This document shows positions 1 through 64,000 of a DNA stretch of 64,000 nt, piece after piece. Under the pieces are notes generated by a model that made no database searches, was not told the DNA's origin, and saw nothing but the letters and a program-made list of their open reading frames with translations. The first letter of the stretch is position 1; each line of letters opens with the position of its first letter. The position numbers and the translations under genes are program-made. The DNA lies in NCBI GenBank assembly GCA_937919925.1, contig CALFOT010000011.1:25743-89742 (forward strand), written 5' to 3'. This stretch comes from an uncultured bacterium. GTDB taxonomy: Bacteria; Planctomycetota; UBA1135.

Positions 1-384
1 CTCACGTTCCTGCAACAAAGCCTCCAATAAAAATGGCGCCGTACCAATGCGTTGGCGTGCGACTGCAACGGCTGCTTCACCGACGGCCGGCAACAAAGCC
101 ATCTGCACCTTGCTGGCTAAGCGACACAACGCCGCCCAACCTGCGGCATCCAAGGCCAACACCTGAGCACTAACCCCTTCCACCAACAAACGCATGCCCA
201 ACAGTGGTTTGATGCCTTGCGCCACACATGCCTTTTGAAAAGGTACTGCCCCCCACAATCCATTGAGATCGGCCATACCCAGAGCGTCAATATTGCCTGC
301 CGCTGCACAAGCAGCCAACTCTTCGACCCGCGATGCGCCCCAATGGAACGACCAAGGCGTTGCTACAGAGAGTTGCGCAACCAC
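1..384 (-). CDS. DnaE-type DNA polymerase III alpha, N-terminal PHP region only (runs off the left edge); PHP metal ligands degenerate
   Basis: Own reverse-strand translation from GTG at 384: VVAQLSVATPWSFHWGASRVEELAACAAAGNIDALGMADLNGLWGAVPFQKACVAQGIKPLLGMRLLVEGVSAQVLALDAAGWAALCRLAS, matching the DnaE PHP pattern (GASRxEEL, AVxFxKAC, GIKPxLG, DAAGxxxLCRL). Frame stays open to position 1. Overlaps the dinB 3' end. Confidence 0.8.
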   Translation of the reverse strand, partial: MVAQLSVATPWSFHWGASRVEELAACAAAGNIDALGMADLNGLWGAVPFQKACVAQGIKPLLGMRLLVEGVSAQVLALDAAGWAALCRLASKVQMALLPAVGEAAVAVARQRIGTAPFLLEALLQERE

Positions 385-1556
385 AAGCGATCCCCGCTTT
401 GTACCGACTGCTCACCGTATTTTTTGCGGATTTTATCCTGCACCGCAATACGTTCCCGTTGCACCACACGTTCTTTTTCAAACAGACCGCCTTGCCAAAA
501 ACCACGCTCTAAACCCGTAAAGCGCACGCCCAACAAACGCACCAGAGTGCGCCGTTTCAGCATGCGGTCTAGCTGCTGTTGCGCGACCTCCCACCATTCC
601 AAATCATGGTCACTCGGTGCTGGCAAAGTAAAATCACGCGTTTCGGTGACAAAATCGGCATAGCGCACTTTCACACTTAAGGTGCGCGCTAAAAAACCCT
701 CGGCGCGCAACTCTACGCAGGCCTTTTCGAGTAACTTTTGCAAGCGCCCGCGCAACACTTTGAGATCATCAAGATCTTCTGCAAAAGTGCGTTCATGCCC
801 CAGCGACTTACGTTCGGGGCGCTCCCAAGGCGGGCAAACAGGGGTTTCATCCACCCCGCGCGCGCGCCGCTGCATGGATGCACCATAACTTCCAAACACT
901 TCTTCTAGGAACCAGCCTGCAGTGCTGGCCAAAACCCCAAGTTGATCAATGTGGAAATCGCGCAACCGTTTGGCCGTCACCGGCCCAATGCCCGGCATCA
1001 CCTTCACCGGTAAAGGCGCAAAAAAACGCGGCTCCTGGCCAGGCCGGACATCGAATAAACCACACGGTTTGGCGAAACCCGAAGCCACTTTACTCACCAA
1101 ACGATTACTCGAAATACCAATGGTAAGATCCAACCGTAAACGCTCTTTGACCTCGCGACGCATCGAATCGGCCGCATCCAACGCATTGCCAAACAAATGA
1201 TGAGTGCCACTCAGATCCAAATAGGCCTCATCGACCGAGACTTTCTCAACGAGCGGAGTATAGTTGCCAATCAACTCAAAAACCGCCTTGGAAGCACGAC
1301 TATACATACCATGGCTGCCACCAACGCGAATCAAATCTGGGCATAAACGGAATGCTTGGCCCATTGGCATGGCCGAATGTACACCAAACTGGCGCGCCTC
1401 ATAAGAGGCTGCCGCCACCACGCCACGTGTTTCAGGTGAGCCGCCGACGACCACTGGCCGCCCATATAAACGCGGATCCAAAACCCTTTCTACCGACACG
1501 AAGAAGGCATCTAAATCCACGTGCAAAATTGAGCGCCCGTGGTTGGAAATATTCAC
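363..1556 (-). CDS. dinB: Y-family DNA polymerase IV (catalytic residues intact)
   Basis: ILHVDLDAFFVSVE, SVDEAYLDLSGT, GIGISSNRLVSKVASGFAKP-like and GIGPVTAKRL motifs; QGGLF resembles a clamp-binding QxxLF motif. GTG start overlaps the upstream stop. Confidence 0.95.
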   Translation of the reverse strand: MNISNHGRSILHVDLDAFFVSVERVLDPRLYGRPVVVGGSPETRGVVAAASYEARQFGVHSAMPMGQAFRLCPDLIRVGGSHGMYSRASKAVFELIGNYTPLVEKVSVDEAYLDLSGTHHLFGNALDAADSMRREVKERLRLDLTIGISSNRLVSKVASGFAKPCGLFDVRPGQEPRFFAPLPVKVMPGIGPVTAKRLRDFHIDQLGVLASTAGWFLEEVFGSYGASMQRRARGVDETPVCPPWERPERKSLGHERTFAEDLDDLKVLRGRLQKLLEKACVELRAEGFLARTLSVKVRYADFVTETRDFTLPAPSDHDLEWWEVAQQQLDRMLKRRTLVRLLGVRFTGLERGFWQGGLFEKERVVQRERIAVQDKIRKKYGEQSVQSGDRLWLRNSL

Positions 1557-1903
1557 GCCCCTTGATGGCCACTACCGAACTGACGTAAACGCCCAACCAC
1601 CACGCCCCGCACCTTGGCCGGCTGTTCATCCGATGGCGGCGGAAAACCACCGACGCCCTTAAAAGACAAGTCTTCCTGCACGCGCGCCAAAGCCAGCGTG
1701 CGCGCGAGGCCAGTCCACCACACAACCAAATCGCCAACTTCTACATCCACGCCCTCGGTGATTGCGAAAACATCGCCATCTTGAAGGTTTTCATCATCTG
1801 CGACGGCAACCCCGCGCAGGGCTAAGAAAAAGGTGTTCTTACGGTTGGCGAATTGCCCCGCCTGACCATCCATTTTGACTTCTTCTAACATGACTGCGCT
1901 CAT
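1553..1903 (-). CDS. Small S24/LexA/UmuD-fold protein lacking the catalytic Ser and Lys
   Basis: FFLALRGVAVADDENLQDGDVFAITEGVDVEVGDLVVWW...LALARV...VRGVVVGRLRQFG aligns by eye with LexA FALRVAGDSMIDAGILDGDLLLVQQ..GEIVVA...ATVKRY...LAGRVVGVMR: GDSM->GVAV, TVKR->LALAR. Good SD (AAAGGAGAG) upstream. Confidence 0.75.
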   Translation of the reverse strand: MSAVMLEEVKMDGQAGQFANRKNTFFLALRGVAVADDENLQDGDVFAITEGVDVEVGDLVVWWTGLARTLALARVQEDLSFKGVGGFPPPSDEQPAKVRGVVVGRLRQFGSGHQGA

Positions 1904-1929
1904 TTTTTTTTACTCTCCTTTGCCTCTCT

Positions 1930-2547
1930 TTATGCCCACCATCGCATCACGCCGACCACCCGGCCGGCCAGACTGAAATGATCCTCACGCCGCACCACAA
2001 TATCTTCCATGTTGGCATTTTCTGGCCGCAACACCACAAAATCCCGCTGCGGTAAATAACGCTTTACCGTGGCTTCCATAGCTTCGCCTTCGCCGATCAA
2101 AGCCACAACAATTTCACCGCTATTGGCGCTACTTGCCTGCTGCACAAGCAGTAAATCCCCATCCAAGATGCCGGCGTCGATCATCGAATCTCCCGCCACG
2201 CGCAGCGCAAAATCAGCCGCACTGCCAGCCAGGCGCGGCAAGCTCCCCTGGTGGTTTTCGAGCGCCAAAATGGGCAAACCCGCAGCAACCTGGCCCAAAA
2301 TAGGGATAGTTTCTGCCGAACTATGGCCGATATTTGTAGTGCAAAGATGAATGGACCGCGAAGAACGCCCCAATTTCAGATAACCCTTACGCTCCAGCGC
2401 CCGAAGATGAAAATCTGCGGTTTGCGGGCTTACACCAAGGCTAACTCCAAGCTCGGCACGCGTGGGCGGACGCCCCAAAGCTGCCAAAACTTGCTGGAGA
2501 GCCGCGAGTGCGGCGCGTTGGCGCGGACTCAGCGGTTCCAGATTCAT
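1930..2547 (-). CDS. lexA: LexA repressor (start set at MNLEPLSPRQRAAL; ORF track start at 2640 is probably too long)
   Basis: N-terminal wHTH (PTRAELGVSLGVSPQTADFHLRALERKGYL), VAAGLP cleavage site, GDSM serine and TVKR lysine. Confidence 0.93.
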   Translation of the reverse strand: MNLEPLSPRQRAALAALQQVLAALGRPPTRAELGVSLGVSPQTADFHLRALERKGYLKLGRSSRSIHLCTTNIGHSSAETIPILGQVAAGLPILALENHQGSLPRLAGSAADFALRVAGDSMIDAGILDGDLLLVQQASSANSGEIVVALIGEGEAMEATVKRYLPQRDFVVLRPENANMEDIVVRREDHFSLAGRVVGVMRWWA

Positions 2548-2577
2548 GAGGTGGGCAGACACAGCCATCTCGGCGAG

Positions 2578-2597
2578 TATATGACAAATATCATATA
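2578..2597. promoter_or_regulatory. Perfect palindrome TATATGA-N6-TCATATA, candidate LexA operator
   Basis: TATATGACAAATATCATATA read directly; about 30 nt upstream of the proposed lexA start and about 50 nt upstream of the divergent gene at 2649. Confidence 0.6.
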
Positions 2598-2648
2598 GCA
2601 CAAGCGCCAACCCTCCAAAAACGGTAACCAAGCTACACAAACGCTACG

Positions 2649-5600
2649 ATGACACTCATGCAAACGCCTGTACGGCTTGTACTTTTGGCACTGCTCGGCT
2701 CCTGCGCCAGCGCCACTTCCACAGCTCCGTCTGAAACTCCTCGTGGTGATCACGGTAGTACTTTCACCGACGTAGTCGATCAACCCGCGCAAGAACCTGC
2801 GCCCGCCATCCAGGAGCCCACAGCTGGCCCACTGCAAGAGCCCGTCGGCAGCACCAAGCCGCTGACAACAGCGCCACCGCCGCCGACTGAAGCGGATGCC
2901 GCCCAGCTCTACCTCAATGGCGATGTGCCCGCAGCACTTAAACTCTATACGCAGTTGATGGCGCGCACGATTACCGATTTACGCACAGCAGAGGCGCCGA
3001 CTCAACCGAACACCGCAGCCGACCCCATCGCTGCCGCACGTCTACGCGCCGAACTGGAGTGGCTCTTGGTGAGTTTCCGCAAAGCCGCCAAAATGAGCGG
3101 ACACGACGGACTATGTCGGGAGCTACTCGGCTCGCTCGCCATCAACGAAAGCGATGGCAACGTGTGGGCACTCACCCGTTGGTGCTACCCGCAAGCGGCG
3201 CAGGATCTCAGCAAACTCACCAACTGGCAGTTCGTCGGCCCGTTTGATAACGAACGTGGCGTGGCTCTTGATCGGCAGCTCGCACCCGAGACCGATCCCA
3301 ATAGCCTGACTGCTTTCGCTGGCAAAGTACGCCCGGTTGCTTGGCGTACCACACCGCCAACGTCGGCCGCCGATGGTGTGCTTGATTTTTCGCTGCTACT
3401 CACACCGGCGGAACAAACGGCTGTGATGCTGCGTACGTGGGTGAACTCCGCTATCGACCAAGACGCGTTCTTGATGCTGGGTATCGCCGGTGAAGCACGC
3501 GTGTGGCACGATGGCACCACGGTGCTGCATGCTGGCGGTGAACATGAGTTACATTTTGATGCGCTTGCTGCGCCACTCAAATTGCACGCCGGTTGGAATG
3601 AGATTGCCATGAAACTTGGCAGTCGTGATCATGCGCCGCGTTTCGAAGCGCGCTTGATTGACGCCGTAACCGGCCGCGCATTGCACCTCGAAGACAACTC
3701 CACTCCACCGGCCACGCTGCTGCCGCAAATCCTCAGCGCCGCGGATCCACAAAAAGTGATTTTGGCGCCTCCTGGAGCTATCGCCTATTACTTGGCGACC
3801 ACTTATGTTGCGCCCGAAAACGCAGAGGCTTACCATCGCTTGGGCGTTTTACAGGATTGGTACAAAACCGCGCCGAAATCGATGTTTCCAGGCCGCGAAG
3901 ACCTACGTACTGCTGTAGAACTGGCACCAACAGAACTACGCTATCGCGTCGATTACGCCACCGCGTTGTTCCCTGGAAAGGATATCGATGCCGCAGAAGC
4001 GGACCTAAATCCGTGGCTCCAACAAGCCCAATTGATTCTGGAGCAAGAGCCCGGCCAAGTGTTTACCAACTTGCAGCGCGTGATGGCGGTACTGCATTAC
4101 CAGCACATTGAAAATTTGGGGTTGGAGGCTATCGCCCGTTTAGAAGCCGCCGGTCATGAGGAACCGTGGCTGCTTCGTGCTAAGGCTGCTGTCTACGCTG
4201 CCTTTGACCACGATGACCTTGCGCATGCAACACAAATGCGCATTCTTGAGCATCCGCAGATTGATCAGTACCCAACGATTCAGCTGACCGCGGCACGCCA
4301 AGCGCTACGCCGAGGCAGCCCAGAGCTATTGGCAATCTTGCAGAAAACTTTCGCGGCGACCGACAACAACTACGCTTTCGCCAGCATCGTTGAGTGGCAG
4401 CGTCAACAACGCGCACAGTTTGATGCCACACTTGAGTTAAACGAACTCGAACAACTGATGGCGCGCCAGCCATGGAGTTCCGCAACCTTGCGTGACTGCG
4501 CCAAACGTTTCCAGTCGCAGGGTAATCTTGAGGTGGCGTTTGCATTGCTCGATCGCGCGCTAATGTTGAAGCCAGAGTCAGCTGCAAATTTGGCCTTGCT
4601 GGCGCGCCTGCATCTTGCCGCTGGGCAAATCGAAGAAACGATCATTGCGCTAGAGCAAGAGCTCAATATCGATTTTACCAACGAAGATGAGCAACGCTTA
4701 CTGGACCACCTCCAGTCGTTGGATGGTGCCACTTTTGATGCGCCTTATCACGAAAGTTTGGCTGCCATTTTGGAGCGCAACAACACTTCTGATGGCAACT
4801 TGGCCAGCGTCGATTACAGCCACGAATACCTGCTCTACCGCAGTGTGGTGCGCGTCAATCCAGACAGCACGGCTAGCCGCTACTATCGTAAAGTCATGCG
4901 CGTGTTGAACGTCAACGGCGTGCGCGAGCTAGATGAAATTACATTCCCATTCCGTTGGGGCGATGAAGATCTGCGCGTGCTCACCGTGAATGTCTTGCAC
5001 CCGGATGGCAGCACCGAAACCGCAAAAACCAACCGTGGTTGGCGCGCAAGCCAAGTGGATTTGCCACGCCTTCAAGTGGGCGACATCATCGATTTAGAGT
5101 GGAAAATCAGCGATCTCCACACCACCTACTTTGGCAAATACTTCGCCATTGATCACTCTATGACAGCAGATCGTTCGGTACCCACACACGAAAGCCAGTT
5201 GGTGCTTTTAGTGCCGGATGAACTGCCTTTGGAGTTCCATACGATTCGTTTGGAAGGCGCGCAAGCGGAAGTTGGCGCAACGGCTGCTTTTGGCACCAGC
5301 CATACTTGGACGGTGCACGATTTAGCACCCCAGCGGATTGAAAATTTGATGCCCCACGCCGAAGAAACAGTGGCGCGCGTGCAAGCTAGCTCCTACACCT
5401 CGTGGGATGATTTTGGCGCTTGGTGGTGGAACTTAATTGATGCCGGCATCACCGTATCTCCTGAGATGAAAACCAAAGTTGCCCAACTCACCGCAGACAA
5501 GCATGATCTGCGTGAACAGGTGGCGGCAATCTATGGGTTTGTTGCGAATGACATTCGTTACAACGCTTGGGAGTTCGGCGTACATGGTTATCAACCTTAC

Positions 5601-6668
5601 ACCGCGCCCGTCATCTTCAGCCGCCAATTTGGCGACTGCAAAGACAAATCCATTCTCCTGCGCGCCATGCTTTCGGAAATCGGCGTAGAAGCTTATCCAG
5701 TGCTCCTCTTGCGCTCGGCGGATGGTCGGCACGGTGGACGACGGCATGAAGAAGACCTGAGTTTGGCAATGGTCGATCACTTCAACCACTGCATCGCTTA
5801 CATTCCGGCGCAACAAGATTTGCCGGCAATGTTTGTTGACGGCACTGCACGCTTGCATCCGCTGGATGTGCTGCCATACGATGACCGCGGCGCGCAAGTG
5901 CTGGTGGTAAAGCCCGAGGGCATTGAACGCGTGCGTATCCCCTTCTCGGAGGCCGCCGACAACACCCGCGCCGAGCACTACACGATTTCCTATGAAAGCA
6001 ACGGCAGTGCTGCTGTCGAAATGTTTCTCACCCCGCAAGGCCGCTGGGATCCAACCTACCGCAATGCTTTTGCTGGTGGTGATCAAAAGCGTAAAGAAAC
6101 GGTCGAGAACATGTTGTCGGCCCAACTTGGTCCGCTGGATGGCGATGTGACTTACGACATTCAAGATGTGGAGCAACTCAACAACCCGCTGCGTCTGCTG
6201 TTCGGCGCCAAAGCCACTAGCCTGGCGCGCGTGGTTGATGGTCACCTAGAAATCCCGGCGATGCTGAACCCGCTCAATCTGCTGCAAAACACTGCCGCCG
6301 AAGCAGAACGTACTACCGATTTGCTGTTGGATAGCCCTTGGGTCCGCGCGATCACCATCGATGTTGAACTCCCTGAAGGTTGGAACATGGATGTACTGCC
6401 CGCGGCGATTGACGTCAGTAATCACGACGCCAGCTACCAGTGGAATGTGGTACGCAGCAAAACTGGCCTGCGCATTAGCGAACGTTATGCCCTGCTCACC
6501 CACCGCATCCCGGTGGCGCGTTACCCAGCTTTCCGCGCACTGTGCCGCGTCATCGATAACAGCCAAGACCGCTACTTGGAAGTAACTGCTTCACTGCCCC
6601 CGGAGACGGAAGAAACCCTCCAAGCTGTCCCTGTAGAAGCCTCCGTAAAAGATAAGGAGGACAAGTAA
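2649..6668 (+). CDS. Secreted/lipoprotein DUF3857 + transglutaminase-like protein with TPR-like middle
   Basis: Lipoprotein-like N-terminus (LVLLALLGSCAS); SRQFGDCKDKSILLRAML, DHFNHCIAY and FVDGTA fit transglutaminase Cys/His/Asp. Confidence 0.85.
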   Translation: MTLMQTPVRLVLLALLGSCASATSTAPSETPRGDHGSTFTDVVDQPAQEPAPAIQEPTAGPLQEPVGSTKPLTTAPPPPTEADAAQLYLNGDVPAALKLYTQLMARTITDLRTAEAPTQPNTAADPIAAARLRAELEWLLVSFRKAAKMSGHDGLCRELLGSLAINESDGNVWALTRWCYPQAAQDLSKLTNWQFVGPFDNERGVALDRQLAPETDPNSLTAFAGKVRPVAWRTTPPTSAADGVLDFSLLLTPAEQTAVMLRTWVNSAIDQDAFLMLGIAGEARVWHDGTTVLHAGGEHELHFDALAAPLKLHAGWNEIAMKLGSRDHAPRFEARLIDAVTGRALHLEDNSTPPATLLPQILSAADPQKVILAPPGAIAYYLATTYVAPENAEAYHRLGVLQDWYKTAPKSMFPGREDLRTAVELAPTELRYRVDYATALFPGKDIDAAEADLNPWLQQAQLILEQEPGQVFTNLQRVMAVLHYQHIENLGLEAIARLEAAGHEEPWLLRAKAAVYAAFDHDDLAHATQMRILEHPQIDQYPTIQLTAARQALRRGSPELLAILQKTFAATDNNYAFASIVEWQRQQRAQFDATLELNELEQLMARQPWSSATLRDCAKRFQSQGNLEVAFALLDRALMLKPESAANLALLARLHLAAGQIEETIIALEQELNIDFTNEDEQRLLDHLQSLDGATFDAPYHESLAAILERNNTSDGNLASVDYSHEYLLYRSVVRVNPDSTASRYYRKVMRVLNVNGVRELDEITFPFRWGDEDLRVLTVNVLHPDGSTETAKTNRGWRASQVDLPRLQVGDIIDLEWKISDLHTTYFGKYFAIDHSMTADRSVPTHESQLVLLVPDELPLEFHTIRLEGAQAEVGATAAFGTSHTWTVHDLAPQRIENLMPHAEETVARVQASSYTSWDDFGAWWWNLIDAGITVSPEMKTKVAQLTADKHDLREQVAAIYGFVANDIRYNAWEFGVHGYQPYTAPVIFSRQFGDCKDKSILLRAMLSEIGVEAYPVLLLRSADGRHGGRRHEEDLSLAMVDHFNHCIAYIPAQQDLPAMFVDGTARLHPLDVLPYDDRGAQVLVVKPEGIERVRIPFSEAADNTRAEHYTISYESNGSAAVEMFLTPQGRWDPTYRNAFAGGDQKRKETVENMLSAQLGPLDGDVTYDIQDVEQLNNPLRLLFGAKATSLARVVDGHLEIPAMLNPLNLLQNTAAEAERTTDLLLDSPWVRAITIDVELPEGWNMDVLPAAIDVSNHDASYQWNVVRSKTGLRISERYALLTHRIPVARYPAFRALCRVIDNSQDRYLEVTASLPPETEETLQAVPVEASVKDKEDK

Positions 6669-9600
6669 TGATTACCATTCTCGCCATTTCCACACTGCTG
6701 CTTGCTAGCCCAGCCGCAACTCTGCAAACAGCGCAAGTTTCTACCTCCAAGCTCAGCTCGGAATTAATTGTCGGCCACCCGGGTTTGTTCAACGGTGACG
6801 TGGATAGCGTGCGCAACGATCTGCTCGAAGCCATGCTCAACGATCGGTCGTCGCCGCTGCTTGGCGCCGCCGCCCATCAAGCTCTGTTGCTAAGCGAATA
6901 TTGTTCAACCAATATGGATCCAACTCTGTTGGCGCAGTTGATTGAAGGCGTCGATAACGGCGCCGCATCGGCCGACATTCGTAGCCTTTATATACAGGAG
7001 TTGCAACGCAGCCGCTTCCAAGATATCTCGCCCTTGCAGCTGCCACAGCGCCCACCACACCAGAATGATTTGTTCGATCACTGGTTCACCAATTGGCGTG
7101 TACTGCAGCCATGGGGCGAACTGGATCACCCTACCCCAATGCGCGCAGCCACCATCCCGCCCGATCCGCGGCAGCTGCAAGTGGTGGATCCGGCGAATGG
7201 CCAAACCCGCACTTGGCAAACTCTTACCCGCACCTCCAACCGCACTTGGATTCGGCCAGATAACCTAGCTTGGCAAAATGTCGGCTGTGGTTATGCCGCA
7301 CTTTGGGTGCGCGCTGAACCGCAAGTTGCCATGCTCGAACTGCATGCCGATGAAGCCATGCGTGCGTGGTGGAACGGCATGCCCACTTTCGAAGCTCTGC
7401 GTGAAGGTTTGCCCGAACGCAAAGACACCTTCCAAGCTTATGTGAATGTACAAGCTGGTTGGAACTTGCTGTTGGTCCAGTACGAAAACGGTCAGGACCT
7501 GTTTCTCGGCGGCCGCTTGTTGACGCGCGATGGCCGCTTGTTGCCATTCTATGAGTGGGAAGACGCAACCAGCGCCCCGGAGTTGCCTGCAGTGCCAATG
7601 CCTGCTGAAATTTTAGATTTGGCCTATTGGCAGCCGCTTGGCAATGATCCTTGGGATGTGATTTTGCGTTGCGCTTTAGCCTTGCATCACAATCGTGCCG
7701 ACTTGGCACTGGCGACTCCAGAACCACCGGCTATGAGCAACCAGCAAATGGCTGCATGGCTGAATTGGCAGCATCATGCTTACCGTCAGGCCTACCACTT
7801 ATCACCTTCTGTAGTGCGCAATCGCTTACTCGAAATTGAAGCGCGCAGTAGTGAATTAGCCTGCAATGATGTCGGCTTGGAACTCTTCGCAGCCGCTCGT
7901 TTGCAAGAAGAAGATAAACGAGAAGAAGCACTTACACTGACCCGTGCGCTCGTCGCAGCACACCCCGATATTTACGCTGCCCGTAGGCTAGAAGCGGCCA
8001 TTCTGCTCGAAATCGACCGCAGCGGCACTTTAGCCCAACCGGTGATTGAAGCGATAGCCGCCAGTTTTCCTCAAGCCGATTGGCCTTTGGAACAACTGGA
8101 GTCTTTTGCCACGGACCACGGCGACCGCGCGCGTGCTTTATTATACGCCAAAGCGCGCTTGACGACGAACACCGAAGGTGGCTGGAATCTGATTGATTTG
8201 TTACTCGAAAGCAGCGATCCCGAGCAAATTCAACTTGCTCATGATTTATTCGCTCGCGCCGCCTTCGAGGAGCCCGATCATTACAGCACCAAGCGCATAC
8301 AGCGCCAGCTGTGGCACATTGATGGCAAGCAAGATAAAGTGTTGGCGGAGTTGCGCGCCGAGGTCGTGCGCACGCCCAACTTTATCGATGCCTACCGCCG
8401 CTTGGCCGAGTATCAAATTCGTCATGGCGAGTTAGCCGCAGCCACCCAGGCCTACGAAACGATTTTGAATCTTGACCCAAGTAATGAACAGGCTTTACGA
8501 ACTCTAAAGGTGCTTGCGAACCAAGATGACGCCGCCGAATTTTTCGCCACTTTTGGTCCGGATGTCGCGGCGCAGTTGGCCCAGCGGCAAAGCATTGCTG
8601 GCGACAACTCCACCGCCATGCTGCTCGATAGTGGCATGGTTTACATGCTCGCCGACGGAGGCTTGATTTACCGCGTTCACAATCTCGATTTAGCCCTCGA
8701 CCGCAATGGCACCGAAGTTCTGCATGAAATGGGCGTGGTTGGCTCTCCGCAGCTAGCACGCATCATCACCAGTGATGGTGGGATTTTGGAACCCCACCAG
8801 GTTAATGATAGCTTTGTGATGCCTTCGCTTGATCCGGGTGATGTCATTGAAACCGTATACGACCGCTACATTCCCGGTTTATTTGGACTGGCTGCAAACC
8901 CTGGTATATGGAACTTTTCCTCCTTCGAACAACCGTTTGCGTTGAGTCGCTGGGTTATTTTTGTACCGAATGGTGCGCCAGGATTTTTGCGCGAACATAA
9001 TTTTGATGGTGGTCATGAGGTGCTTGATTGGAAGAATGGCAAAGTTCATATTTTCAATCGCGCCGAAAATGCCCGCCTGGAACCTGAGGTTCTGATGCCG
9101 TCGGAAATGGAACTCCTGCCGTGGGTTGCTTTTGGCAATGATACTCCCCTGGAACGGGTGGCAGAAAAATGGCGCACCTACTTCCTGTGGCAAACGTCGC
9201 TCCCCGCCGATACCGAACTTGAGCTGCGCACCTTCCTGGCAACCCTCGATCAATCGGGAAGCAATCTTGAAAAAGCACAACGTATTTACGCGGCCGTCAC
9301 CCAACTGATTTTGGATTTCAATGATGACGGGAACTTGGTGGATGTCTGGACTCTCAAGCGTGGCAACCCCACCTTCTTGTTGTCCGCTCTGTACCGTCTG
9401 GCCGGCATCCCCCATGAGTGGTCTTTGCTGCAAACGAGTGCACCGGAACTGAAGGAAAATCCTCTCACCCCCTTCACCAGCGGCGCCGACTTCGTCTACC
9501 CAGCTCTGCGCGTTGCGGAAGCGGGCGCCGAGCCTGTGTGGATGTTGTTGTTGACGCGCGGCACACCCTTTGGCGAATTGAGCCCCGCCCTGCTTGGTGC

Positions 9601-10426
9601 TCCCGCCATGGTGTTGGAGCCCCAAGGCTACCGCCTTGAGGAAGTTTCGCGCGACGGATTAAATGAGTTGTGGGATATGGATCTCCACATTGCTTACGCC
9701 ATCAAAGCCGATGATTCTGCTGCCGCCATCGGCAAACTCACCATGGGTGGCGTGCAAGGTGCCGCAATCCGCGAAGCTCTCGCGCAACTGTCGCCGCAAG
9801 AAATCGATCAAGCCTTACGTCAGCTCTCTGCGCAAATGGTTAAAGGGTTGAATTTGCGAACCGCGCAAGTTAGCGATATGGAAATCACCGGTGGACCATT
9901 GGTGATTGACTTTGACGGCGTCATCCCTGAATTTGTGCAGCGCCGTGAAAACAGCAATGGCGCGCGTTTGCGCATCCCGGAACTTGGCCTAGCAGATGGG
10001 CTCGGGCCAGCCGAGCGCCAGTACAACTTCGTGATGCGTGCGGCGCAGCGTGTCCGCACCAGCGTACAACTGGATACTGGCAGCGGCTGGACTCTAGAGT
10101 ACGGTCCGGAAAACAGTAGTGAAATCCGTGATGGCTTCCGCTATGACTTCGCCGTGGAGAAAGATGCGCAACACCTCTTGGTGAGGCGCACTCTGGAAAT
10201 GCGCGGTACCGCAATCTCGGCTGCGGATTTCCCATCTTTCATCGCCACAATGAAAGCATTGGAAAATCAAGAAACGCGCGCAGTTCGCCTCACCGAAGTT
10301 GTGGGTGAAGAGGTGCTCGAACCAGCTCTTGAGGAAGCTGTGCTTGAGGAAGCTCCTCTTGAGGAAGCTGTGCTTGAGAATACGGTTGGGAATGAAGATC
10401 CCGAAACCGAAACTCAAGAACTGTAA
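6668..10426 (+). CDS. Second giant secreted DUF3857-like protein with degenerate transglutaminase region
   Basis: Signal peptide; same layout as the upstream gene; start overlaps the upstream stop (TAATG) with SD AAGGAGGA. Catalytic Cys region reads KRGNPTFLLSALYRLAGIPHEWSLL. Confidence 0.75.
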   Translation: MITILAISTLLLASPAATLQTAQVSTSKLSSELIVGHPGLFNGDVDSVRNDLLEAMLNDRSSPLLGAAAHQALLLSEYCSTNMDPTLLAQLIEGVDNGAASADIRSLYIQELQRSRFQDISPLQLPQRPPHQNDLFDHWFTNWRVLQPWGELDHPTPMRAATIPPDPRQLQVVDPANGQTRTWQTLTRTSNRTWIRPDNLAWQNVGCGYAALWVRAEPQVAMLELHADEAMRAWWNGMPTFEALREGLPERKDTFQAYVNVQAGWNLLLVQYENGQDLFLGGRLLTRDGRLLPFYEWEDATSAPELPAVPMPAEILDLAYWQPLGNDPWDVILRCALALHHNRADLALATPEPPAMSNQQMAAWLNWQHHAYRQAYHLSPSVVRNRLLEIEARSSELACNDVGLELFAAARLQEEDKREEALTLTRALVAAHPDIYAARRLEAAILLEIDRSGTLAQPVIEAIAASFPQADWPLEQLESFATDHGDRARALLYAKARLTTNTEGGWNLIDLLLESSDPEQIQLAHDLFARAAFEEPDHYSTKRIQRQLWHIDGKQDKVLAELRAEVVRTPNFIDAYRRLAEYQIRHGELAAATQAYETILNLDPSNEQALRTLKVLANQDDAAEFFATFGPDVAAQLAQRQSIAGDNSTAMLLDSGMVYMLADGGLIYRVHNLDLALDRNGTEVLHEMGVVGSPQLARIITSDGGILEPHQVNDSFVMPSLDPGDVIETVYDRYIPGLFGLAANPGIWNFSSFEQPFALSRWVIFVPNGAPGFLREHNFDGGHEVLDWKNGKVHIFNRAENARLEPEVLMPSEMELLPWVAFGNDTPLERVAEKWRTYFLWQTSLPADTELELRTFLATLDQSGSNLEKAQRIYAAVTQLILDFNDDGNLVDVWTLKRGNPTFLLSALYRLAGIPHEWSLLQTSAPELKENPLTPFTSGADFVYPALRVAEAGAEPVWMLLLTRGTPFGELSPALLGAPAMVLEPQGYRLEEVSRDGLNELWDMDLHIAYAIKADDSAAAIGKLTMGGVQGAAIREALAQLSPQEIDQALRQLSAQMVKGLNLRTAQVSDMEITGGPLVIDFDGVIPEFVQRRENSNGARLRIPELGLADGLGPAERQYNFVMRAAQRVRTSVQLDTGSGWTLEYGPENSSEIRDGFRYDFAVEKDAQHLLVRRTLEMRGTAISAADFPSFIATMKALENQETRAVRLTEVVGEEVLEPALEEAVLEEAPLEEAVLENTVGNEDPETETQEL
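10328..10380 (+). repeat. 15-bp tandem repeat CTTGAGGAAGCT(GTG/CCT), three copies plus a partial, coding LEEAx repeats
   Basis: Direct reading: CTTGAGGAAGCTGTG CTTGAGGAAGCTCCT CTTGAGGAAGCTGTG CTTGAGAA. Confidence 0.9.
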
Positions 10427-11721
10427 GAACAACAATAGGGAGCGAGGATGGATTGAAGATCTGCTCCAGCACCTTTGCGCGTGATCTCAGCGGCGGTACG
10501 TTCGGCAAGCGAACGGCCGTCGGCGAGTAACTCGCGTAGCGGATCCAAAAAGGGTTCCGCGCTGGCCGACGGTTTCGCCATCTTCAGCAACTCGCGGGCA
10601 AAATCAAGCAACGGTTTGCCGTCAGGTGTCGCTCCAGCAAGAGCCGAACGATGGGCCCGATGCCAGGTTTCGAGGCGTTCTCCGAAACTCCAATGCGCCG
10701 TCAGAGCCGCTGCATGCTGCAGCGCATCCTGGTTGTAAAACAAACCCTCCACCAACGCCGCAAGGGCCAGGGCGTACTCCGGTGGCACCGTATCGGCGCA
10801 GCGCAGTTCGACCTGCGGGCGAAAACGAACTTCAGGGAATGGCGTTGAGAGATGTAAATCCCAATCGGCCTCGGTGGCTTCCCCTGACTGCATAAAATCG
10901 CGAAAACTCGCACCGCGCTTATCCACCAGCTTGCCATCTCTTTCAATAAACAGCATGGGCACATCTAACACCCAATCGATGTAATCATCAAAGGTGCTGT
11001 CGGGCGCGATCAGTGTTTCAATCAAGCCACAGCGCGAATTGTCGGTTTTTGTCCAAACATGGCCGCGCCAGCTCATATAACCACTTAACTCCCCCGCACG
11101 CACCAGCGAGTTCGCGAAAATCGCGTTAAACAGCGGGGCAAGTTGAAACACCGTGCGCAGCTTCAACATGGCATCTTCTTCGTGGTAGTGGTCAAAGTTG
11201 ATCTGCACGCCCGCAGTCGCTTTCATCATCCAAATACCCAGCTCACCAGCTTGCTGCAGCCACGGTTCCAAATAGTTGTAGCGGCTTTTGGGCAAACGCC
11301 GAATATCCTCTGGGCGAGAACTTGGATTGGCGCCTAAGGCGAGAAAGCAGTAACCCTTTTCTGCGCGCAACTGGGCCAATAAACTGCGGTAGTGCCCAAC
11401 TTCACCTTGGAGTGCCGGTAAATCCACACAGGGCGTGGAGCCGAACTCAATCTGTGCACCTGGCTCCAGAGTGATGGCGCGGCCATCAGGAGCGGTGAGG
11501 CCCACCAAGTAACCTTGATCGAAATACTCACGCCAGCCAGTCTTTGCCGCTAAGCTCTTGAGGATTTCTTCGACCCCATCCGGGCCAAAATAGGACACGG
11601 TTTTGCCGCTGGAGTTGAGAATGAATTGTTCAAACTCTAGCCCCAACTTGCCGGAGCCTTGTGGGCGGTGGCCCTTTTCAAGAGCAGCACGTAGCTGCGA
11701 ACGGTTGGTCAAAATGGTCAT
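10414..11721 (-). CDS. gshA: Glutamate-cysteine ligase, GCS2 family
   Basis: LEPGAQIEFGSTP, RLPKSRYNYLEPWLQQAG, VQINFDHYHEEDAMLKLRTVFQLAPLFNAIFANS, VLDVPMLFIERDG, GASFRDFM. Start set at MTILTNRSQ because the ORF-track start (11757) lies inside the tRNA gene. Confidence 0.85.
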   Translation of the reverse strand: MTILTNRSQLRAALEKGHRPQGSGKLGLEFEQFILNSSGKTVSYFGPDGVEEILKSLAAKTGWREYFDQGYLVGLTAPDGRAITLEPGAQIEFGSTPCVDLPALQGEVGHYRSLLAQLRAEKGYCFLALGANPSSRPEDIRRLPKSRYNYLEPWLQQAGELGIWMMKATAGVQINFDHYHEEDAMLKLRTVFQLAPLFNAIFANSLVRAGELSGYMSWRGHVWTKTDNSRCGLIETLIAPDSTFDDYIDWVLDVPMLFIERDGKLVDKRGASFRDFMQSGEATEADWDLHLSTPFPEVRFRPQVELRCADTVPPEYALALAALVEGLFYNQDALQHAAALTAHWSFGERLETWHRAHRSALAGATPDGKPLLDFARELLKMAKPSASAEPFLDPLRELLADGRSLAERTAAEITRKGAGADLQSILAPYCCSYSS

Positions 11722-11728
11722 GACAGGA

Positions 11729-11825
11729 TGGCGGGAGTGCATGGGAATCGAACCCACCGGGCGCCGCCGTGCGACACCCCACCGGCTTTGAAGGCCAGAC
11801 AGGACACCAGCCCCGATCCACTCCC
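11729..11825 (-). tRNA. selC: tRNA-Sec (anticodon UCA, at 11789-11791), encoded CCA
   Basis: Reverse strand GGGAGTGGATCGGGGCTGGTGTCCTGTCTGGCCTTCAAAGCCGGTGGGGTGTCGCACGGCGGCGCCCGGTGGGTTCGATTCCCATGCACTCCCGCCA; anticodon loop CTTCAAA, 6-bp D stem, long variable arm, TTCGATT T loop, GCCA end. Confidence 0.95.
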
Positions 11826-11883
11826 TCCTGTTGGACGCACATGATAGCGAACGCCAGCTGATGGTTACTCGATTCCACGATTT

Positions 11884-12912
11884 TCAAGACAAAACTACTT
11901 GGGCTGGACCTTCGCGAACTTCCCCCACCCAACTAAAAGGTTCTTCAGCGGGCATCGCATCTTCGAAATCGCGACAACGCTCGGCCGGCACACAAATCAG
12001 CAAGCCGCCGGAAGTTTCGGCATCGAAACCAATGCTACTGAACCACTCGGGCACGCCTGCATCGATGGTGACTAAGGAAGCTAAAGTTTCGCGGCCACGC
12101 GCGGCTCCACCGGAGAATACGCCGTTTTGGGCATGTGCGGCGGCACCTTGGTAAAGCGGCACCGCGGCACTTTCCAGGTGCAAAACCATGTTCGAGGCGC
12201 GGGCGATATTCCCAGCGTGACCGAGTAAGCCAAAACCGGTGATGTCGGTGCCCGCTTTCACACCCGCAGCGCGCATCGCACGCGCGCCATATTGATTCAA
12301 GCGGCGCATCATCGCAATTGCTGCCGCCAGCTCTGCGGCCGAGGCCAAGCCGCGTTTATCCGCAATCGTTACCGAGGCAGATCCCACCGGCTTGGTGAGT
12401 GCTAGGCGATCCCCCGGACGTGCTGCCCCATTGGTGACCAGAAATTCCTCATCCACCTCGCCGTAGACCGCGAAGCCAAACAAAGGTTCTTCCACCAAAA
12501 CGGAATGGCCACCGACCCACAAGGCGCCGGCTTCCAGTACCACTTCTACAGCAGCTTTAAAAAGCGGCTCAAGAATGTCCTGACCCCATTCGCGTGGAAA
12601 GCCGGCGAGGTTCAGCACCACACTCGGTTCGCCACCGGAGGCGTAAATATCCGACAAAGAGTTAGCCGCAGCAATCGCGCCATAAGCAGCGGCATCATCC
12701 ACCACCGGAGGGAAAAAATCGACCGTATGCAAGCCAACTTTGCCATTGGCCTGCCGAATGGCGCCAACATCATCGTAACCGTCAGGGCCGGCGAGAAGAT
12801 GAGGCGACTGCGCTGCGGGTGCAACCACTCGCAAAACTTGCGAGAGTTGCCCCTGGGGTAGTTTGGCCGCTCAGCCACCGCTGGCTGCGTAATCGGTTAG
12901 ACGTTTCGTCAT
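11884..12912 (-). CDS. selD: Selenide, water dikinase; selenoprotein with Sec at codon 14 (UGA at 12871-12873)
   Basis: Upstream of the ORF-track start, ATG at 12912 reads MTKRLTDYAASGGUAAKLPQGQLSQVLRVVAPAAQ, continuous with the annotated frame; GGUAAK fits the SelD Cys/Sec active-site motif. Downstream TVDFFPPVVDD, AAANSLSDIYASGG, VGGHSV, TGFGLLGHA are SelD-like. Confidence 0.93.
12828..12844 (-). promoter_or_regulatory. Candidate bacterial SECIS hairpin in selD
   Basis: CTCGCAA-GTT-TTGCGAG, perfect 7-bp stem with G first in the loop, beginning 27 nt after the UGA. Confidence 0.65.
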
Positions 12913-13004
12913 GGCAAGATTTTAGCGAAAAAAGCCTTAAAATGAGGTTTTTGCTTAGGGAATCAGGCAATTAGGTCGATTTATCTAAGTTTCCACTTTT
13001 TCTG

Positions 13005-15584
13005 GTGGACTCCTTTGTTGCCTTGAAAGTTGCCGACATCACTAGTTTCTGGAATTTTTTGGTTGGATTTTCCAGTCAGGATGAGTCCGGGGTTCGGCGT
13101 AATTCTCGATTTGCCAGCTATGTGTTTTTTGTCATCGGCGCGCCGTATTTTGTTTTTTGGTATTGGGCCGGAATCCCTGCAGCCTCCTATGCAATTGCCG
13201 TCGGCGAACTGATGAGTGTGGGTGCCTTAATTTGGCACCAGCAAGGGCGCTCCGCCTACGTGGCTGCCAATGTGCAGCTTTATTACTTCACTGGACTCCT
13301 GATTTGGCTGTTGTATCCGCTCGGCGGGGTCGGTTCGATTGCATCCGCTTGGTTGCTGACGCCCCCGCTACTGGCGGCAGTGATGATTGGTTTCCGCAGT
13401 TGTGCGGTCACTTCCATGATGAGTTTGAGTGCCGCTGTCGGTTACTGGGCCTGGGAAGTCTATTTTGGCGCTATCCCCAACCAAGTGCCAGCCTACGCTC
13501 ACGATGCCTTTAACCTCATTGAAATCACCGGAGCCCTTTCTGCTGTGGTCATGCTGACCGGTGTGTTGGTGGCGAGCACGCGCAGCGAACAAATGAAGCG
13601 CCAGCGTGCCGAAGAAGGTTTGCAGGCTACTGTGCAGCAGATCAAGGATGGTATTTTTGTGGTCGAATGGCAAGACCACAACGCGCAACCAGGCAACTTG
13701 GAAATTGTGCTGAGTAACGCCGCTGGTCACGCCATTTTGGCGGATATGCCCGAAGCTCCCTTGGACTTGGAGCAATGGTTCCAAAGTGGGCCAGCAGAAC
13801 AACATTTGGTGCACCTTGCGCGCTCCACCAAAATCCATCAAACAGTTCACTTGGTTCATCCATTTTCCGATAAACGTTTTGATATCAACGTGGCGCACTG
13901 GGGCAGCCGCCTGATTTTGACTTTGCATGATGTCACCAGCCGCGCCCTCACCGAAGAGCAGCTCAAAAAGGCCAGCCAACACGCGAATGAGGCCAACCGC
14001 GCAAAGAGCGATTTTTTAGCCAATATGAGCCACGAAATTCGCACACCGATGAATGGCATCATTGGTATGGCCGAGCTCGCGCTCGAAACCGAGTTGGACC
14101 CCGACCAATTTGAGTTTTTAAGCACCATTCGCAGTTGTGCGGATTCGATGCTCAATTTACTCAATGACATACTTGACCTTTCCAGGATTGAAGCGGGCAA
14201 GATGGAACTGGAAGCCATCGAATTTAATCTCCATGAAGTATTAGAAATTGTACAAGACAACCTTAGCGCCCGCGCCACCATCAAAGATGTGGAGTGGAAC
14301 GCTTTGGCTGCGGAGGAAGTTCCATCCACCTTGGTTGGAGATCCGACCCGCCTCGGTCAAATCCTCCTGAACCTCGCCGGCAACGCAATGAAATTCACTT
14401 CACAAGGCGAGGTCGCCGTTGAGGTAGATGTGGTGAACCGTAGCGAAGATGAAGTTCGCTTGCGTTTTGAAGTGCGCGACACCGGTACTGGCATTGCCGA
14501 AGATGCCTTAGCCACTCTGTTTGAAAAATTCACGCAAGCCGATTCCTCCACCACGCGCACGCACGGCGGTTCGGGTCTGGGGTTGGCGATTACGCGTGAA
14601 TTGGTGGATTTAATGGATGGCCGGCTTGGGGCACTCAGTACCCTCGGAGAAGGCTCGGTTTTCTGGGTGGAACTTGATTTTCCCGTAGTAAAGAACCGTG
14701 TTTCCAGTTCCGGTACCGCCGAACAGTTAGTCGGGCGGCGCGTGCTCATCGTGGATGATACGGCCACCAACCAGAGAGTCTTGTCCGCACAAATCCGGCG
14801 TATGGGATGCCGCTATGAAACCGCCGATAACGCCACCCAAGCACTGGCGCGGATTCAGGAAGCCGTCGCCGCAGGGGATGCTTTCGCGGTCATGATAAGT
14901 GATAAACACATGCCTGGCATGAGTGGCATGCAGTTAGCTCATCAAATCCGCCAAGACAGTTCTTTGGATGAGTTACGGATGATGTTGATGTCGTCCAATC
15001 ACGACCGCGGCGATAGTGTGCTGGCACGTACTTCCGGTTTCTGCTCGCATTTAACCAAACCCGTGAAGTTTCCACACTTGAAGCGTGAGTTACTGCAAAT
15101 TCTAGGTGACCAGACTCCTACTCAGCAAAACCACCGGCGGCAGGCGGCGCTCACGGTGGAAGCAAAGGATGAACTCTCACAAAATGATTTGAAGAGCATC
15201 ACGGGTAGAGTTTTACTAGCCGAGGACAATCCGGTAAACCGCAAGCTTGCAGAACGCATGCTGGCAAAAACGGGAGTGGAAGTCACGTCGGTTGGTAACG
15301 GTTTGGAAGCCTTGCACGCAGTGGCCAGTGGAATGTTTGATTTGGTATTCATGGATTGCCAAATGCCTGAACTCGATGGTTATGAAGCCACCCAAAGGAT
15401 TCGTGCTCTGAGCCCTCCCCACAGCACGATCCCAGTGATTGCCTTAACCGCAAACGCGATGGTGGGCGACCGGCGCAAATGCATGTCGGCGGGCATGGAT
15501 GACTACCTCTCCAAGCCGCTGCACCAGGAACGGCTATTTGAAGCTTTGCGTAAGTGGCTCGTCGGCGACCGACATCGCGCCTAA
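13005..15584 (+). CDS. Membrane hybrid sensor histidine kinase with two receiver domains
   Basis: N-terminal TM segments; [20 protein letters not shown]-box; [11 protein letters not shown]-box; receivers [20 protein letters not shown] and [24 protein letters not shown]. Confidence 0.92.
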
Positions 15585-15610
15585 GCCATTCTCTCTGCTA
15601 TTTTGGGCGC

Positions 15611-16927
15611 ATGCACTTTCGCCCCTCCCCACGCCTTTTGCTGGTGGCGCTGTTCCTGTTCGGCTATCCTTCTTGGGGGTTTGCTGCGCCACAAGCGCCA
15701 GCCAAAGCGCCCAGCAACAAGCAACAAACCCAGCTGGTCGAAGAATATATGGCACTCGACTTGCGTGACCACCATGCCTTCGAGCGTGGCATGGCGATTG
15801 TTGCCGAGCTGCAAGCGGTGTCCCTGGCGCGCGCCCAAGAGCTAAGCAAATGGCGCAAGAGTTTGGCTAAACTCGACCTCAAAGCCCACCGCACTTTGGA
15901 GAAAAAATCCGGCCACTATTTTTATTGGGAGAAGCAGCGCAGCGGTTTTTTCATTGTTGGCGGCAATACCAAAAAACCCCGTGGTTTGTTAATTGGCATG
16001 CATGGTGGCGGACTCGGCTCTGGCGATGCCAATAGCAGTGCAGGAGCATTTTCCGCAGCGGTGAGCGCCTTGGATTTAGTTGGCATTTTCCCTGAGGTAC
16101 TCGAAAAAACCGAGTGTGGATGGACGGATTCTGGAACGGAGGAGTGGGTTATGGATTTAGTCGACGCGGCCATTCGCACTTGGGATATCGATCCCAATAT
16201 GGTGTTTTTCTCGGGGCATTCCATGGGTGGTTATGGCAGTTGGACTTTAGGCGGTCATCACGCCGATCGCGTGGCGGCTTTGGCCCCTTCTGCGGGTGCA
16301 CCCACGCCGGTTTACGACAAACCCGGTGGCGTCATCGTGGAAATTGATACGGGGATCGTAGCCAACCTTCGTAATGTACCGATGGTGGTTTACCAGAGTC
16401 TGGATGATCCACGCGTTCCACCGGACGCCAATCAAGCGGCCGTCAAAGATGTGGACAAAGCACGCGCACTTTGGGGGGGCTACGAAAATTTTGAATACTG
16501 GCAAGTTAATAGCCGCGCCCATGATTTGCCCGAAGGCGGTATGCGCGCTTTGTTGGACCGCATCATGCACTTTGTGCGCGAACCGCTGCCCCAAAAAATC
16601 GTCTGGCAACCTCACCTAGACTGGAAACATCAGTTCCACTGGTTGTGGTGGGAAAAGCCGATTTATGACGCCATCATCGTGGCGGAATTGGATCGTGAGA
16701 ACAATACCATTCGCATCCAGAGCAGTGCCGACCTCAACGGCCTATGGGTGCTACTTGATGAGCGGCTCGTCAATATGAAAAAGGAAGTCGTCATCCTAGT
16801 CAACGGCGTCGAAACGAATCGTGCCGTGCCTCAACCCAACCTCGGTGCCCTCCTACTGACTACCTCTGGCGCAGATACAGAGCTTTCTTTCTGTGCGCGC
16901 TTGCCCATCCGTGGTAACGTGAAATGA
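15611..16927 (+). CDS. Secreted alpha/beta-hydrolase (PHB depolymerase/esterase-like)
   Basis: Signal peptide; GMHGGGLGSG oxyanion region; FFSGHSMGGYGSW nucleophile elbow. Confidence 0.75.
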   Translation: MHFRPSPRLLLVALFLFGYPSWGFAAPQAPAKAPSNKQQTQLVEEYMALDLRDHHAFERGMAIVAELQAVSLARAQELSKWRKSLAKLDLKAHRTLEKKSGHYFYWEKQRSGFFIVGGNTKKPRGLLIGMHGGGLGSGDANSSAGAFSAAVSALDLVGIFPEVLEKTECGWTDSGTEEWVMDLVDAAIRTWDIDPNMVFFSGHSMGGYGSWTLGGHHADRVAALAPSAGAPTPVYDKPGGVIVEIDTGIVANLRNVPMVVYQSLDDPRVPPDANQAAVKDVDKARALWGGYENFEYWQVNSRAHDLPEGGMRALLDRIMHFVREPLPQKIVWQPHLDWKHQFHWLWWEKPIYDAIIVAELDRENNTIRIQSSADLNGLWVLLDERLVNMKKEVVILVNGVETNRAVPQPNLGALLLTTSGADTELSFCARLPIRGNVK

Positions 16928-19521
16928 TGCTTTTGGGTCTACTCTTTGCATTTCCATTTGGTCTTGCGCCACAGACGGATGCGCCGAGCACCGTGCAAAC
17001 CATTTACGTTGTCGAGTTTTGTCACGCCGATGTTGGTTTCGATGCCCCGCCATCGGAAATGGCCCACAATAACTATATCCGCTTGCTCGATGCGCTCGAC
17101 TTGATGGATGTGTGGCCCACCTACCATTGGACAGTAGAAACCACTCATCAGCTGGAAGGTTTTTTGCAACGCGCATCTTTCGCCGACGTACAGCGCCTGA
17201 AGATTCGCTTGGCCCAAGGTCGGATTGCACTCGGGGCAAACTACTCCAGCCTCCATTCGGCAAATTGCGGCGAAGAGGAAATGAATCGCTTGGCCTATGC
17301 CGCAGCAAAATATGATGCGTTGTTCGGACATACATCACGTACTGCTTTCCTCGATGATGTACCCGGATTCAGCACTGCTGTGCCACGCGTTCTTAGTGCT
17401 TCCGGATTCCCGTATGCGGTGCTGGGGCCCAACGATTTTATTGGCGGCGTAGCAGATATCCCTCTTAACGAGCGCCCCTTCTGGTGGCAAGGTTCGGATG
17501 GATCGCGCACCCTGACTTGGCAAAACTACGGTTCCTACGCCGAGGGATATTTAGATTGGGGTCTCACCAGCCTTGCCAACGCGGAACATTTTATTCCGCT
17601 ACGCTTGCAAGAATTCGCGGCCGCCGGTTATGCCTACGATTCCATTTTGGTCTCGCGCGCCTTTGATAATACTTACCCGAATGCGAGCATGGCATCGTTA
17701 GCGGCTCAGTGGAACAGCACCCACACCGTTCCGCAAATCAAACTCGCCACGGCCGCGCAGTTTTTTGATCATCTGCTCGCCACTTACGGCGACGTCTTTC
17801 CCACCTACGCAGGCGATGGCTCCGGCGGTTGGGATGACAACACCATGGTTACGCCGGCATCCACCTCGCTCGTGCGGCGTAGCCGTGCCGGCCTCGCTGA
17901 TTTAGAAGCGCTACGAGCGGCGCTATTTCATTCCGACGGTCTGTCCTATCCCGGACGCCAGTTGCAGCGTGCTTGGCGCCGCATCTTGACCTTTAATGAA
18001 CATTCCGGCGGTGGCGCTGGATGGCCTGGGCATTTAAGTTTGGCCGATGTGGAAAAGGAGAATCGCGAATTCGTGCAAATGGCCACTGACGCGGATGAAA
18101 TTTTCCACAGCAACCTCAGTATTGCTCTGCAAACGCACGGGCCAGCGGTAGTGCCTCTAGGCGAAGCTGGATTGGTGGTTTACAACCCTCTGGGCGCAGC
18201 CTATAGCGGAATTGTTGAAATTGACACCGGCGCTTCGCAAGCCGCTGATTTACGTTTGGCTGGGATTGGTGGTCGTCCCGATGCAACTTTTCGTTGGCTT
18301 GATAACCAACGCCGCACGCTAGCAGTGAAAGTTGTTTTACCGGCACGCGGGTGGGCGCGCTGGCAAGTCACTGGCGGCGGCACCACTGCCCCACCGCCAA
18401 CCTGGAGCTCAGGGCAAAGTGTCGCTGCTGGCCCGTTCACTTTCACAGTCGACCCGAACACCGGAGTGGCCACGGAGTGGTTGGATGGCGCCAACGGAAT
18501 CGATTGGTTGCGCAACACCACAACCCACCCTTTTGGTGGTCTCGAAGGAGGCACCAACATGGAAACCTTCTTCAGCATTTGGCGTGACATGAATCCTCCC
18601 ATTGCGGGGATTGAAATAGAAAGTGCTGCGCCGCTCTTTCGACGCATCCGTGTGCTTGGCCCGAGCGGCGGTAATTGGATACGCGAGTATCGCGTTTATG
18701 AACAGGAAGCGCGCGTGGATGTACTGCTGCGTTTCCGCCGTTCCGATGTTCCATTTGTATCGTTCGCCAATCACTCGCTGCATATTGGCATGAGTTTCCC
18801 TGCGGCATTAAGCGCCCCAACGGTCCTCACGCTGGATGGACCCGATGGACATTATCAGCCGGAAACAGATTCGCTTCCTGGTGCGCAGTTAGCTCACTTC
18901 GGTGCCTCTACTGGCGCCACCTTACGTGGCGTGAATGGCCGCTGGATATCTGTAAGCTCGCTCGATACACCAACCATCGACGTTGGTGAAATCAGTGGTG
19001 CAGCTGCCACGATCATGGAAACCGATGAAACGGCATTGACCTGGAAGTTGATCCGCCACCACAGTGAAGCGCAAGTGTTAGGCGGTGCAATTGTGCCTAT
19101 TGAAGTCGAACCTGGTCTAGCGGATTTATTGCAATATGAATTCAAGGTACGAGTTGGAGATAGCTCTGTAGCACCTCCCAGCCGCGCGACCCAGCAACGC
19201 GATTTATCCCCGCCATTCGCTAATTGGGTGCCACTCGGCCAAGCCCTTGCGCCCACCGCCACCGGCAGTTTTCTTGATGTTTCTGGCCCCGCAACAGTAA
19301 CTTGCTGGAAACGCAGTGAAGACAACTCAGGCACGGTGTTGCGCTTACGTGCTCACAGTAACGGCGGCAGCGTGACGATTGCGCCACCCCCGTTTAGCTA
19401 TTCCAGCGTGTGGCGCTGTGATTTAGTGGAGCGCCCTATTACGCCGCTGTTGCCAACTGGAGCGCCAGTAATTCTGAATCTGGCAGCCGAGGAAGTGGTC
19501 ACCATTCTGTTTCTCGATTGA
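16924..19521 (+). CDS. Putative secreted GH38-like/DUF5054 glycoside hydrolase
   Basis: VVEFCHADVGFDAPPSE, YHWTVETTHQLEGFL, DDVPGFSTAVPRVLSASG resemble GH38-type N-terminal domains; 4-bp overlap with the upstream gene. Confidence 0.55.
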   Translation: MMLLGLLFAFPFGLAPQTDAPSTVQTIYVVEFCHADVGFDAPPSEMAHNNYIRLLDALDLMDVWPTYHWTVETTHQLEGFLQRASFADVQRLKIRLAQGRIALGANYSSLHSANCGEEEMNRLAYAAAKYDALFGHTSRTAFLDDVPGFSTAVPRVLSASGFPYAVLGPNDFIGGVADIPLNERPFWWQGSDGSRTLTWQNYGSYAEGYLDWGLTSLANAEHFIPLRLQEFAAAGYAYDSILVSRAFDNTYPNASMASLAAQWNSTHTVPQIKLATAAQFFDHLLATYGDVFPTYAGDGSGGWDDNTMVTPASTSLVRRSRAGLADLEALRAALFHSDGLSYPGRQLQRAWRRILTFNEHSGGGAGWPGHLSLADVEKENREFVQMATDADEIFHSNLSIALQTHGPAVVPLGEAGLVVYNPLGAAYSGIVEIDTGASQAADLRLAGIGGRPDATFRWLDNQRRTLAVKVVLPARGWARWQVTGGGTTAPPPTWSSGQSVAAGPFTFTVDPNTGVATEWLDGANGIDWLRNTTTHPFGGLEGGTNMETFFSIWRDMNPPIAGIEIESAAPLFRRIRVLGPSGGNWIREYRVYEQEARVDVLLRFRRSDVPFVSFANHSLHIGMSFPAALSAPTVLTLDGPDGHYQPETDSLPGAQLAHFGASTGATLRGVNGRWISVSSLDTPTIDVGEISGAAATIMETDETALTWKLIRHHSEAQVLGGAIVPIEVEPGLADLLQYEFKVRVGDSSVAPPSRATQQRDLSPPFANWVPLGQALAPTATGSFLDVSGPATVTCWKRSEDNSGTVLRLRAHSNGGSVTIAPPPFSYSSVWRCDLVERPITPLLPTGAPVILNLAAEEVVTILFLD

Positions 19522-19529
19522 ATCGCGCT

Positions 19530-20909
19530 TCAACTGGCGTTTTCGAACAGTTGCTGTAACAGCAGTTGTTCGCTGCTGGAAACGGTGCGCATATCCAGCA
19601 GCACGCCACCATCTTGAATACGTGCAAAAACCGGCGGCTCCGCAGCGCGTAGCCATTGCGCCAATTGCTCCGCATCGCGTTGTGCGTGGTGAACCAGCAC
19701 TCCGGCACTGGGCAAATCTGCGGTAGGTGACGCACCAGAACCAACCCGCCCGGCACAGGCCATCACACCGGCGCAAAAACCATTTGCGGCACGATTGATG
19801 GCGTCGGCAAGTTGGCTAGCAGTTGCATGCAGTTGCGCGGTGGTGAGCGCCAAGCGTTGCAACGCCGGAATCCGCGCGCATGCGGCTGCGTTACCGAGTG
19901 CGTGGATGGACAACACCGCTTCCAATGCGGCAAGAATCGTTTTATCCAAACGTAAACAACGCGTGAGCATGTCGCGGCGTAAACGTTCCACCAAAGGTTT
20001 GGCGCCCACGATCAATCCAGCTTGCGGTCCGCCGAGTAACTTATCGCCAGAGAAGGTCACCAAATCACAGCCATCTGCCAGCGATTTCTGCACCGAGTGT
20101 TCGTTCTCCAACCCGCCCAACTCGGTACCGTTCAACACCCCACTGCCTAAATCGTAGACCAACGGCAAACCGCGCGCGTGGCAGGCGTTCGCGAGCTCTT
20201 GCATGGCGGGTTCTGTGGTGAAGCCTTCGATGCGAAAGTTGCTCGGGTGAATGCGCAGCACCAAAGACACCGCCGGATCTTCCATCGCGGTTTCAAAATC
20301 CTTTAGGTGCACGCGGTTCGTAGTACCCACTTCGACCATCTCAGCCCCCGCCGCAGCGATGACTTCTGGCATGCGGTAGGAGCCGCCGATTTCCACCAGC
20401 TCCGAACGCGCAACCACTACTTTCCGCCCACGCGCCAACGCAGAAACCGCCAGCAGTACGGTGGCGGCGTTGTTGTTGACCGGTAAACCTGCTTCGGCAC
20501 CGGTGACGCGCGCCAGTAATTCCGAAACCGGGCGATCGCGGCGCCCGCGACCACCCGTTTTGCGATCGATTTCACACAACGAGGCCCCGGCAACCGCAGC
20601 GGCGGCATCCACGGCCTCTTGCGGCCAAGGCGCACGGCCCAAGTTGGTATGTAACACCACTCCAGTGGCGTTGATGGCGCCACGCAGCTGCAACGACGGC
20701 AGCACCTGCAGGAAAGCCGACACCTGAGTCCAGAAAGCCGCATCCACGCCAGCTTGCGGCTCGCCAGCCTTGCGCAAAGCACGCACACCATCCAGAGCAC
20801 GACTACAAGCCGCGCGACAGGCCTCGCGGCCAAAGCTCTCGAGGCCACGCTGAGCGCAACTCTCAAGAATTTCATTCATCGAAGGAATACGGGGAGGATT
20901 CTCGGCCAT
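19530..20909 (-). CDS. selA: L-seryl-tRNA(Sec) selenium transferase
   Basis: GAINATGVVLHTNLGRAPW, VNNNAATVLL, SGDKLLGGPQAGLIVG, LRLDKTILAALEAVL. Confidence 0.95.
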   Translation of the reverse strand: MAENPPRIPSMNEILESCAQRGLESFGREACRAACSRALDGVRALRKAGEPQAGVDAAFWTQVSAFLQVLPSLQLRGAINATGVVLHTNLGRAPWPQEAVDAAAAVAGASLCEIDRKTGGRGRRDRPVSELLARVTGAEAGLPVNNNAATVLLAVSALARGRKVVVARSELVEIGGSYRMPEVIAAAGAEMVEVGTTNRVHLKDFETAMEDPAVSLVLRIHPSNFRIEGFTTEPAMQELANACHARGLPLVYDLGSGVLNGTELGGLENEHSVQKSLADGCDLVTFSGDKLLGGPQAGLIVGAKPLVERLRRDMLTRCLRLDKTILAALEAVLSIHALGNAAACARIPALQRLALTTAQLHATASQLADAINRAANGFCAGVMACAGRVGSGASPTADLPSAGVLVHHAQRDAEQLAQWLRAAEPPVFARIQDGGVLLDMRTVSSSEQLLLQQLFENAS

Positions 20910-20930
20910 GGGAATCCTAGAATCTTAGGG

Positions 20931-22691
20931 ATGAGTAGCACGGCTGTCGCATCGCAATTTCGTTGGAAATTGCAGCCCTCGGATCCGGGTACTCGGGATC
21001 GCCTGGCTCAAGGTCTCGAATTACGCCCATTGGTAGCCCAGTTGTTGCTTAATCGCGGCATTTCCACCCTGGAAGAGGCCAATCTTTTTACCAAGGCGTC
21101 GCTGGCCGAACTGCCGGATCCCACCACTGTGCCGGGCTTCCAGGATGCCCTCGCCGCGCTCGAGCGGGCGCGAGCTGGCCATTATAAAGTTTTGATTCAT
21201 GGCGATTACGATGTTGACGGCACCTGTGGCGCGGTTTTACTGCACCACTTGATGAACCGACTCGGGCTGGAATCCGAGGTTTTCATCCCCGACCGCGTGC
21301 GTGATGGTTACAGCTTTGGCGTCAACAGCATCGCGGCGATTCACGCTTGCGGGGCCAAGCTAGTGATTGCTGTGGATAACGGCACTACGGCGATCCAGCC
21401 GTTAAAGCAGCTCAAAGAGGCTGGGATTGAAGTGATTGTGGTCGATCACCACCTGCCCGGCCCAGAACTGCCCGAATGTGCGGCGCTGATGAACCCGTGG
21501 GTGCGCGGGGAAGATGGCGAACTGCAGGTCTTCCCGGAGTTTTGTGGAACAGCAGTGGCTTGGTTACTCACTTGGGGAGTGCTGCGCCACATACTTGGCG
21601 GTGAGCAGTTAGCGGAAAAAGACCGGCGCTTTTTATTCGACTGCCTCGGCTACGCGGCCATCGCCACCATTTGCGACGTCATGCCGTTACGTGGACCAAA
21701 CCGCGGCATCGTCAATCATGGTTTAGCAACTTTGCGTGAATCAAGTTTTCCTGGTCTGCGCGCGTTGGTGAAAAGTGCGGGCATTCGCGATACCCCCAGC
21801 GCCAGCGATATCGGCTTTCGCATTGGTCCACGCTTGAATGCCGCTGGGCGGTTGTTTCAAGCCGATCTTGCTTTCCAAACTTTGGCCACCACCAAGGCTC
21901 CCGAGGCCGATATTTTGTGTGCGCAACTAGAAGCATTGAATCTAGAGCGGCGGTTGATTCAAACACGCGAAGTTGCTGCTTTGCACGGCATGGTCGAAGA
22001 GCAATTTCAGCGCGGTGATGGAGTGATTTTTAGTGGCCACGCCGATGCCCATTTTGGCGTACTTGGCATTGTCGCCAGCCAAATTATGGAACGTACCGGA
22101 TTGCCGAGTTTGTTATGGGCTGAATGCACTCCCGGTGTGGCACGTGGTAGTGCACGTTCGCCCGAGGGATATCACCTAGTCAAGATTCTCGATCACGCGG
22201 CGGAATTTTTGATTGGCTATGGAGGTCACGCACGCGCCGCCGGTTTTCACTTTAAGCCCGAACATGCCGAGCAAGTTGCTGCAGCCTTACGCGCAGGTGC
22301 AGCACAACTACCCAAAGCTGAACCAGCAGCACTCACCATTGATTGCGAAATTGGGCCCGCAGAAATCGATCGCGCCACGGTCCATGCCATCGAAGCCCTC
22401 AAACCATTTGGCCAAGGCTTTGCCGAACCACTTTTTCTGTGCAGCGGCGCACGTCTAGCGGTGGCGCCAAAATTTATTGGCGACGGCTCCCACGTGGAGC
22501 TGCGCTTAGAACGTGATGGCCAGGTGGTCCGCGCTTTAGGCTGGCGTTTGGCCGAACGGCTACGTGATTTCCAAATCGGCGACGCCATCGATGTGGTGGT
22601 GAACGTCGGGCTCAATCATTTCCGCGGCAGTAGCTCGGTCGAATGGACTATCCGCGATTTCCGCTCCTGCCCTCAAACGAGTGTTGTCTAA
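20931..22691 (+). CDS. recJ: Single-stranded-DNA-specific exonuclease RecJ
   Basis: HGDYDVDGTCGAVLLHH, VVDHHLPGPELPECAALMNPW, RIGPRLNAAGR, GYGGHARAAGF. Confidence 0.95.
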   Translation: MSSTAVASQFRWKLQPSDPGTRDRLAQGLELRPLVAQLLLNRGISTLEEANLFTKASLAELPDPTTVPGFQDALAALERARAGHYKVLIHGDYDVDGTCGAVLLHHLMNRLGLESEVFIPDRVRDGYSFGVNSIAAIHACGAKLVIAVDNGTTAIQPLKQLKEAGIEVIVVDHHLPGPELPECAALMNPWVRGEDGELQVFPEFCGTAVAWLLTWGVLRHILGGEQLAEKDRRFLFDCLGYAAIATICDVMPLRGPNRGIVNHGLATLRESSFPGLRALVKSAGIRDTPSASDIGFRIGPRLNAAGRLFQADLAFQTLATTKAPEADILCAQLEALNLERRLIQTREVAALHGMVEEQFQRGDGVIFSGHADAHFGVLGIVASQIMERTGLPSLLWAECTPGVARGSARSPEGYHLVKILDHAAEFLIGYGGHARAAGFHFKPEHAEQVAAALRAGAAQLPKAEPAALTIDCEIGPAEIDRATVHAIEALKPFGQGFAEPLFLCSGARLAVAPKFIGDGSHVELRLERDGQVVRALGWRLAERLRDFQIGDAIDVVVNVGLNHFRGSSSVEWTIRDFRSCPQTSVV

Positions 22692-23309
22692 ATGAAAATC
22701 CCTGTAGTTGCCCAGATTATGAGTGGCGCACGCCGTCTGTATGACTGGATGCTTGCTTTTGCTGACAAACCGTACGCAACCCGTGCATTGTTTGTTTTGT
22801 CCTTTGCCGAATCGAGTTTCTTTCCGATTCCACCGGATCCACTGCTGATGGCCATGGGTGCCAGTAAACCGCAGCGGGCAATTGGGTTCGCAGCCATCAC
22901 CACCGTGGCGTCGGTGCTGGGCGGAATCTTTGGTTTTGCCATCGGGCATTTTTTAATGGACACCGTGGGCACTTGGCTGCTCGATATTTATGATTCCGAG
23001 CGCCACACATGGACGAAAATTGAAGATTGGTTTGGCGAGTATGGCTTGATGGCTTTGCTGCTCGCCGCCATTACACCGATTCCATTCAAGGTGTTCACCA
23101 TCGCCAGTGGTGCGATGGCGGCAATCGGTTTGTGGCCGTTTATTGGCGCTTGCTTGGTCGGCCGGGGCTTCCGCTTTTTCCTCGAAGGGATTTTGTTGCG
23201 CTATTTCGGTCAGCCCATTGTGAAATGGATGGATAAGTGGTTTGACCTTGCCGCGGTTGCCTTTGCAGTCTTACTCATTGGCGGCTTTGTGCTGCTGAAA
23301 TACCTCTAA
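22692..23309 (+). CDS. DedA/YqaA family (VTT domain) membrane protein
   Basis: SFFPIPPDPLLMAMG, ITPIPFKVFTIASGAMA. Confidence 0.8.
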   Translation: MKIPVVAQIMSGARRLYDWMLAFADKPYATRALFVLSFAESSFFPIPPDPLLMAMGASKPQRAIGFAAITTVASVLGGIFGFAIGHFLMDTVGTWLLDIYDSERHTWTKIEDWFGEYGLMALLLAAITPIPFKVFTIASGAMAAIGLWPFIGACLVGRGFRFFLEGILLRYFGQPIVKWMDKWFDLAAVAFAVLLIGGFVLLKYL

Positions 23310-23311
23310 CC

Positions 23312-26215
23312 ATGCTGTTCACCCCTCCCGAACGCCCGTTGCTGCTGGTCATCGATGGCACCGCCCTAGCCTTCCGCGCGTTTTTTGCGATTCGTGGTTT
23401 AACCGATGGTGAAGGCCGCCCTTCTGGTGCTTTGTATGGATACATCGCCGCTCTGTTGCGTGCGCTTGAGGATCATCCTGCAACCAGCGTGGTGGTGGCG
23501 TGGGATCGTAGTGAACCTACTTTCCGCCACTTGATGGATGCTACTTACAAGGCCAATCGCGAAGACCTTGATGAAGATTTACGCATGCAGTTTCCATGGA
23601 TGCGCGAGGTCACGGAGTTGATGGGCATACCATCACTCGATCAAGCCGGCTTCGAGGCCGACGACATCATTGCATCTTTGGGAGTTCAAGCATCCGCCAA
23701 GGGCTGGGCGGTGCGTATGTTTACTGCGGATAAAGATTTGGCACAAGTCGTCAGCGAACACGTGCTGCAATGCCCACCACCCAAACAAAGTGGTGATGCC
23801 GTCATCCTTGGTCCGAATGAAATTGAAGAAAAGTACGGTCTGCCACCCACCCAAATGGCGCAGTGGCAGGCATTGGTTGGCGATAGTGCCGATAATATTA
23901 AGGGTATGCCTGGAGTGGGCCCCAAACGCGCCACTCAGTTGTTACAAAAATACGCCGATTTGGAGGATGTACTAGCCCGCGGGCCACAGGAGGAAAAAGG
24001 CAAGCTGGCGGAGAACCTAGCAGAACACGCGGATTCTGTGCGTTTGGCTTTGAAAATGGTGACGATGGTCACGGATATGGAAGTGCCTGCGGCTGCAGAT
24101 TTGGCGCCTGCGATTGCCGACTTCGTGGCCGTTCAGGAATTCTGTACGAACCATAATCTCAACACCTTAGCGAAGCGCTTTGCTGAGTTTTCTAAGTCGG
24201 GAAGTTTGCCCGGTTTGAGCTCAACAAAAGTTACAACGACCAGCGTCGCGCCCACTCCGGTTACCAGCCGTAGCGCGGCAAGCCCTACTCCTTTCAACCT
24301 CACGCCTTCACTCTTTGGTGCCAGTGAAGGTCCAGCCAGCGCTGCAACAACCGCCTCTGGCACTCTCGATTCCGCCACCACACGCGCCACTGCTGCAATG
24401 CTTGCAGGCGATTACCGCTTGGTGAAAACAACCGACGATTTGATTGCGTTGCGCGATGGTTTATTTGCTTCGGATGGTTTTGCGTTTGATACCGAAACCA
24501 CCAGTATTGACCCAATGCGCGCCAAATTAGTGGGTATGTCTTTTTCTTGGGAGCTAGGCAAAGCTTGGTATGTCGCGGAAAATTTACAGCCACCCGCACT
24601 TGGCCCTGATGGCGAAGACGCCGTTGAATTCTTGCGCGGCGTACTCGAAGACCCAACCATTCGCAAGTATGGTCAAAATCTCAAATACGATGCCCATGTG
24701 ATGCGTCGCCGTGGGGTGAAAATCCAGGGCTGGGAGTTTGACACGATGATTGCGCATTGCCTTGTAGATCCTGCCAGTGCCCATAATCTGGATGCGATGT
24801 CCTTACATATGTTAGGCATTGAAAAAATCCCCACCAAGGCTTTGCTGGGCAGCGGCAAAAACGTGCTCACGATGGATTTGGTGCCGATTGAGGTTGTTGC
24901 CGAATACGCTTGCGAAGACGCCGATGCAACCTTCCGTTTGGTGGCTCCGTTACGCGCCGGACTCATAAACGCCGGTGCCGAAAAACTTTTTCAGGATGTC
25001 GAGATGCCACTCGTGGGCGTGCTCGAACGTATGGAAGCTGAAGGCATCACTGTGGATCGCGAGCGTTTGGCCGAAATGCGTATCACGCTGGGTAAACGCC
25101 AATTAGAGTTGGAGCGCAAGGTGTTTGATTTGGCCGGCGAGCCGTTCAACTTAAATTCGCCGAAACAGCTTGGCCCGATTCTGTTTGAGCGGCTCAAGAT
25201 TCAAGAAATAGCTGGCGTCAAACGCGTGGCGACTACCAAAACTGGTTACAAAACCGATGCCGAAACGATGGAGAAGTATGCTGGTATTGCGATTGTCGAT
25301 GCACTGCTGGAGTACCGAAAAATCACCAAGTTAATTGGCACCTATGTGGATGCGCTGCCCGGTTATGTGCATCCAGAAACTGGGCGTATTCATAGTTCCT
25401 TTAACCAAGCAGTGGCAAGCACGGGGCGCTTATCGTCAAGTAACCCGAACCTGCAAAACATTCCCATCCGTAGCGATGCCGGCCGCGAGATTCGTCGCGC
25501 CTTCATTCCGCGCCAGGCTGGCTGGGTGTTGTTATCAGCCGATTATTCGCAAGTCGAACTACGCGTGGTTGCTCACCTTTCCCAAGACCCTGCCTTGATT
25601 TCAGCTTTCCGCGACGGCGCCGATGTGCACGCACGTACCGCATCTTTGGTGTTTGGTGTGGCTGCTGAGGATGTCGATAGCGAAATGCGTTCGCGCGCCA
25701 AAGCCATCAACTTCGGCATTCTCTACGGCATGGGTGCACAACGCCTTGCCCGCGAAACTGGGTTCTCTTTTAAAGAAGCACAAAATTTCATCGAGCAATA
25801 CTTCGAAGCTCTGCCAGGCGTGCGCAAATGGCTCGATCAAACCTTGGAAGATGCGCGCGCAACTGGGGAGGTGCGCACATTACTTGGCCGCCACCGCCCA
25901 GCTGACGGCGTGAATTCAAGCGATGGCCGAGTGCGCTCCGCTGCGGAAAACGTAGCCGTCAACACGCCGGTACAAGGCAGTGCCGCCGATTTAATCAAGG
26001 TGGCGATGTTGCATGTCGAAGCCCGCATACTCAAAGAGGGACTGGCAGCGCGCATGATTTTGCAGGTCCACGATGAGTTGGTTTTCGACTGTCCACAAAG
26101 TGAGGTGGAGCAGCTATCCATCCTAGTCCGCGAGGAAATGGAATCTGCCTTTCCGCTCGACGTGCCCCTCAAAGTAGACTTAGACTACGGCCCTGATTGG
26201 GCGAGTGCCCACTAA
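23312..26215 (+). CDS. polA: DNA polymerase I with 5'-3' and 3'-5' exonuclease domains
   Basis: FADKD/GVGPKRATQLL 5' nuclease; FAFDTETTSIDP proofreading motif; YSQVELRVVAHLSQD, RSRAKAINFGILYGMG, VHDELVFD polymerase motifs. Confidence 0.97.
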   Translation: MLFTPPERPLLLVIDGTALAFRAFFAIRGLTDGEGRPSGALYGYIAALLRALEDHPATSVVVAWDRSEPTFRHLMDATYKANREDLDEDLRMQFPWMREVTELMGIPSLDQAGFEADDIIASLGVQASAKGWAVRMFTADKDLAQVVSEHVLQCPPPKQSGDAVILGPNEIEEKYGLPPTQMAQWQALVGDSADNIKGMPGVGPKRATQLLQKYADLEDVLARGPQEEKGKLAENLAEHADSVRLALKMVTMVTDMEVPAAADLAPAIADFVAVQEFCTNHNLNTLAKRFAEFSKSGSLPGLSSTKVTTTSVAPTPVTSRSAASPTPFNLTPSLFGASEGPASAATTASGTLDSATTRATAAMLAGDYRLVKTTDDLIALRDGLFASDGFAFDTETTSIDPMRAKLVGMSFSWELGKAWYVAENLQPPALGPDGEDAVEFLRGVLEDPTIRKYGQNLKYDAHVMRRRGVKIQGWEFDTMIAHCLVDPASAHNLDAMSLHMLGIEKIPTKALLGSGKNVLTMDLVPIEVVAEYACEDADATFRLVAPLRAGLINAGAEKLFQDVEMPLVGVLERMEAEGITVDRERLAEMRITLGKRQLELERKVFDLAGEPFNLNSPKQLGPILFERLKIQEIAGVKRVATTKTGYKTDAETMEKYAGIAIVDALLEYRKITKLIGTYVDALPGYVHPETGRIHSSFNQAVASTGRLSSSNPNLQNIPIRSDAGREIRRAFIPRQAGWVLLSADYSQVELRVVAHLSQDPALISAFRDGADVHARTASLVFGVAAEDVDSEMRSRAKAINFGILYGMGAQRLARETGFSFKEAQNFIEQYFEALPGVRKWLDQTLEDARATGEVRTLLGRHRPADGVNSSDGRVRSAAENVAVNTPVQGSAADLIKVAMLHVEARILKEGLAARMILQVHDELVFDCPQSEVEQLSILVREEMESAFPLDVPLKVDLDYGPDWASAH

Positions 26216-26221
26216 AAATCT

Positions 26222-27916
26222 ATGCCGCATTTGGAAGGCTTGTTGATGATCGGAATCCTGCTAGCCGCAGGTGTTTTGGGTGGTTGGGTTGCGCGCTTGT
26301 TGCGCTTGCCCACTCTTACCGGATATCTAGCTGCGGGCATAGGCATACACCTGCTTGCGAATCAAGGTTACCTCCAGCCCGATACTCTCGAAGACTTGCG
26401 GAATCCGGTCAATGATCTCGCGATTGCCCTTGCCCTATTTATTCTTGGCGGACAATTCAAACTGCGGGCTCGCAGCGGCGGCCCTTCTGGAATGAGTGCT
26501 TTGCTGCGTGTTTCGTTAGTTGAATCCGCGTTTACCTTCTCCGTAGTGGCTGGACTCTGCTTGGCTGTTTTGGGCTCTCTTCCGGGCGCGGTTTTGTTAG
26601 GCATCATGGCGATTGCAGTAGCGCCGGCTACCACCCTCGAGGTCCTACACGAATACGAGGCTAAAGGTGCGGCCACGCAAAAGATAAAACAACTTACCGC
26701 ATTGTCCAATGTGTGGGCGGTGTTTCTATTTGAGTTGGCTTTGCTTATTCTGATCGCACTCGATGGCGGAGAAACCAGCATCATGGATCCGATCTGGGAT
26801 GTATTCGGCTCTCTGCTCTACGGATTCCTTGCGGGGCATGCGCTGATTTTAATGCAGGAGCGCGTGGGCCGCGCCAACTACGCCGTACCGCTACTTGCCG
26901 TAATCCTTCTCACCATTGGCGCCTGCGAACTAACAGACGTGCCGCATATGCTGGCCTTCCTCGCTACAGGCGCTGTGGTGGTGAATCGCTCGCAACTTTT
27001 TCCACGCATTACTGCGGCCATGGATGTGTATGCGCAACCCGCCATCGTGTTGTTTTTTGTGCTGAGCGGTTCCCACTTAGATTTCAGCATGTTGGTCTCC
27101 AACTGGCTGGCTGTGGGTATTTATGTACTCGCGCGCACCCTCGGCAAAACTTTAGGCGCCCATGTTGGCCTATACGGTTTGAAGGCGATACAACCGAATC
27201 GCCACGGGCAAAATCCGCCGATAGGTTTAGCCCTGTTGTGCCAAGCCGGTGCCGCCATTGCCTTGGCTGGTTATGTAGAGTCCTACGATCCCGTATTAGG
27301 TAAACAACTGTTGGCCATTATTCTTGGCTCGGTGATTTTCTTCGAGCTGTTTGGCCCCATTTTGGTCAAAAAAGTAACTGTTGCTGCGGGCGAAGTGAGC
27401 TTGGGTAACCTCATCGCACACACCGCAGACCGTGAAGGCCGACGTGGTTGGCGTGCAGCCCTACGCGCAACTTTGGGCCACCATTACGCGGGGAAAGGAC
27501 AGGATCCAATGCAGATTACCGTCGAGCGTTTTATGCGCCCAGATACCACCGCGCTGCAAGGTAACGCCAACATGGATGTCATCCTGCGTTTTGCCAACAG
27601 TTCGCCTTTCAACCATTTCCCAGTGATTGATCCGCAAGGCCTATTGGTGGGTGTAGTCACGCTCGCGGACCTAAGCCAAATCGCCTACGACAAACGTACA
27701 GCTGCCTTAGTCACCGCCGAGGACATGGCTACGTTGAGCCCCGTAGAAGCATCGCTGACTGCCACCACTACCTTGCCAGAGGCTCTCGAGTTCTTTAAAC
27801 ACTTCCCTGGCAACACCGCCGCAGTGATTGCCAGTGCACAGCAGCCCACCCTCATCGGAATGGTCGAGCGAAGTGAAGTTCTTCACCTCGCTCGACGTTT
27901 AGATGACAGCGTTTAG
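26222..27916 (+). CDS. Cation:proton antiporter (CPA2-like) with C-terminal CBS domain
   Basis: Multi-TM with AGVLGGWVARLLRLPTLTGYLAAGIGI and HMLAFLATGAVVVNRS; C-terminal CBS-like pair. Confidence 0.7.
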   Translation: MPHLEGLLMIGILLAAGVLGGWVARLLRLPTLTGYLAAGIGIHLLANQGYLQPDTLEDLRNPVNDLAIALALFILGGQFKLRARSGGPSGMSALLRVSLVESAFTFSVVAGLCLAVLGSLPGAVLLGIMAIAVAPATTLEVLHEYEAKGAATQKIKQLTALSNVWAVFLFELALLILIALDGGETSIMDPIWDVFGSLLYGFLAGHALILMQERVGRANYAVPLLAVILLTIGACELTDVPHMLAFLATGAVVVNRSQLFPRITAAMDVYAQPAIVLFFVLSGSHLDFSMLVSNWLAVGIYVLARTLGKTLGAHVGLYGLKAIQPNRHGQNPPIGLALLCQAGAAIALAGYVESYDPVLGKQLLAIILGSVIFFELFGPILVKKVTVAAGEVSLGNLIAHTADREGRRGWRAALRATLGHHYAGKGQDPMQITVERFMRPDTTALQGNANMDVILRFANSSPFNHFPVIDPQGLLVGVVTLADLSQIAYDKRTAALVTAEDMATLSPVEASLTATTTLPEALEFFKHFPGNTAAVIASAQQPTLIGMVERSEVLHLARRLDDSV

Positions 27917-27922
27917 GCGAGC

Positions 27923-28984
27923 CTAATCACCAACTAACATCTTGGTCAGCTCACTGAGATTCAAAATCGTAGGCACCGCCGGATCGTCGCTATTCAAAAT
28001 GACGCTTGGGATGTTTAGATTTTCCGCAGCTTGCAGCGCCAATAAAATGCGACCGCCTTCCGAGTTTAAAGCCAAAGTACGCAGCTCATTGCGTAACGCT
28101 TCTGCCATTTCCAACGCTAGCTGACCAGTGGCTTCTGCAATCACCTTTTCAGCGTCGCCTTCGGCTTTCATTTCCGCGGCGTAAACATTAGCATCTGCAC
28201 GAATAGTGGCGATGAGAACGTCGTATTCCGATTTCTTCTCTTGCACCTTCTTGTCCCAACCCTGAGTCAAGGCCTTTTCTGCCGCAACGATTTTGCTGTC
28301 ATACAGATTGACCGTTTTCTCTTCTTCGGCGACCTTAGTTTGAGCTTGGTCCAGCAAAGCTTTCTGACGCAAAAACTGTTTATCTTGGAGTTTCTCTTCG
28401 TATTCCGGCTGGAAACGTAAGCGTCGAATCAAAATCGATTCCGCCTTGCAATGAAACTCAAGTAAATCTTGGTTCATGATAGGCAGAACGTTATCCACCA
28501 AGCTCAGGCGCGCATCAGTCAACTGCAAAGATTCCGATGTGAGCTTAGAAAGTTGGTCTCGCAGAATTGCCGTCACCTTAGACTTCACCCGATCCTGGTA
28601 CTGAATTTTCAGACCTTCGTCGACGATTTCCCAAGCCTCGCCAGCAATAATTTTGTACGTCACCGAAACTTCGTAGGTGACGACGTTGCCGTCGGCAGCA
28701 CGAATTTCTAATGGCTTTTCAAAATTATCAGTTTCACTCCGTCCGCGCGATCCGGGATCGGTGGTGTAGTGCAGGAAGTGTGTGGTGGCCGGCAAGAAAT
28801 GCCACTTGTGGTAACCGCTAATGCCAACATGAAATCCCGTAGGGAAATCAGCTTGAACAATACCACTACCGCCCCACTGGCTTTGTTTGACGCCGATGGT
28901 TGCTGGCGGAACGCGTTTGAGCAGCAGCGCCACAAACAGCGGCGTCAGAATGAACAGAACCAAAATGGCTATGAGTTTTTTCAT
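27923..28984 (-). CDS. SPFH/Band 7 (prohibitin-like) protein
   Basis: N-terminal TM, Band 7-like core, long charged coiled coil; 4-bp overlap with the upstream SPFH gene. Confidence 0.7.
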   Translation of the reverse strand: MKKLIAILVLFILTPLFVALLLKRVPPATIGVKQSQWGGSGIVQADFPTGFHVGISGYHKWHFLPATTHFLHYTTDPGSRGRSETDNFEKPLEIRAADGNVVTYEVSVTYKIIAGEAWEIVDEGLKIQYQDRVKSKVTAILRDQLSKLTSESLQLTDARLSLVDNVLPIMNQDLLEFHCKAESILIRRLRFQPEYEEKLQDKQFLRQKALLDQAQTKVAEEEKTVNLYDSKIVAAEKALTQGWDKKVQEKKSEYDVLIATIRADANVYAAEMKAEGDAEKVIAEATGQLALEMAEALRNELRTLALNSEGGRILLALQAAENLNIPSVILNSDDPAVPTILNLSELTKMLVGD

Positions 28985-30198
28985 CGGTTGCTACCTTCTT
29001 TTACTGCAGCACCTGGAACAGCGCCTAAATGTTCAATCCGAATCGGTGCCGGATCCCGCCGATACGGCACGATCTCAAATACAATCTTGGCAAATTTACG
29101 CGCCAGCTCTTCGCGCACGAGTATGTCACCACGCGCAGCAAGCGCCTCAACTTTGGCCGTCAAACCTTGCGCCTCTTTACGCGCCTGAAGTTCTAAACCG
29201 CGCGCTTCTTGAACTAGCCGACGTTCTGCGGCCTGACCAGCTCCTACCATCTGAATGCGATAAGCATCAGCATCTTTAGTAAGGCGCACAGCAAATTTCT
29301 CTTCGCTGATCCGATCGTTCTCCAAGCTACCAAGTAGCAATTCATACTCCGTGGCTTTATCGCGTTCGATGTTGGCCAAGCGCCGTTCCCGCGCAAGCAC
29401 CAGTTGCATCGCTTCAGCTTTTAACTTTTCGACATCTTGTTCGGCGACCTTACGATCCTCAATGGCACGCTCGTATTTCGGTTCGAATTTGGGCTTGGGT
29501 GTGATGATTTGCATAATCTCAATACCATGCGCATTCATCATTTCATTCAAGCGAGCTTCTGCGGCTCGTGCAGCAACGCTCAAGTTCGACATCTCAGTAA
29601 CCTGCTCGGCAGAAAAGCGACCGAACTCATCGCGCAGCACAGAACGAGCAAAAGATTTGACCCAGTTTTGCTTAAAGCCTTCCCCAAAGCCGGAATCATG
29701 TAAGACCACGTTGGCAAGACCAGGAATGATTTTGTACTGAATCTCTAGGGTCTCAAACCAAAAATTCGAGCCATCCTTGGCGCGTACCGTCAGCTTGCTC
29801 ACCAAGTTCGCGTGTTTATCCGTTTCCCCTTCCATCGTGAAATTGTTCGGAGATTTGTCGAACACGAACGCTTGCGAGATGAAGGGCAAGAAAATCTTGT
29901 AGCCCGGATTGTTGACGATTTCTTCTTCGCCCGTCACGTAATTTACAATCACTGCCACTTCCGTATCTTTGACCTCAATGATGCCGCCTTTGCCTGAAAC
30001 AAATGCGCCCACTATGAAAATCAGGAAGAGCAGCACAATCGCACCAGTGAAAACGGCCTTTTTGTTGACATCTGGCATTTGTGGCATTTGTGGCATCTGT
30101 GGCCCACCACCTGCAGGTGGTGGACGGCGAGGAGGACGGGGCGGGCGTGGCGGATTTCCGCCACCACCCAGATCAGGAAAGTCGGAGGGTGTAGTCAT
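28981..30198 (-). CDS. SPFH/Band 7 protein with Gly/Pro-rich cytoplasmic N-terminus (HflK-like layout)
   Basis: LGGGGNPPRPPRPPRRPPPAGGGPQMPQMPQMP then TM and Band 7-like core. Confidence 0.75.
   Translation of the reverse strand: MTTPSDFPDLGGGGNPPRPPRPPRRPPPAGGGPQMPQMPQMPDVNKKAVFTGAIVLLFLIFIVGAFVSGKGGIIEVKDTEVAVIVNYVTGEEEIVNNPGYKIFLPFISQAFVFDKSPNNFTMEGETDKHANLVSKLTVRAKDGSNFWFETLEIQYKIIPGLANVVLHDSGFGEGFKQNWVKSFARSVLRDEFGRFSAEQVTEMSNLSVAARAAEARLNEMMNAHGIEIMQIITPKPKFEPKYERAIEDRKVAEQDVEKLKAEAMQLVLARERRLANIERDKATEYELLLGSLENDRISEEKFAVRLTKDADAYRIQMVGAGQAAERRLVQEARGLELQARKEAQGLTAKVEALAARGDILVREELARKFAKIVFEIVPYRRDPAPIRIEHLGAVPGAAVKEGSNR
30074..30100. repeat. 9-bp tandem repeat GGCATYTGT x3 (MPQ repeats of the SPFH protein)
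   Basis: ggcatttgt ggcatttgt ggcatctgt read directly. Confidence 0.85.
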
Positions 30199-30250
30199 CG
30201 GTTTGGATTACGCGCAGGATACCCGCTTTGAAGGTGATAACGGGGCCTCT

Positions 30251-31237
30251 ATGCTGCGCCTTGTGATTTCATTGAAACGCCTACGCTTCAGCCGATTGCC
30301 AGCGCTGGTATTCGTTGGCTTGGTGCTTTTTTCCGGGCTTGCCTTTATGGGCATGGTGCTTAACGCAACGAGCTTATTCACGCATTTCCACTTCTATTTG
30401 GCCCTGTCTTGGGGATTATGGCTGCTGGCCTTTGCTTCCTTGCCTCGTCTGCGCCGCTGCTTCTGGGTGCCTAAGCGAATTTTTCAGGTTGGCACAGTCA
30501 TGCTACTGGCGCATAGCGGCGCAGTCGGCAGCCTGTGGATTGGCGCTGCCCAACCCGATCTCGCTTCACCCAACCACCTCGACATTGTCTGGTTTAACAG
30601 CCATCATCAACTGGCTGGAATCACCGATTTGGAAAAACTTCTGGCGCCCAACCTTCCGGATATCATCGCGATCGCCGAGGTTGGGCCTGAGGTGGAGTTG
30701 GATCTGCCCGGTTTCAACTACATCTGGCGCAGCAGCCAGAATTCTGGAATGCTGATCGCTTCGCGTTTTCCCCTCGAAAATCAGCGCATTCTGGCTTCTT
30801 CTGCGGGTGCCCGCGATCAACTGCTCGTCGACGTCATCGTCGAGCGCCGCCGTTTCAAACTCATGGCCGTGCATCTGCGCAAACCTTATGAACGAGGGCA
30901 AATCGACGAATTGAAAGCCATCGCGGCAACCGTAGTAAAATTGAGCGACGTCATCGTGGTTGGTGATTTCAACACCACTCCTTGGTCCGCACAGTTTCGC
31001 AACTTATGTCGAGATGCCGAACTGCAGCATGCCGGTGCCGGCTTTGGCTTACTCAATTCCTTTGGCCTCAGCCGCTGGAGACTTTTCCCAATTCCCATTG
31101 ATCACATGCTGATGAAAGGGGCCATTGGAATTGAAAGTATTGCAGTGCTGCCGTGGTTAAATAGTGACCACCACCCCATCCGCGCAAGGTTTCTGTTAGG
31201 AACTCCACGCGGTCGCAAGGCGCGCAGCGACCACTGA
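30251..31237 (+). CDS. Endonuclease/exonuclease/phosphatase family protein with N-terminal TM region
   Basis: TM N-terminus, VWFNSHHQ, IIAIAEVGPE, VVGDFNTTPWSAQFRNL, NSDHHPIRARF. Confidence 0.85.
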   Translation: MLRLVISLKRLRFSRLPALVFVGLVLFSGLAFMGMVLNATSLFTHFHFYLALSWGLWLLAFASLPRLRRCFWVPKRIFQVGTVMLLAHSGAVGSLWIGAAQPDLASPNHLDIVWFNSHHQLAGITDLEKLLAPNLPDIIAIAEVGPEVELDLPGFNYIWRSSQNSGMLIASRFPLENQRILASSAGARDQLLVDVIVERRRFKLMAVHLRKPYERGQIDELKAIAATVVKLSDVIVVGDFNTTPWSAQFRNLCRDAELQHAGAGFGLLNSFGLSRWRLFPIPIDHMLMKGAIGIESIAVLPWLNSDHHPIRARFLLGTPRGRKARSDH

Positions 31238-32113
31238 GGCTGCTTGTTCGGGCTGCATGGCCACGCGGCGTAAATCCGTAAAGGAACGCAGCCAAGTCAT
31301 TTGCCGGCGGATTAATACATTGGTCTTAAAAACCGCGCGTTGCAAAGCATCTTCCAAGCTGCAGCGGCCTTCTAAATAATCGCGTAGCTGCCAATAACCA
31401 ATCGCCTTGCCAGCACTGCGGCTAAAGCCCTTGCCATCCAGTAGCGTTTGAATTTCCTGTAAAAGGCCAGCGTCGACCATGGCTTGAAAACGACTTGCGA
31501 CCCGTTGATGCAACACTTCGCGTGGCCATTCCAATAAGGCTGCCGGTTCGCCGATGGTGGTGCGTTGCCCCCACTGCTCCTGCCAGTCACTCATAGATTT
31601 CCCAGTGGTGCGCCACACGCCCAGCGCGCGTACGAGGCGGCGCGTATCGTTGGGATGAATGCGTTGGGCAGCATTGTGATCGACCGCTTCTAGTTGCGCG
31701 CGCAGGGCACTGGGGCCATTTTGCTGCAGCTCGGTATCCAACTCACGTTGAAGTTCGGGGCTGGTGTCAGGGATATCCAGCAACCCAAATACCAAAGCTT
31801 TGAACCACATGATGGTGCCGCCAACATAAAGTATTTTTTTTCCCCGCGCTTGGACTGCAGCTTCCGCAGCAGCCGCGGCCTGCAAATAACGGGCGACGGA
31901 AAACTCCTCCGAGGCCTCTACCAAATTAATCAAATGATGTGGTACCGCAGCCAGCTCTGCAGCACTAGGCTTGGCGGTACCGATATCCATGCCACGATAG
32001 ACCAACATCGAATCCAAGGACAAGATTTCTGCATCTAACAATCCAGCCAGCTCCAAGGCCACCGCCGTCTTGCCTGATGCCGTTGGACCCAACAAAAAAA
32101 ACCGCGCGGCCAC
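31196..32113 (-). CDS. miaA: tRNA dimethylallyltransferase
   Basis: FLLGPTASGKTAVALELA, SLDSMLVYRGMDIGTAKPS, RLVRALGVW, AIGYWQLRDYLEG. Confidence 0.97.
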   Translation of the reverse strand: MAARFFLLGPTASGKTAVALELAGLLDAEILSLDSMLVYRGMDIGTAKPSAAELAAVPHHLINLVEASEEFSVARYLQAAAAAEAAVQARGKKILYVGGTIMWFKALVFGLLDIPDTSPELQRELDTELQQNGPSALRAQLEAVDHNAAQRIHPNDTRRLVRALGVWRTTGKSMSDWQEQWGQRTTIGEPAALLEWPREVLHQRVASRFQAMVDAGLLQEIQTLLDGKGFSRSAGKAIGYWQLRDYLEGRCSLEDALQRAVFKTNVLIRRQMTWLRSFTDLRRVAMQPEQAASVVAARLATAWSS

Positions 32114-32119
32114 CCTTCT

Positions 32120-33403
32120 TTACTCCGACGGCATTAATACCGCCACCGCTGATTGCTGAGGCTGAAACAACTCGGTGGCACGGGCGCGAACATCTTCAAA
32201 GGTGATTTCACCCAGCACATCAAGCATCAAAAATGGCGGCACCTCGCCGAGTAAACTGGAGAGAATGCTGCCAGCGAGTGCCGTCGGCGTTTGGAGTCCA
32301 CTAATCAATCCGCCCCAGGCAGCACGTTTCAGACGTTCAAAATCTGCAAGCGCTGGCCCCTTATGAGCGAAAGCTTCCGCCGCAGCCCGAATCTCCGTCA
32401 CAAAAGTTTTTGGGTCATCGCACAGACCACTCGCAATCACGTGGCCCCAGTCGGAATCGCCCGACCAATGACAACCAAAGCTATCGTCAATCACGCCGCG
32501 CTGATAAAGATCCGCGTGGGTATCACTGGCCATGTCAAATGCCAAATCCAGCACCAAACTACTCAGCAAGCGCGTGCGCAAGCGCTCACGACCATCTGCT
32601 ACGCCAGTTTCTGCCCGCCATCCAATCCACACATGCGGACGGGTGACCGGAAATTTTTCCTCTAGCCATTCCGCTGCGGGGCAACTTGGTTCGCTGGGGT
32701 AAAGTTTCGTGGCCAGCGGAGTAGGATCGAGATCGAGGCGCGGCTCAAGGTAAGCGAGCACCTCTTCTACATCAAAATCACCCGCCAGCGCAAGGCGCAT
32801 CGCTCGGGGTCGATAAAAGCCGTCATAACAATCCTGCAAGTGTTGGGCATGGATGGAACGCACATCCTCCACCGTGCCGCCCGGCTCAACGCGAATTCCA
32901 TGTTTGGAATACAACGCTTCATGGAGCAAAAAAGTACCGCGAAAACCGGGATGATCAGCGTACATGCGCACCTCCTGCTCAATGATGCCGCGTTCTTTTT
33001 CGACGCGCTCCTCAGTAATCAATGGGTGCTGCACAAAATCTACCAGCACATCCAAACATTCATGAAAACGCGAGGCCGTGGTGAAGTGGTAAGTAGTTGT
33101 ACGAAACGATGTGCCGCCATTGAAGCGCGCGCCGAGTTTGCCGAAACGGTCAAAAACCTTTTCTTCTGTGCCTTCGAACAGCTTGTGTTCTAAGTAATGC
33201 GCACTGCCGCCAGGTACTTCCACGACGGCGCCCGAAGGCATTTGAAAGTGGGTATCGGTACTGCCAAAGCGCAAACCGAAATGCCCTGATGAGGTACTAA
33301 AACCTGGCGTGCGACACAAAGCTATTTGCGTGCCCGCGGCGCTTTCTGCCAAAACTACAGTTTCACCGCTTTGCTCGTGGTGGATGGTTTGGGTGATTTT
33401 CAT
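32120..33403 (-). CDS. M16 family zinc peptidase (active-type, HxxEH)
   Basis: GSAHYLEHKLFEGTEE...GARFNGGTSFRTTTYHF. Confidence 0.9.
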   Translation of the reverse strand: MKITQTIHHEQSGETVVLAESAAGTQIALCRTPGFSTSSGHFGLRFGSTDTHFQMPSGAVVEVPGGSAHYLEHKLFEGTEEKVFDRFGKLGARFNGGTSFRTTTYHFTTASRFHECLDVLVDFVQHPLITEERVEKERGIIEQEVRMYADHPGFRGTFLLHEALYSKHGIRVEPGGTVEDVRSIHAQHLQDCYDGFYRPRAMRLALAGDFDVEEVLAYLEPRLDLDPTPLATKLYPSEPSCPAAEWLEEKFPVTRPHVWIGWRAETGVADGRERLRTRLLSSLVLDLAFDMASDTHADLYQRGVIDDSFGCHWSGDSDWGHVIASGLCDDPKTFVTEIRAAAEAFAHKGPALADFERLKRAAWGGLISGLQTPTALAGSILSSLLGEVPPFLMLDVLGEITFEDVRARATELFQPQQSAVAVLMPSE

Positions 33404-34683
33404 GATACCTTTCCAGACAACATATAGGCCAAATCAGGCACCAGCAAACGCGCGGCCTCGGCGATTTCTTGCGGTTGCAAATCTTGTAACAATGCGGCCC
33501 GCGCTGCCGGGGAGCGATGCAAACCAAGGCTATGCTCGCGCACAAAGTAATTGGCCAACTCATGGCCAGAATCCGCAAGGCCGCGCAAACGGTCTAAGCG
33601 ATTGACCAACACCATTTCCATTTCTTCGGCGGTAGGACCGTTTGCTTGCAAATCAAGCAGCTGGGTATCCACTTCAGCCCGCACTTCTTCATAAGCGCTG
33701 GCATCAATCCCGGCGGCCACCGTAACCAAACCTTTGCGCGCGCGCTGGGTTGCGTAGATGCCATAAGCCAAGGATTTTTCTTCCCGCACTACGCGGAACA
33801 AACGCCCATGCGAGCCGCCGCCTAGTACCGAGCATGCAAAGCCTAGAGCTTCCACAAGTCGCTTGCTAGATGGTTCCGCATAACGAAACCCGTAGTGGAA
33901 CTGCGCCTGATCCATCTCTAACTCTTCTTTCACTTCGCGCACTGCTGCCGGCACCGGGCGACTGATTTCCGTCAGCGTGACCACGTTGTTACGGTGGCCA
34001 AAAACATCCGCAAGCCAAGCTGAGATGATATCGGGATCACAGGGCCCAACCACAACGGCGGTAATCCGCGCGCGCGCGAGTAACTCCAGCCGCGCGGCTT
34101 CCAAATCGGCGGCCGTCAACGCGGCTACCGCCTCTTCAGAATCCCAAGATTGCAGACCATAGGGCTCGTGCGCACACATCAATCGCAAAAAACGTTCTTC
34201 GGCATAACTTGGGCGATCATCTTTGCGCTCAGCAAGGCGTTGCAACAACAGCGCACGCTCGCGGGCGACGACTTGCTCATCAAAAGGGCTGCCATCTTGG
34301 CCTCGTCGTGGTTGCTCCAACAGTTGCTGCACCAGAGTGAGCAACTGCGGCACCACGGTAGTGCCGGAGGGCAAAAAACGCTCACCTACCCAAGCCAAAC
34401 TCACATCCAAGCGGTGATCTTCGCCGTTACGCCCGGTGTCAAGAGAACAGCCCGCGCCGTAGGCCGCTTGCAGGGCGCGTGACAGGTCGCGACGCGTGGG
34501 CAGTGCTGCGGAGCCCTGTTGCAGCACCTCGGACAACAGCGTGCGGGCGGCACGGCCAGCATCCAGCGGCATGTCCAGCGAAAGCCCAAGTTGGGCGCGC
34601 TTGAACCGAGGTTCAGGCAAACACAGCAGTTCCACACCGGGAGCTGGCTGACGAAGTTCGGGAATGGTCTGCAAGAAGCCCAT
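33400..34683 (-). CDS. M16 family peptidase-like partner, HxxEH absent
   Basis: M16-like fold motifs (ALGFACSVLGGGSHGRLFRVVREEKSLAYGIYA) but no HxxEH; overlaps the active-type gene. Confidence 0.8.
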   Translation of the reverse strand: MGFLQTIPELRQPAPGVELLCLPEPRFKRAQLGLSLDMPLDAGRAARTLLSEVLQQGSAALPTRRDLSRALQAAYGAGCSLDTGRNGEDHRLDVSLAWVGERFLPSGTTVVPQLLTLVQQLLEQPRRGQDGSPFDEQVVARERALLLQRLAERKDDRPSYAEERFLRLMCAHEPYGLQSWDSEEAVAALTAADLEAARLELLARARITAVVVGPCDPDIISAWLADVFGHRNNVVTLTEISRPVPAAVREVKEELEMDQAQFHYGFRYAEPSSKRLVEALGFACSVLGGGSHGRLFRVVREEKSLAYGIYATQRARKGLVTVAAGIDASAYEEVRAEVDTQLLDLQANGPTAEEMEMVLVNRLDRLRGLADSGHELANYFVREHSLGLHRSPAARAALLQDLQPQEIAEAARLLVPDLAYMLSGKVS

Positions 34684-34720
34684 GTGACGCGTATCCTAGG
34701 CGAGCCGACGCCCCATTCCG

Positions 34721-35683
34721 ATGCCGAAATTCTTCCTACTTACTGTGCCACTGTTGTGGTTGACTTCTATCGCTGCTGCCCAAGAGCTTGAGGTTCCTGC
34801 TTTAGAGACCCCTGCAGGCGTCGTCGAGACCACCGCCCAAGTGGTTGCACCCGCCCAGCAACCAGCAGACTCCGCAACTCCCCTCCTTGAAATCCCCACC
34901 GGTTTCGCCGCTGTAGGAAGCATCACGGATTCCAATGCACTCCTCTTGGAAATCGCCAGCGCCCAGTTCGCCGCCAAAGACCCAAGTTTGGTCGCGGGCA
35001 TTCGCTTGAAGCTCTACTTAAAAGAGCGTGAAGATGGTCACGCCAGTGAAGTTGGCTTTGCCTTGGTCTATCGACTTCATCCACGCGAAATCATTCGTTT
35101 GGAAATCGAAGATGCCGAGCGCGGTACGTCGGTGCAAAAAGGCTTCGATGGCAGCGATTATTGGCTCACCGAAGACGGCAAAGAAAAACAAATCCTCAGC
35201 GGGCATGAGTTTGGCAAAGACCGTGAATCCATCGAAGATGCCATGGATTTGTGTTCCGACCTCATGCTGATGCTCGATTTCCGCCAGCTTGAAAAACGTA
35301 ATATGCCGCGTGCCGTGTTGCAGCATCAAGACGGCCGCCGCATTTTAGTGGGTGACATCAAACGCCGCGAAGGCAGCAAATGGCGTTACCACTTGTGGCT
35401 ATCCAAGGATAACCTGCAGCCGCATCGTTTAGAGTTGGCCCGAGCAGTCGAAACGAAAGAAACCGCCGCGTTGGTGCCGCCGGAGAGTGCATTAGAAACG
35501 CAGCCTGGCGCACCGCCAACGACTACCATCGAATATCAGCGCTTCGAGCTGATGGCCTATGAAGCTTTCGACGGCCGCTTTATCCCCCGCTTGGTGGAAA
35601 TGTTTCCCACTCCATTTTCAAGCGACGCAGACTTGCCAGCGCGGATTCTACAGATCCACCAGTTTGAATGGGTAGCTAACTAA
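34721..35683 (+). CDS. Secreted hypothetical protein
   Basis: Signal peptide MPKFFLLTVPLLWLTSIAAAQ; no confident family. Confidence 0.6.
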   Translation: MPKFFLLTVPLLWLTSIAAAQELEVPALETPAGVVETTAQVVAPAQQPADSATPLLEIPTGFAAVGSITDSNALLLEIASAQFAAKDPSLVAGIRLKLYLKEREDGHASEVGFALVYRLHPREIIRLEIEDAERGTSVQKGFDGSDYWLTEDGKEKQILSGHEFGKDRESIEDAMDLCSDLMLMLDFRQLEKRNMPRAVLQHQDGRRILVGDIKRREGSKWRYHLWLSKDNLQPHRLELARAVETKETAALVPPESALETQPGAPPTTTIEYQRFELMAYEAFDGRFIPRLVEMFPTPFSSDADLPARILQIHQFEWVAN

Positions 35684-35691
35684 ACGCGGCC

Positions 35692-37446
35692 TTAACGGCG
35701 GAAAAAGGCTTTTTCAAGGTCTTCGATGGACAGCAGAATTCGCACCGGGCGGCCGTGTGCACAAGTGCGATCTTGTGGCAAATTGGCGCCGCGCTGCAAT
35801 AAACTTTGTAGTGCCTCGCGATCAACATAATCTCCGGCCATCACCGCGCCGCGACAAGCCATCGAAAAAAGCATCTCTTCTTGAATCATTTCTGGCGAGG
35901 CCGCGCGGTTCTCGGCGGCCATTTCAAGCAAATCCATCACCAGCTTTTCAGGGTGTAAGCGCGTTAGGCGTGCTGGCACTCCACGAATCGCCAAGGTGGT
36001 GGCGCCGAAGGCATCCACATCCACGCCGAGTCGCAAAAAAGTTTTCTGCCATCCGAGCAGTAACTCCAACTCGGTACGGCTTAAATCCACTAAAGCTGGC
36101 ACCAGCAATGGTTGCATGACCACCTGCCCCTGACGGATCTCGCGACGCAATTCCTCGAGGTTGACGCGTTCATGCAAAGCGTGTTGATCAATGATTTCCA
36201 CCCCCCCCGCCACCGGCCGAAAGAGGAAGGTATTGGCAATCGACAAAAACTCAGCTGCGGCGGGTTGCGCGGCGCTGGTCAGTGGAAGTTGTGCTGCAAC
36301 GGCGCTGGCAAGATCCAGGCGTTGCGCTGATGAGGTACGTAAATCATCCGGCCGCTGCCAACTTGGCGCTGGAAAGCTGTGGCTGCTAGTCGCCCCGCCA
36401 GAGGATGAGGTTTCCGCCACTGCCGAGCCAAACACGCCCACCGAACGGGTTGCCCAAGTGGACGCCGCCAAGCATTGGCGCAAAGTACTCACGACGGTAC
36501 CGAAAACGATGCGTTCGTCGCGAAACCGCACCTCGGTTTTTTGCGGGTGGACATTCACATCCACACGCTCGGGATCAAGGTGTAAGGCTAAAAACAAAGT
36601 GGGGTAATAGCCAATCGGTACATATTCTTTGACCCCTTCGCGCACCGCGCGCAACAGTCTTGCATCGCGCACCCAGCGACCATTTAAGAATAAATGCACG
36701 CGACGTGCATCCCGCCGCGCACTTTCTGGAGGCCCAATACGAGCGCTACACGATAGCCCCTCGCCAGGCCGGTCCAGAGCGATCATCCGCTGGGCAATAT
36801 GGGCACCAAACACGCTAGCACAACGAGCGCTGAGATCATCGTCGGCACGCACTTCAAACATCAAGCGGCCATTGTTCTCACACCGAAAAGCTACGCCCTC
36901 ATGGACCAAAGCCAAACGCTCCACCCATGCCACACAATGCCCTGCCTCAGTGCTGGCTTGTTTCATAAACTTGCGCCGTGCGGGCAATTCGGCGAACAAG
37001 TCAGCGACGATAAAGCGCGTGCCTTTGACTGCGGCAGCATCACGGACTTCACCGACCACACCAAAATCCACCTTCAAACTAGCGCCAGCAGGGTTGTGGG
37101 GCGTGCGTGAAATCACCTCCAGACGCGCCACCGAAGCAATCGAAGCGAGAGCCTCACCGCGAAATCCCAAAGATGCAATCGCCTCTAAATCAGCGCTAGA
37201 ACTAAGCTTGCTGGTGGCATGAGAAGTGACCGCGAGCACAAGTTCCGCGGCAACAATGCCATGGCCATTATCGCGCACTTCGATGCGGCGCAGACCGCCA
37301 TCGAGCAAGATCACATCAATGCTGGTTGCGCCGGCATCCAGCGCATTCTCAACCAACTCTTTGACTACGGAAGAAGGCCGCTCAACCACTTCGCCAGCGG
37401 CAATCTGATCGACCACAACCGCATCTAACTTGCGAATTGGACTCAT
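35692..37446 (-). CDS. mutL: DNA mismatch repair protein MutL with endonuclease-type DQHAx2Ex4E motif
   Basis: MSPIRKLDAVVVDQIAAGEVVERPSSVVKELVENALDAGAT; IIDQHALHERVNLEEL; CAHGRPV. Confidence 0.95.
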   Translation of the reverse strand: MSPIRKLDAVVVDQIAAGEVVERPSSVVKELVENALDAGATSIDVILLDGGLRRIEVRDNGHGIVAAELVLAVTSHATSKLSSSADLEAIASLGFRGEALASIASVARLEVISRTPHNPAGASLKVDFGVVGEVRDAAAVKGTRFIVADLFAELPARRKFMKQASTEAGHCVAWVERLALVHEGVAFRCENNGRLMFEVRADDDLSARCASVFGAHIAQRMIALDRPGEGLSCSARIGPPESARRDARRVHLFLNGRWVRDARLLRAVREGVKEYVPIGYYPTLFLALHLDPERVDVNVHPQKTEVRFRDERIVFGTVVSTLRQCLAASTWATRSVGVFGSAVAETSSSGGATSSHSFPAPSWQRPDDLRTSSAQRLDLASAVAAQLPLTSAAQPAAAEFLSIANTFLFRPVAGGVEIIDQHALHERVNLEELRREIRQGQVVMQPLLVPALVDLSRTELELLLGWQKTFLRLGVDVDAFGATTLAIRGVPARLTRLHPEKLVMDLLEMAAENRAASPEMIQEEMLFSMACRGAVMAGDYVDREALQSLLQRGANLPQDRTCAHGRPVRILLSIEDLEKAFFRR

Positions 37447-38591
37447 GTTTGTTTGCGCCGAAAAACGCGGAAGGCTAGGTATTCCAGTGCGCGCGAGCTG
37501 TTCCGCCATCCGGAAATCTTGACATTAGTTTCCGCTTCGACCAAACACTCCAGCACTAAGGCTAAAAACTTTTCGTTACAAACGGCTAAGCGTTTTTCCA
37601 TGCGCCGCACCACCGGCATACTCGGACGCGAACCCGCGGCGCTAAGTGCTTCTTCGATAGGGCTACCACCATCGACCGCAGCGCGCACCAGAGCAGTCTT
37701 GGTACGTTCGCGCACCAGGGTGGAAAGTATCATGCCAAATGCTTCACGAGCAGCAAGACGTCGGCCATCCCACGAGCGCATGCCCACCGCATCCAAACTG
37801 CGTATCAGTTTCAATGCCGTGCCAGAATCACCACTCAAAATCGCATCCGTGAAATCAAATGCCGTGCCTTCTGCACTGCGCGCAGCAACTTGCCGGACTT
37901 CGTCTTCGCCGATGCTTTCGATGCCGAGCAAGCCAAAATGTTCGAGTGCCTGAACCAAATCATTGGGGCGCGCGCCGGCGAGTTGTACCAGCAAGCCAGC
38001 GGCACCGCGCTGTAGGCGCAAACTGCGTGCTGCCGCTTCGGCAGTAACGAAAATAGCAGCTTCTGAGGCATCTGGATCCGGGCGCCACGGCGGAGGATCA
38101 GCATACAAACCACGAAAGCGCACTTTCTCAACGCCTTTGCGCCGGGTGCTAGAAAGTTCTTTGGCGCCTTTGGATGCGCCACCGCCCACTTGCAGCACAA
38201 TCCATTCTGGTCCGGAATCACTGGCTGCACAATCCAGCAGGGCTGCCGTTAACCGCGGCCATTTGCTCAGAGCCTTGGACGCACGCCCAAGAATCAAAGC
38301 TTGGCGACTTGCGAACAACGATGGCGAGGCCAGAAAACTATCCACCAAATCCGGTGAAAAATCTGGCGCGGCGCAATCCAAATCGAGCAAGTCGAGTTCC
38401 GCAATACCACGGCCAAAAGTACGCGCAGCAGCGAGGATTTGCTCACCGAACCAGGCTTCCTCTTCGCCACTGGTGGGTGGCAAAATCAACAGCAACTTGG
38501 GTAACTCTCCGACGCTAGCACGCGCACACCACGCGCGGCAACTGGTGCCGGGATCAGGAACTTTTTTCTTCGGCGCTGCTGCAGCCATCAC
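37443..38591 (-). CDS. holA: DNA polymerase III delta subunit
   Basis: HolA-like layout (SPSLFASRQALILGRASKAL..., VQLAGARPNDLVQALEHFGL); adjacent to replication/repair genes. Confidence 0.65.
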   Translation of the reverse strand: MMAAAAPKKKVPDPGTSCRAWCARASVGELPKLLLILPPTSGEEEAWFGEQILAAARTFGRGIAELDLLDLDCAAPDFSPDLVDSFLASPSLFASRQALILGRASKALSKWPRLTAALLDCAASDSGPEWIVLQVGGGASKGAKELSSTRRKGVEKVRFRGLYADPPPWRPDPDASEAAIFVTAEAAARSLRLQRGAAGLLVQLAGARPNDLVQALEHFGLLGIESIGEDEVRQVAARSAEGTAFDFTDAILSGDSGTALKLIRSLDAVGMRSWDGRRLAAREAFGMILSTLVRERTKTALVRAAVDGGSPIEEALSAAGSRPSMPVVRRMEKRLAVCNEKFLALVLECLVEAETNVKISGWRNSSRALEYLAFRVFRRKQT

Positions 38592-39469
38592 CCTAGATTA
38601 GCCGCGCCGCCCGTCCATGCCATGTCGAGCCACAGCGCCACAAAAAACAGCACTCCCACCCAAGAATTCACGCGGAAAAATACCAACGGCACGCGCTCCA
38701 AGCGGCCACCACGGAGCAACCAATGCTCAAAACCAAGTAAGGCCGCAATCGTGAGGAGCCCCAAAGAATAAAAAGCCCCCAATGCTGCACGCTGACCGAC
38801 GATGACCCAGGCAGCCACAGCCAGCCCGTACAGCACCATAGAGCCAATCCGCGTGACCGTACTACCGAAGCGCGCCGGGAAAGAGTACAGGCCTTCGCGG
38901 CGGTCGTGAGGGATGTCTTGGATGGCATAAAGCAAGTCAAAGCCGCTCACCCACGCCACCACCCCAAGCCCCACCCACAGTGGTGTATCCCAACCACTTT
39001 GAAAACTCTTCGCCACGGCTAACCACGCACCCGCAGGGGCTAGACCCAGAGCCACCCCAAGCCCAAGATGACACAGCCAACTAAGGTGCTTGAGTTTGGA
39101 GTAGCCGAGCAACACCACCAAGACCGGTAACGCCAACCAGCCACAAAGCGGTGCCAAGGCGAATGCGGCAGCTACGAAAACCACGCTGCTCACAGCGGTG
39201 AACAAAACGGCAAAACGTAGCGATAGAGCACCCGTCACCAATTCACGGGTGGCGGTGCGCGGATTGGTGGCATCCAGGGTGCGGTCAGAAATGCGGTTGA
39301 AGGCCATCCCAGCCGAACGCGCGGCCACAGCGGCAAGCACAATCAGCCATAAATCCAGCCCATTGGGCAAGCCACCAGCGGCAAGCCAGGCACCAGCCAA
39401 AGCAAAAGGCAAGGCGAACACCGAGTGTTCGAATTTGATCATACGCAAAGTCGTGGTGAGCGAAGTCAT
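38588..39469 (-). CDS. UbiA-family prenyltransferase (possibly menaquinone MqnP-type)
   Basis: MIKFEHSVFALPFALAGAW, AARSAGMAFNRISDRTLDATNPRTATRELVTG, SGFDLLYAIQDIPHDRREGLYSFPARFG. Confidence 0.92.
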   Translation of the reverse strand: MTSLTTTLRMIKFEHSVFALPFALAGAWLAAGGLPNGLDLWLIVLAAVAARSAGMAFNRISDRTLDATNPRTATRELVTGALSLRFAVLFTAVSSVVFVAAAFALAPLCGWLALPVLVVLLGYSKLKHLSWLCHLGLGVALGLAPAGAWLAVAKSFQSGWDTPLWVGLGVVAWVSGFDLLYAIQDIPHDRREGLYSFPARFGSTVTRIGSMVLYGLAVAAWVIVGQRAALGAFYSLGLLTIAALLGFEHWLLRGGRLERVPLVFFRVNSWVGVLFFVALWLDMAWTGGAANLG

Positions 39470-40077
39470 GCGCAAGGCCCCACGCCACCATCCCACGGGG
39501 GAAGGCAATCTTGCTGAATTCCACAGCAGTTCAAAATCTTGCCGCAAACTTGGTTGACTAAATCAGCAATGCTCTGAGGCCTTTGATAGAAACCTGGAGA
39601 TGCCGGCAAAATCGTCGCCCCTGCCCAAGCCAAACGGGATAGGCAATCGATATGTTGCCGCGAGAGTGGGCTTTCGCGTGGTACCACCAAGAGCTGCTTG
39701 CCTTCTTTAAGCGCCACTTGCGCCGCACGTTCAATCAAGTTGGAGGCGCTACCGTAAGCAATCGCCGCAATCGTACTTAAGGAACAAGGCACGAGTAACA
39801 CCGCGTCGCCAATCGCGGTACCGGAAGCTGGTGGTGCACCGATATCGTGATGAGGCCATAGACGTAAACCAGCGGGAGCTGCTTGCCCGTCTAATAACAC
39901 GGCTGGGTCATCCAACAGGCGGATATCCATTTCTTCCCAAAGTACCCGACGGGCCGCGGCGGAGTAAATCAAATCCACCTCAACACCGGCGGCAAGCAAC
40001 AACTGCAGGGTACGAACGGCATAACATGCCCCACTGGCGCCAGAAACGCCAAGGACAACTTTGTGGATGGGGCTCAT
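39466..40077 (-). CDS. ubiX: UbiX-family flavin prenyltransferase
   Basis: VVLGVSGASGACYAVRTLQLL, LLVPCSLSTIAAIAYGSASNLIERAAQVALKEGKQLLVVPRESPLS. Confidence 0.93.
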   Translation of the reverse strand: MSPIHKVVLGVSGASGACYAVRTLQLLLAAGVEVDLIYSAAARRVLWEEMDIRLLDDPAVLLDGQAAPAGLRLWPHHDIGAPPASGTAIGDAVLLVPCSLSTIAAIAYGSASNLIERAAQVALKEGKQLLVVPRESPLSRQHIDCLSRLAWAGATILPASPGFYQRPQSIADLVNQVCGKILNCCGIQQDCLPPWDGGVGPCA

Positions 40078-40079
40078 GA

Positions 40080-40838
40080 TCAGGATGGAAGGAGTAAGTA
40101 AATCGCATCGTAAGCAAAATGCGCATAAGCACAAACCGCCAAGCCACGAAAGATAAACAAGAGGCCAAAACTTAAGCCGGCAATGGTGCGGAAGGCTAAG
40201 ACATCGGGCTCGAAAGCTTGGGTGTTGCCATAGAGGCCATGGGCCGCAGCGAAGGTGAAGGCAGAGAACAACAAGGCCAAAAAAAGCGCTAAACGCCGCG
40301 AGGTGAGCTCCGCGGCAAAATGGCGAAACAGAAAATTGAGCGCCAGAGCCACAGCGCCAAGGCCAATGAGCCGAAACAACAGTTCTTCATAGAGCCCTGC
40401 ACCGGCAGCGACCGCCAGGCTCGTATGCACCGATCCCAGGCTCGCACTTGCAACCGCAAAGCCAGTGCGGGCTTCTCCCAACCACAACGGGGAAGCCGCC
40501 AGAGGCAGCCAGCGAGTGAGAGCCATCAAGCCTGGTCCGAGTACCACAGCCCAAACAAGGCCCTCCAGCAAGATCAAGACCGCGCCACCGCGCCACGGCA
40601 AGCTTAGCGCTTGGATCCGTCCTACGGCCCACAAAAAGCACACCGCCAAAAGGATCCACAATACCGTGATTCCAGTGCTTCCAGCCCACTCCAAAACGGA
40701 TTCCACCAAAAAAAAAGTTTCTAATTGTGCGCCGTGGCGGCCGCTGAGATGGAGCAAGGCCAAAGGTAGGAGCATGAACAAACTCACCGCAGGATCGCGC
40801 GTGGCTTCGCCGAGGCGCCGGATTTCGTGGCGCGTCAT
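40080..40838 (-). CDS. CPBP family intramembrane metalloprotease
   Basis: AGAGLYEELLFRLIGLG and FTFAAAHGLYG motifs in a multi-TM protein. Confidence 0.75.
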   Translation of the reverse strand: MTRHEIRRLGEATRDPAVSLFMLLPLALLHLSGRHGAQLETFFLVESVLEWAGSTGITVLWILLAVCFLWAVGRIQALSLPWRGGAVLILLEGLVWAVVLGPGLMALTRWLPLAASPLWLGEARTGFAVASASLGSVHTSLAVAAGAGLYEELLFRLIGLGAVALALNFLFRHFAAELTSRRLALFLALLFSAFTFAAAHGLYGNTQAFEPDVLAFRTIAGLSFGLLFIFRGLAVCAYAHFAYDAIYLLLPS

Positions 40839-41542
40839 AACGCGGAACTCTCCTTGCGCGCCAGAAACAAACGCGCAACACCACCCGCTAATGCCAAGTT
40901 CTGTTCCACCACAAAACCAGCTTCTTTTAGCCAAAGAGAAAACTCGCTTGGTGTGGCGAAGTTGTCAACGCTTGCTGGTAGGTAGCGGTATGCACCGCTG
41001 CGGCCCGCGCGCACAATTTTCGCGAGCAAAGGTAAGACATGCAGAAAGTAGAAACGAAACAAGCTGCGCCAAACTGGATTTGGAATCGGGAAAAACTCCA
41101 AAATAGCCAGCCGCCCACCGCTCTGCAAAACTCGTTGGCATTCCCGTAATCCGCGTTGTGGATCTTCAACATTACGAATGCCAAAGGCTATGGTGACGGC
41201 CGCGAAGCTAGCGTCCGCAAATGGCAAGGCTTGGGCGTCGGCCTGCAGCCAACACATTTGCCGCGGCAAACGACGGTCTTTGTGCAGCGCTGCCTGCAAC
41301 ATCGGCAAAGTGAAATCAGCAGCACACACCGCGGCACCGCAATCCGCCAAAGCCAGAGCCAAATCGCCGGTGCCGCAGCAAAGATCCAGGACCTCACTAC
41401 CCGGCGGTAAATCCAAACAACGGATGGCACGCCGACGCCACGCCCGATCGATACCGAAACTAAGCAGGCGGTTTAAAAAATCGTAGCGCGGCGCAATTTC
41501 GCCGAACATCGCCTGAATCTCCTGTCCTGGAGGAGCTGCCAT
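40835..41542 (-). CDS. ubiE: Demethylmenaquinone methyltransferase
   Basis: IAPRYDFLNRLLSFGIDRAWRRRAIR, EVLDLCCGTGDLALALA, AFGIRNVEDPQRGLRECQRVLQSGGRLAILEF. Confidence 0.95.
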   Translation of the reverse strand: MAAPPGQEIQAMFGEIAPRYDFLNRLLSFGIDRAWRRRAIRCLDLPPGSEVLDLCCGTGDLALALADCGAAVCAADFTLPMLQAALHKDRRLPRQMCWLQADAQALPFADASFAAVTIAFGIRNVEDPQRGLRECQRVLQSGGRLAILEFFPIPNPVWRSLFRFYFLHVLPLLAKIVRAGRSGAYRYLPASVDNFATPSEFSLWLKEAGFVVEQNLALAGGVARLFLARKESSAL

Positions 41543-41585
41543 GTGAGTCTATTGTCTAGTCGCCGGAGGTCCGGGTAAAGCAAAG

Positions 41586-41613
41586 ACGGCTCCTTCCCAA
41601 AGGAAGGAGCCGT
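41586..41613 (-). terminator. 12-bp perfect stem-loop terminator of the 41656-44793 gene
   Basis: ACGGCTCCTTCC-CAAA-GGAAGGAGCCGT; T-rich tract on the minus strand after the stem. Confidence 0.75.
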
Positions 41614-41655
41614 TGCAGGAAGCCTAAAGCGGCTTCACCAACAAGCCTCTGCGGC

Positions 41656-44600
41656 TTATTGACGCCAGTAATGACAGAGAATCGAGGCCCCCGGCACCTT
41701 AATCGGCTCTACAAACGGAAGCCCTGTGCTTAACTCGATGACATCGACCAAACCATTCGAGTTCGCTGCGAACAAGAACCGAGGGGTAGAAACCGGTGCA
41801 GCACCGCGGTGCATACCTTTGCCCGAATGCATCACAAAGCCACCAATGCTCTGGTACAAAGGCTGGGTCGTATCACCAATGTTATTCAAATCATCCAAGG
41901 CTAGGTCCAAAATCGCCGAAGATGAGAAAACTCCAGAGAGCTGCTTTTGCAAGCCCCATTCTTTGGAACGGCGGTTTGGGTCAGAAAAGCCCGGCGCATC
42001 ACGCAAGACCACTACGCCAAAAGGAGAACTAGAAAGGATGATTTGATCGACTATGCCCTGACCACCTGAAGAATAAGCCACATACACACCGTGTTGGCTA
42101 TTCGAAGGATCCATGGTCATGGCACTTGCATTGGAAAAGCCGGTGCGGCCTTCCAGCGTAGGTGCGCCAATGAAGTCGTCATAACCAATGCCTTGGATGC
42201 CATCGGGGCCCGACTCAAAAATGGTCATCTCCCCAGTAGAGGAAATGAGGTAAGCATAGTACAGACCAGTTCCGTAACCGAAACCGGCATCGCGATCGCC
42301 AACCGCCAAAAGACGTGGGTTGTTCACACCAGGAATGACTTTGCGCGTGGTAAAGGCACCAGCCTCAATGATGGCCATCGAACCGCTACGCTCACAGATG
42401 ACCAAGATATCTTCGCCATCAGGTTGCCAAACAATTTCTGTTGGACCAAGTCCAAGACGATTGTTCACCGCATCAAAGATTTGGGTCGTTTTGACGACTT
42501 GATGGAAAGTGGGCGAATTCGGATCGGTGTCAATGAAAGTAATGGTGCTCGGCCCAGTATTGGTCACTGCAAGAGTGTTCAAGTCTGGGGACATCGCCAA
42601 GTCGCCTGGGCTCGAAACTGGAATTCGGTCTATCACCGTCATGCGGTTGCTATTGAGCACGACCACTTGACTACCGGAACTATCTAGCACGTAGAGGAAG
42701 TGACCAATCTGCTGACGAATGACGAAGCTCGGGCAACCGGGTTGGGTGGGTGCAGGGCCGTAGAAGTTAAAGCCGGGGTAGCTGGCCGATTCACTCAACA
42801 AGCCACTAGGGCCATTACCACCAATCGTGCCGAAAGCATTGCCAAAAGTCAGACGGTTCACCAAACCACCGTTCAGTTGCGTGGGCTCTTCCGTCTGGAT
42901 GACCGGCGAGTAACAAGCAGGCGCTAACTGAATCCGAGGTGGGTTCGGATGAGGTGCGAAAGAGATGCCATTGCCGGTGCGGAAAATACCCCCAGCAAGA
43001 GGGTGAGTCTGGAACGCCGAACTTGCACAAAGGTTACGCCCGCCAGAAAGGCACATCGAATTGTTGAAGGCCACATCCAAAGAGTGACCGAGCATCATGT
43101 CGATTACCGTGCCAACCGAATCGGAACCAATCAGTTGCGTTTGCAGCGAAGAGTTCTGGGCCAAAGTCATGACGCCGCGTGACCCACCAGCGATGGTTGT
43201 CGTAGCCGCAGACAAGGGCGGAAACAAACCGGCAATCTGCAAGTTCGGGTTAAACGGAAACTTCGAGACGTCGCCAGCGACAGGGTTGCCGTCAATATCG
43301 AACTCGACGTTGTAGAACGGGTTGTTGGTGTCGTGCGTTGGATCACCGGTACCTTGACCAAAACCATCTAGGTCAATAACCCGGATACCACCGGTAACAC
43401 CGCCACCATTGGAAGCTACGACGATGGCGCCAGGAGCCACTGGAACGTTGACCATGCCGACACAATCGGAACCAATCGTGAAGCTAACTGCGGTGGATTC
43501 ACTCGAGCCCGCATTGACATTGAGGAACAAGTCTTGCAAGGCACTGTGGAAGTTCGTGACCGTGGCCACTGCTTGCGCGCCGAATGGATCCATGCCAGGA
43601 AAGTTCACTACCGGCACGATGCGGTATTCCGTGAAGTTAAACGGACTTACTGGTACAGCGGTGTAGGGCAGTGGAATGCTCTGTCCGGGAGGTGGATCTC
43701 CGGGGCGTACTGGGGGCAGAAATTCCACGGTGAACTGACTGGACAGTGCAGGTGGCACCAGACCAGGAATCGGGCCTACGGAGTGTGGCTGCACGGCTTC
43801 ACTAAAACTCCAGCGAATGTCTTGATCGCAAGGAATATCCGTTGCGAGATCGCGTGGAGTGGTCACAGCATCTCCACCGATACCATCAAGGAGTGGTCCT
43901 GGAGCCGTTAAATCGGGCTCAACCATCGAGGTAGCTACGCCGCCATTTTCAAGGTAGCGGTTATCTGCAGACAGCACACCACCGATGACAGACCCCTCTT
44001 CGATGCCTTTGATGACCACGCGAATCACTCGATTCGATGGGAAAGTTTCGTAAGTAGAAAGGTTGCTATCCGAATCGACCACAAACACAAAAGTGTTCTG
44101 ATTGATAAATGCGCCCGCGTTGACGAAGGAACCATCCACAACGCCATTGACATCATCGTTCGTTCCTGGGAAACCAATTCCAGGATTCGTCTCATTGCCA
44201 CTGCGATCCACAAGGCTGGCTGAAACGCCATTCTGCCCGTTTGCCGTAACCCAGGTCTCCAGGGTTGGTCCGGAACCGAAGTAAGTGCGGCCATTGATGA
44301 AGCCGCGGCCCTGGATGATGGTGCTCGCACCGGTGCTTTGATCATAAGCAACCACCGAAATCGCACCGGTCAAACCGTTATTCGACAAACCCGCTGCGGT
44401 GGGATCCAGTACCGACTCTGTTTTCAGCGAACGCGAGAACTTCACCGCAACAAAGTGGTTGCCCTTGACGTTGTTCGGGTTCACGGCTCCAGCCTTCCAT
44501 GGAGTTGGAGGCTTCACCGGGTTCAATACGGTCGACGGATTGTCGAGCAAATCTTGAATGGTGCGAATCTCGATGACTTGAGAAGTCGGGAGACCGTTAG

Positions 44601-44793
44601 AAGGGTTTGCAACTGGAATCACATAAGGCAACAAGCGGCCAAAGCCGTTGCTGACCTCAACGATATTCATCGTATCGGAAGACGAATTCGAATCACTCTT
44701 TAGAGGGCTGGCGCCCTGATTCAAATTGAAACAGGAAACTGCGCCCAGCAAAGCTGTTAGCGCAACGGTTTGAAGTAAGATCTTTGATTCCAT
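41656..44793 (-). CDS. Large surface lipoprotein with Ig-like and beta-propeller-like repeats
   Basis: Start at MESKILLQTVALTALLGAVSCFN (lipobox); DIPCDQDIRWSFSEAVQPHSV (SbsA Ig-like); DSSGSQVVVLNSNRMTVIDRIPVSSPGDLAMSPDLNTLAVTN (YVTN-like). Confidence 0.7.
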   Translation of the reverse strand: MESKILLQTVALTALLGAVSCFNLNQGASPLKSDSNSSSDTMNIVEVSNGFGRLLPYVIPVANPSNGLPTSQVIEIRTIQDLLDNPSTVLNPVKPPTPWKAGAVNPNNVKGNHFVAVKFSRSLKTESVLDPTAAGLSNNGLTGAISVVAYDQSTGASTIIQGRGFINGRTYFGSGPTLETWVTANGQNGVSASLVDRSGNETNPGIGFPGTNDDVNGVVDGSFVNAGAFINQNTFVFVVDSDSNLSTYETFPSNRVIRVVIKGIEEGSVIGGVLSADNRYLENGGVATSMVEPDLTAPGPLLDGIGGDAVTTPRDLATDIPCDQDIRWSFSEAVQPHSVGPIPGLVPPALSSQFTVEFLPPVRPGDPPPGQSIPLPYTAVPVSPFNFTEYRIVPVVNFPGMDPFGAQAVATVTNFHSALQDLFLNVNAGSSESTAVSFTIGSDCVGMVNVPVAPGAIVVASNGGGVTGGIRVIDLDGFGQGTGDPTHDTNNPFYNVEFDIDGNPVAGDVSKFPFNPNLQIAGLFPPLSAATTTIAGGSRGVMTLAQNSSLQTQLIGSDSVGTVIDMMLGHSLDVAFNNSMCLSGGRNLCASSAFQTHPLAGGIFRTGNGISFAPHPNPPRIQLAPACYSPVIQTEEPTQLNGGLVNRLTFGNAFGTIGGNGPSGLLSESASYPGFNFYGPAPTQPGCPSFVIRQQIGHFLYVLDSSGSQVVVLNSNRMTVIDRIPVSSPGDLAMSPDLNTLAVTNTGPSTITFIDTDPNSPTFHQVVKTTQIFDAVNNRLGLGPTEIVWQPDGEDILVICERSGSMAIIEAGAFTTRKVIPGVNNPRLLAVGDRDAGFGYGTGLYYAYLISSTGEMTIFESGPDGIQGIGYDDFIGAPTLEGRTGFSNASAMTMDPSNSQHGVYVAYSSGGQGIVDQIILSSSPFGVVVLRDAPGFSDPNRRSKEWGLQKQLSGVFSSSAILDLALDDLNNIGDTTQPLYQSIGGFVMHSGKGMHRGAAPVSTPRFLFAANSNGLVDVIELSTGLPFVEPIKVPGASILCHYWRQ

Positions 44794-45017
44794 GGGGTTC
44801 TCACGCAGGACCAGACAAGTCCGATGACCGTGACAGGAGCAACAATCATGCCATCCCCTGACGCGCCTGCCTAGCACTACAGTGCAAGCAATTTACCACA
44901 GAGAGTGCGGTTTCGCACGCCTGCTGCCTAGTGGCCCCATCATACTCTTTTCTGATTGGCCCAGTTATCTGCGGTCTTCATTGGCAATCCGTGCCGTCAG
45001 CGGGCAAAATCAGAGTC

Positions 45018-46037
45018 ATGCGCCAGTCCTCCACCTTCGAACCCGGAATCTCCGAGGGCGGCGAAATCGATTTCGAACGCGGCCTCCAACCGCAAGACTT
45101 CTCAGAGTTTCTCGGCCAAAAAAATCTGCTCGAGCCGCTGCAGCTGATGATTCGAGCCTCTGCAGCTCGTCAGGAAACTCTCGAACACCTGCTTTTCACG
45201 GGTCTGCCGGGCCTCGGCAAGACCTCCTTGGCCATGGCTTTGGCCAAAGAAATCGGCGCACCGCTGAAAATGACCAGTGGCCCAGCCCTGAGCCGCGCCA
45301 AGGATCTCGTCGGCATCCTGAGCCAGCTGGAGAAGGGCACGCTGCTCTTCATCGATGAAATCCACCGTCTGCCCACCGAAGTGGAGGAATATTTATATGG
45401 GGCAATGGATCGCTTTCAGATTGAGTGGACTTTCGACGCCGGTGTGCATGCGCGGCTCCTGAAGTTGGATCTGAAGCCGTTTACGCTGGTTGGCGCCACC
45501 ACGCGGGAGGCCTTGCTGACGCCCCCATTCCGATCCCGTTTTGGCCATCATCTGCGGTTTGAACCTTATTCCGAAGAGGCGCTGGCAGCGATTTTGCAAC
45601 GCTCCGCAAAATTGTTGCGCATTCACCTTGAGGAGGATGCCACCACCGTTTTGGCGGAACACGCCCGCGGCACGCCGCGGATTGCCAATCGCCTGTTGCG
45701 GCGCGCACGCGATATTGCGCAGCTCGAAAATGACAACCGCGTGAATCGCGCCGTGGTGAAGCGCACCTTCCAATTGCTGGAAATCGATGCACGTGGATTA
45801 GAGCGCCCCGATCGACGCGTACTCGAAGCGCTCGCCCAAGCTGGCGGCCGTCCGCTGGGTTTGAAAAACCTTGGCGTCGCTGTTGGCGAGGCCGAAGACA
45901 CCATTGCTGAAGTGATCGAGCCCTGGTTGATTCGCCAAGGTCTGTTGATGCGCACGCCACAAGGCCGGCTCCTAACCCCGCAAGGCTGGGTAGCTCTTGG
46001 TCTGCCGGCTCCTGCAACGGATGAAACCGCGGGTTGA
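45018..46037 (+). CDS. ruvB: Holliday junction branch migration helicase RuvB
   Basis: LRPQxFxEFxGQ-like start, LLFTGLPGLGKTSLA, LLFIDEIHRLPTEVEEYLYGAMDRF, LVGATTREALLTPPFRSRFG. Confidence 0.97.
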   Translation: MRQSSTFEPGISEGGEIDFERGLQPQDFSEFLGQKNLLEPLQLMIRASAARQETLEHLLFTGLPGLGKTSLAMALAKEIGAPLKMTSGPALSRAKDLVGILSQLEKGTLLFIDEIHRLPTEVEEYLYGAMDRFQIEWTFDAGVHARLLKLDLKPFTLVGATTREALLTPPFRSRFGHHLRFEPYSEEALAAILQRSAKLLRIHLEEDATTVLAEHARGTPRIANRLLRRARDIAQLENDNRVNRAVVKRTFQLLEIDARGLERPDRRVLEALAQAGGRPLGLKNLGVAVGEAEDTIAEVIEPWLIRQGLLMRTPQGRLLTPQGWVALGLPAPATDETAG

Positions 46038-47263
46038 TGAACCATCAGGCGCGTAGTCTTGGTTGGACGTTGCTGCTGTTGCTGGCCCTTTGGGCTGCCA
46101 GCCGCTTACTTTTCCCGACCGCAGCCCCACCCACAGCCGCCACCGCGCCGCTTTGCAATCCAACTATCTTTGTCGAGTTAACGGCACTGCGTGGCAACGC
46201 CCCCATCGATGTAGAAATCACCGGTAGCTGGCGTTTGCGCAACGCCAATACCCCCGCTGAGCAAGAACTTCACGCCGGCAGTGGTGGTCTGCGCGGACCT
46301 TTGGCCCTCACCACCATCGGCATCCAACTGGAAGCCTATCGCACCAAACTGAGCCATTTGATTCTCGAAGCGGACGGCAACCAAGCTCTTCGCCTGAATA
46401 CTTATCTCTACCCTGGGCGTCTCCATATCCGCGTGGTGTCGGACGATCGATCCGCGTTAGGGAAATCCATGCGCTTATCGCTAGAGCTACCGCTGGAGGA
46501 TTATGTCCTCGGGGTGGTGTGTGGCGAAATGGCGACGATGGTGCCGCAAGCGCACGCCGCGTTGTGCGCGCAAGCGATTGCCGCGCGCTCTTACGCCCTC
46601 TACCGGCTCGGCCAAGGGCGGTTGTTAAAAGACAACACCGGCGATCAAGTATTCACCAGCACCGATTTTATTACTGAACAAGCGCGCGCAGCGGTCTTGG
46701 CAACCCGCGGCTTGGTGTTGCGTTGGGACGGCGAACCGCTGCCTGCCTTTTTCCACGCCAACTGCGGCGGCGGCACCGCCAATGCTTTCGATGCCGCTTT
46801 CTCACCCGTCGCCATCGCTCCCCTTGCGGGCGTGTTAGAAGCCGCCTGCCGCACCCCACTTGGGCTGTGGGAGCAAACAGTAACCGCCGCCGATTTGGAT
46901 GGTTTGGCACAGCGCTATCAACTTGGCTCGTGGCTCAAAGCCATCGCCATTCAGGCAGTAGACAGCAGCGGGCGTCAGTTACAACTCCGCTTGATCGGCC
47001 CCGCTGAGCACATCGATGTTCCCGCAGATGCGGTGCGCGCAGCCTTGCACTTGCCGTCTACGCAAATCGAAGATATGCAGCGGCTAGCCGATGGCAGTTT
47101 GATTTTTACTGGCTACGGCTCCGGGCATGGCGTCGGGCTGTGCCAGAATGGCGCGATGCGTTTATCAATCAATGGCGCGACGTATGCAGAGATCCTTGCG
47201 CATTATTACCCTAGTGCGCAACTGGTGCCGCTGACCGCGGACCTGGAACTGCTACTCCCTTAG
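46034..47263 (+). CDS. SpoIID/LytB domain protein
   Basis: LPLEDYVLGVVCGEMATMVPQAHAALCAQAIAARSYALYRLGQG, FHANCGGGTANAF, GYGSGHGVGLCQNGAMRL. Confidence 0.85.
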   Translation: MMNHQARSLGWTLLLLLALWAASRLLFPTAAPPTAATAPLCNPTIFVELTALRGNAPIDVEITGSWRLRNANTPAEQELHAGSGGLRGPLALTTIGIQLEAYRTKLSHLILEADGNQALRLNTYLYPGRLHIRVVSDDRSALGKSMRLSLELPLEDYVLGVVCGEMATMVPQAHAALCAQAIAARSYALYRLGQGRLLKDNTGDQVFTSTDFITEQARAAVLATRGLVLRWDGEPLPAFFHANCGGGTANAFDAAFSPVAIAPLAGVLEAACRTPLGLWEQTVTAADLDGLAQRYQLGSWLKAIAIQAVDSSGRQLQLRLIGPAEHIDVPADAVRAALHLPSTQIEDMQRLADGSLIFTGYGSGHGVGLCQNGAMRLSINGATYAEILAHYYPSAQLVPLTADLELLLP

Positions 47264-47266
47264 CCC

Positions 47267-48409
47267 GTGTCCTTCCGCTTCCTCCACCATCAAGGCGTCG
47301 CCGACGGCCCGCGCCTTGGAACTCTGGTGACTCCGCACGGCGAAGTCTCCACTCCAACTTTTATGCCGGTTGCAACCCGTGGCATGGTGCGCGGACCTTG
47401 GCCCGATCGCCTGCGCCCGATGGGTGTGGAAATGATGCTCGCCAATAGTTTTCATCTGGCCGCGCGTCCGGGTGTGGAAACGGTGCAAAAACTGGGCGGC
47501 CTCCACAAGATTATGGCTTGGGATGGGCCGGTATTGATGGATTCCGGGGGGTTCCAGGCCTTTTCGTTGGCGGCGATTTCAAAGGTCACGGATGACGGCG
47601 TGAAGATTGCGCATCCTGTTCACGGTGCCATGGTGGACTGGACTCCCAAGGTCGCTTTCGATGTACAAGCAGCGTTAGCTCCCGATGTTGCGATGTTACT
47701 CGATGAATGTCCGGCCGATCCGCGTGATCGCATATCCGTTGCGCTTGCAGTACGCCGCACTTTGTTGTGGGCGCGTATGCAGCGCGATATGCATGAAGCC
47801 CGCGGCGGTGCGTCCAGTGGCCAAGCACAGTTTGGTATTGTTCAGGGCGGTGTGTTCGAAGATTTACGCGGCGAGTGTGCGCGCGGTTTAGTCGCGATGG
47901 ATTTTGACGGCTATGCCATTGGCGGCGTCAGTGTCGGCGAAGGCCATGAGGCGATGATGGATGGAGTGCGCCATTCCACGCAGCTGCTGCCCGTAGATAA
48001 GGCGCGTTATTTAATGGGCGTCGGCACGCCCCTCGATTTGGTCGAATCCGTGGCGCGCGGCATTGATATGTTCGATTGCGTTTACCCCACTCGCAGTGGC
48101 CGTTTTGGCACGGTGCTCACCGATGAGGGCCCGTATCATTTACACAACGCCAAATTCGCAGCGGATCCACGGCCGTTGGTGCCGGGTTGCGATTGTGACG
48201 CGTGCCTCACCGGAGTACCGCGTGGGATTTTGCGCGCCGGATTGAAATCGCATGAGTTTCTACCCCCGTCGCTACTCGCACATCACAACTTGCACTACTT
48301 AATCCACTTGATGAAACGGATACGCTTGGCCATCGCGGATGGCAGTTTCGAAGAGTTGCGTGCAGCGATTAACTTTGCTTACCGCCGCGTAGAGCCGCCA
48401 CAGCTGTAA
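47267..48409 (+). CDS. tgt: tRNA-guanine transglycosylase
   Basis: TPTFMPVATRGMVRG, LMDSGGFQAFSL, FGIVQGGVFEDLR, YAIGGVSVGE, CDCDACLTGVPRG. Confidence 0.97.
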   Translation: MSFRFLHHQGVADGPRLGTLVTPHGEVSTPTFMPVATRGMVRGPWPDRLRPMGVEMMLANSFHLAARPGVETVQKLGGLHKIMAWDGPVLMDSGGFQAFSLAAISKVTDDGVKIAHPVHGAMVDWTPKVAFDVQAALAPDVAMLLDECPADPRDRISVALAVRRTLLWARMQRDMHEARGGASSGQAQFGIVQGGVFEDLRGECARGLVAMDFDGYAIGGVSVGEGHEAMMDGVRHSTQLLPVDKARYLMGVGTPLDLVESVARGIDMFDCVYPTRSGRFGTVLTDEGPYHLHNAKFAADPRPLVPGCDCDACLTGVPRGILRAGLKSHEFLPPSLLAHHNLHYLIHLMKRIRLAIADGSFEELRAAINFAYRRVEPPQL

Positions 48410-50102
48410 AGCTCACGCCCACGCCAATCAACACCAACAAAATGGTGATGGTGAGCAGAAGCGTTTGCTCACTGCGCTGAAAATCAAGCAACTTTCTGAC
48501 CAAGGCAAACATGGTGATGGCAATCATGAAAACTGCGGGGATGGCCACGGGCCAGTAATTGCGGCCCTGCTTTTTCAAATAAACGGTGGCTGTTAACAGC
48601 GCCAAGCCGGCAATGAGCTGGTTCGTGCCGCCGAACAAAGTCCACAGAGTGAGGCCGGCAGGTTTACCGTCAATTTCATAGAAAGCGAAAAAAATGATGG
48701 CGGCGCAGGCCATGGCAGTAGCCACGAAACGATTGCCGAGCAGTTGGCCGCATGGCCCAAGGCCACGGATTTTGGTTAGCGTAACGCCGATTTCCTCGAT
48801 GTTGAAGCGCAGCAAACGAGTGGCGGAATCGAGGGTGGTCAAAGCAAAGGAAACCACCACCATGGCAACCAAAGTCGTAGCCAATTCCGTCGGCACGCCA
48901 AGTTCTTGTAGGAATGAGGCTGAGCCACGAATAAAAACGCCAAGTTTCGCGCCAAGACTTGCCGATACCGCACCCCAGTTCACATAAAGCTTGGCCCAAG
49001 CACTACCACTAGAAAACGTGGTGGTACACGCCAATACTGCAATCAGACCAAGCAGAGATTCTGCAATCATGCCGCCATAGCCGATGGCACGGGCATGGGT
49101 TTCTCGATCCAGCTGACGCGCAGTGGTGCCGCTGGCCACTAAAGAATGGAAGCCGCTGGCTGCGCCACAGGCGATGGTGATAAAGACAAAAGGGAAAATT
49201 GGTGGTGCCCCAGTAGGGCTTGGGTTGAACGCGGGTGCGTCAAAAGTTGGGGCTTGCAGGAAGAAGCCGGTGTACATCAGCACCAAGCCAAGCACCAAAA
49301 GCAAAGAGTTGAGGAAGTCTCTGGCTTGCAATAACAACCACACCGGCAACACGCTGGCGGCGTAAGCATAAACCATCAAAATCCAAATCCAAGTGTTCTG
49401 CAGCGGCCAGGAGCTGCGCTCGAAACCAAGGGTTGGGTAAACATAGCCAAGCCCAATCAGAGCCAGGAGTGCGGCAAAACCACCCAGGGTTACTGGTAAT
49501 AAAGGCTTCTTTTTGACATACAGCAACCACCCACAAACCATCGCTACAAGCATCAAGCCGGCCGACGGCATGGCCACTTCCGGAAAGCTCGTGGTAGCAA
49601 GATGGAGCGCGTTAGGTTGAAAATCATCATTCCAGGAGAACAGCAACGAAATGATGTAAACGAATACTCCCATCGCCAAGGCTACACCAAATAAAATCAA
49701 GGCTAAAAAAAGTGCTTTGGCTTTGGCTCCAAGAATACTTTCACACAAACCACCAATACTTTCGCCGCGATGACGAACACTCAAAACAATGGCGGCAAAA
49801 TCATGCACGCAGCCCACCAACAGCGAACCGAACACCACCCACATTAGCGCCGGCAGCCAGCCCCAAAACACGGCTACTGCCGGTCCTAACATGGGCGCCA
49901 AACCGGCAATGGAAGCAAAATGGTGGCCAAACAGTACGAATGGGCGCGTTGGCACAAAGTCAATGCCATCGGCTAAGGCGTGAGCGGGCGTGACGGCAGC
50001 AGCATCGAGTACAAATACTTTCTGTGCTAGCCAGCGACTGTAATAGCGATAGCCCACTGCATAAATCAGCAGCGCTAGCAAAGTGACGAAGACCGCGTTC
50101 AA
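48369..50102 (-). CDS. cstA: Carbon starvation protein CstA family
   Basis: VLFGHHFASIAGLAPMLGPAVAVFWGWLPALMWVVFGSLLVGCVHDFAAIVLSVRHRGESIG. Confidence 0.95.
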   Translation of the reverse strand: MNAVFVTLLALLIYAVGYRYYSRWLAQKVFVLDAAAVTPAHALADGIDFVPTRPFVLFGHHFASIAGLAPMLGPAVAVFWGWLPALMWVVFGSLLVGCVHDFAAIVLSVRHRGESIGGLCESILGAKAKALFLALILFGVALAMGVFVYIISLLFSWNDDFQPNALHLATTSFPEVAMPSAGLMLVAMVCGWLLYVKKKPLLPVTLGGFAALLALIGLGYVYPTLGFERSSWPLQNTWIWILMVYAYAASVLPVWLLLQARDFLNSLLLVLGLVLMYTGFFLQAPTFDAPAFNPSPTGAPPIFPFVFITIACGAASGFHSLVASGTTARQLDRETHARAIGYGGMIAESLLGLIAVLACTTTFSSGSAWAKLYVNWGAVSASLGAKLGVFIRGSASFLQELGVPTELATTLVAMVVVSFALTTLDSATRLLRFNIEEIGVTLTKIRGLGPCGQLLGNRFVATAMACAAIIFFAFYEIDGKPAGLTLWTLFGGTNQLIAGLALLTATVYLKKQGRNYWPVAIPAVFMIAITMFALVRKLLDFQRSEQTLLLTITILLVLIGVGVSFTAVAALRGGKQS

Positions 50103-50105
50103 GTG

Positions 50106-51374
50106 TTAGTTCTGGCGCTCGGGCAAAATCCGCAATTCCGTGATCGCTAAAACGCGCCCTTCCGCCACGCTAGGGTCGACGCGCCAGGTGCCGCGCACCA
50201 CAATCTCGCGATTGAGAAAACCACGCAGATTCTGATGGCCATCGTAACTGTGTACCGAAACCGCACGCTGGCCGCGCACCACTCTAAAAGGAATGTTGGC
50301 ACTGACAGCCGGATGATACTCCACCCAACCCACTTCGACGGCGGTGCCGCTACCTTGGATGGCCCGTGGTTGCATCTCTGTTTCACGCAAGTGCTGCAGA
50401 GCCGTGGCACGGATAACATCGCCAGCGCTTTCCGCACGGCGCGCCATGGAAGCCAACGAAGCAAGATAGAAACCGCGCAAGCCATCCATGCGCGTCAGCG
50501 CGGTACGCGCGGCATCGATTTCTTTACGTTCGGTGCTATGCCAAATGATATTGCCATAAACCATTTCCAAGTTATCGAACTTGACCCGATTCCAAGAATC
50601 GTTGCTTTTGGTGACCGCGGCAGAGAGTTGCTGCAATTGGACATTCGCTAACGCCAGCGACTTGGCGGGCGCTAAGGCTACTTGGGCGGCGTCAAACGGA
50701 ATCCACACAGCAGCAACAGCAGATTCCGCTGCACCTGCGGCCTTGGAAGTCGACGCCGAGCTGGGCGTGGCGACACCTGCGCCGCCCTCCGCAGAGTCAA
50801 CTGCGGAAGTGACACCAGGCTCCCCGATTTCACGCGCGGATTCCGCTTCCATAGCGACCACTTCCGGCAGTGGCACTGCGGTGCGTGCATCGACTAAATC
50901 ACTCCAAATACGCTGCCACTGGCTCAACTCACGCGTTGGGAAAATTAAATTCTTGCTTAGCACCCAAGCAGCCACCTTCTCACTGCAACGCACATGCACC
51001 CAATCTCCATCCACCCCCAGACGGGTGACGATTTCGCCTTTGCTAAAGTGCCCCAAAGCATGGGATTCGGCCGACGTGGAGGGCAGCGGACGAATCCTTA
51101 CGCGGTCTTGGGTGATGGTGCCCAGGCCGCCATCAAAGACCACATAGTCTTGATGCACCCACACATCAAAACCGCCCGGCACGCGCACTTTTGACCACGG
51201 TACTAATTCGGCCACCACTTGCACCGCAAAGCCTTTCTCGACTTCGAGCACGGCGGCGGACTTATTGTCGTAGAAAGAGTGGATCACCGTTTTTTCGACG
51301 GCAATCTCAGCATAACGGGTATCGGCTTGCGCAGGTGCCGCCGGTAACAAAGTAAGAAGCAGGGTGGTCAGCAT
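50106..51374 (-). CDS. Secreted SH3-domain-containing protein
   Basis: Signal peptide; SH3-like segments (VHQDYVVFDGGLGTITQDRVRIRPLPS..GDWVHVRCSEKVAAWVLSKNL). Confidence 0.6.
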   Translation of the reverse strand: MLTTLLLTLLPAAPAQADTRYAEIAVEKTVIHSFYDNKSAAVLEVEKGFAVQVVAELVPWSKVRVPGGFDVWVHQDYVVFDGGLGTITQDRVRIRPLPSTSAESHALGHFSKGEIVTRLGVDGDWVHVRCSEKVAAWVLSKNLIFPTRELSQWQRIWSDLVDARTAVPLPEVVAMEAESAREIGEPGVTSAVDSAEGGAGVATPSSASTSKAAGAAESAVAAVWIPFDAAQVALAPAKSLALANVQLQQLSAAVTKSNDSWNRVKFDNLEMVYGNIIWHSTERKEIDAARTALTRMDGLRGFYLASLASMARRAESAGDVIRATALQHLRETEMQPRAIQGSGTAVEVGWVEYHPAVSANIPFRVVRGQRAVSVHSYDGHQNLRGFLNREIVVRGTWRVDPSVAEGRVLAITELRILPERQN

Positions 51375-51402
51375 GGTGGGTGCGAAAAATCGCTACTCCA
51401 GT

Positions 51403-52788
51403 TTAAGGCTGCAGGGCGCTCAAACGAAGCACTACCTGGCTTCCGAGTGGGTGGCCATAAACATCGTGAAGGCGGAAACTTAGGACCGGGCCGGTGGAGA
51501 AGTCGGCGGCTCCCGGGGCAGGGAAATGGAAATGGAGCATGCCGAAGTTCTCTACCGTCGCCAAAGTATGTGCGATGCGTTGCGGCACTGCGGCATCGGG
51601 TTGCGCCTCGCCAAGTTTCGCTGCCAACGGCGACGAAGTGAATTCCACCAGTGGATAACTACCCGGGCGTAGTTCCCGCAAAGCCTCGCCGATGTGCCGA
51701 TCGCCACTGAGGAAAAACACGCCGCTGACTTTTTTCTGCTGGATCAAATCCAGCAAGCGCGCGCGCTGTTGAGGGAACATATTCCACGTTTCAAAACGGT
51801 GATAAGTGGATAATACTTGGGTGCTCGAAACCACTACTTTGAAATCCGCGTGGGAGTTTTGCAGCCCCTGCTCGAGCCATTGCCATTGACCAGCGGATAA
51901 CAAAACTTTCTGCGGTCCATCGACGGCATCATTGGGGCTGCGGCCATAGCGGGTATCCAGGAAAAAAAACTCTACGCGCCCCCATGTAAACTGGAAAAAG
52001 ATGCCGTCGGTGGAGCTTAGGCCAGCCGCGGGGTTGGGCCAATACTCTTCGAACAGGCGTTTCGATTCGGCGCGCAAAGGAAAAGTGGAATCGGAATCAT
52101 TGGAGCCGTAGTCGTGGTCATCCCAAGTGGCGTATTGCGGTGTGTGCGCCAGCAAAGGTTGCAAACTCGAAATCGCACGTGCGCTTGACCAACGTTGCTC
52201 CATCAACTCGGGCTGCTCCCATTCGCGATGGGGTGCGGTGAAGTAGGTGTTATCGCCTAGCCACAGAAACAAATCCGGCTGTAGTGCATCAATGGCAGCA
52301 AAGATGGGCTGGGAAGGATCCAATCCCGATTCGCCCGCGCAACTTCCAAAGGCAACCGTGAAATCCTTAGCCGTGCCGTCAACGGGCGCCGTTTGAAAAA
52401 ACTGGCCGTGCACATCGGGCAGCCAGCGACCACGGAAATCCACCAAACGATAAGCGTAGCGGCTGGCAGGACGCAATCCAGTGATGCGCGCCACACCTCG
52501 AAAACCAGGGCCGTTTAACGCCAACAGACTGCGTGCGGATCCCTCCATTGCATCCTGCCAAATGCCATCCTCATCGGCCACGCGTACCTGCAGGCGATAC
52601 TGGACTGGGGCTGTTGCTTCAGCCCAAATGCGCACACTGGTGGCAGTAAGGTCACACAGCATCGGACCAGCACGCAGAGGACTTGCTGCGACTGGCGCCG
52701 CCAAGTTTGAGTAGCCACTGCAACAGCTCAACAGAGCGGCGCTGCCACAGCCAAAAAGCAAAGAAGGGAGGGAACGCCACTTGCGCAT
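51403..52788 (-). CDS. PhoD-like alkaline phosphatase, lipoprotein
   Basis: Lipobox LLSCCSG; FLWLGDNTYF, YATWDDHDYGSNDSD, FLSGDRHIGE. Confidence 0.88.
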   Translation of the reverse strand: MRKWRSLPSLLFGCGSAALLSCCSGYSNLAAPVAASPLRAGPMLCDLTATSVRIWAEATAPVQYRLQVRVADEDGIWQDAMEGSARSLLALNGPGFRGVARITGLRPASRYAYRLVDFRGRWLPDVHGQFFQTAPVDGTAKDFTVAFGSCAGESGLDPSQPIFAAIDALQPDLFLWLGDNTYFTAPHREWEQPELMEQRWSSARAISSLQPLLAHTPQYATWDDHDYGSNDSDSTFPLRAESKRLFEEYWPNPAAGLSSTDGIFFQFTWGRVEFFFLDTRYGRSPNDAVDGPQKVLLSAGQWQWLEQGLQNSHADFKVVVSSTQVLSTYHRFETWNMFPQQRARLLDLIQQKKVSGVFFLSGDRHIGEALRELRPGSYPLVEFTSSPLAAKLGEAQPDAAVPQRIAHTLATVENFGMLHFHFPAPGAADFSTGPVLSFRLHDVYGHPLGSQVVLRLSALQP

Positions 52789-52840
52789 GCACTCTTTTAG
52801 CGACGCCAAGTGGTGTTTGTCATGGTGGTACACTGCCCTC

Positions 52841-54079
52841 ATGACGGAGTGGTGGGTTGGCTTAGGCGGAGTCTTGATTGGTGCGGTGCTTGGTTACGCA
52901 CTGGCGCATGCACGTCATCGCGCTGGCCTTGCTCAGGTACAACTGCTTGCCAAGGAATCAGAACGCCTGCTGCAACTACAAGTACACCAAATCAGCATGG
53001 ATTTTGCCGCAGCAAGTGCGCGCGCCGATGCCTTAGTCACCGCCCACGCCGCGGAAAAACGTTCTGCCGAGGACTTGCGCCGTGAGTTACGCGAATCCTT
53101 CCAAGCTCTTGCTAGCCAGGCTTTAAAAGACAATTCTACGGCTTTATTGGAGCGCACCGAGTTGAAGTTGAAACCCTTGGAAAAGCAGCTGTCGACTCTC
53201 GCGGAACAAACCCGTGAGTTAGAGAAAGTGCGCAACGAGACTGCCGGTGAGCTGAAGCAGCAGCTGAAGGCTTTGAACCTCAGCACCGTGGAGTTAGAAC
53301 GCCGCAGCCGAGATGTGGCGAAAGCTTTGCGTGGAAGTTCGCAAGCGCGTGGCCAGTGGGGTGAAATGGTGTTAGCGCGGGTTTTTGAGTTGGCCGGTAT
53401 GACGGAAGGAGTGCATTACACCAAGCAAGCGCAAATTGAAGGCGGTTTGCGCCCAGATTTCCAAGTGTTGTTACCCGGCGGTACCGCCATTCCAGTTGAC
53501 TCAAAGGTACCCATGGCAGCCTTCTTGGATGCCCAAAAGGAAGCTGACCCAGCACGACGTCGGGCTTTTCTCGAGCAACACGCGCGCGATTTGCGCGGCC
53601 ACGTGACCACCCTGAGCAGAAAAGACTACGCCGCGAATATGGCTGGCGAAATCGATTTCACGGTGATGTTTTTGCCTGGCGACCATTTGCTCGAGGCTGC
53701 TTTTCATACCGCTCCGCACTTGCAGGAAGAGGCGATGGAGCATGGGATTCTGCTTGCCACCCCTGTGACTTTGCTCGCCTTGTTAAAGACCGTAGCGATT
53801 TATTGGAAGCAAGACAAACTAGCGCGCGATGCCCAGCAGATTGCCGATGTCGCCAAAGAATACCACAAGCGGATGCGCACTTTTGTTGGACATCTTGAAA
53901 AAACTGGCGATGGTTTGAAGGCGGCCACGAAGGCTTACAACAAGGCCGTCGGCAGCTATAGCAAGCAGGTGCAACCGCAAGGCCGGCGCCTGGAGGAAAT
54001 GACTGGGGTTGCACCCAATCGCCTGATTGAGGAGCCGCTGCCGATCGAGGAAGAACCACGCGAAGATTTGCATGCTTAG
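52841..54079 (+). CDS. rmuC: DNA recombination protein RmuC
   Basis: N-terminal TM and coiled coil; ALRGSSQARGQWGEMVLARVFELAGM, RPDFQVLLPGGTAIPVDSKVPMAAF, LATPVTLLALLKTVAIYWKQ. Confidence 0.95.
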   Translation: MTEWWVGLGGVLIGAVLGYALAHARHRAGLAQVQLLAKESERLLQLQVHQISMDFAAASARADALVTAHAAEKRSAEDLRRELRESFQALASQALKDNSTALLERTELKLKPLEKQLSTLAEQTRELEKVRNETAGELKQQLKALNLSTVELERRSRDVAKALRGSSQARGQWGEMVLARVFELAGMTEGVHYTKQAQIEGGLRPDFQVLLPGGTAIPVDSKVPMAAFLDAQKEADPARRRAFLEQHARDLRGHVTTLSRKDYAANMAGEIDFTVMFLPGDHLLEAAFHTAPHLQEEAMEHGILLATPVTLLALLKTVAIYWKQDKLARDAQQIADVAKEYHKRMRTFVGHLEKTGDGLKAATKAYNKAVGSYSKQVQPQGRRLEEMTGVAPNRLIEEPLPIEEEPREDLHA

Positions 54080-54148
54080 GCATTTACTGGAAGAATGGTG
54101 CGCGTCACCACGTCCGATGGGTTCCTGCGGCCTGCGCCTTTCTCAATC

Positions 54149-54688
54149 ATGAAATACATCTTCGCTGTTCTGACTCTGCTTGCCCTGCTCCTCATCGCCT
54201 CTTTGGGCCAGGCTAGCCCAACCTCAGCTCCCCGTGCGGAAAACGTGGGGCAAAGTGAAAGTGGCAACTTAGTGTTCATTCAAAGTCAACCCAATGATTT
54301 GGAGGGTTGGGTGGATATCGCCCCACTTGGTTCTACGGCCCGCACAAACGATCGATCTGGCAACGTCGAAGGTTTGATTCATCTGCCTTTTAGCGCTTCT
54401 GGGGATACCAAAATTATTGTCAATATGGATTATGCGGAGTGGATTTTCACCACCGGCATCACCACCCAGGTCACCCAACTTGGTAACCGTGGAAGTGCCC
54501 AAATCATGCCCACGGAGCCTCGTATCTTGATGCTTTCCGCAATGAAAACCGATTCTTTGGCCGAAGTCTACCTGAGCGATAGCGCCACCATGGTGCCAAT
54601 GGACGGGCCAGACCAATACGCCATCAACGCGCACATGTTGCGTTGGGCAAAGATTCCGCTGGATGCGCATGTGAGCCTTTTAAAATGA
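54149..54688 (+). CDS. Secreted hypothetical protein
   Basis: Signal peptide MKYIFAVLTLLALLLIASLGQAS; 4-bp overlap with the next gene. Confidence 0.6.
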   Translation: MKYIFAVLTLLALLLIASLGQASPTSAPRAENVGQSESGNLVFIQSQPNDLEGWVDIAPLGSTARTNDRSGNVEGLIHLPFSASGDTKIIVNMDYAEWIFTTGITTQVTQLGNRGSAQIMPTEPRILMLSAMKTDSLAEVYLSDSATMVPMDGPDQYAINAHMLRWAKIPLDAHVSLLK

Positions 54689-55734
54689 TTCCGACAGGCT
54701 CCCAATCGCTCCTACTTGGGGCCTGCATCACCCTTTGTATGCTGACCGGCTGCGGCAAAGGCGAATTCGAAAACATCACGGCAACGGAGTTGACGGCGGT
54801 CCTTCCCACGAACCCGCCGCAGCCCTACCTCAGTGTAATTCCTGGCAGCGCCGTAAATTTTCAAATGGTGCCGCTAGCCGGTGGCCGTTTTCGCATGGGT
54901 TGCGATGCCACCGAACCAGGTGCTAAAAGCGGCGAAAGCCCGGCGCATGAAGTCCAAGTTGCGGGCTTTTGGATGGGCGCGTGTGAAGTCACTTGGGATG
55001 AATATCAGCTGTACCAGCTCGATGGCCTAGCACATGTGGATGGCGTCACCGGGCCCACTCCACCCTATGTGCCGATGAATTTCGGCATGCCGGTGGCAGG
55101 GCACCCTGCGATTTCCATGACCCAATACGCAGCGCGACAATACTGCAAATGGCTTTCTGGAAAGACCGGATTTTTTTATCGCTTACCCACGGAAGCGGAG
55201 TGGGAGTACGCCTGCCGTGCTGGTGAGCAGAGCGCGTATTCCTTTGGCGAAGATGTGCAGAACCTCGGCGATTACGCTTGGTATCGCGAAAATAGTAACG
55301 ATGCCTATCACGCCGTCGGCCAAAAAGCGCCCAATGCTTGGGGATTATTTGACATGCATGGCAACGTTGCCGAGTGGGTGTTGGATGGGTTTGATGCGCA
55401 ACTCTATGCCGAGCGCGCGCAGCAAGGTGCGCTGCTTGAAAATCCATTACATTGGGCCACTACCGAATACCAACGCGTCGTGCGGGGCGGTAGTTGGGAT
55501 GATGGCGCGGCGCTGCTGCGCAGTGCGGCACGGCGTGCTTCCACAGAAGATTGGAAGCAAGACGATCCGCAGATGCCACAAAGCATTTGGTATTTGACCA
55601 ACGCACGTTTTGTTGGCTTCCGCGTGGTGCGGCCGTATGACGAACCTGAAGCCAACGAACAACAACGTTATTGGGAAAGTCAAATTCCTGAGATTGTTGC
55701 AATTCAAGAACGTCAGCGGCGTGGCGAACGCTAA
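54685..55734 (+). CDS. SUMF1/FGE-sulfatase-domain lipoprotein
   Basis: Lipobox MLTGC; GGRFRMGCDATEPGAKSGESPAHEV, EVTWDEYQLY, RLPTEAEWEYACRAG, GLFDMHGNVAEWV, RVVRGGSWDD. Confidence 0.9.
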   Translation: MIPTGSQSLLLGACITLCMLTGCGKGEFENITATELTAVLPTNPPQPYLSVIPGSAVNFQMVPLAGGRFRMGCDATEPGAKSGESPAHEVQVAGFWMGACEVTWDEYQLYQLDGLAHVDGVTGPTPPYVPMNFGMPVAGHPAISMTQYAARQYCKWLSGKTGFFYRLPTEAEWEYACRAGEQSAYSFGEDVQNLGDYAWYRENSNDAYHAVGQKAPNAWGLFDMHGNVAEWVLDGFDAQLYAERAQQGALLENPLHWATTEYQRVVRGGSWDDGAALLRSAARRASTEDWKQDDPQMPQSIWYLTNARFVGFRVVRPYDEPEANEQQRYWESQIPEIVAIQERQRRGER

Positions 55735-55748
55735 AGAATCTCTGTTCT

Positions 55749-57089
55749 ATGATGGTGGTCATGGACCGTCGCCACTTCCTTAAGACTTCTACTTCCGCTT
55801 CGCTGGCTGCTTTGATGGTAGGCCGTGGTTTTGCCCAAACCACTCTCGGTCCGCTCTTCGAGAGCGAATCGTTGGCGGGCAACGCGGCCGGCCAGGCGGA
55901 TTTGCGTATCGGATTGATCGGGTGTGGTGGACGCGGCACGGGTGCTGCCAGCCAAGCTCTCTCCACCGTCGGCGGAGTGCGCCTGGTTGCCATGGGCGAT
56001 GCTTTTTCGGACCGCTTGGAATCCTCCCTGGTGTCGCTGCAACAGTATCACCCTGATACCGTAGATGTGCCTCCAGAGCGTCGTTTTTGCGGTTTTGATG
56101 CTTATCAGCAAGTGATTGCGTGTGATGTTGATGTGCTGGTCATTGCCACTCCGCCGGGCTTTCGCCCGCTTCACTTTGAAGCTGGAGTTGCCGCAGGCAA
56201 GCACATCTTTATGGAAAAACCAGTTGCTGTCGACGGTCCCGGCATTCGCCGCGTCTTGGCCGCCGCACAAGTTGCCAAACAAAAACAGTTGAAGGTTGGG
56301 GTCGGCCTGCAGCGCCATCACCAGAATTCCTATTTAGAAACGATTCAACGATTACATGCTGGTGAGATTGGACGGATTACTTTGTTGCGCACTTACTGGA
56401 ACTCGGCAGGTGTGTGGGTGCGGCCGCGCGAACAAGGGCAAACGGAAATGGAATACCAAATGCGCAACTGGTATTACTTCAATTGGTTGTGCGGCGATCA
56501 CATTGTAGAACAACACATTCATAACCTGGATGTGGGCAACTGGATTATGCAAGGCTACCCAACCGAAGCGCAAGGCCAAGGCGGGCGCTTGTTACGCACC
56601 GGCATCGATCACGGCGAGATTTTTGACCATCACATGGTCGAATACACTTATGCCGACGGCACCCGCATGTTGTCGCAATGCCGTCACATGCCGGGTTGCT
56701 GGTCCTCGGTGGAAGAACACGCGCATGGCACCGAGGGCACTTGTGATGTGAGTGGTGCGCGCATTCGCCGCCATGATCAAGACAAGTTGCATTGGCGCTT
56801 CGAAGGTGATTCCCCGAATGCCTACCAAGTGGAGCACGATGATTTGTTCGCTGCGATCCGCAGTGGCACGTCTTACAACGAAGCGGAATACGGCGCTATG
56901 AGCACCATGACGGCCATCCTTGGGCGCATGGCAACCTACTGCGGCAAGGTCGTCAAAATGGAAGATGCGCTAGCTTCCAGTTTGGCGCTCACCCCATCTG
57001 CTTATGCCTTTGATGGCACCCCACCTTCGCTACCAGATGCCGACGGCCGCTACCCGATACCAATCCCTGGTGTGACCAAGTCCTATTGA
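55749..57089 (+). CDS. Gfo/Idh/MocA family oxidoreductase with Tat-like leader
   Basis: DRRHFLKTSTSASLAAL leader; LRIGLIGCGGRGTG; GKHIFMEKPVAVD. Confidence 0.9.
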   Translation: MMVVMDRRHFLKTSTSASLAALMVGRGFAQTTLGPLFESESLAGNAAGQADLRIGLIGCGGRGTGAASQALSTVGGVRLVAMGDAFSDRLESSLVSLQQYHPDTVDVPPERRFCGFDAYQQVIACDVDVLVIATPPGFRPLHFEAGVAAGKHIFMEKPVAVDGPGIRRVLAAAQVAKQKQLKVGVGLQRHHQNSYLETIQRLHAGEIGRITLLRTYWNSAGVWVRPREQGQTEMEYQMRNWYYFNWLCGDHIVEQHIHNLDVGNWIMQGYPTEAQGQGGRLLRTGIDHGEIFDHHMVEYTYADGTRMLSQCRHMPGCWSSVEEHAHGTEGTCDVSGARIRRHDQDKLHWRFEGDSPNAYQVEHDDLFAAIRSGTSYNEAEYGAMSTMTAILGRMATYCGKVVKMEDALASSLALTPSAYAFDGTPPSLPDADGRYPIPIPGVTKSY

Positions 57090-57785
57090 TCACTGCACCT
57101 GAAAATCGACAATCAAGGGCCGGTGATCCGAGCCTGTTTTCGCCCCTACCTCGCGATTGACAATGCGTACCCCGCTGCTGTACAGGCAGTGATCGATGGG
57201 GATTCCAAGGAGGGGAAAATAGGTCGGCCAGGTGGGCTGCAAACCGAAACCACGGCTGGAATCGTGTAATTCCGTTTCCGCAAGTAAGTGGCGGAACGGA
57301 TAACTCCACGGGGTGGCGTTGAAATCACCCACCACCATGACCGCATGAGGCAAGCTAGCAAGCACTTTTGGTAAAGCGGCCAAGCTGGAGTCGCGCTGCG
57401 CCGAGCGGCGCTTGTTCACCGGCGGAATTAAATGTAGCGCGAGTAGGTGGAAAGGGTGGCCCTCATTTTCAAAACTAGCCAGCAGCAAAGGAATCTGGTC
57501 CTCGAGCTCGAGAATTTCAAAATCTTGCAGCGGAACTTTGCTGTAAAGCGAGATACCAAAATTATCTTCACGCACTTCAGACTGATGAAATGGGTACGTC
57601 GTGCCGTACTGCGCTTGCAATTTTTGATGCCACCAGCTATTCAATTCCAGAAAAATAAGTAAGTCTGGTTGAGCCTCCTCGACGGCCTGAAAAACAGCCT
57701 CATTTTCATGGTTACTCGAAAGTAAATTGACCGACATCACCCGCACTGGATTGGCGGCTTTGGTGATGTCAAATGCAGTCTGCAC
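57090..57785 (-). CDS. Endonuclease/exonuclease/phosphatase family protein, apparently missing its N-terminal TM region
   Basis: VRVMSVNLLSSNHENEAV, DLLIFLELNSWW, MVVGDFNATPWSYPFRHLL, GSDHRPLIVDF; GTG start next to the conserved core; in-frame TGA a short distance upstream with no ATG between. Confidence 0.75.
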   Translation of the reverse strand: MQTAFDITKAANPVRVMSVNLLSSNHENEAVFQAVEEAQPDLLIFLELNSWWHQKLQAQYGTTYPFHQSEVREDNFGISLYSKVPLQDFEILELEDQIPLLLASFENEGHPFHLLALHLIPPVNKRRSAQRDSSLAALPKVLASLPHAVMVVGDFNATPWSYPFRHLLAETELHDSSRGFGLQPTWPTYFPLLGIPIDHCLYSSGVRIVNREVGAKTGSDHRPLIVDFQVQ

Positions 57786-58765
57786 CGGGATATGCGGAAG
57801 TCGATTGCGTGGAATGTCATATTGGTAGCGGGATTGGTCATCTCATTAAATCGAAGCTAGCTGGAACGCGCCAGCTATGGGGCGTCATCACCAATGATTT
57901 TAATCGCCCAATTCAAACCCCTGTCCACAATCTTCGCCCCGCGATTGAGGTTTGTGGAACCTGCCACTTTCCAGAAAGTTTCCACGGCAACTTGATGCGT
58001 GTCATCGAGCAGTACGAGCCTGATCAGAACAATACTCGGACTGTCACGATTCTGAACATGCGCGTCGGCGGCGGCACCGGCCTGAATAAGAATGCGAGTG
58101 GCATTCACTCGCATGTGAATAGCGAAACTTCCATTCGTTACTACGCAAGTGATAACAAGCGCGAGAAAATTCTCGAGGTAGAGCAACACCAAGCTGACGG
58201 GAGCGTTCACGTTTGGCGTCACAATGACATGCCGATGCCCGAGGATCCTGATCCTGACCACTATCGTGATATGGATTGTGTGGATTGCCATAACCGGCCT
58301 ACGCATATTTTCTTGCCTCCTGATAAAGCACTGGATCGTCGCTTTGAGGAAGGCCTACTGGATAAATCCGTGCCGTGGCTGCGTGCCATTGGCGAAGAAA
58401 TCATCCGCGTGAAATACCCCAGCACTGCTGCCGCCATGGAAGGCATCGCAACCCTGCCAACCGTCTATAAAGAGCGTTATCCGCAGTTTTGGCAGGAATT
58501 CGGCGCCAGAGTTGAGGCCAGCGTTGCGCCGTTGCAGGATCTTCATAGCCTCTACGTTTACCCTGAGATGAACCTCGAGTGGAATACGTACAATTCTATG
58601 ATTGGCCACCCAACGGAACATACCGCAGCATGCTTCCGCTGCCACAACGGAGTCATGGAAGATGACCAAGGCGTTGCCATCACTACGGAATGCAATGCAT
58701 GCCACTTCGTGCTCGCCGATAAAGAACAGGATCCGATGATCCTGCGTATCCTCGAAGATCGCTAA
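57773..58765 (+). pseudogene. NapC/NirT-like multiheme cytochrome c, 5'-truncated (five CxxCH remain)
   Basis: APGYAEVDCVECHIGSG..KSKLAGTRQ..RPIQTPVHNLRPAIEVCGTCHFPESFHG; further CVDCH, CFRCH, CNACH. No signal/TM or preceding heme segment; in-frame TGA codons immediately upstream. Confidence 0.6.
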
Positions 58766-58780
58766 AGCGGCATTCCGAAA

Positions 58781-59995
58781 CTACACGGGTCGATAGTGGA
58801 TCAACTCTGGATCGGCAGGGTCGATGGTGCGTTTTTCTGCGGCTGATTGATACGCCGCCATTAACAAACGCATCACTTCCACGCCGTCGTGAAAAGTGAG
58901 CGAAGGTGCGCAACGCCCTAAGAAAGCATCCACAAAGTGACGGTTCTCGCCCGCGTAACCATAGTGAGCGGGCTCATTCGGAATCAACGGCATTTGCCCC
59001 TGCTCAGCGTTTTGCTTCTCCACCAAATCCTCCCCGGCCTGGCCGTGGACTTCTCTAGAGAAAAATACCTTGACGCCCGCATCGGCCATATCGACATCAA
59101 GCGAATACTCTGGTCCGAGCAATTGGAAAGTATGGCGCAAGCCGGCACCTACATAACACCACGAAGAGGATGTTTCAGTAAGCAGGATTTGACCGTCTTC
59201 GGTGCGCCATTTCACCGTTGCACGAGCGAAATCTTCACTATGATGGGCGGCCCAATCCACTTGGCTCGGAAAGCGTGCGCTCAGCTGTTTCGCATAGGCT
59301 GGCTGCGTCCATTTGAGGTTCTCGCAAGTGGCGGAAACTTCCAGCGGCACCAAAGACTCGCGCGCCGCGCCTGGTGCAGTGAGCAGCCAACGCGCCGCTT
59401 CGATGCTATGGCACATCATGTCGAGCAACACCCCACCCCCGGCAATCTCTGGCTGCCAAAACCAAGCCGAATGAGGCCCGGCATGTTCCTCCGCCGCGCG
59501 CGCCAAGTACGGCCGGCCTGCAATTTCGGCGCCGCGGCGCCATAACACTTCCTTGCTGCGCACCAACGAAGGGGCAAACAACATATCCTCGAGATAGCCT
59601 GTGGGCACGCCGATTTCCTCAGCGATGGCTTGTACTTGCAAAGCTTCGGCCAAGGTCCGTGCGAGTGGCTTTTCTAAACAAATGCCGCGCAATGGTGTTT
59701 TGCGCCGCCGGTTGCCAGCACGGATTTCCTCCATCACCGAGATCCGCGTATCGTTACGCGCACAAATCCACAAGGCATCAATATCTTCGCAGGCAGCAAG
59801 CTCCTCCGTCGAGGCGAAGGCGCGTGCATTAGGACCTACACGGAACTTCTTGGCCACGGCCACCGCTTCTTCGGCCGACGCCATGGAACCACTCGCCACG
59901 CCACCTACGCAGCAATCCCGGACTTCTACAAGAGATTGAATGTGGAAGCGTGTGATGAAGCCACCGCCCACAAAGCCGATACAAAGCTGTTTCAT
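58781..59995 (-). CDS. Gfo/Idh/MocA family oxidoreductase
   Basis: KQLCIGFVGGGFITRFHIQSL; GICLEKPLARTLAEALQ. Confidence 0.9.
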   Translation of the reverse strand: MKQLCIGFVGGGFITRFHIQSLVEVRDCCVGGVASGSMASAEEAVAVAKKFRVGPNARAFASTEELAACEDIDALWICARNDTRISVMEEIRAGNRRRKTPLRGICLEKPLARTLAEALQVQAIAEEIGVPTGYLEDMLFAPSLVRSKEVLWRRGAEIAGRPYLARAAEEHAGPHSAWFWQPEIAGGGVLLDMMCHSIEAARWLLTAPGAARESLVPLEVSATCENLKWTQPAYAKQLSARFPSQVDWAAHHSEDFARATVKWRTEDGQILLTETSSSWCYVGAGLRHTFQLLGPEYSLDVDMADAGVKVFFSREVHGQAGEDLVEKQNAEQGQMPLIPNEPAHYGYAGENRHFVDAFLGRCAPSLTFHDGVEVMRLLMAAYQSAAEKRTIDPADPELIHYRPV

Positions 59996-61284
59996 GAGTG
60001 GTGTGGAGTTGTGGGTTTACGTGGGTAAGCCACGAGCAAGATCAACAGACACACAATAGAGGCCCACATCGGCACGGAAAATAACTTGCGGTAATCGCCA
60101 GCAGCCCATTCCGAGACCCAGCCGGCAATCTTCGAACCCACAATGACCCCCACGCCCACGATGACAAGGTTGTAAAGATTCTGTGCACTCGCGCGCACAT
60201 CAACCGAGGTGTATTCATCCACCAGCATGAAGCAGACGAAAATGAAACAGCCAAAGCATACGCCGTGCAGAGCCACGCCCACGAGCAACGCGGCGCTGGA
60301 ATCAGCGCAGTATGCGAATAGCGCCATACGCGCGGCATAAGCAATCAAACCCAAACTCAAAATGCCACGTTTAGAAAAACGTTTCATCAGCGTTGGAATG
60401 AATCCAATCACCAAGACTTCCGTCATTTGTCCGATAGTCATGAAGCCGCCGCCGCCGACCCCAAAAATGCTCGAGAAAAAAGCGGGCGCCTGCAACTTGT
60501 GGTGGAGGAAGGATTCCGTATGCACAAAGTAGAACTGGTGGATACAACTAATCGGCACCGCAAGCAGAAACAACAGGAGTAAGGGCTGGCGTTTGATCTC
60601 CCCCAGAGCTTCCAGAGTGGCATTTTTTTGACCTGCTTTGGTTGGTGGAGTGTGAGGTAAGCTCAAGCAGAACACCCCCATCACGGCGCCCAGAATGGCA
60701 CTGAGGCGGAAGGCGTCGGCCTTGCCAGCGACTTGGGCTAGCAGTAAATCTGGGCCCGCCAAGTCGGCTGGGGAATGTTTCCATCCCAACCAGTGGCCCA
60801 TGCCGATTCCCACGGCAATCCACCCAAAGGTACCCCACAATCGCACTTTGCCAAAGTCGCGTTCGACGTCGGGCAAGTGATGAAAAGCAAGGGAATTGGT
60901 TAACGGCATGGTCGGTGAATAAACCAAACCGTAGAGCAGCGAGAAAATCAAAAAGCCGGGGAAACTTTCAATACTTGCCAGCTGCCAAATCAACGCCGCG
61001 CCCACCAAATGGCTGATGGCCAGCATTTTCTCGGTAGCAAACCAGCGGTCTGCCAGCTGCCCAGCCAGGAAAGGGCCGACGATCGCCCCCACCGCTCCTG
61101 CTGCAAACATGTAGCCAATTTCATCGCCATTCATGTTGCGGTAGTCACTCAAAAATGACCACAGAAACGGCAACCACGCTCCCCAAATGGCGTACTGCAA
61201 GAACATCATCACCGACAGTCGGCTGCGCAAACCTGATGCCAAAGGTGGCGCCCCGCCGTCAACCAAATTGGATGGACTGCTCAC
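59992..61284 (-). CDS. MFS transporter, nucleoside:H+ symporter-like
   Basis: LSVMMFLQYAIWGAWLPFLWSFL, GEIGYMFAAGAVGAIVGPFLAGQLADRWFATEK. Confidence 0.85.
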   Translation of the reverse strand: MSSPSNLVDGGAPPLASGLRSRLSVMMFLQYAIWGAWLPFLWSFLSDYRNMNGDEIGYMFAAGAVGAIVGPFLAGQLADRWFATEKMLAISHLVGAALIWQLASIESFPGFLIFSLLYGLVYSPTMPLTNSLAFHHLPDVERDFGKVRLWGTFGWIAVGIGMGHWLGWKHSPADLAGPDLLLAQVAGKADAFRLSAILGAVMGVFCLSLPHTPPTKAGQKNATLEALGEIKRQPLLLLFLLAVPISCIHQFYFVHTESFLHHKLQAPAFFSSIFGVGGGGFMTIGQMTEVLVIGFIPTLMKRFSKRGILSLGLIAYAARMALFAYCADSSAALLVGVALHGVCFGCFIFVCFMLVDEYTSVDVRASAQNLYNLVIVGVGVIVGSKIAGWVSEWAAGDYRKLFSVPMWASIVCLLILLVAYPRKPTTPHHS

Positions 61285-64000
61285 TGCGCAAACTCTGTGA
61301 CACGAATGTTACGGAAACGCACCGGTGAAGTGTCGTCGTGGTTCTGCAAGCCAATGTAACCACGCGCCGAGCGCTCGCCGGTGTAGCGGTTCACGGTGAC
61401 GCCATTCACTTGCAAAACATATTCCTGACCAATCACAGTGATGCTGTAGTGGTTCCACTCTCCCACCGCTTTCGTTGGAACACTGGTTGGACCTTGAAAG
61501 GAGTAAATCGAACCCGTGTTGTGCTGATCCCCGGCTGTATCGCAAATTTGCAACTCATAGCCCTCATTCACCGCAATCCACGGATCATCACCTGGATCAG
61601 GGAAACGCACAAAAACCCCAGAGTTGTTGCCAGCATCGACTACTTGCCACTCCAGTTCGAGGCGGAAGTTGACGTAATCCTTGCCCGCGTACCACAACAG
61701 CCCCATGCCGCCGGTGGCTTTGATGCTGTCTCCATCCACAACAAAGGCGCCCGGACCAGCCATCCTCCAGCCCTGCTCAAGCGGATCGCCGCCATTCCAC
61801 AGGATGGTTTCTGCAATGGCTACCGGCGCAGAATCGCTTGGTGTTTCGATGGCACGTACTTCGAGATGGTCGAGCGTGAGCTCGGTGCCCGGAGTGAGCT
61901 CCGGGCGAATGAGAATACTGCCCGCTGGGAGTATGGATTCGGTTTCAATGTGGTTCACCAGAATTCCATTTAGCCACACTTTACACGTGGTACTGGCCTC
62001 TTGATTGCTGACCTTCACCTGCAACTCAAAAGGGATGCCGGGTTGCAGGAACTGGGTGAGAACCGGCTTGAATCCGTCAATAGAACCCGTTCGCGCACTT
62101 CCAGGGCCAGTGTGATTCAGCACCAAATGGATTCCGGGCTGTCCATCAGCCGTGCGCAAATCGATGGCTGCAGAACCGCCATCCGATAGCGTCACACGAC
62201 CACGCAATTCAAAATCGCTAAGATCTTCATCCACATCGGCTAGAGGCTGCCATGCCGCAGCCCCGCTGTCAGCAAGGGCTTCACCATTCTTGATTAAGCG
62301 TACGCGCACATCGCCCAACGCAACCAAACCGGCGCCGGCCTGAAAGCTGAGAGGCCCAACGGCAACCTCTTGGCCGCCATGCGCGCCACCGGTGGTTTCA
62401 GCAACTTCGGTGGCTCCAACAACCATGACGCCATCCACCGTAATCTGCTCAAACATCGCATTAGTGATTTTTTTGCCGGTGGCATCAAAGCGTGGTGCAT
62501 AAAAACGCCCACTCACGGTATGCCATTGCCCCGCACCTCGATAACCCTTGGCGCGCGCGCTTTTGCCGCCGATGATGCCACAACATTCCGCCGGATTATC
62601 AATCAGCTGCAGCTCATAACGATCCATTAAGAACAAGCCCGAATCACCGCCTTCCGGTAGCATGAAGTTAAAACGAAAATCGATATCGCCGAATTCCATT
62701 TTGGAGCGAAAATCTTTCACGCCAGGCGCACTATTGACCAAAGCGCCATTGCCCGGAGTTTCCAAAAACTGCTGCGGATTGGCCGGATCCAGCGCGGCAT
62801 CCACCAGTTTCCAGCCACTCTCCTGCCACGCATCAAAAGGATCCTGCCAGGTGAGGGTAAGCCAACCTTCCTCGCTTGCAGCCTTCTGCTGCGGCGGTTC
62901 CACTTTCACCGCAACTTGTTTGGTAGTGAGTGGGCCCTCTGGCAACTGATTGATGGTGTAATCAAATTCATCATGCAATAAGCCAGCACCCTCTAACTTG
63001 AAACGCACCGCATAGCCCGCTTCCAGTCCAGTGCAGCGCACGACTAAAGTTTTGCCGTCTGCCGACAACACTGCCGACGTCGCCGCAAGAGCGTGTTCGT
63101 GCATCAGTGGGGAACCATAATCCCACCACCAGTTGTAGTCGTAGGCACGCACGGAAATCTGCGCAAGCTCCGGTGCTTTCTCGAGCGGCTTTGTGAAGCC
63201 TATCTCAAAGCCATCTTGCAATAGATGAATACTTTGGTATTCAAGCGGCACGGCACCCGTCCAACGCAAACGGGAAACACCATTGCCTGGAGCCAAACCT
63301 CCCCATCCACGATTGGTGAAGCCGGCAAACAAACTGCCATCAGGGGCGAACTCGACGCGGAAGGCGCTGCCCACATCATGCCGAAACAGCACCGCTGCGC
63401 CTTGCAGTTGGCCTTGTACTTCCTCAAAGAGGGTGCGCAAAATCAAACCGTTGGTAAGTTCGGCGACCAACATCTGCTGGGCAAAAGGACCAAACTTGCC
63501 TGCGCTAGTATCAGGGACCAGGTTGCCAGTGGAGCGTGACCACTCGTATGGAAGCCACACGGCGGGTGGAGTGCGCGCGACATCGGGAGGCTCGGTGCTG
63601 CTCGGCGTACGCGCGCCATATCCGTATTTGCGCGTCCAGCGTTGCGAGGCTGGATGGCCAAAAAACTCGCCGCCTTGCACATGAAAAATGCCGCAGGCTG
63701 GCATCCAGTCGCCCTGGTTATCTGTGTAGAACAAGTTGTTCTGTAAATCCATGCCCAAACCTGCTGGGCTGCGTGCACCGCTTGCAAACGGCTTGGTTTT
63801 GCCATCAGGCTCCACTTTCAAAATCCAGCCGCGATGTTTGACTTTGCTGATGCCATGCCACCATTCTGGAGACCAGAAACCAACATTGGTACTGATATAG
63901 AAATTCCCCTCGGAGTCCATGGGTAAACCGAAGGCAAACTCGTGATAGTTACCACTCATGCCCCAATCTTGGCTCACCGTTTCAATGCGGTCACAAATTT
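61281..64000 (-). CDS. Secreted DUF1080 (3-keto-disaccharide hydrolase-like) multidomain protein, N-terminus beyond the window
   Basis: NYHEFAFGLPMDSEGNFYISTN propeller-like N-part; GNSGVFVRFPDPGDDPWIAVNEGYELQICD and EYVLQVNGVTVNRYTG of DUF1080. Frame stays open past 63977 to the window end. Confidence 0.82.
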   Translation of the reverse strand, partial: ICDRIETVSQDWGMSGNYHEFAFGLPMDSEGNFYISTNVGFWSPEWWHGISKVKHRGWILKVEPDGKTKPFASGARSPAGLGMDLQNNLFYTDNQGDWMPACGIFHVQGGEFFGHPASQRWTRKYGYGARTPSSTEPPDVARTPPAVWLPYEWSRSTGNLVPDTSAGKFGPFAQQMLVAELTNGLILRTLFEEVQGQLQGAAVLFRHDVGSAFRVEFAPDGSLFAGFTNRGWGGLAPGNGVSRLRWTGAVPLEYQSIHLLQDGFEIGFTKPLEKAPELAQISVRAYDYNWWWDYGSPLMHEHALAATSAVLSADGKTLVVRCTGLEAGYAVRFKLEGAGLLHDEFDYTINQLPEGPLTTKQVAVKVEPPQQKAASEEGWLTLTWQDPFDAWQESGWKLVDAALDPANPQQFLETPGNGALVNSAPGVKDFRSKMEFGDIDFRFNFMLPEGGDSGLFLMDRYELQLIDNPAECCGIIGGKSARAKGYRGAGQWHTVSGRFYAPRFDATGKKITNAMFEQITVDGVMVVGATEVAETTGGAHGGQEVAVGPLSFQAGAGLVALGDVRVRLIKNGEALADSGAAAWQPLADVDEDLSDFELRGRVTLSDGGSAAIDLRTADGQPGIHLVLNHTGPGSARTGSIDGFKPVLTQFLQPGIPFELQVKVSNQEASTTCKVWLNGILVNHIETESILPAGSILIRPELTPGTELTLDHLEVRAIETPSDSAPVAIAETILWNGGDPLEQGWRMAGPGAFVVDGDSIKATGGMGLLWYAGKDYVNFRLELEWQVVDAGNNSGVFVRFPDPGDDPWIAVNEGYELQICDTAGDQHNTGSIYSFQGPTSVPTKAVGEWNHYSITVIGQEYVLQVNGVTVNRYTGERSARGYIGLQNHDDTSPVRFRNIRVTEFAQ

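Follow-up and report, generated by a model that had tools for sequence, protein, structure and literature searches.

A putative LexA2-controlled operon combining a catalytically inactive S24-fold protein with DinB-like and DnaE2B-like polymerases in a family of uncultured Planctomycetota

The window, i.e., the whole 64,000-nucleotide stretch of DNA analyzed here (G000:C11:25743-89742; source genome G000: 2.9 Mb, 138 contigs, 87% complete), carries on its minus strand an operator, lexA, an open reading frame for a 116-aa protein (small), polY and dnaE, in that order. On balance, we favor reading this cassette as a self-regulated SOS operon: a dedicated LexA2 regulon for a DnaE2B-PolY(-RecA) mutasome, one of whose subunits would be UmuD'-like, catalytically dead and in effect already cleaved. 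The unusual element is the dead S24 subunit together with a LexA dedicated to the cassette.

The LexA2 operator ATATGATATTTGTCATAT (2579..2596, minus strand) lies 11 bp upstream of the start codon of lexA (1930..2568, minus strand), which encodes LexA2, a protein with a winged-helix DNA-binding domain and an active S24 domain. The gene small (1553..1903, minus strand) follows after a gap of 26 bp, its stop overlaps the GTG start of polY (363..1556, minus strand) by 4 bp, and the overlap between polY and the GTG start of dnaE is 22 bp; with gaps of +26, -4 and -22 bp, one transcript is likely. The first 128 codons of dnaE lie in the window (1..384, minus strand), and the gene runs 2.8 kb beyond the window edge, with the full 1069 aa encoded on the same contig (L003:8918-12127). 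A preliminary description of this DNA had located all four genes correctly and had recognized their common strand and close or overlapping boundaries; three genes follow lexA, not four as it had stated, and the cassette extends to about window position -2825, beyond the edge at which that description had placed the start of the operon.

The product of the window lexA was matched by PF01726 (1.3e-11), PF00717 (3.1e-25) and TIGR00498 (151.7 bits; cut-off: 110.95), and it retains the AG cleavage site, the Ser of GDSM and the Lys of TVKR. The operator is a single copy in the window even at 3 mismatches, and the pattern ATATGAN6TCATAT has one site in the whole G000 genome at ≤1 mismatch. It overlaps the presumed promoter, with TATACT just downstream (-35 and -10 elements assigned by eye); a strict promoter scan of positions 2400-2750 returned no promoter. 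Across the family, a putative operator TMTGATAWWTRTCATA was found shortly upstream of the cassette lexA in every genome with upstream DNA present (weaker in G019 and G020), upstream of relocated dnaE in G011, G013 and G018 and, in a diverged version, upstream of the relocated polY-dnaE of G020. All sites with ≤1 mismatch across the 26 genomes are located at the cassette lexA or at relocated dnaE, bar two 1-mismatch sites in G018 that were excluded as regulon members on account of their unrelated contexts; the reversed control pattern gave few matches in the same 26 genomes. Because the operator also precedes relocated dnaE or polY-dnaE in four genomes, the comparative evidence is strong that the dispersed cassette genes would still constitute one LexA2 regulon. 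A second LexA (LexA1) is present in G000, G010 and G020. A direct-repeat box GTTMGGNTTTTGTTMG occurs upstream of lexA1 (G000 and G010) and upstream of recA in at least 14 of 25 genomes (shuffled control: 1.5%), the recA count being a lower bound because recA start codons were called crudely. This box is absent at the cassette, and no LexA2 box was found upstream of recA, where the best match had ≥5 mismatches.

The window small protein on its own gave a weak Pfam S24 match (E=0.17). We collected an alignment of 22 homologues, all from one GTDB family and spanning many genera (mean identity 42%, 16 invariant columns); 12 of these matched Pfam S24 individually (best E 5.6e-4), and no other family was matched consistently among the 22. 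In a search of the 22-row profile against the whole PDB, the 15 best matches were LexA, UmuD and UmuD', with residues 22-107 aligned and E-values of 6e-4 to 0.01. An AlphaFold2 model (mean pLDDT 86, pTM 0.77) placed UmuD', UmuD, lambda cI and LexA at the top ranks of a Foldseek search, UmuD' first, at a probability of 1.00, modest E-values (best 1.2e-3) and TM-scores of 0.56-0.58. By hhalign, the small profile matched LexA-type (LexA1-type) S24 domains at 97.9% (E 4e-13) and the S24 domain of the cassette LexA2 at 88.6%. Judged from profile, AlphaFold and Foldseek, the 116-aa protein is a member of the S24 (LexA/UmuD') fold, with which hhalign concurs and as the preliminary description had proposed.

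Several other identities for this protein were considered. An ImuA-like or RecA-like protein was ruled out by the PDB profile search. Origin as a tandem copy of the adjacent lexA2 is unsupported, the domain being nearer to the LexA1-type S24 and its position in an S24 tree unresolved. A search for the protein in phages or plasmids found none. It is highly improbable that small is a standalone ImuB-C (DUF6504) of the sort that lexA-imuB-C-polY operons carry in Geobacter and in some planctomycetes: its size class and gene position do match Geobacter GSU0042 (PMC3765255, PMC6511836), but none of the 22 homologues matched any ImuB-C family, the PDB profile and Foldseek both returned S24, and ImuB-C is reported to be a beta-barrel of another kind, one without a relative in the PDB (PMC12926913).

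The Ser and Lys of the autocleavage dyad are absent from all 22 homologues. The LexA Ser (GDSM) aligns to non-Ser residues (G-V/A/E/T-A...), the catalytic Lys position is an invariant Ala73 (in ALAR), and the cleavage loop is gone, the stretch that joins the N-terminal segment to the core being shorter by about 20 residues; therefore, the small S24 domain is incapable of self-cleavage. These losses, together with the loss of the gene in G010, are what would be expected if small were a decaying, functionless passenger, umuD-like or derived from lexA, in an ordinary SOS polymerase operon. We regard that explanation as very unlikely, given the 16 positions invariant across 22 sequences, the tight translational overlap with polY and a dN/dS of 0.09-0.23 (within the genus and against the nearest genus, dS being saturated in several pairs), a ratio that argues against decay of the gene and that, with retention of the gene in 22 of 26 family genomes, excludes a chance open reading frame. 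The best-conserved parts of the protein include its last strand, RGVVVGRLR, which matches the LexA dimer strand. Its N-terminal segment (residues 4-18) is conserved as well.

PolY is a DinB-like Y-family polymerase, with a PF00817 match of 6.8e-48, 307.7 bits against PRK02406 (DNA polymerase IV; cut-off: 256) and 256-317 bits against DinB models versus 85 bits against a UmuC model. An active-site check bore out the earlier statement that the enzyme retains DLDAFF (1500..1517, minus strand) and SVDEAYLD, and the catalytic motifs are intact in every family polY within the available sequence. A beta-clamp-binding-like motif, QGGLF (480..494, minus strand), recognized from the family alignment and known clamp motifs, lies toward the C-terminus and is followed in the C-tail by a conserved RecA-NT-like motif IAVQDKIRKKYGEQSVQSG (393..449, minus strand; the RecA-NT motif is as defined in PMC6511836). 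Nearly all family polY share this arrangement of a QxxL(F/L/W) clamp-type motif and then a RecA-NT-like motif; the polY of G007 stops short of the latter. No ImuB-C domain was detected in the window polY.

The window DnaE retains the polymerase motif PDxDxDF and scored 634 bits against the PolIII-alpha model and 564 bits against the DnaE2 model, each below its cut-off. Its PHP metal motifs are degraded (HLHVH to QLSVA, TDHG to ADLN and GCE to GMR); a degenerate PHP had been pointed out in the preliminary description, and it does not distinguish this protein, since a degenerate PHP domain is usual in DnaE2 (PMC3919608, PMC12926913). In a tree of 36 proteins, DnaE was placed outside DnaE1 and, with strong support, outside the imuA-imuB-linked (ImuC-type) DnaE2 clade, a position that rules out an ordinary ImuC. 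It falls in a clade (support 100/99) with plasmid DnaEs of Emticicia, Adhaeribacter and Desulfosarcina and with a DnaE from a sister family. The clade members from Emticicia and Adhaeribacter (Bacteroidota) sit directly after an active dinB, and the clade of Bacteroidota dinB-dnaE has been described as DnaE2B-PolY-RecA (PMC12926913). By the proxy of these dinB-linked Bacteroidota relatives, the window DnaE would be of the DnaE2B type of PMC12926913. Both cassette polymerases are probably error-prone.

The preliminary description compared the locus with the lexA-imuA-imuB-dnaE2 cassette and put small in the ImuA position. The locus cannot be read as an ImuA-ImuB-DnaE2 cassette whose ImuA has been exchanged, because the DnaE branch is separate and is paired in Bacteroidota with active DinB-type polymerases. 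No ImuA was found in G000 at its 87% completeness, where RecA itself is the only RecA-family hit and none is located in the operon; ImuB (an inactive Y-family protein with ImuB-C) was likewise not found there, and polY, the only IMS hit and thus the sole Y-family gene detected in G000, is of the active type. The earlier view, that the architecture of this error-prone polymerase cassette differs from the known one, is supported, and its author was right to flag the mutasome function as inference.

Among known systems, the closest resemblance is to the putative Bacteroidota DnaE2B-PolY-RecA mutasome (PMC6511836, PMC8565304, PMC12926913), which likewise has an active PolY with a RecA-NT-like motif, directly after it a DnaE from this branch, and an S24-domain DNA-damage repressor; as in that system, ImuA and ImuB were not found in G000. 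Unlike the Bacteroidota dinB-dnaE pairs, the planctomycete pair is preceded by a LexA of its own and by a dead S24 protein; two Bacteroidota pairs (L213 and L214) have an SRAP gene nearby and no dead S24 protein. As in E. coli Pol V (UmuD'2-UmuC-RecA), the gene for an S24-fold protein immediately precedes that of a Y-family polymerase carrying both RecA-NT and clamp motifs, but E. coli UmuD loses its N-terminal arm by means of its own Ser-Lys site, whereas the small protein lacks both residues, and here the polymerase is DinB-like and a DnaE is added. The lexA2 of P. putida, transcribed together with imuA-imuB-imuC and controlling them (PMC5261740), is a comparable second LexA within a mutagenesis cassette; the planctomycete operon differs in having no ImuA or ImuB, a DnaE of another branch, and an S24 protein and an active polymerase in their stead. 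The Geobacter lexA-imuB-C-polY operon has lexA, a small beta-rich protein and an active polY in the same order, but there the small protein is ImuB-C rather than S24, and in the planctomycetes dnaE follows in about half of the genomes. B. subtilis YqjW-YqjX (YolD) also combines a small subunit with a RecA-NT polymerase, although YolD is an SH3-like barrel (PMC6511836) rather than S24 and its system is without DnaE.

We infer induction by way of RecA and LexA2 cleavage, a PolY-RecA-DnaE complex, a partner and a UmuD'-like role for the small protein, and a mutagenic outcome, as follows. LexA2 bound to the operator over its own promoter would repress its own operon and, where these have moved, dnaE or polY-dnaE. 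Upon DNA damage, RecA filaments would prompt LexA2 to cleave itself, and the cassette would be expressed. PolY would then dock to the beta clamp through QGGLF and to RecA through its RecA-NT-like C-tail, and small, as a constitutively "cleaved" UmuD'-like dimeric subunit, would keep PolY in the complex; it would require no activation, LexA2 induction being the sole switch. DnaE2B, without a proofreading-type PHP site, and PolY may together extend from or bypass lesions. UmuD' and YolD/YqjX (PMC6511836) are precedents for pairing a RecA-NT polymerase with a small beta-barrel subunit.

The cassette is conserved among relatives, so that neither of the refuting outcomes named in the preliminary description, a fold other than S24 and a lack of conservation, was observed: of the 26 genomes of one uncultured Planctomycetota family, 22 contain small, and in 18 of the 20 named loci, which come from independent assemblies, lexA, small and polY are directly consecutive (about 1.7 kb separates small and polY in L043, and polY is located elsewhere in L051). 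No lexA-small-polY unit was found beyond the family, and no small-length profile match was found there. Distant profile matches in other Planctomycetota families were full-length LexA in the five that were checked (L068, L069, L072, L074 and L076), and the other distant frames, mostly of LexA length, appear to be LexA C-terminal domains; single-sequence matches (L029-L032) were weak, several of them in reversed frames, and were discarded. Neither lexA nor small adjoins polY in any of 20 sampled sister-family polY loci.

Within the family, the make-up of the cassette varies. A related dnaE is present in 16 of the 26 genomes and missing from about 10, so DnaE2B is not obligatory. G010 keeps lexA-polY-dnaE, with a perfect operator before lexA2, and has no small, which is therefore dispensable in that genome. 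DNA intervenes between small and polY in G008 and G018, while lexA-small remains tight; dnaE is relocated in G011, G013 and G018; and G020 has lexA-small in one place and polY-dnaE in another. G003 has lost dnaE along with the normal polY tail, and G007, which is without a DnaE2B-type dnaE and the polY tail, has a full ordinary lexA-imuA-imuB-dnaE2 set. For the mutasome reading we counted the S24 fold, the loss of the Ser-Lys dyad, the conserved order of lexA, small and polY, the shared operator, the polymerase motifs, the DnaE lineage and the 4-bp small/polY overlap; against it we counted the absence of small in G010, the absence of dnaE from about 10 of the 26 genomes, the DinB-like character of PolY and the UmuD'-binding tail of UmuC, which is without a demonstrated counterpart here.

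The tight lexA-small linkage where polY has been moved or separated (G020, G008 and G018) fits a LexA-linked role as well, and this linkage, the conserved segment resembling a dimer strand and the lack of small in G010 keep a LexA-directed alternative alive. Small may act on LexA2, pairing with it or capping its dimer surface by way of the C-terminal S24 strand, as a co-repressor or a feedback damper of SOS timing. Small always adjoins lexA2, the LexA-dimer-type strand is among its best-conserved parts, and an SOS repressor with a small partner is already known from Acinetobacter (UmuDAb with DdrR; PMC11332147). We nonetheless hold this role to be unlikely: the S24 domain is closer by hhalign to the LexA1 type than to the cassette LexA2, G010 has lexA2 and its operator without small, and the most conserved new residues (DAEPGDLVVWW, LAR and GF.PP) are located away from the dimer strand, pointing to some other type of partner. 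In another alternative, small would be a ligand of the RecA filament, since the S24 domains of LexA, UmuD and cI bind the filament groove (8gms, 8gmt and 8gmu are among the matches) and a dead S24 domain would bind without being consumed; small would then be a non-cleavable decoy that rivals LexA1 and LexA2 and limits activation of the SOS response or the mutasome. This is more doubtful still, as the cleavage loop and active-site cleft, both of which contact the filament, are shortened or altered. We give slightly less credence yet to small as a shared regulatory subunit whose S24 dimer surface binds LexA2 until damage occurs and PolY once LexA2 is destroyed. If such partner exchange took place, loss of the repressor would free the polymerase manager, and derepression and mutasome assembly would be coupled without UmuD self-cleavage.

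Each part of the cassette is of a known kind, and the pairing of DinB with DnaE has already been published (PMC6511836, PMC12926913, PMC8565304). In the papers covered by our search, supplementary tables aside, we found no DnaE2B-PolY operon that has its own LexA and encodes a dead S24 subunit. No mutasome described in the main text of the publication on their known kinds joins an S24 subunit to an active PolY and DnaE2B, and its abstract is likewise silent on such a subunit. Under the favored reading of a LexA2-controlled mutasome, a UmuD'-like protein that lacks the arm and is inactive by nature would demonstrate that UmuD' can persist as a scaffold when the cleavage switch triggered by RecA is dropped. 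Control of both polymerases would then rest with transcription alone. The gene losses, separations and relocations that occur naturally in the family (G010, G003, G011, G013, G018, G020 and G007) are ready comparisons for asking which parts of the mutasome are needed.

Divergently from the cassette lexA, the plus strand of the window carries two very large open reading frames that overlap each other, one of 1339 aa (2649-6668) and one of 1252 aa (6668-10426), and a comparable large divergent frame adjoins the cassette at loci L038, L042 and L044 as well.

In a sister-family genome (L197, G043:C22, 2-4192), the gene immediately 5' of a DnaE from the same branch as the window DnaE belongs to the Y family, but its catalytic motifs are changed and read DIDAFL and SLDDLYAD. 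On the mobilizable Desulfosarcina ovata plasmid Do28_1 (L101, 2895-8670), the gene order is lexA, DUF72 protein, Y-family protein and DnaE; the Y-family protein has lost its catalytic motifs, the DnaE (39-42% identity) groups with the window DnaE in the same branch, and the set is another unusual LexA cassette. The family member G007 carries a full ordinary lexA-imuA-imuB-dnaE2 cassette (L119/L252, G007:C21:11500-18500) in addition to lexA-small-polY; its polY is without the RecA-NT tail, and a DnaE2B-type gene is missing from this genome.

Two identical near-perfect LexA2 palindromes, CATGATATTTATCATA, were found in unrelated contexts in the relative G018 (L151, G018:C2:268929; L152, G018:C14:24904) and are perhaps a repeated element. 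The second LexA (L116, L118) is accompanied by a direct-repeat box, GTTM-N7-GTTM, which is similar to the alphaproteobacterial GTTC-N7-GTTC motif and is also present in recA upstream regions (among loci L222-L246). Two LexA regulons coexist.
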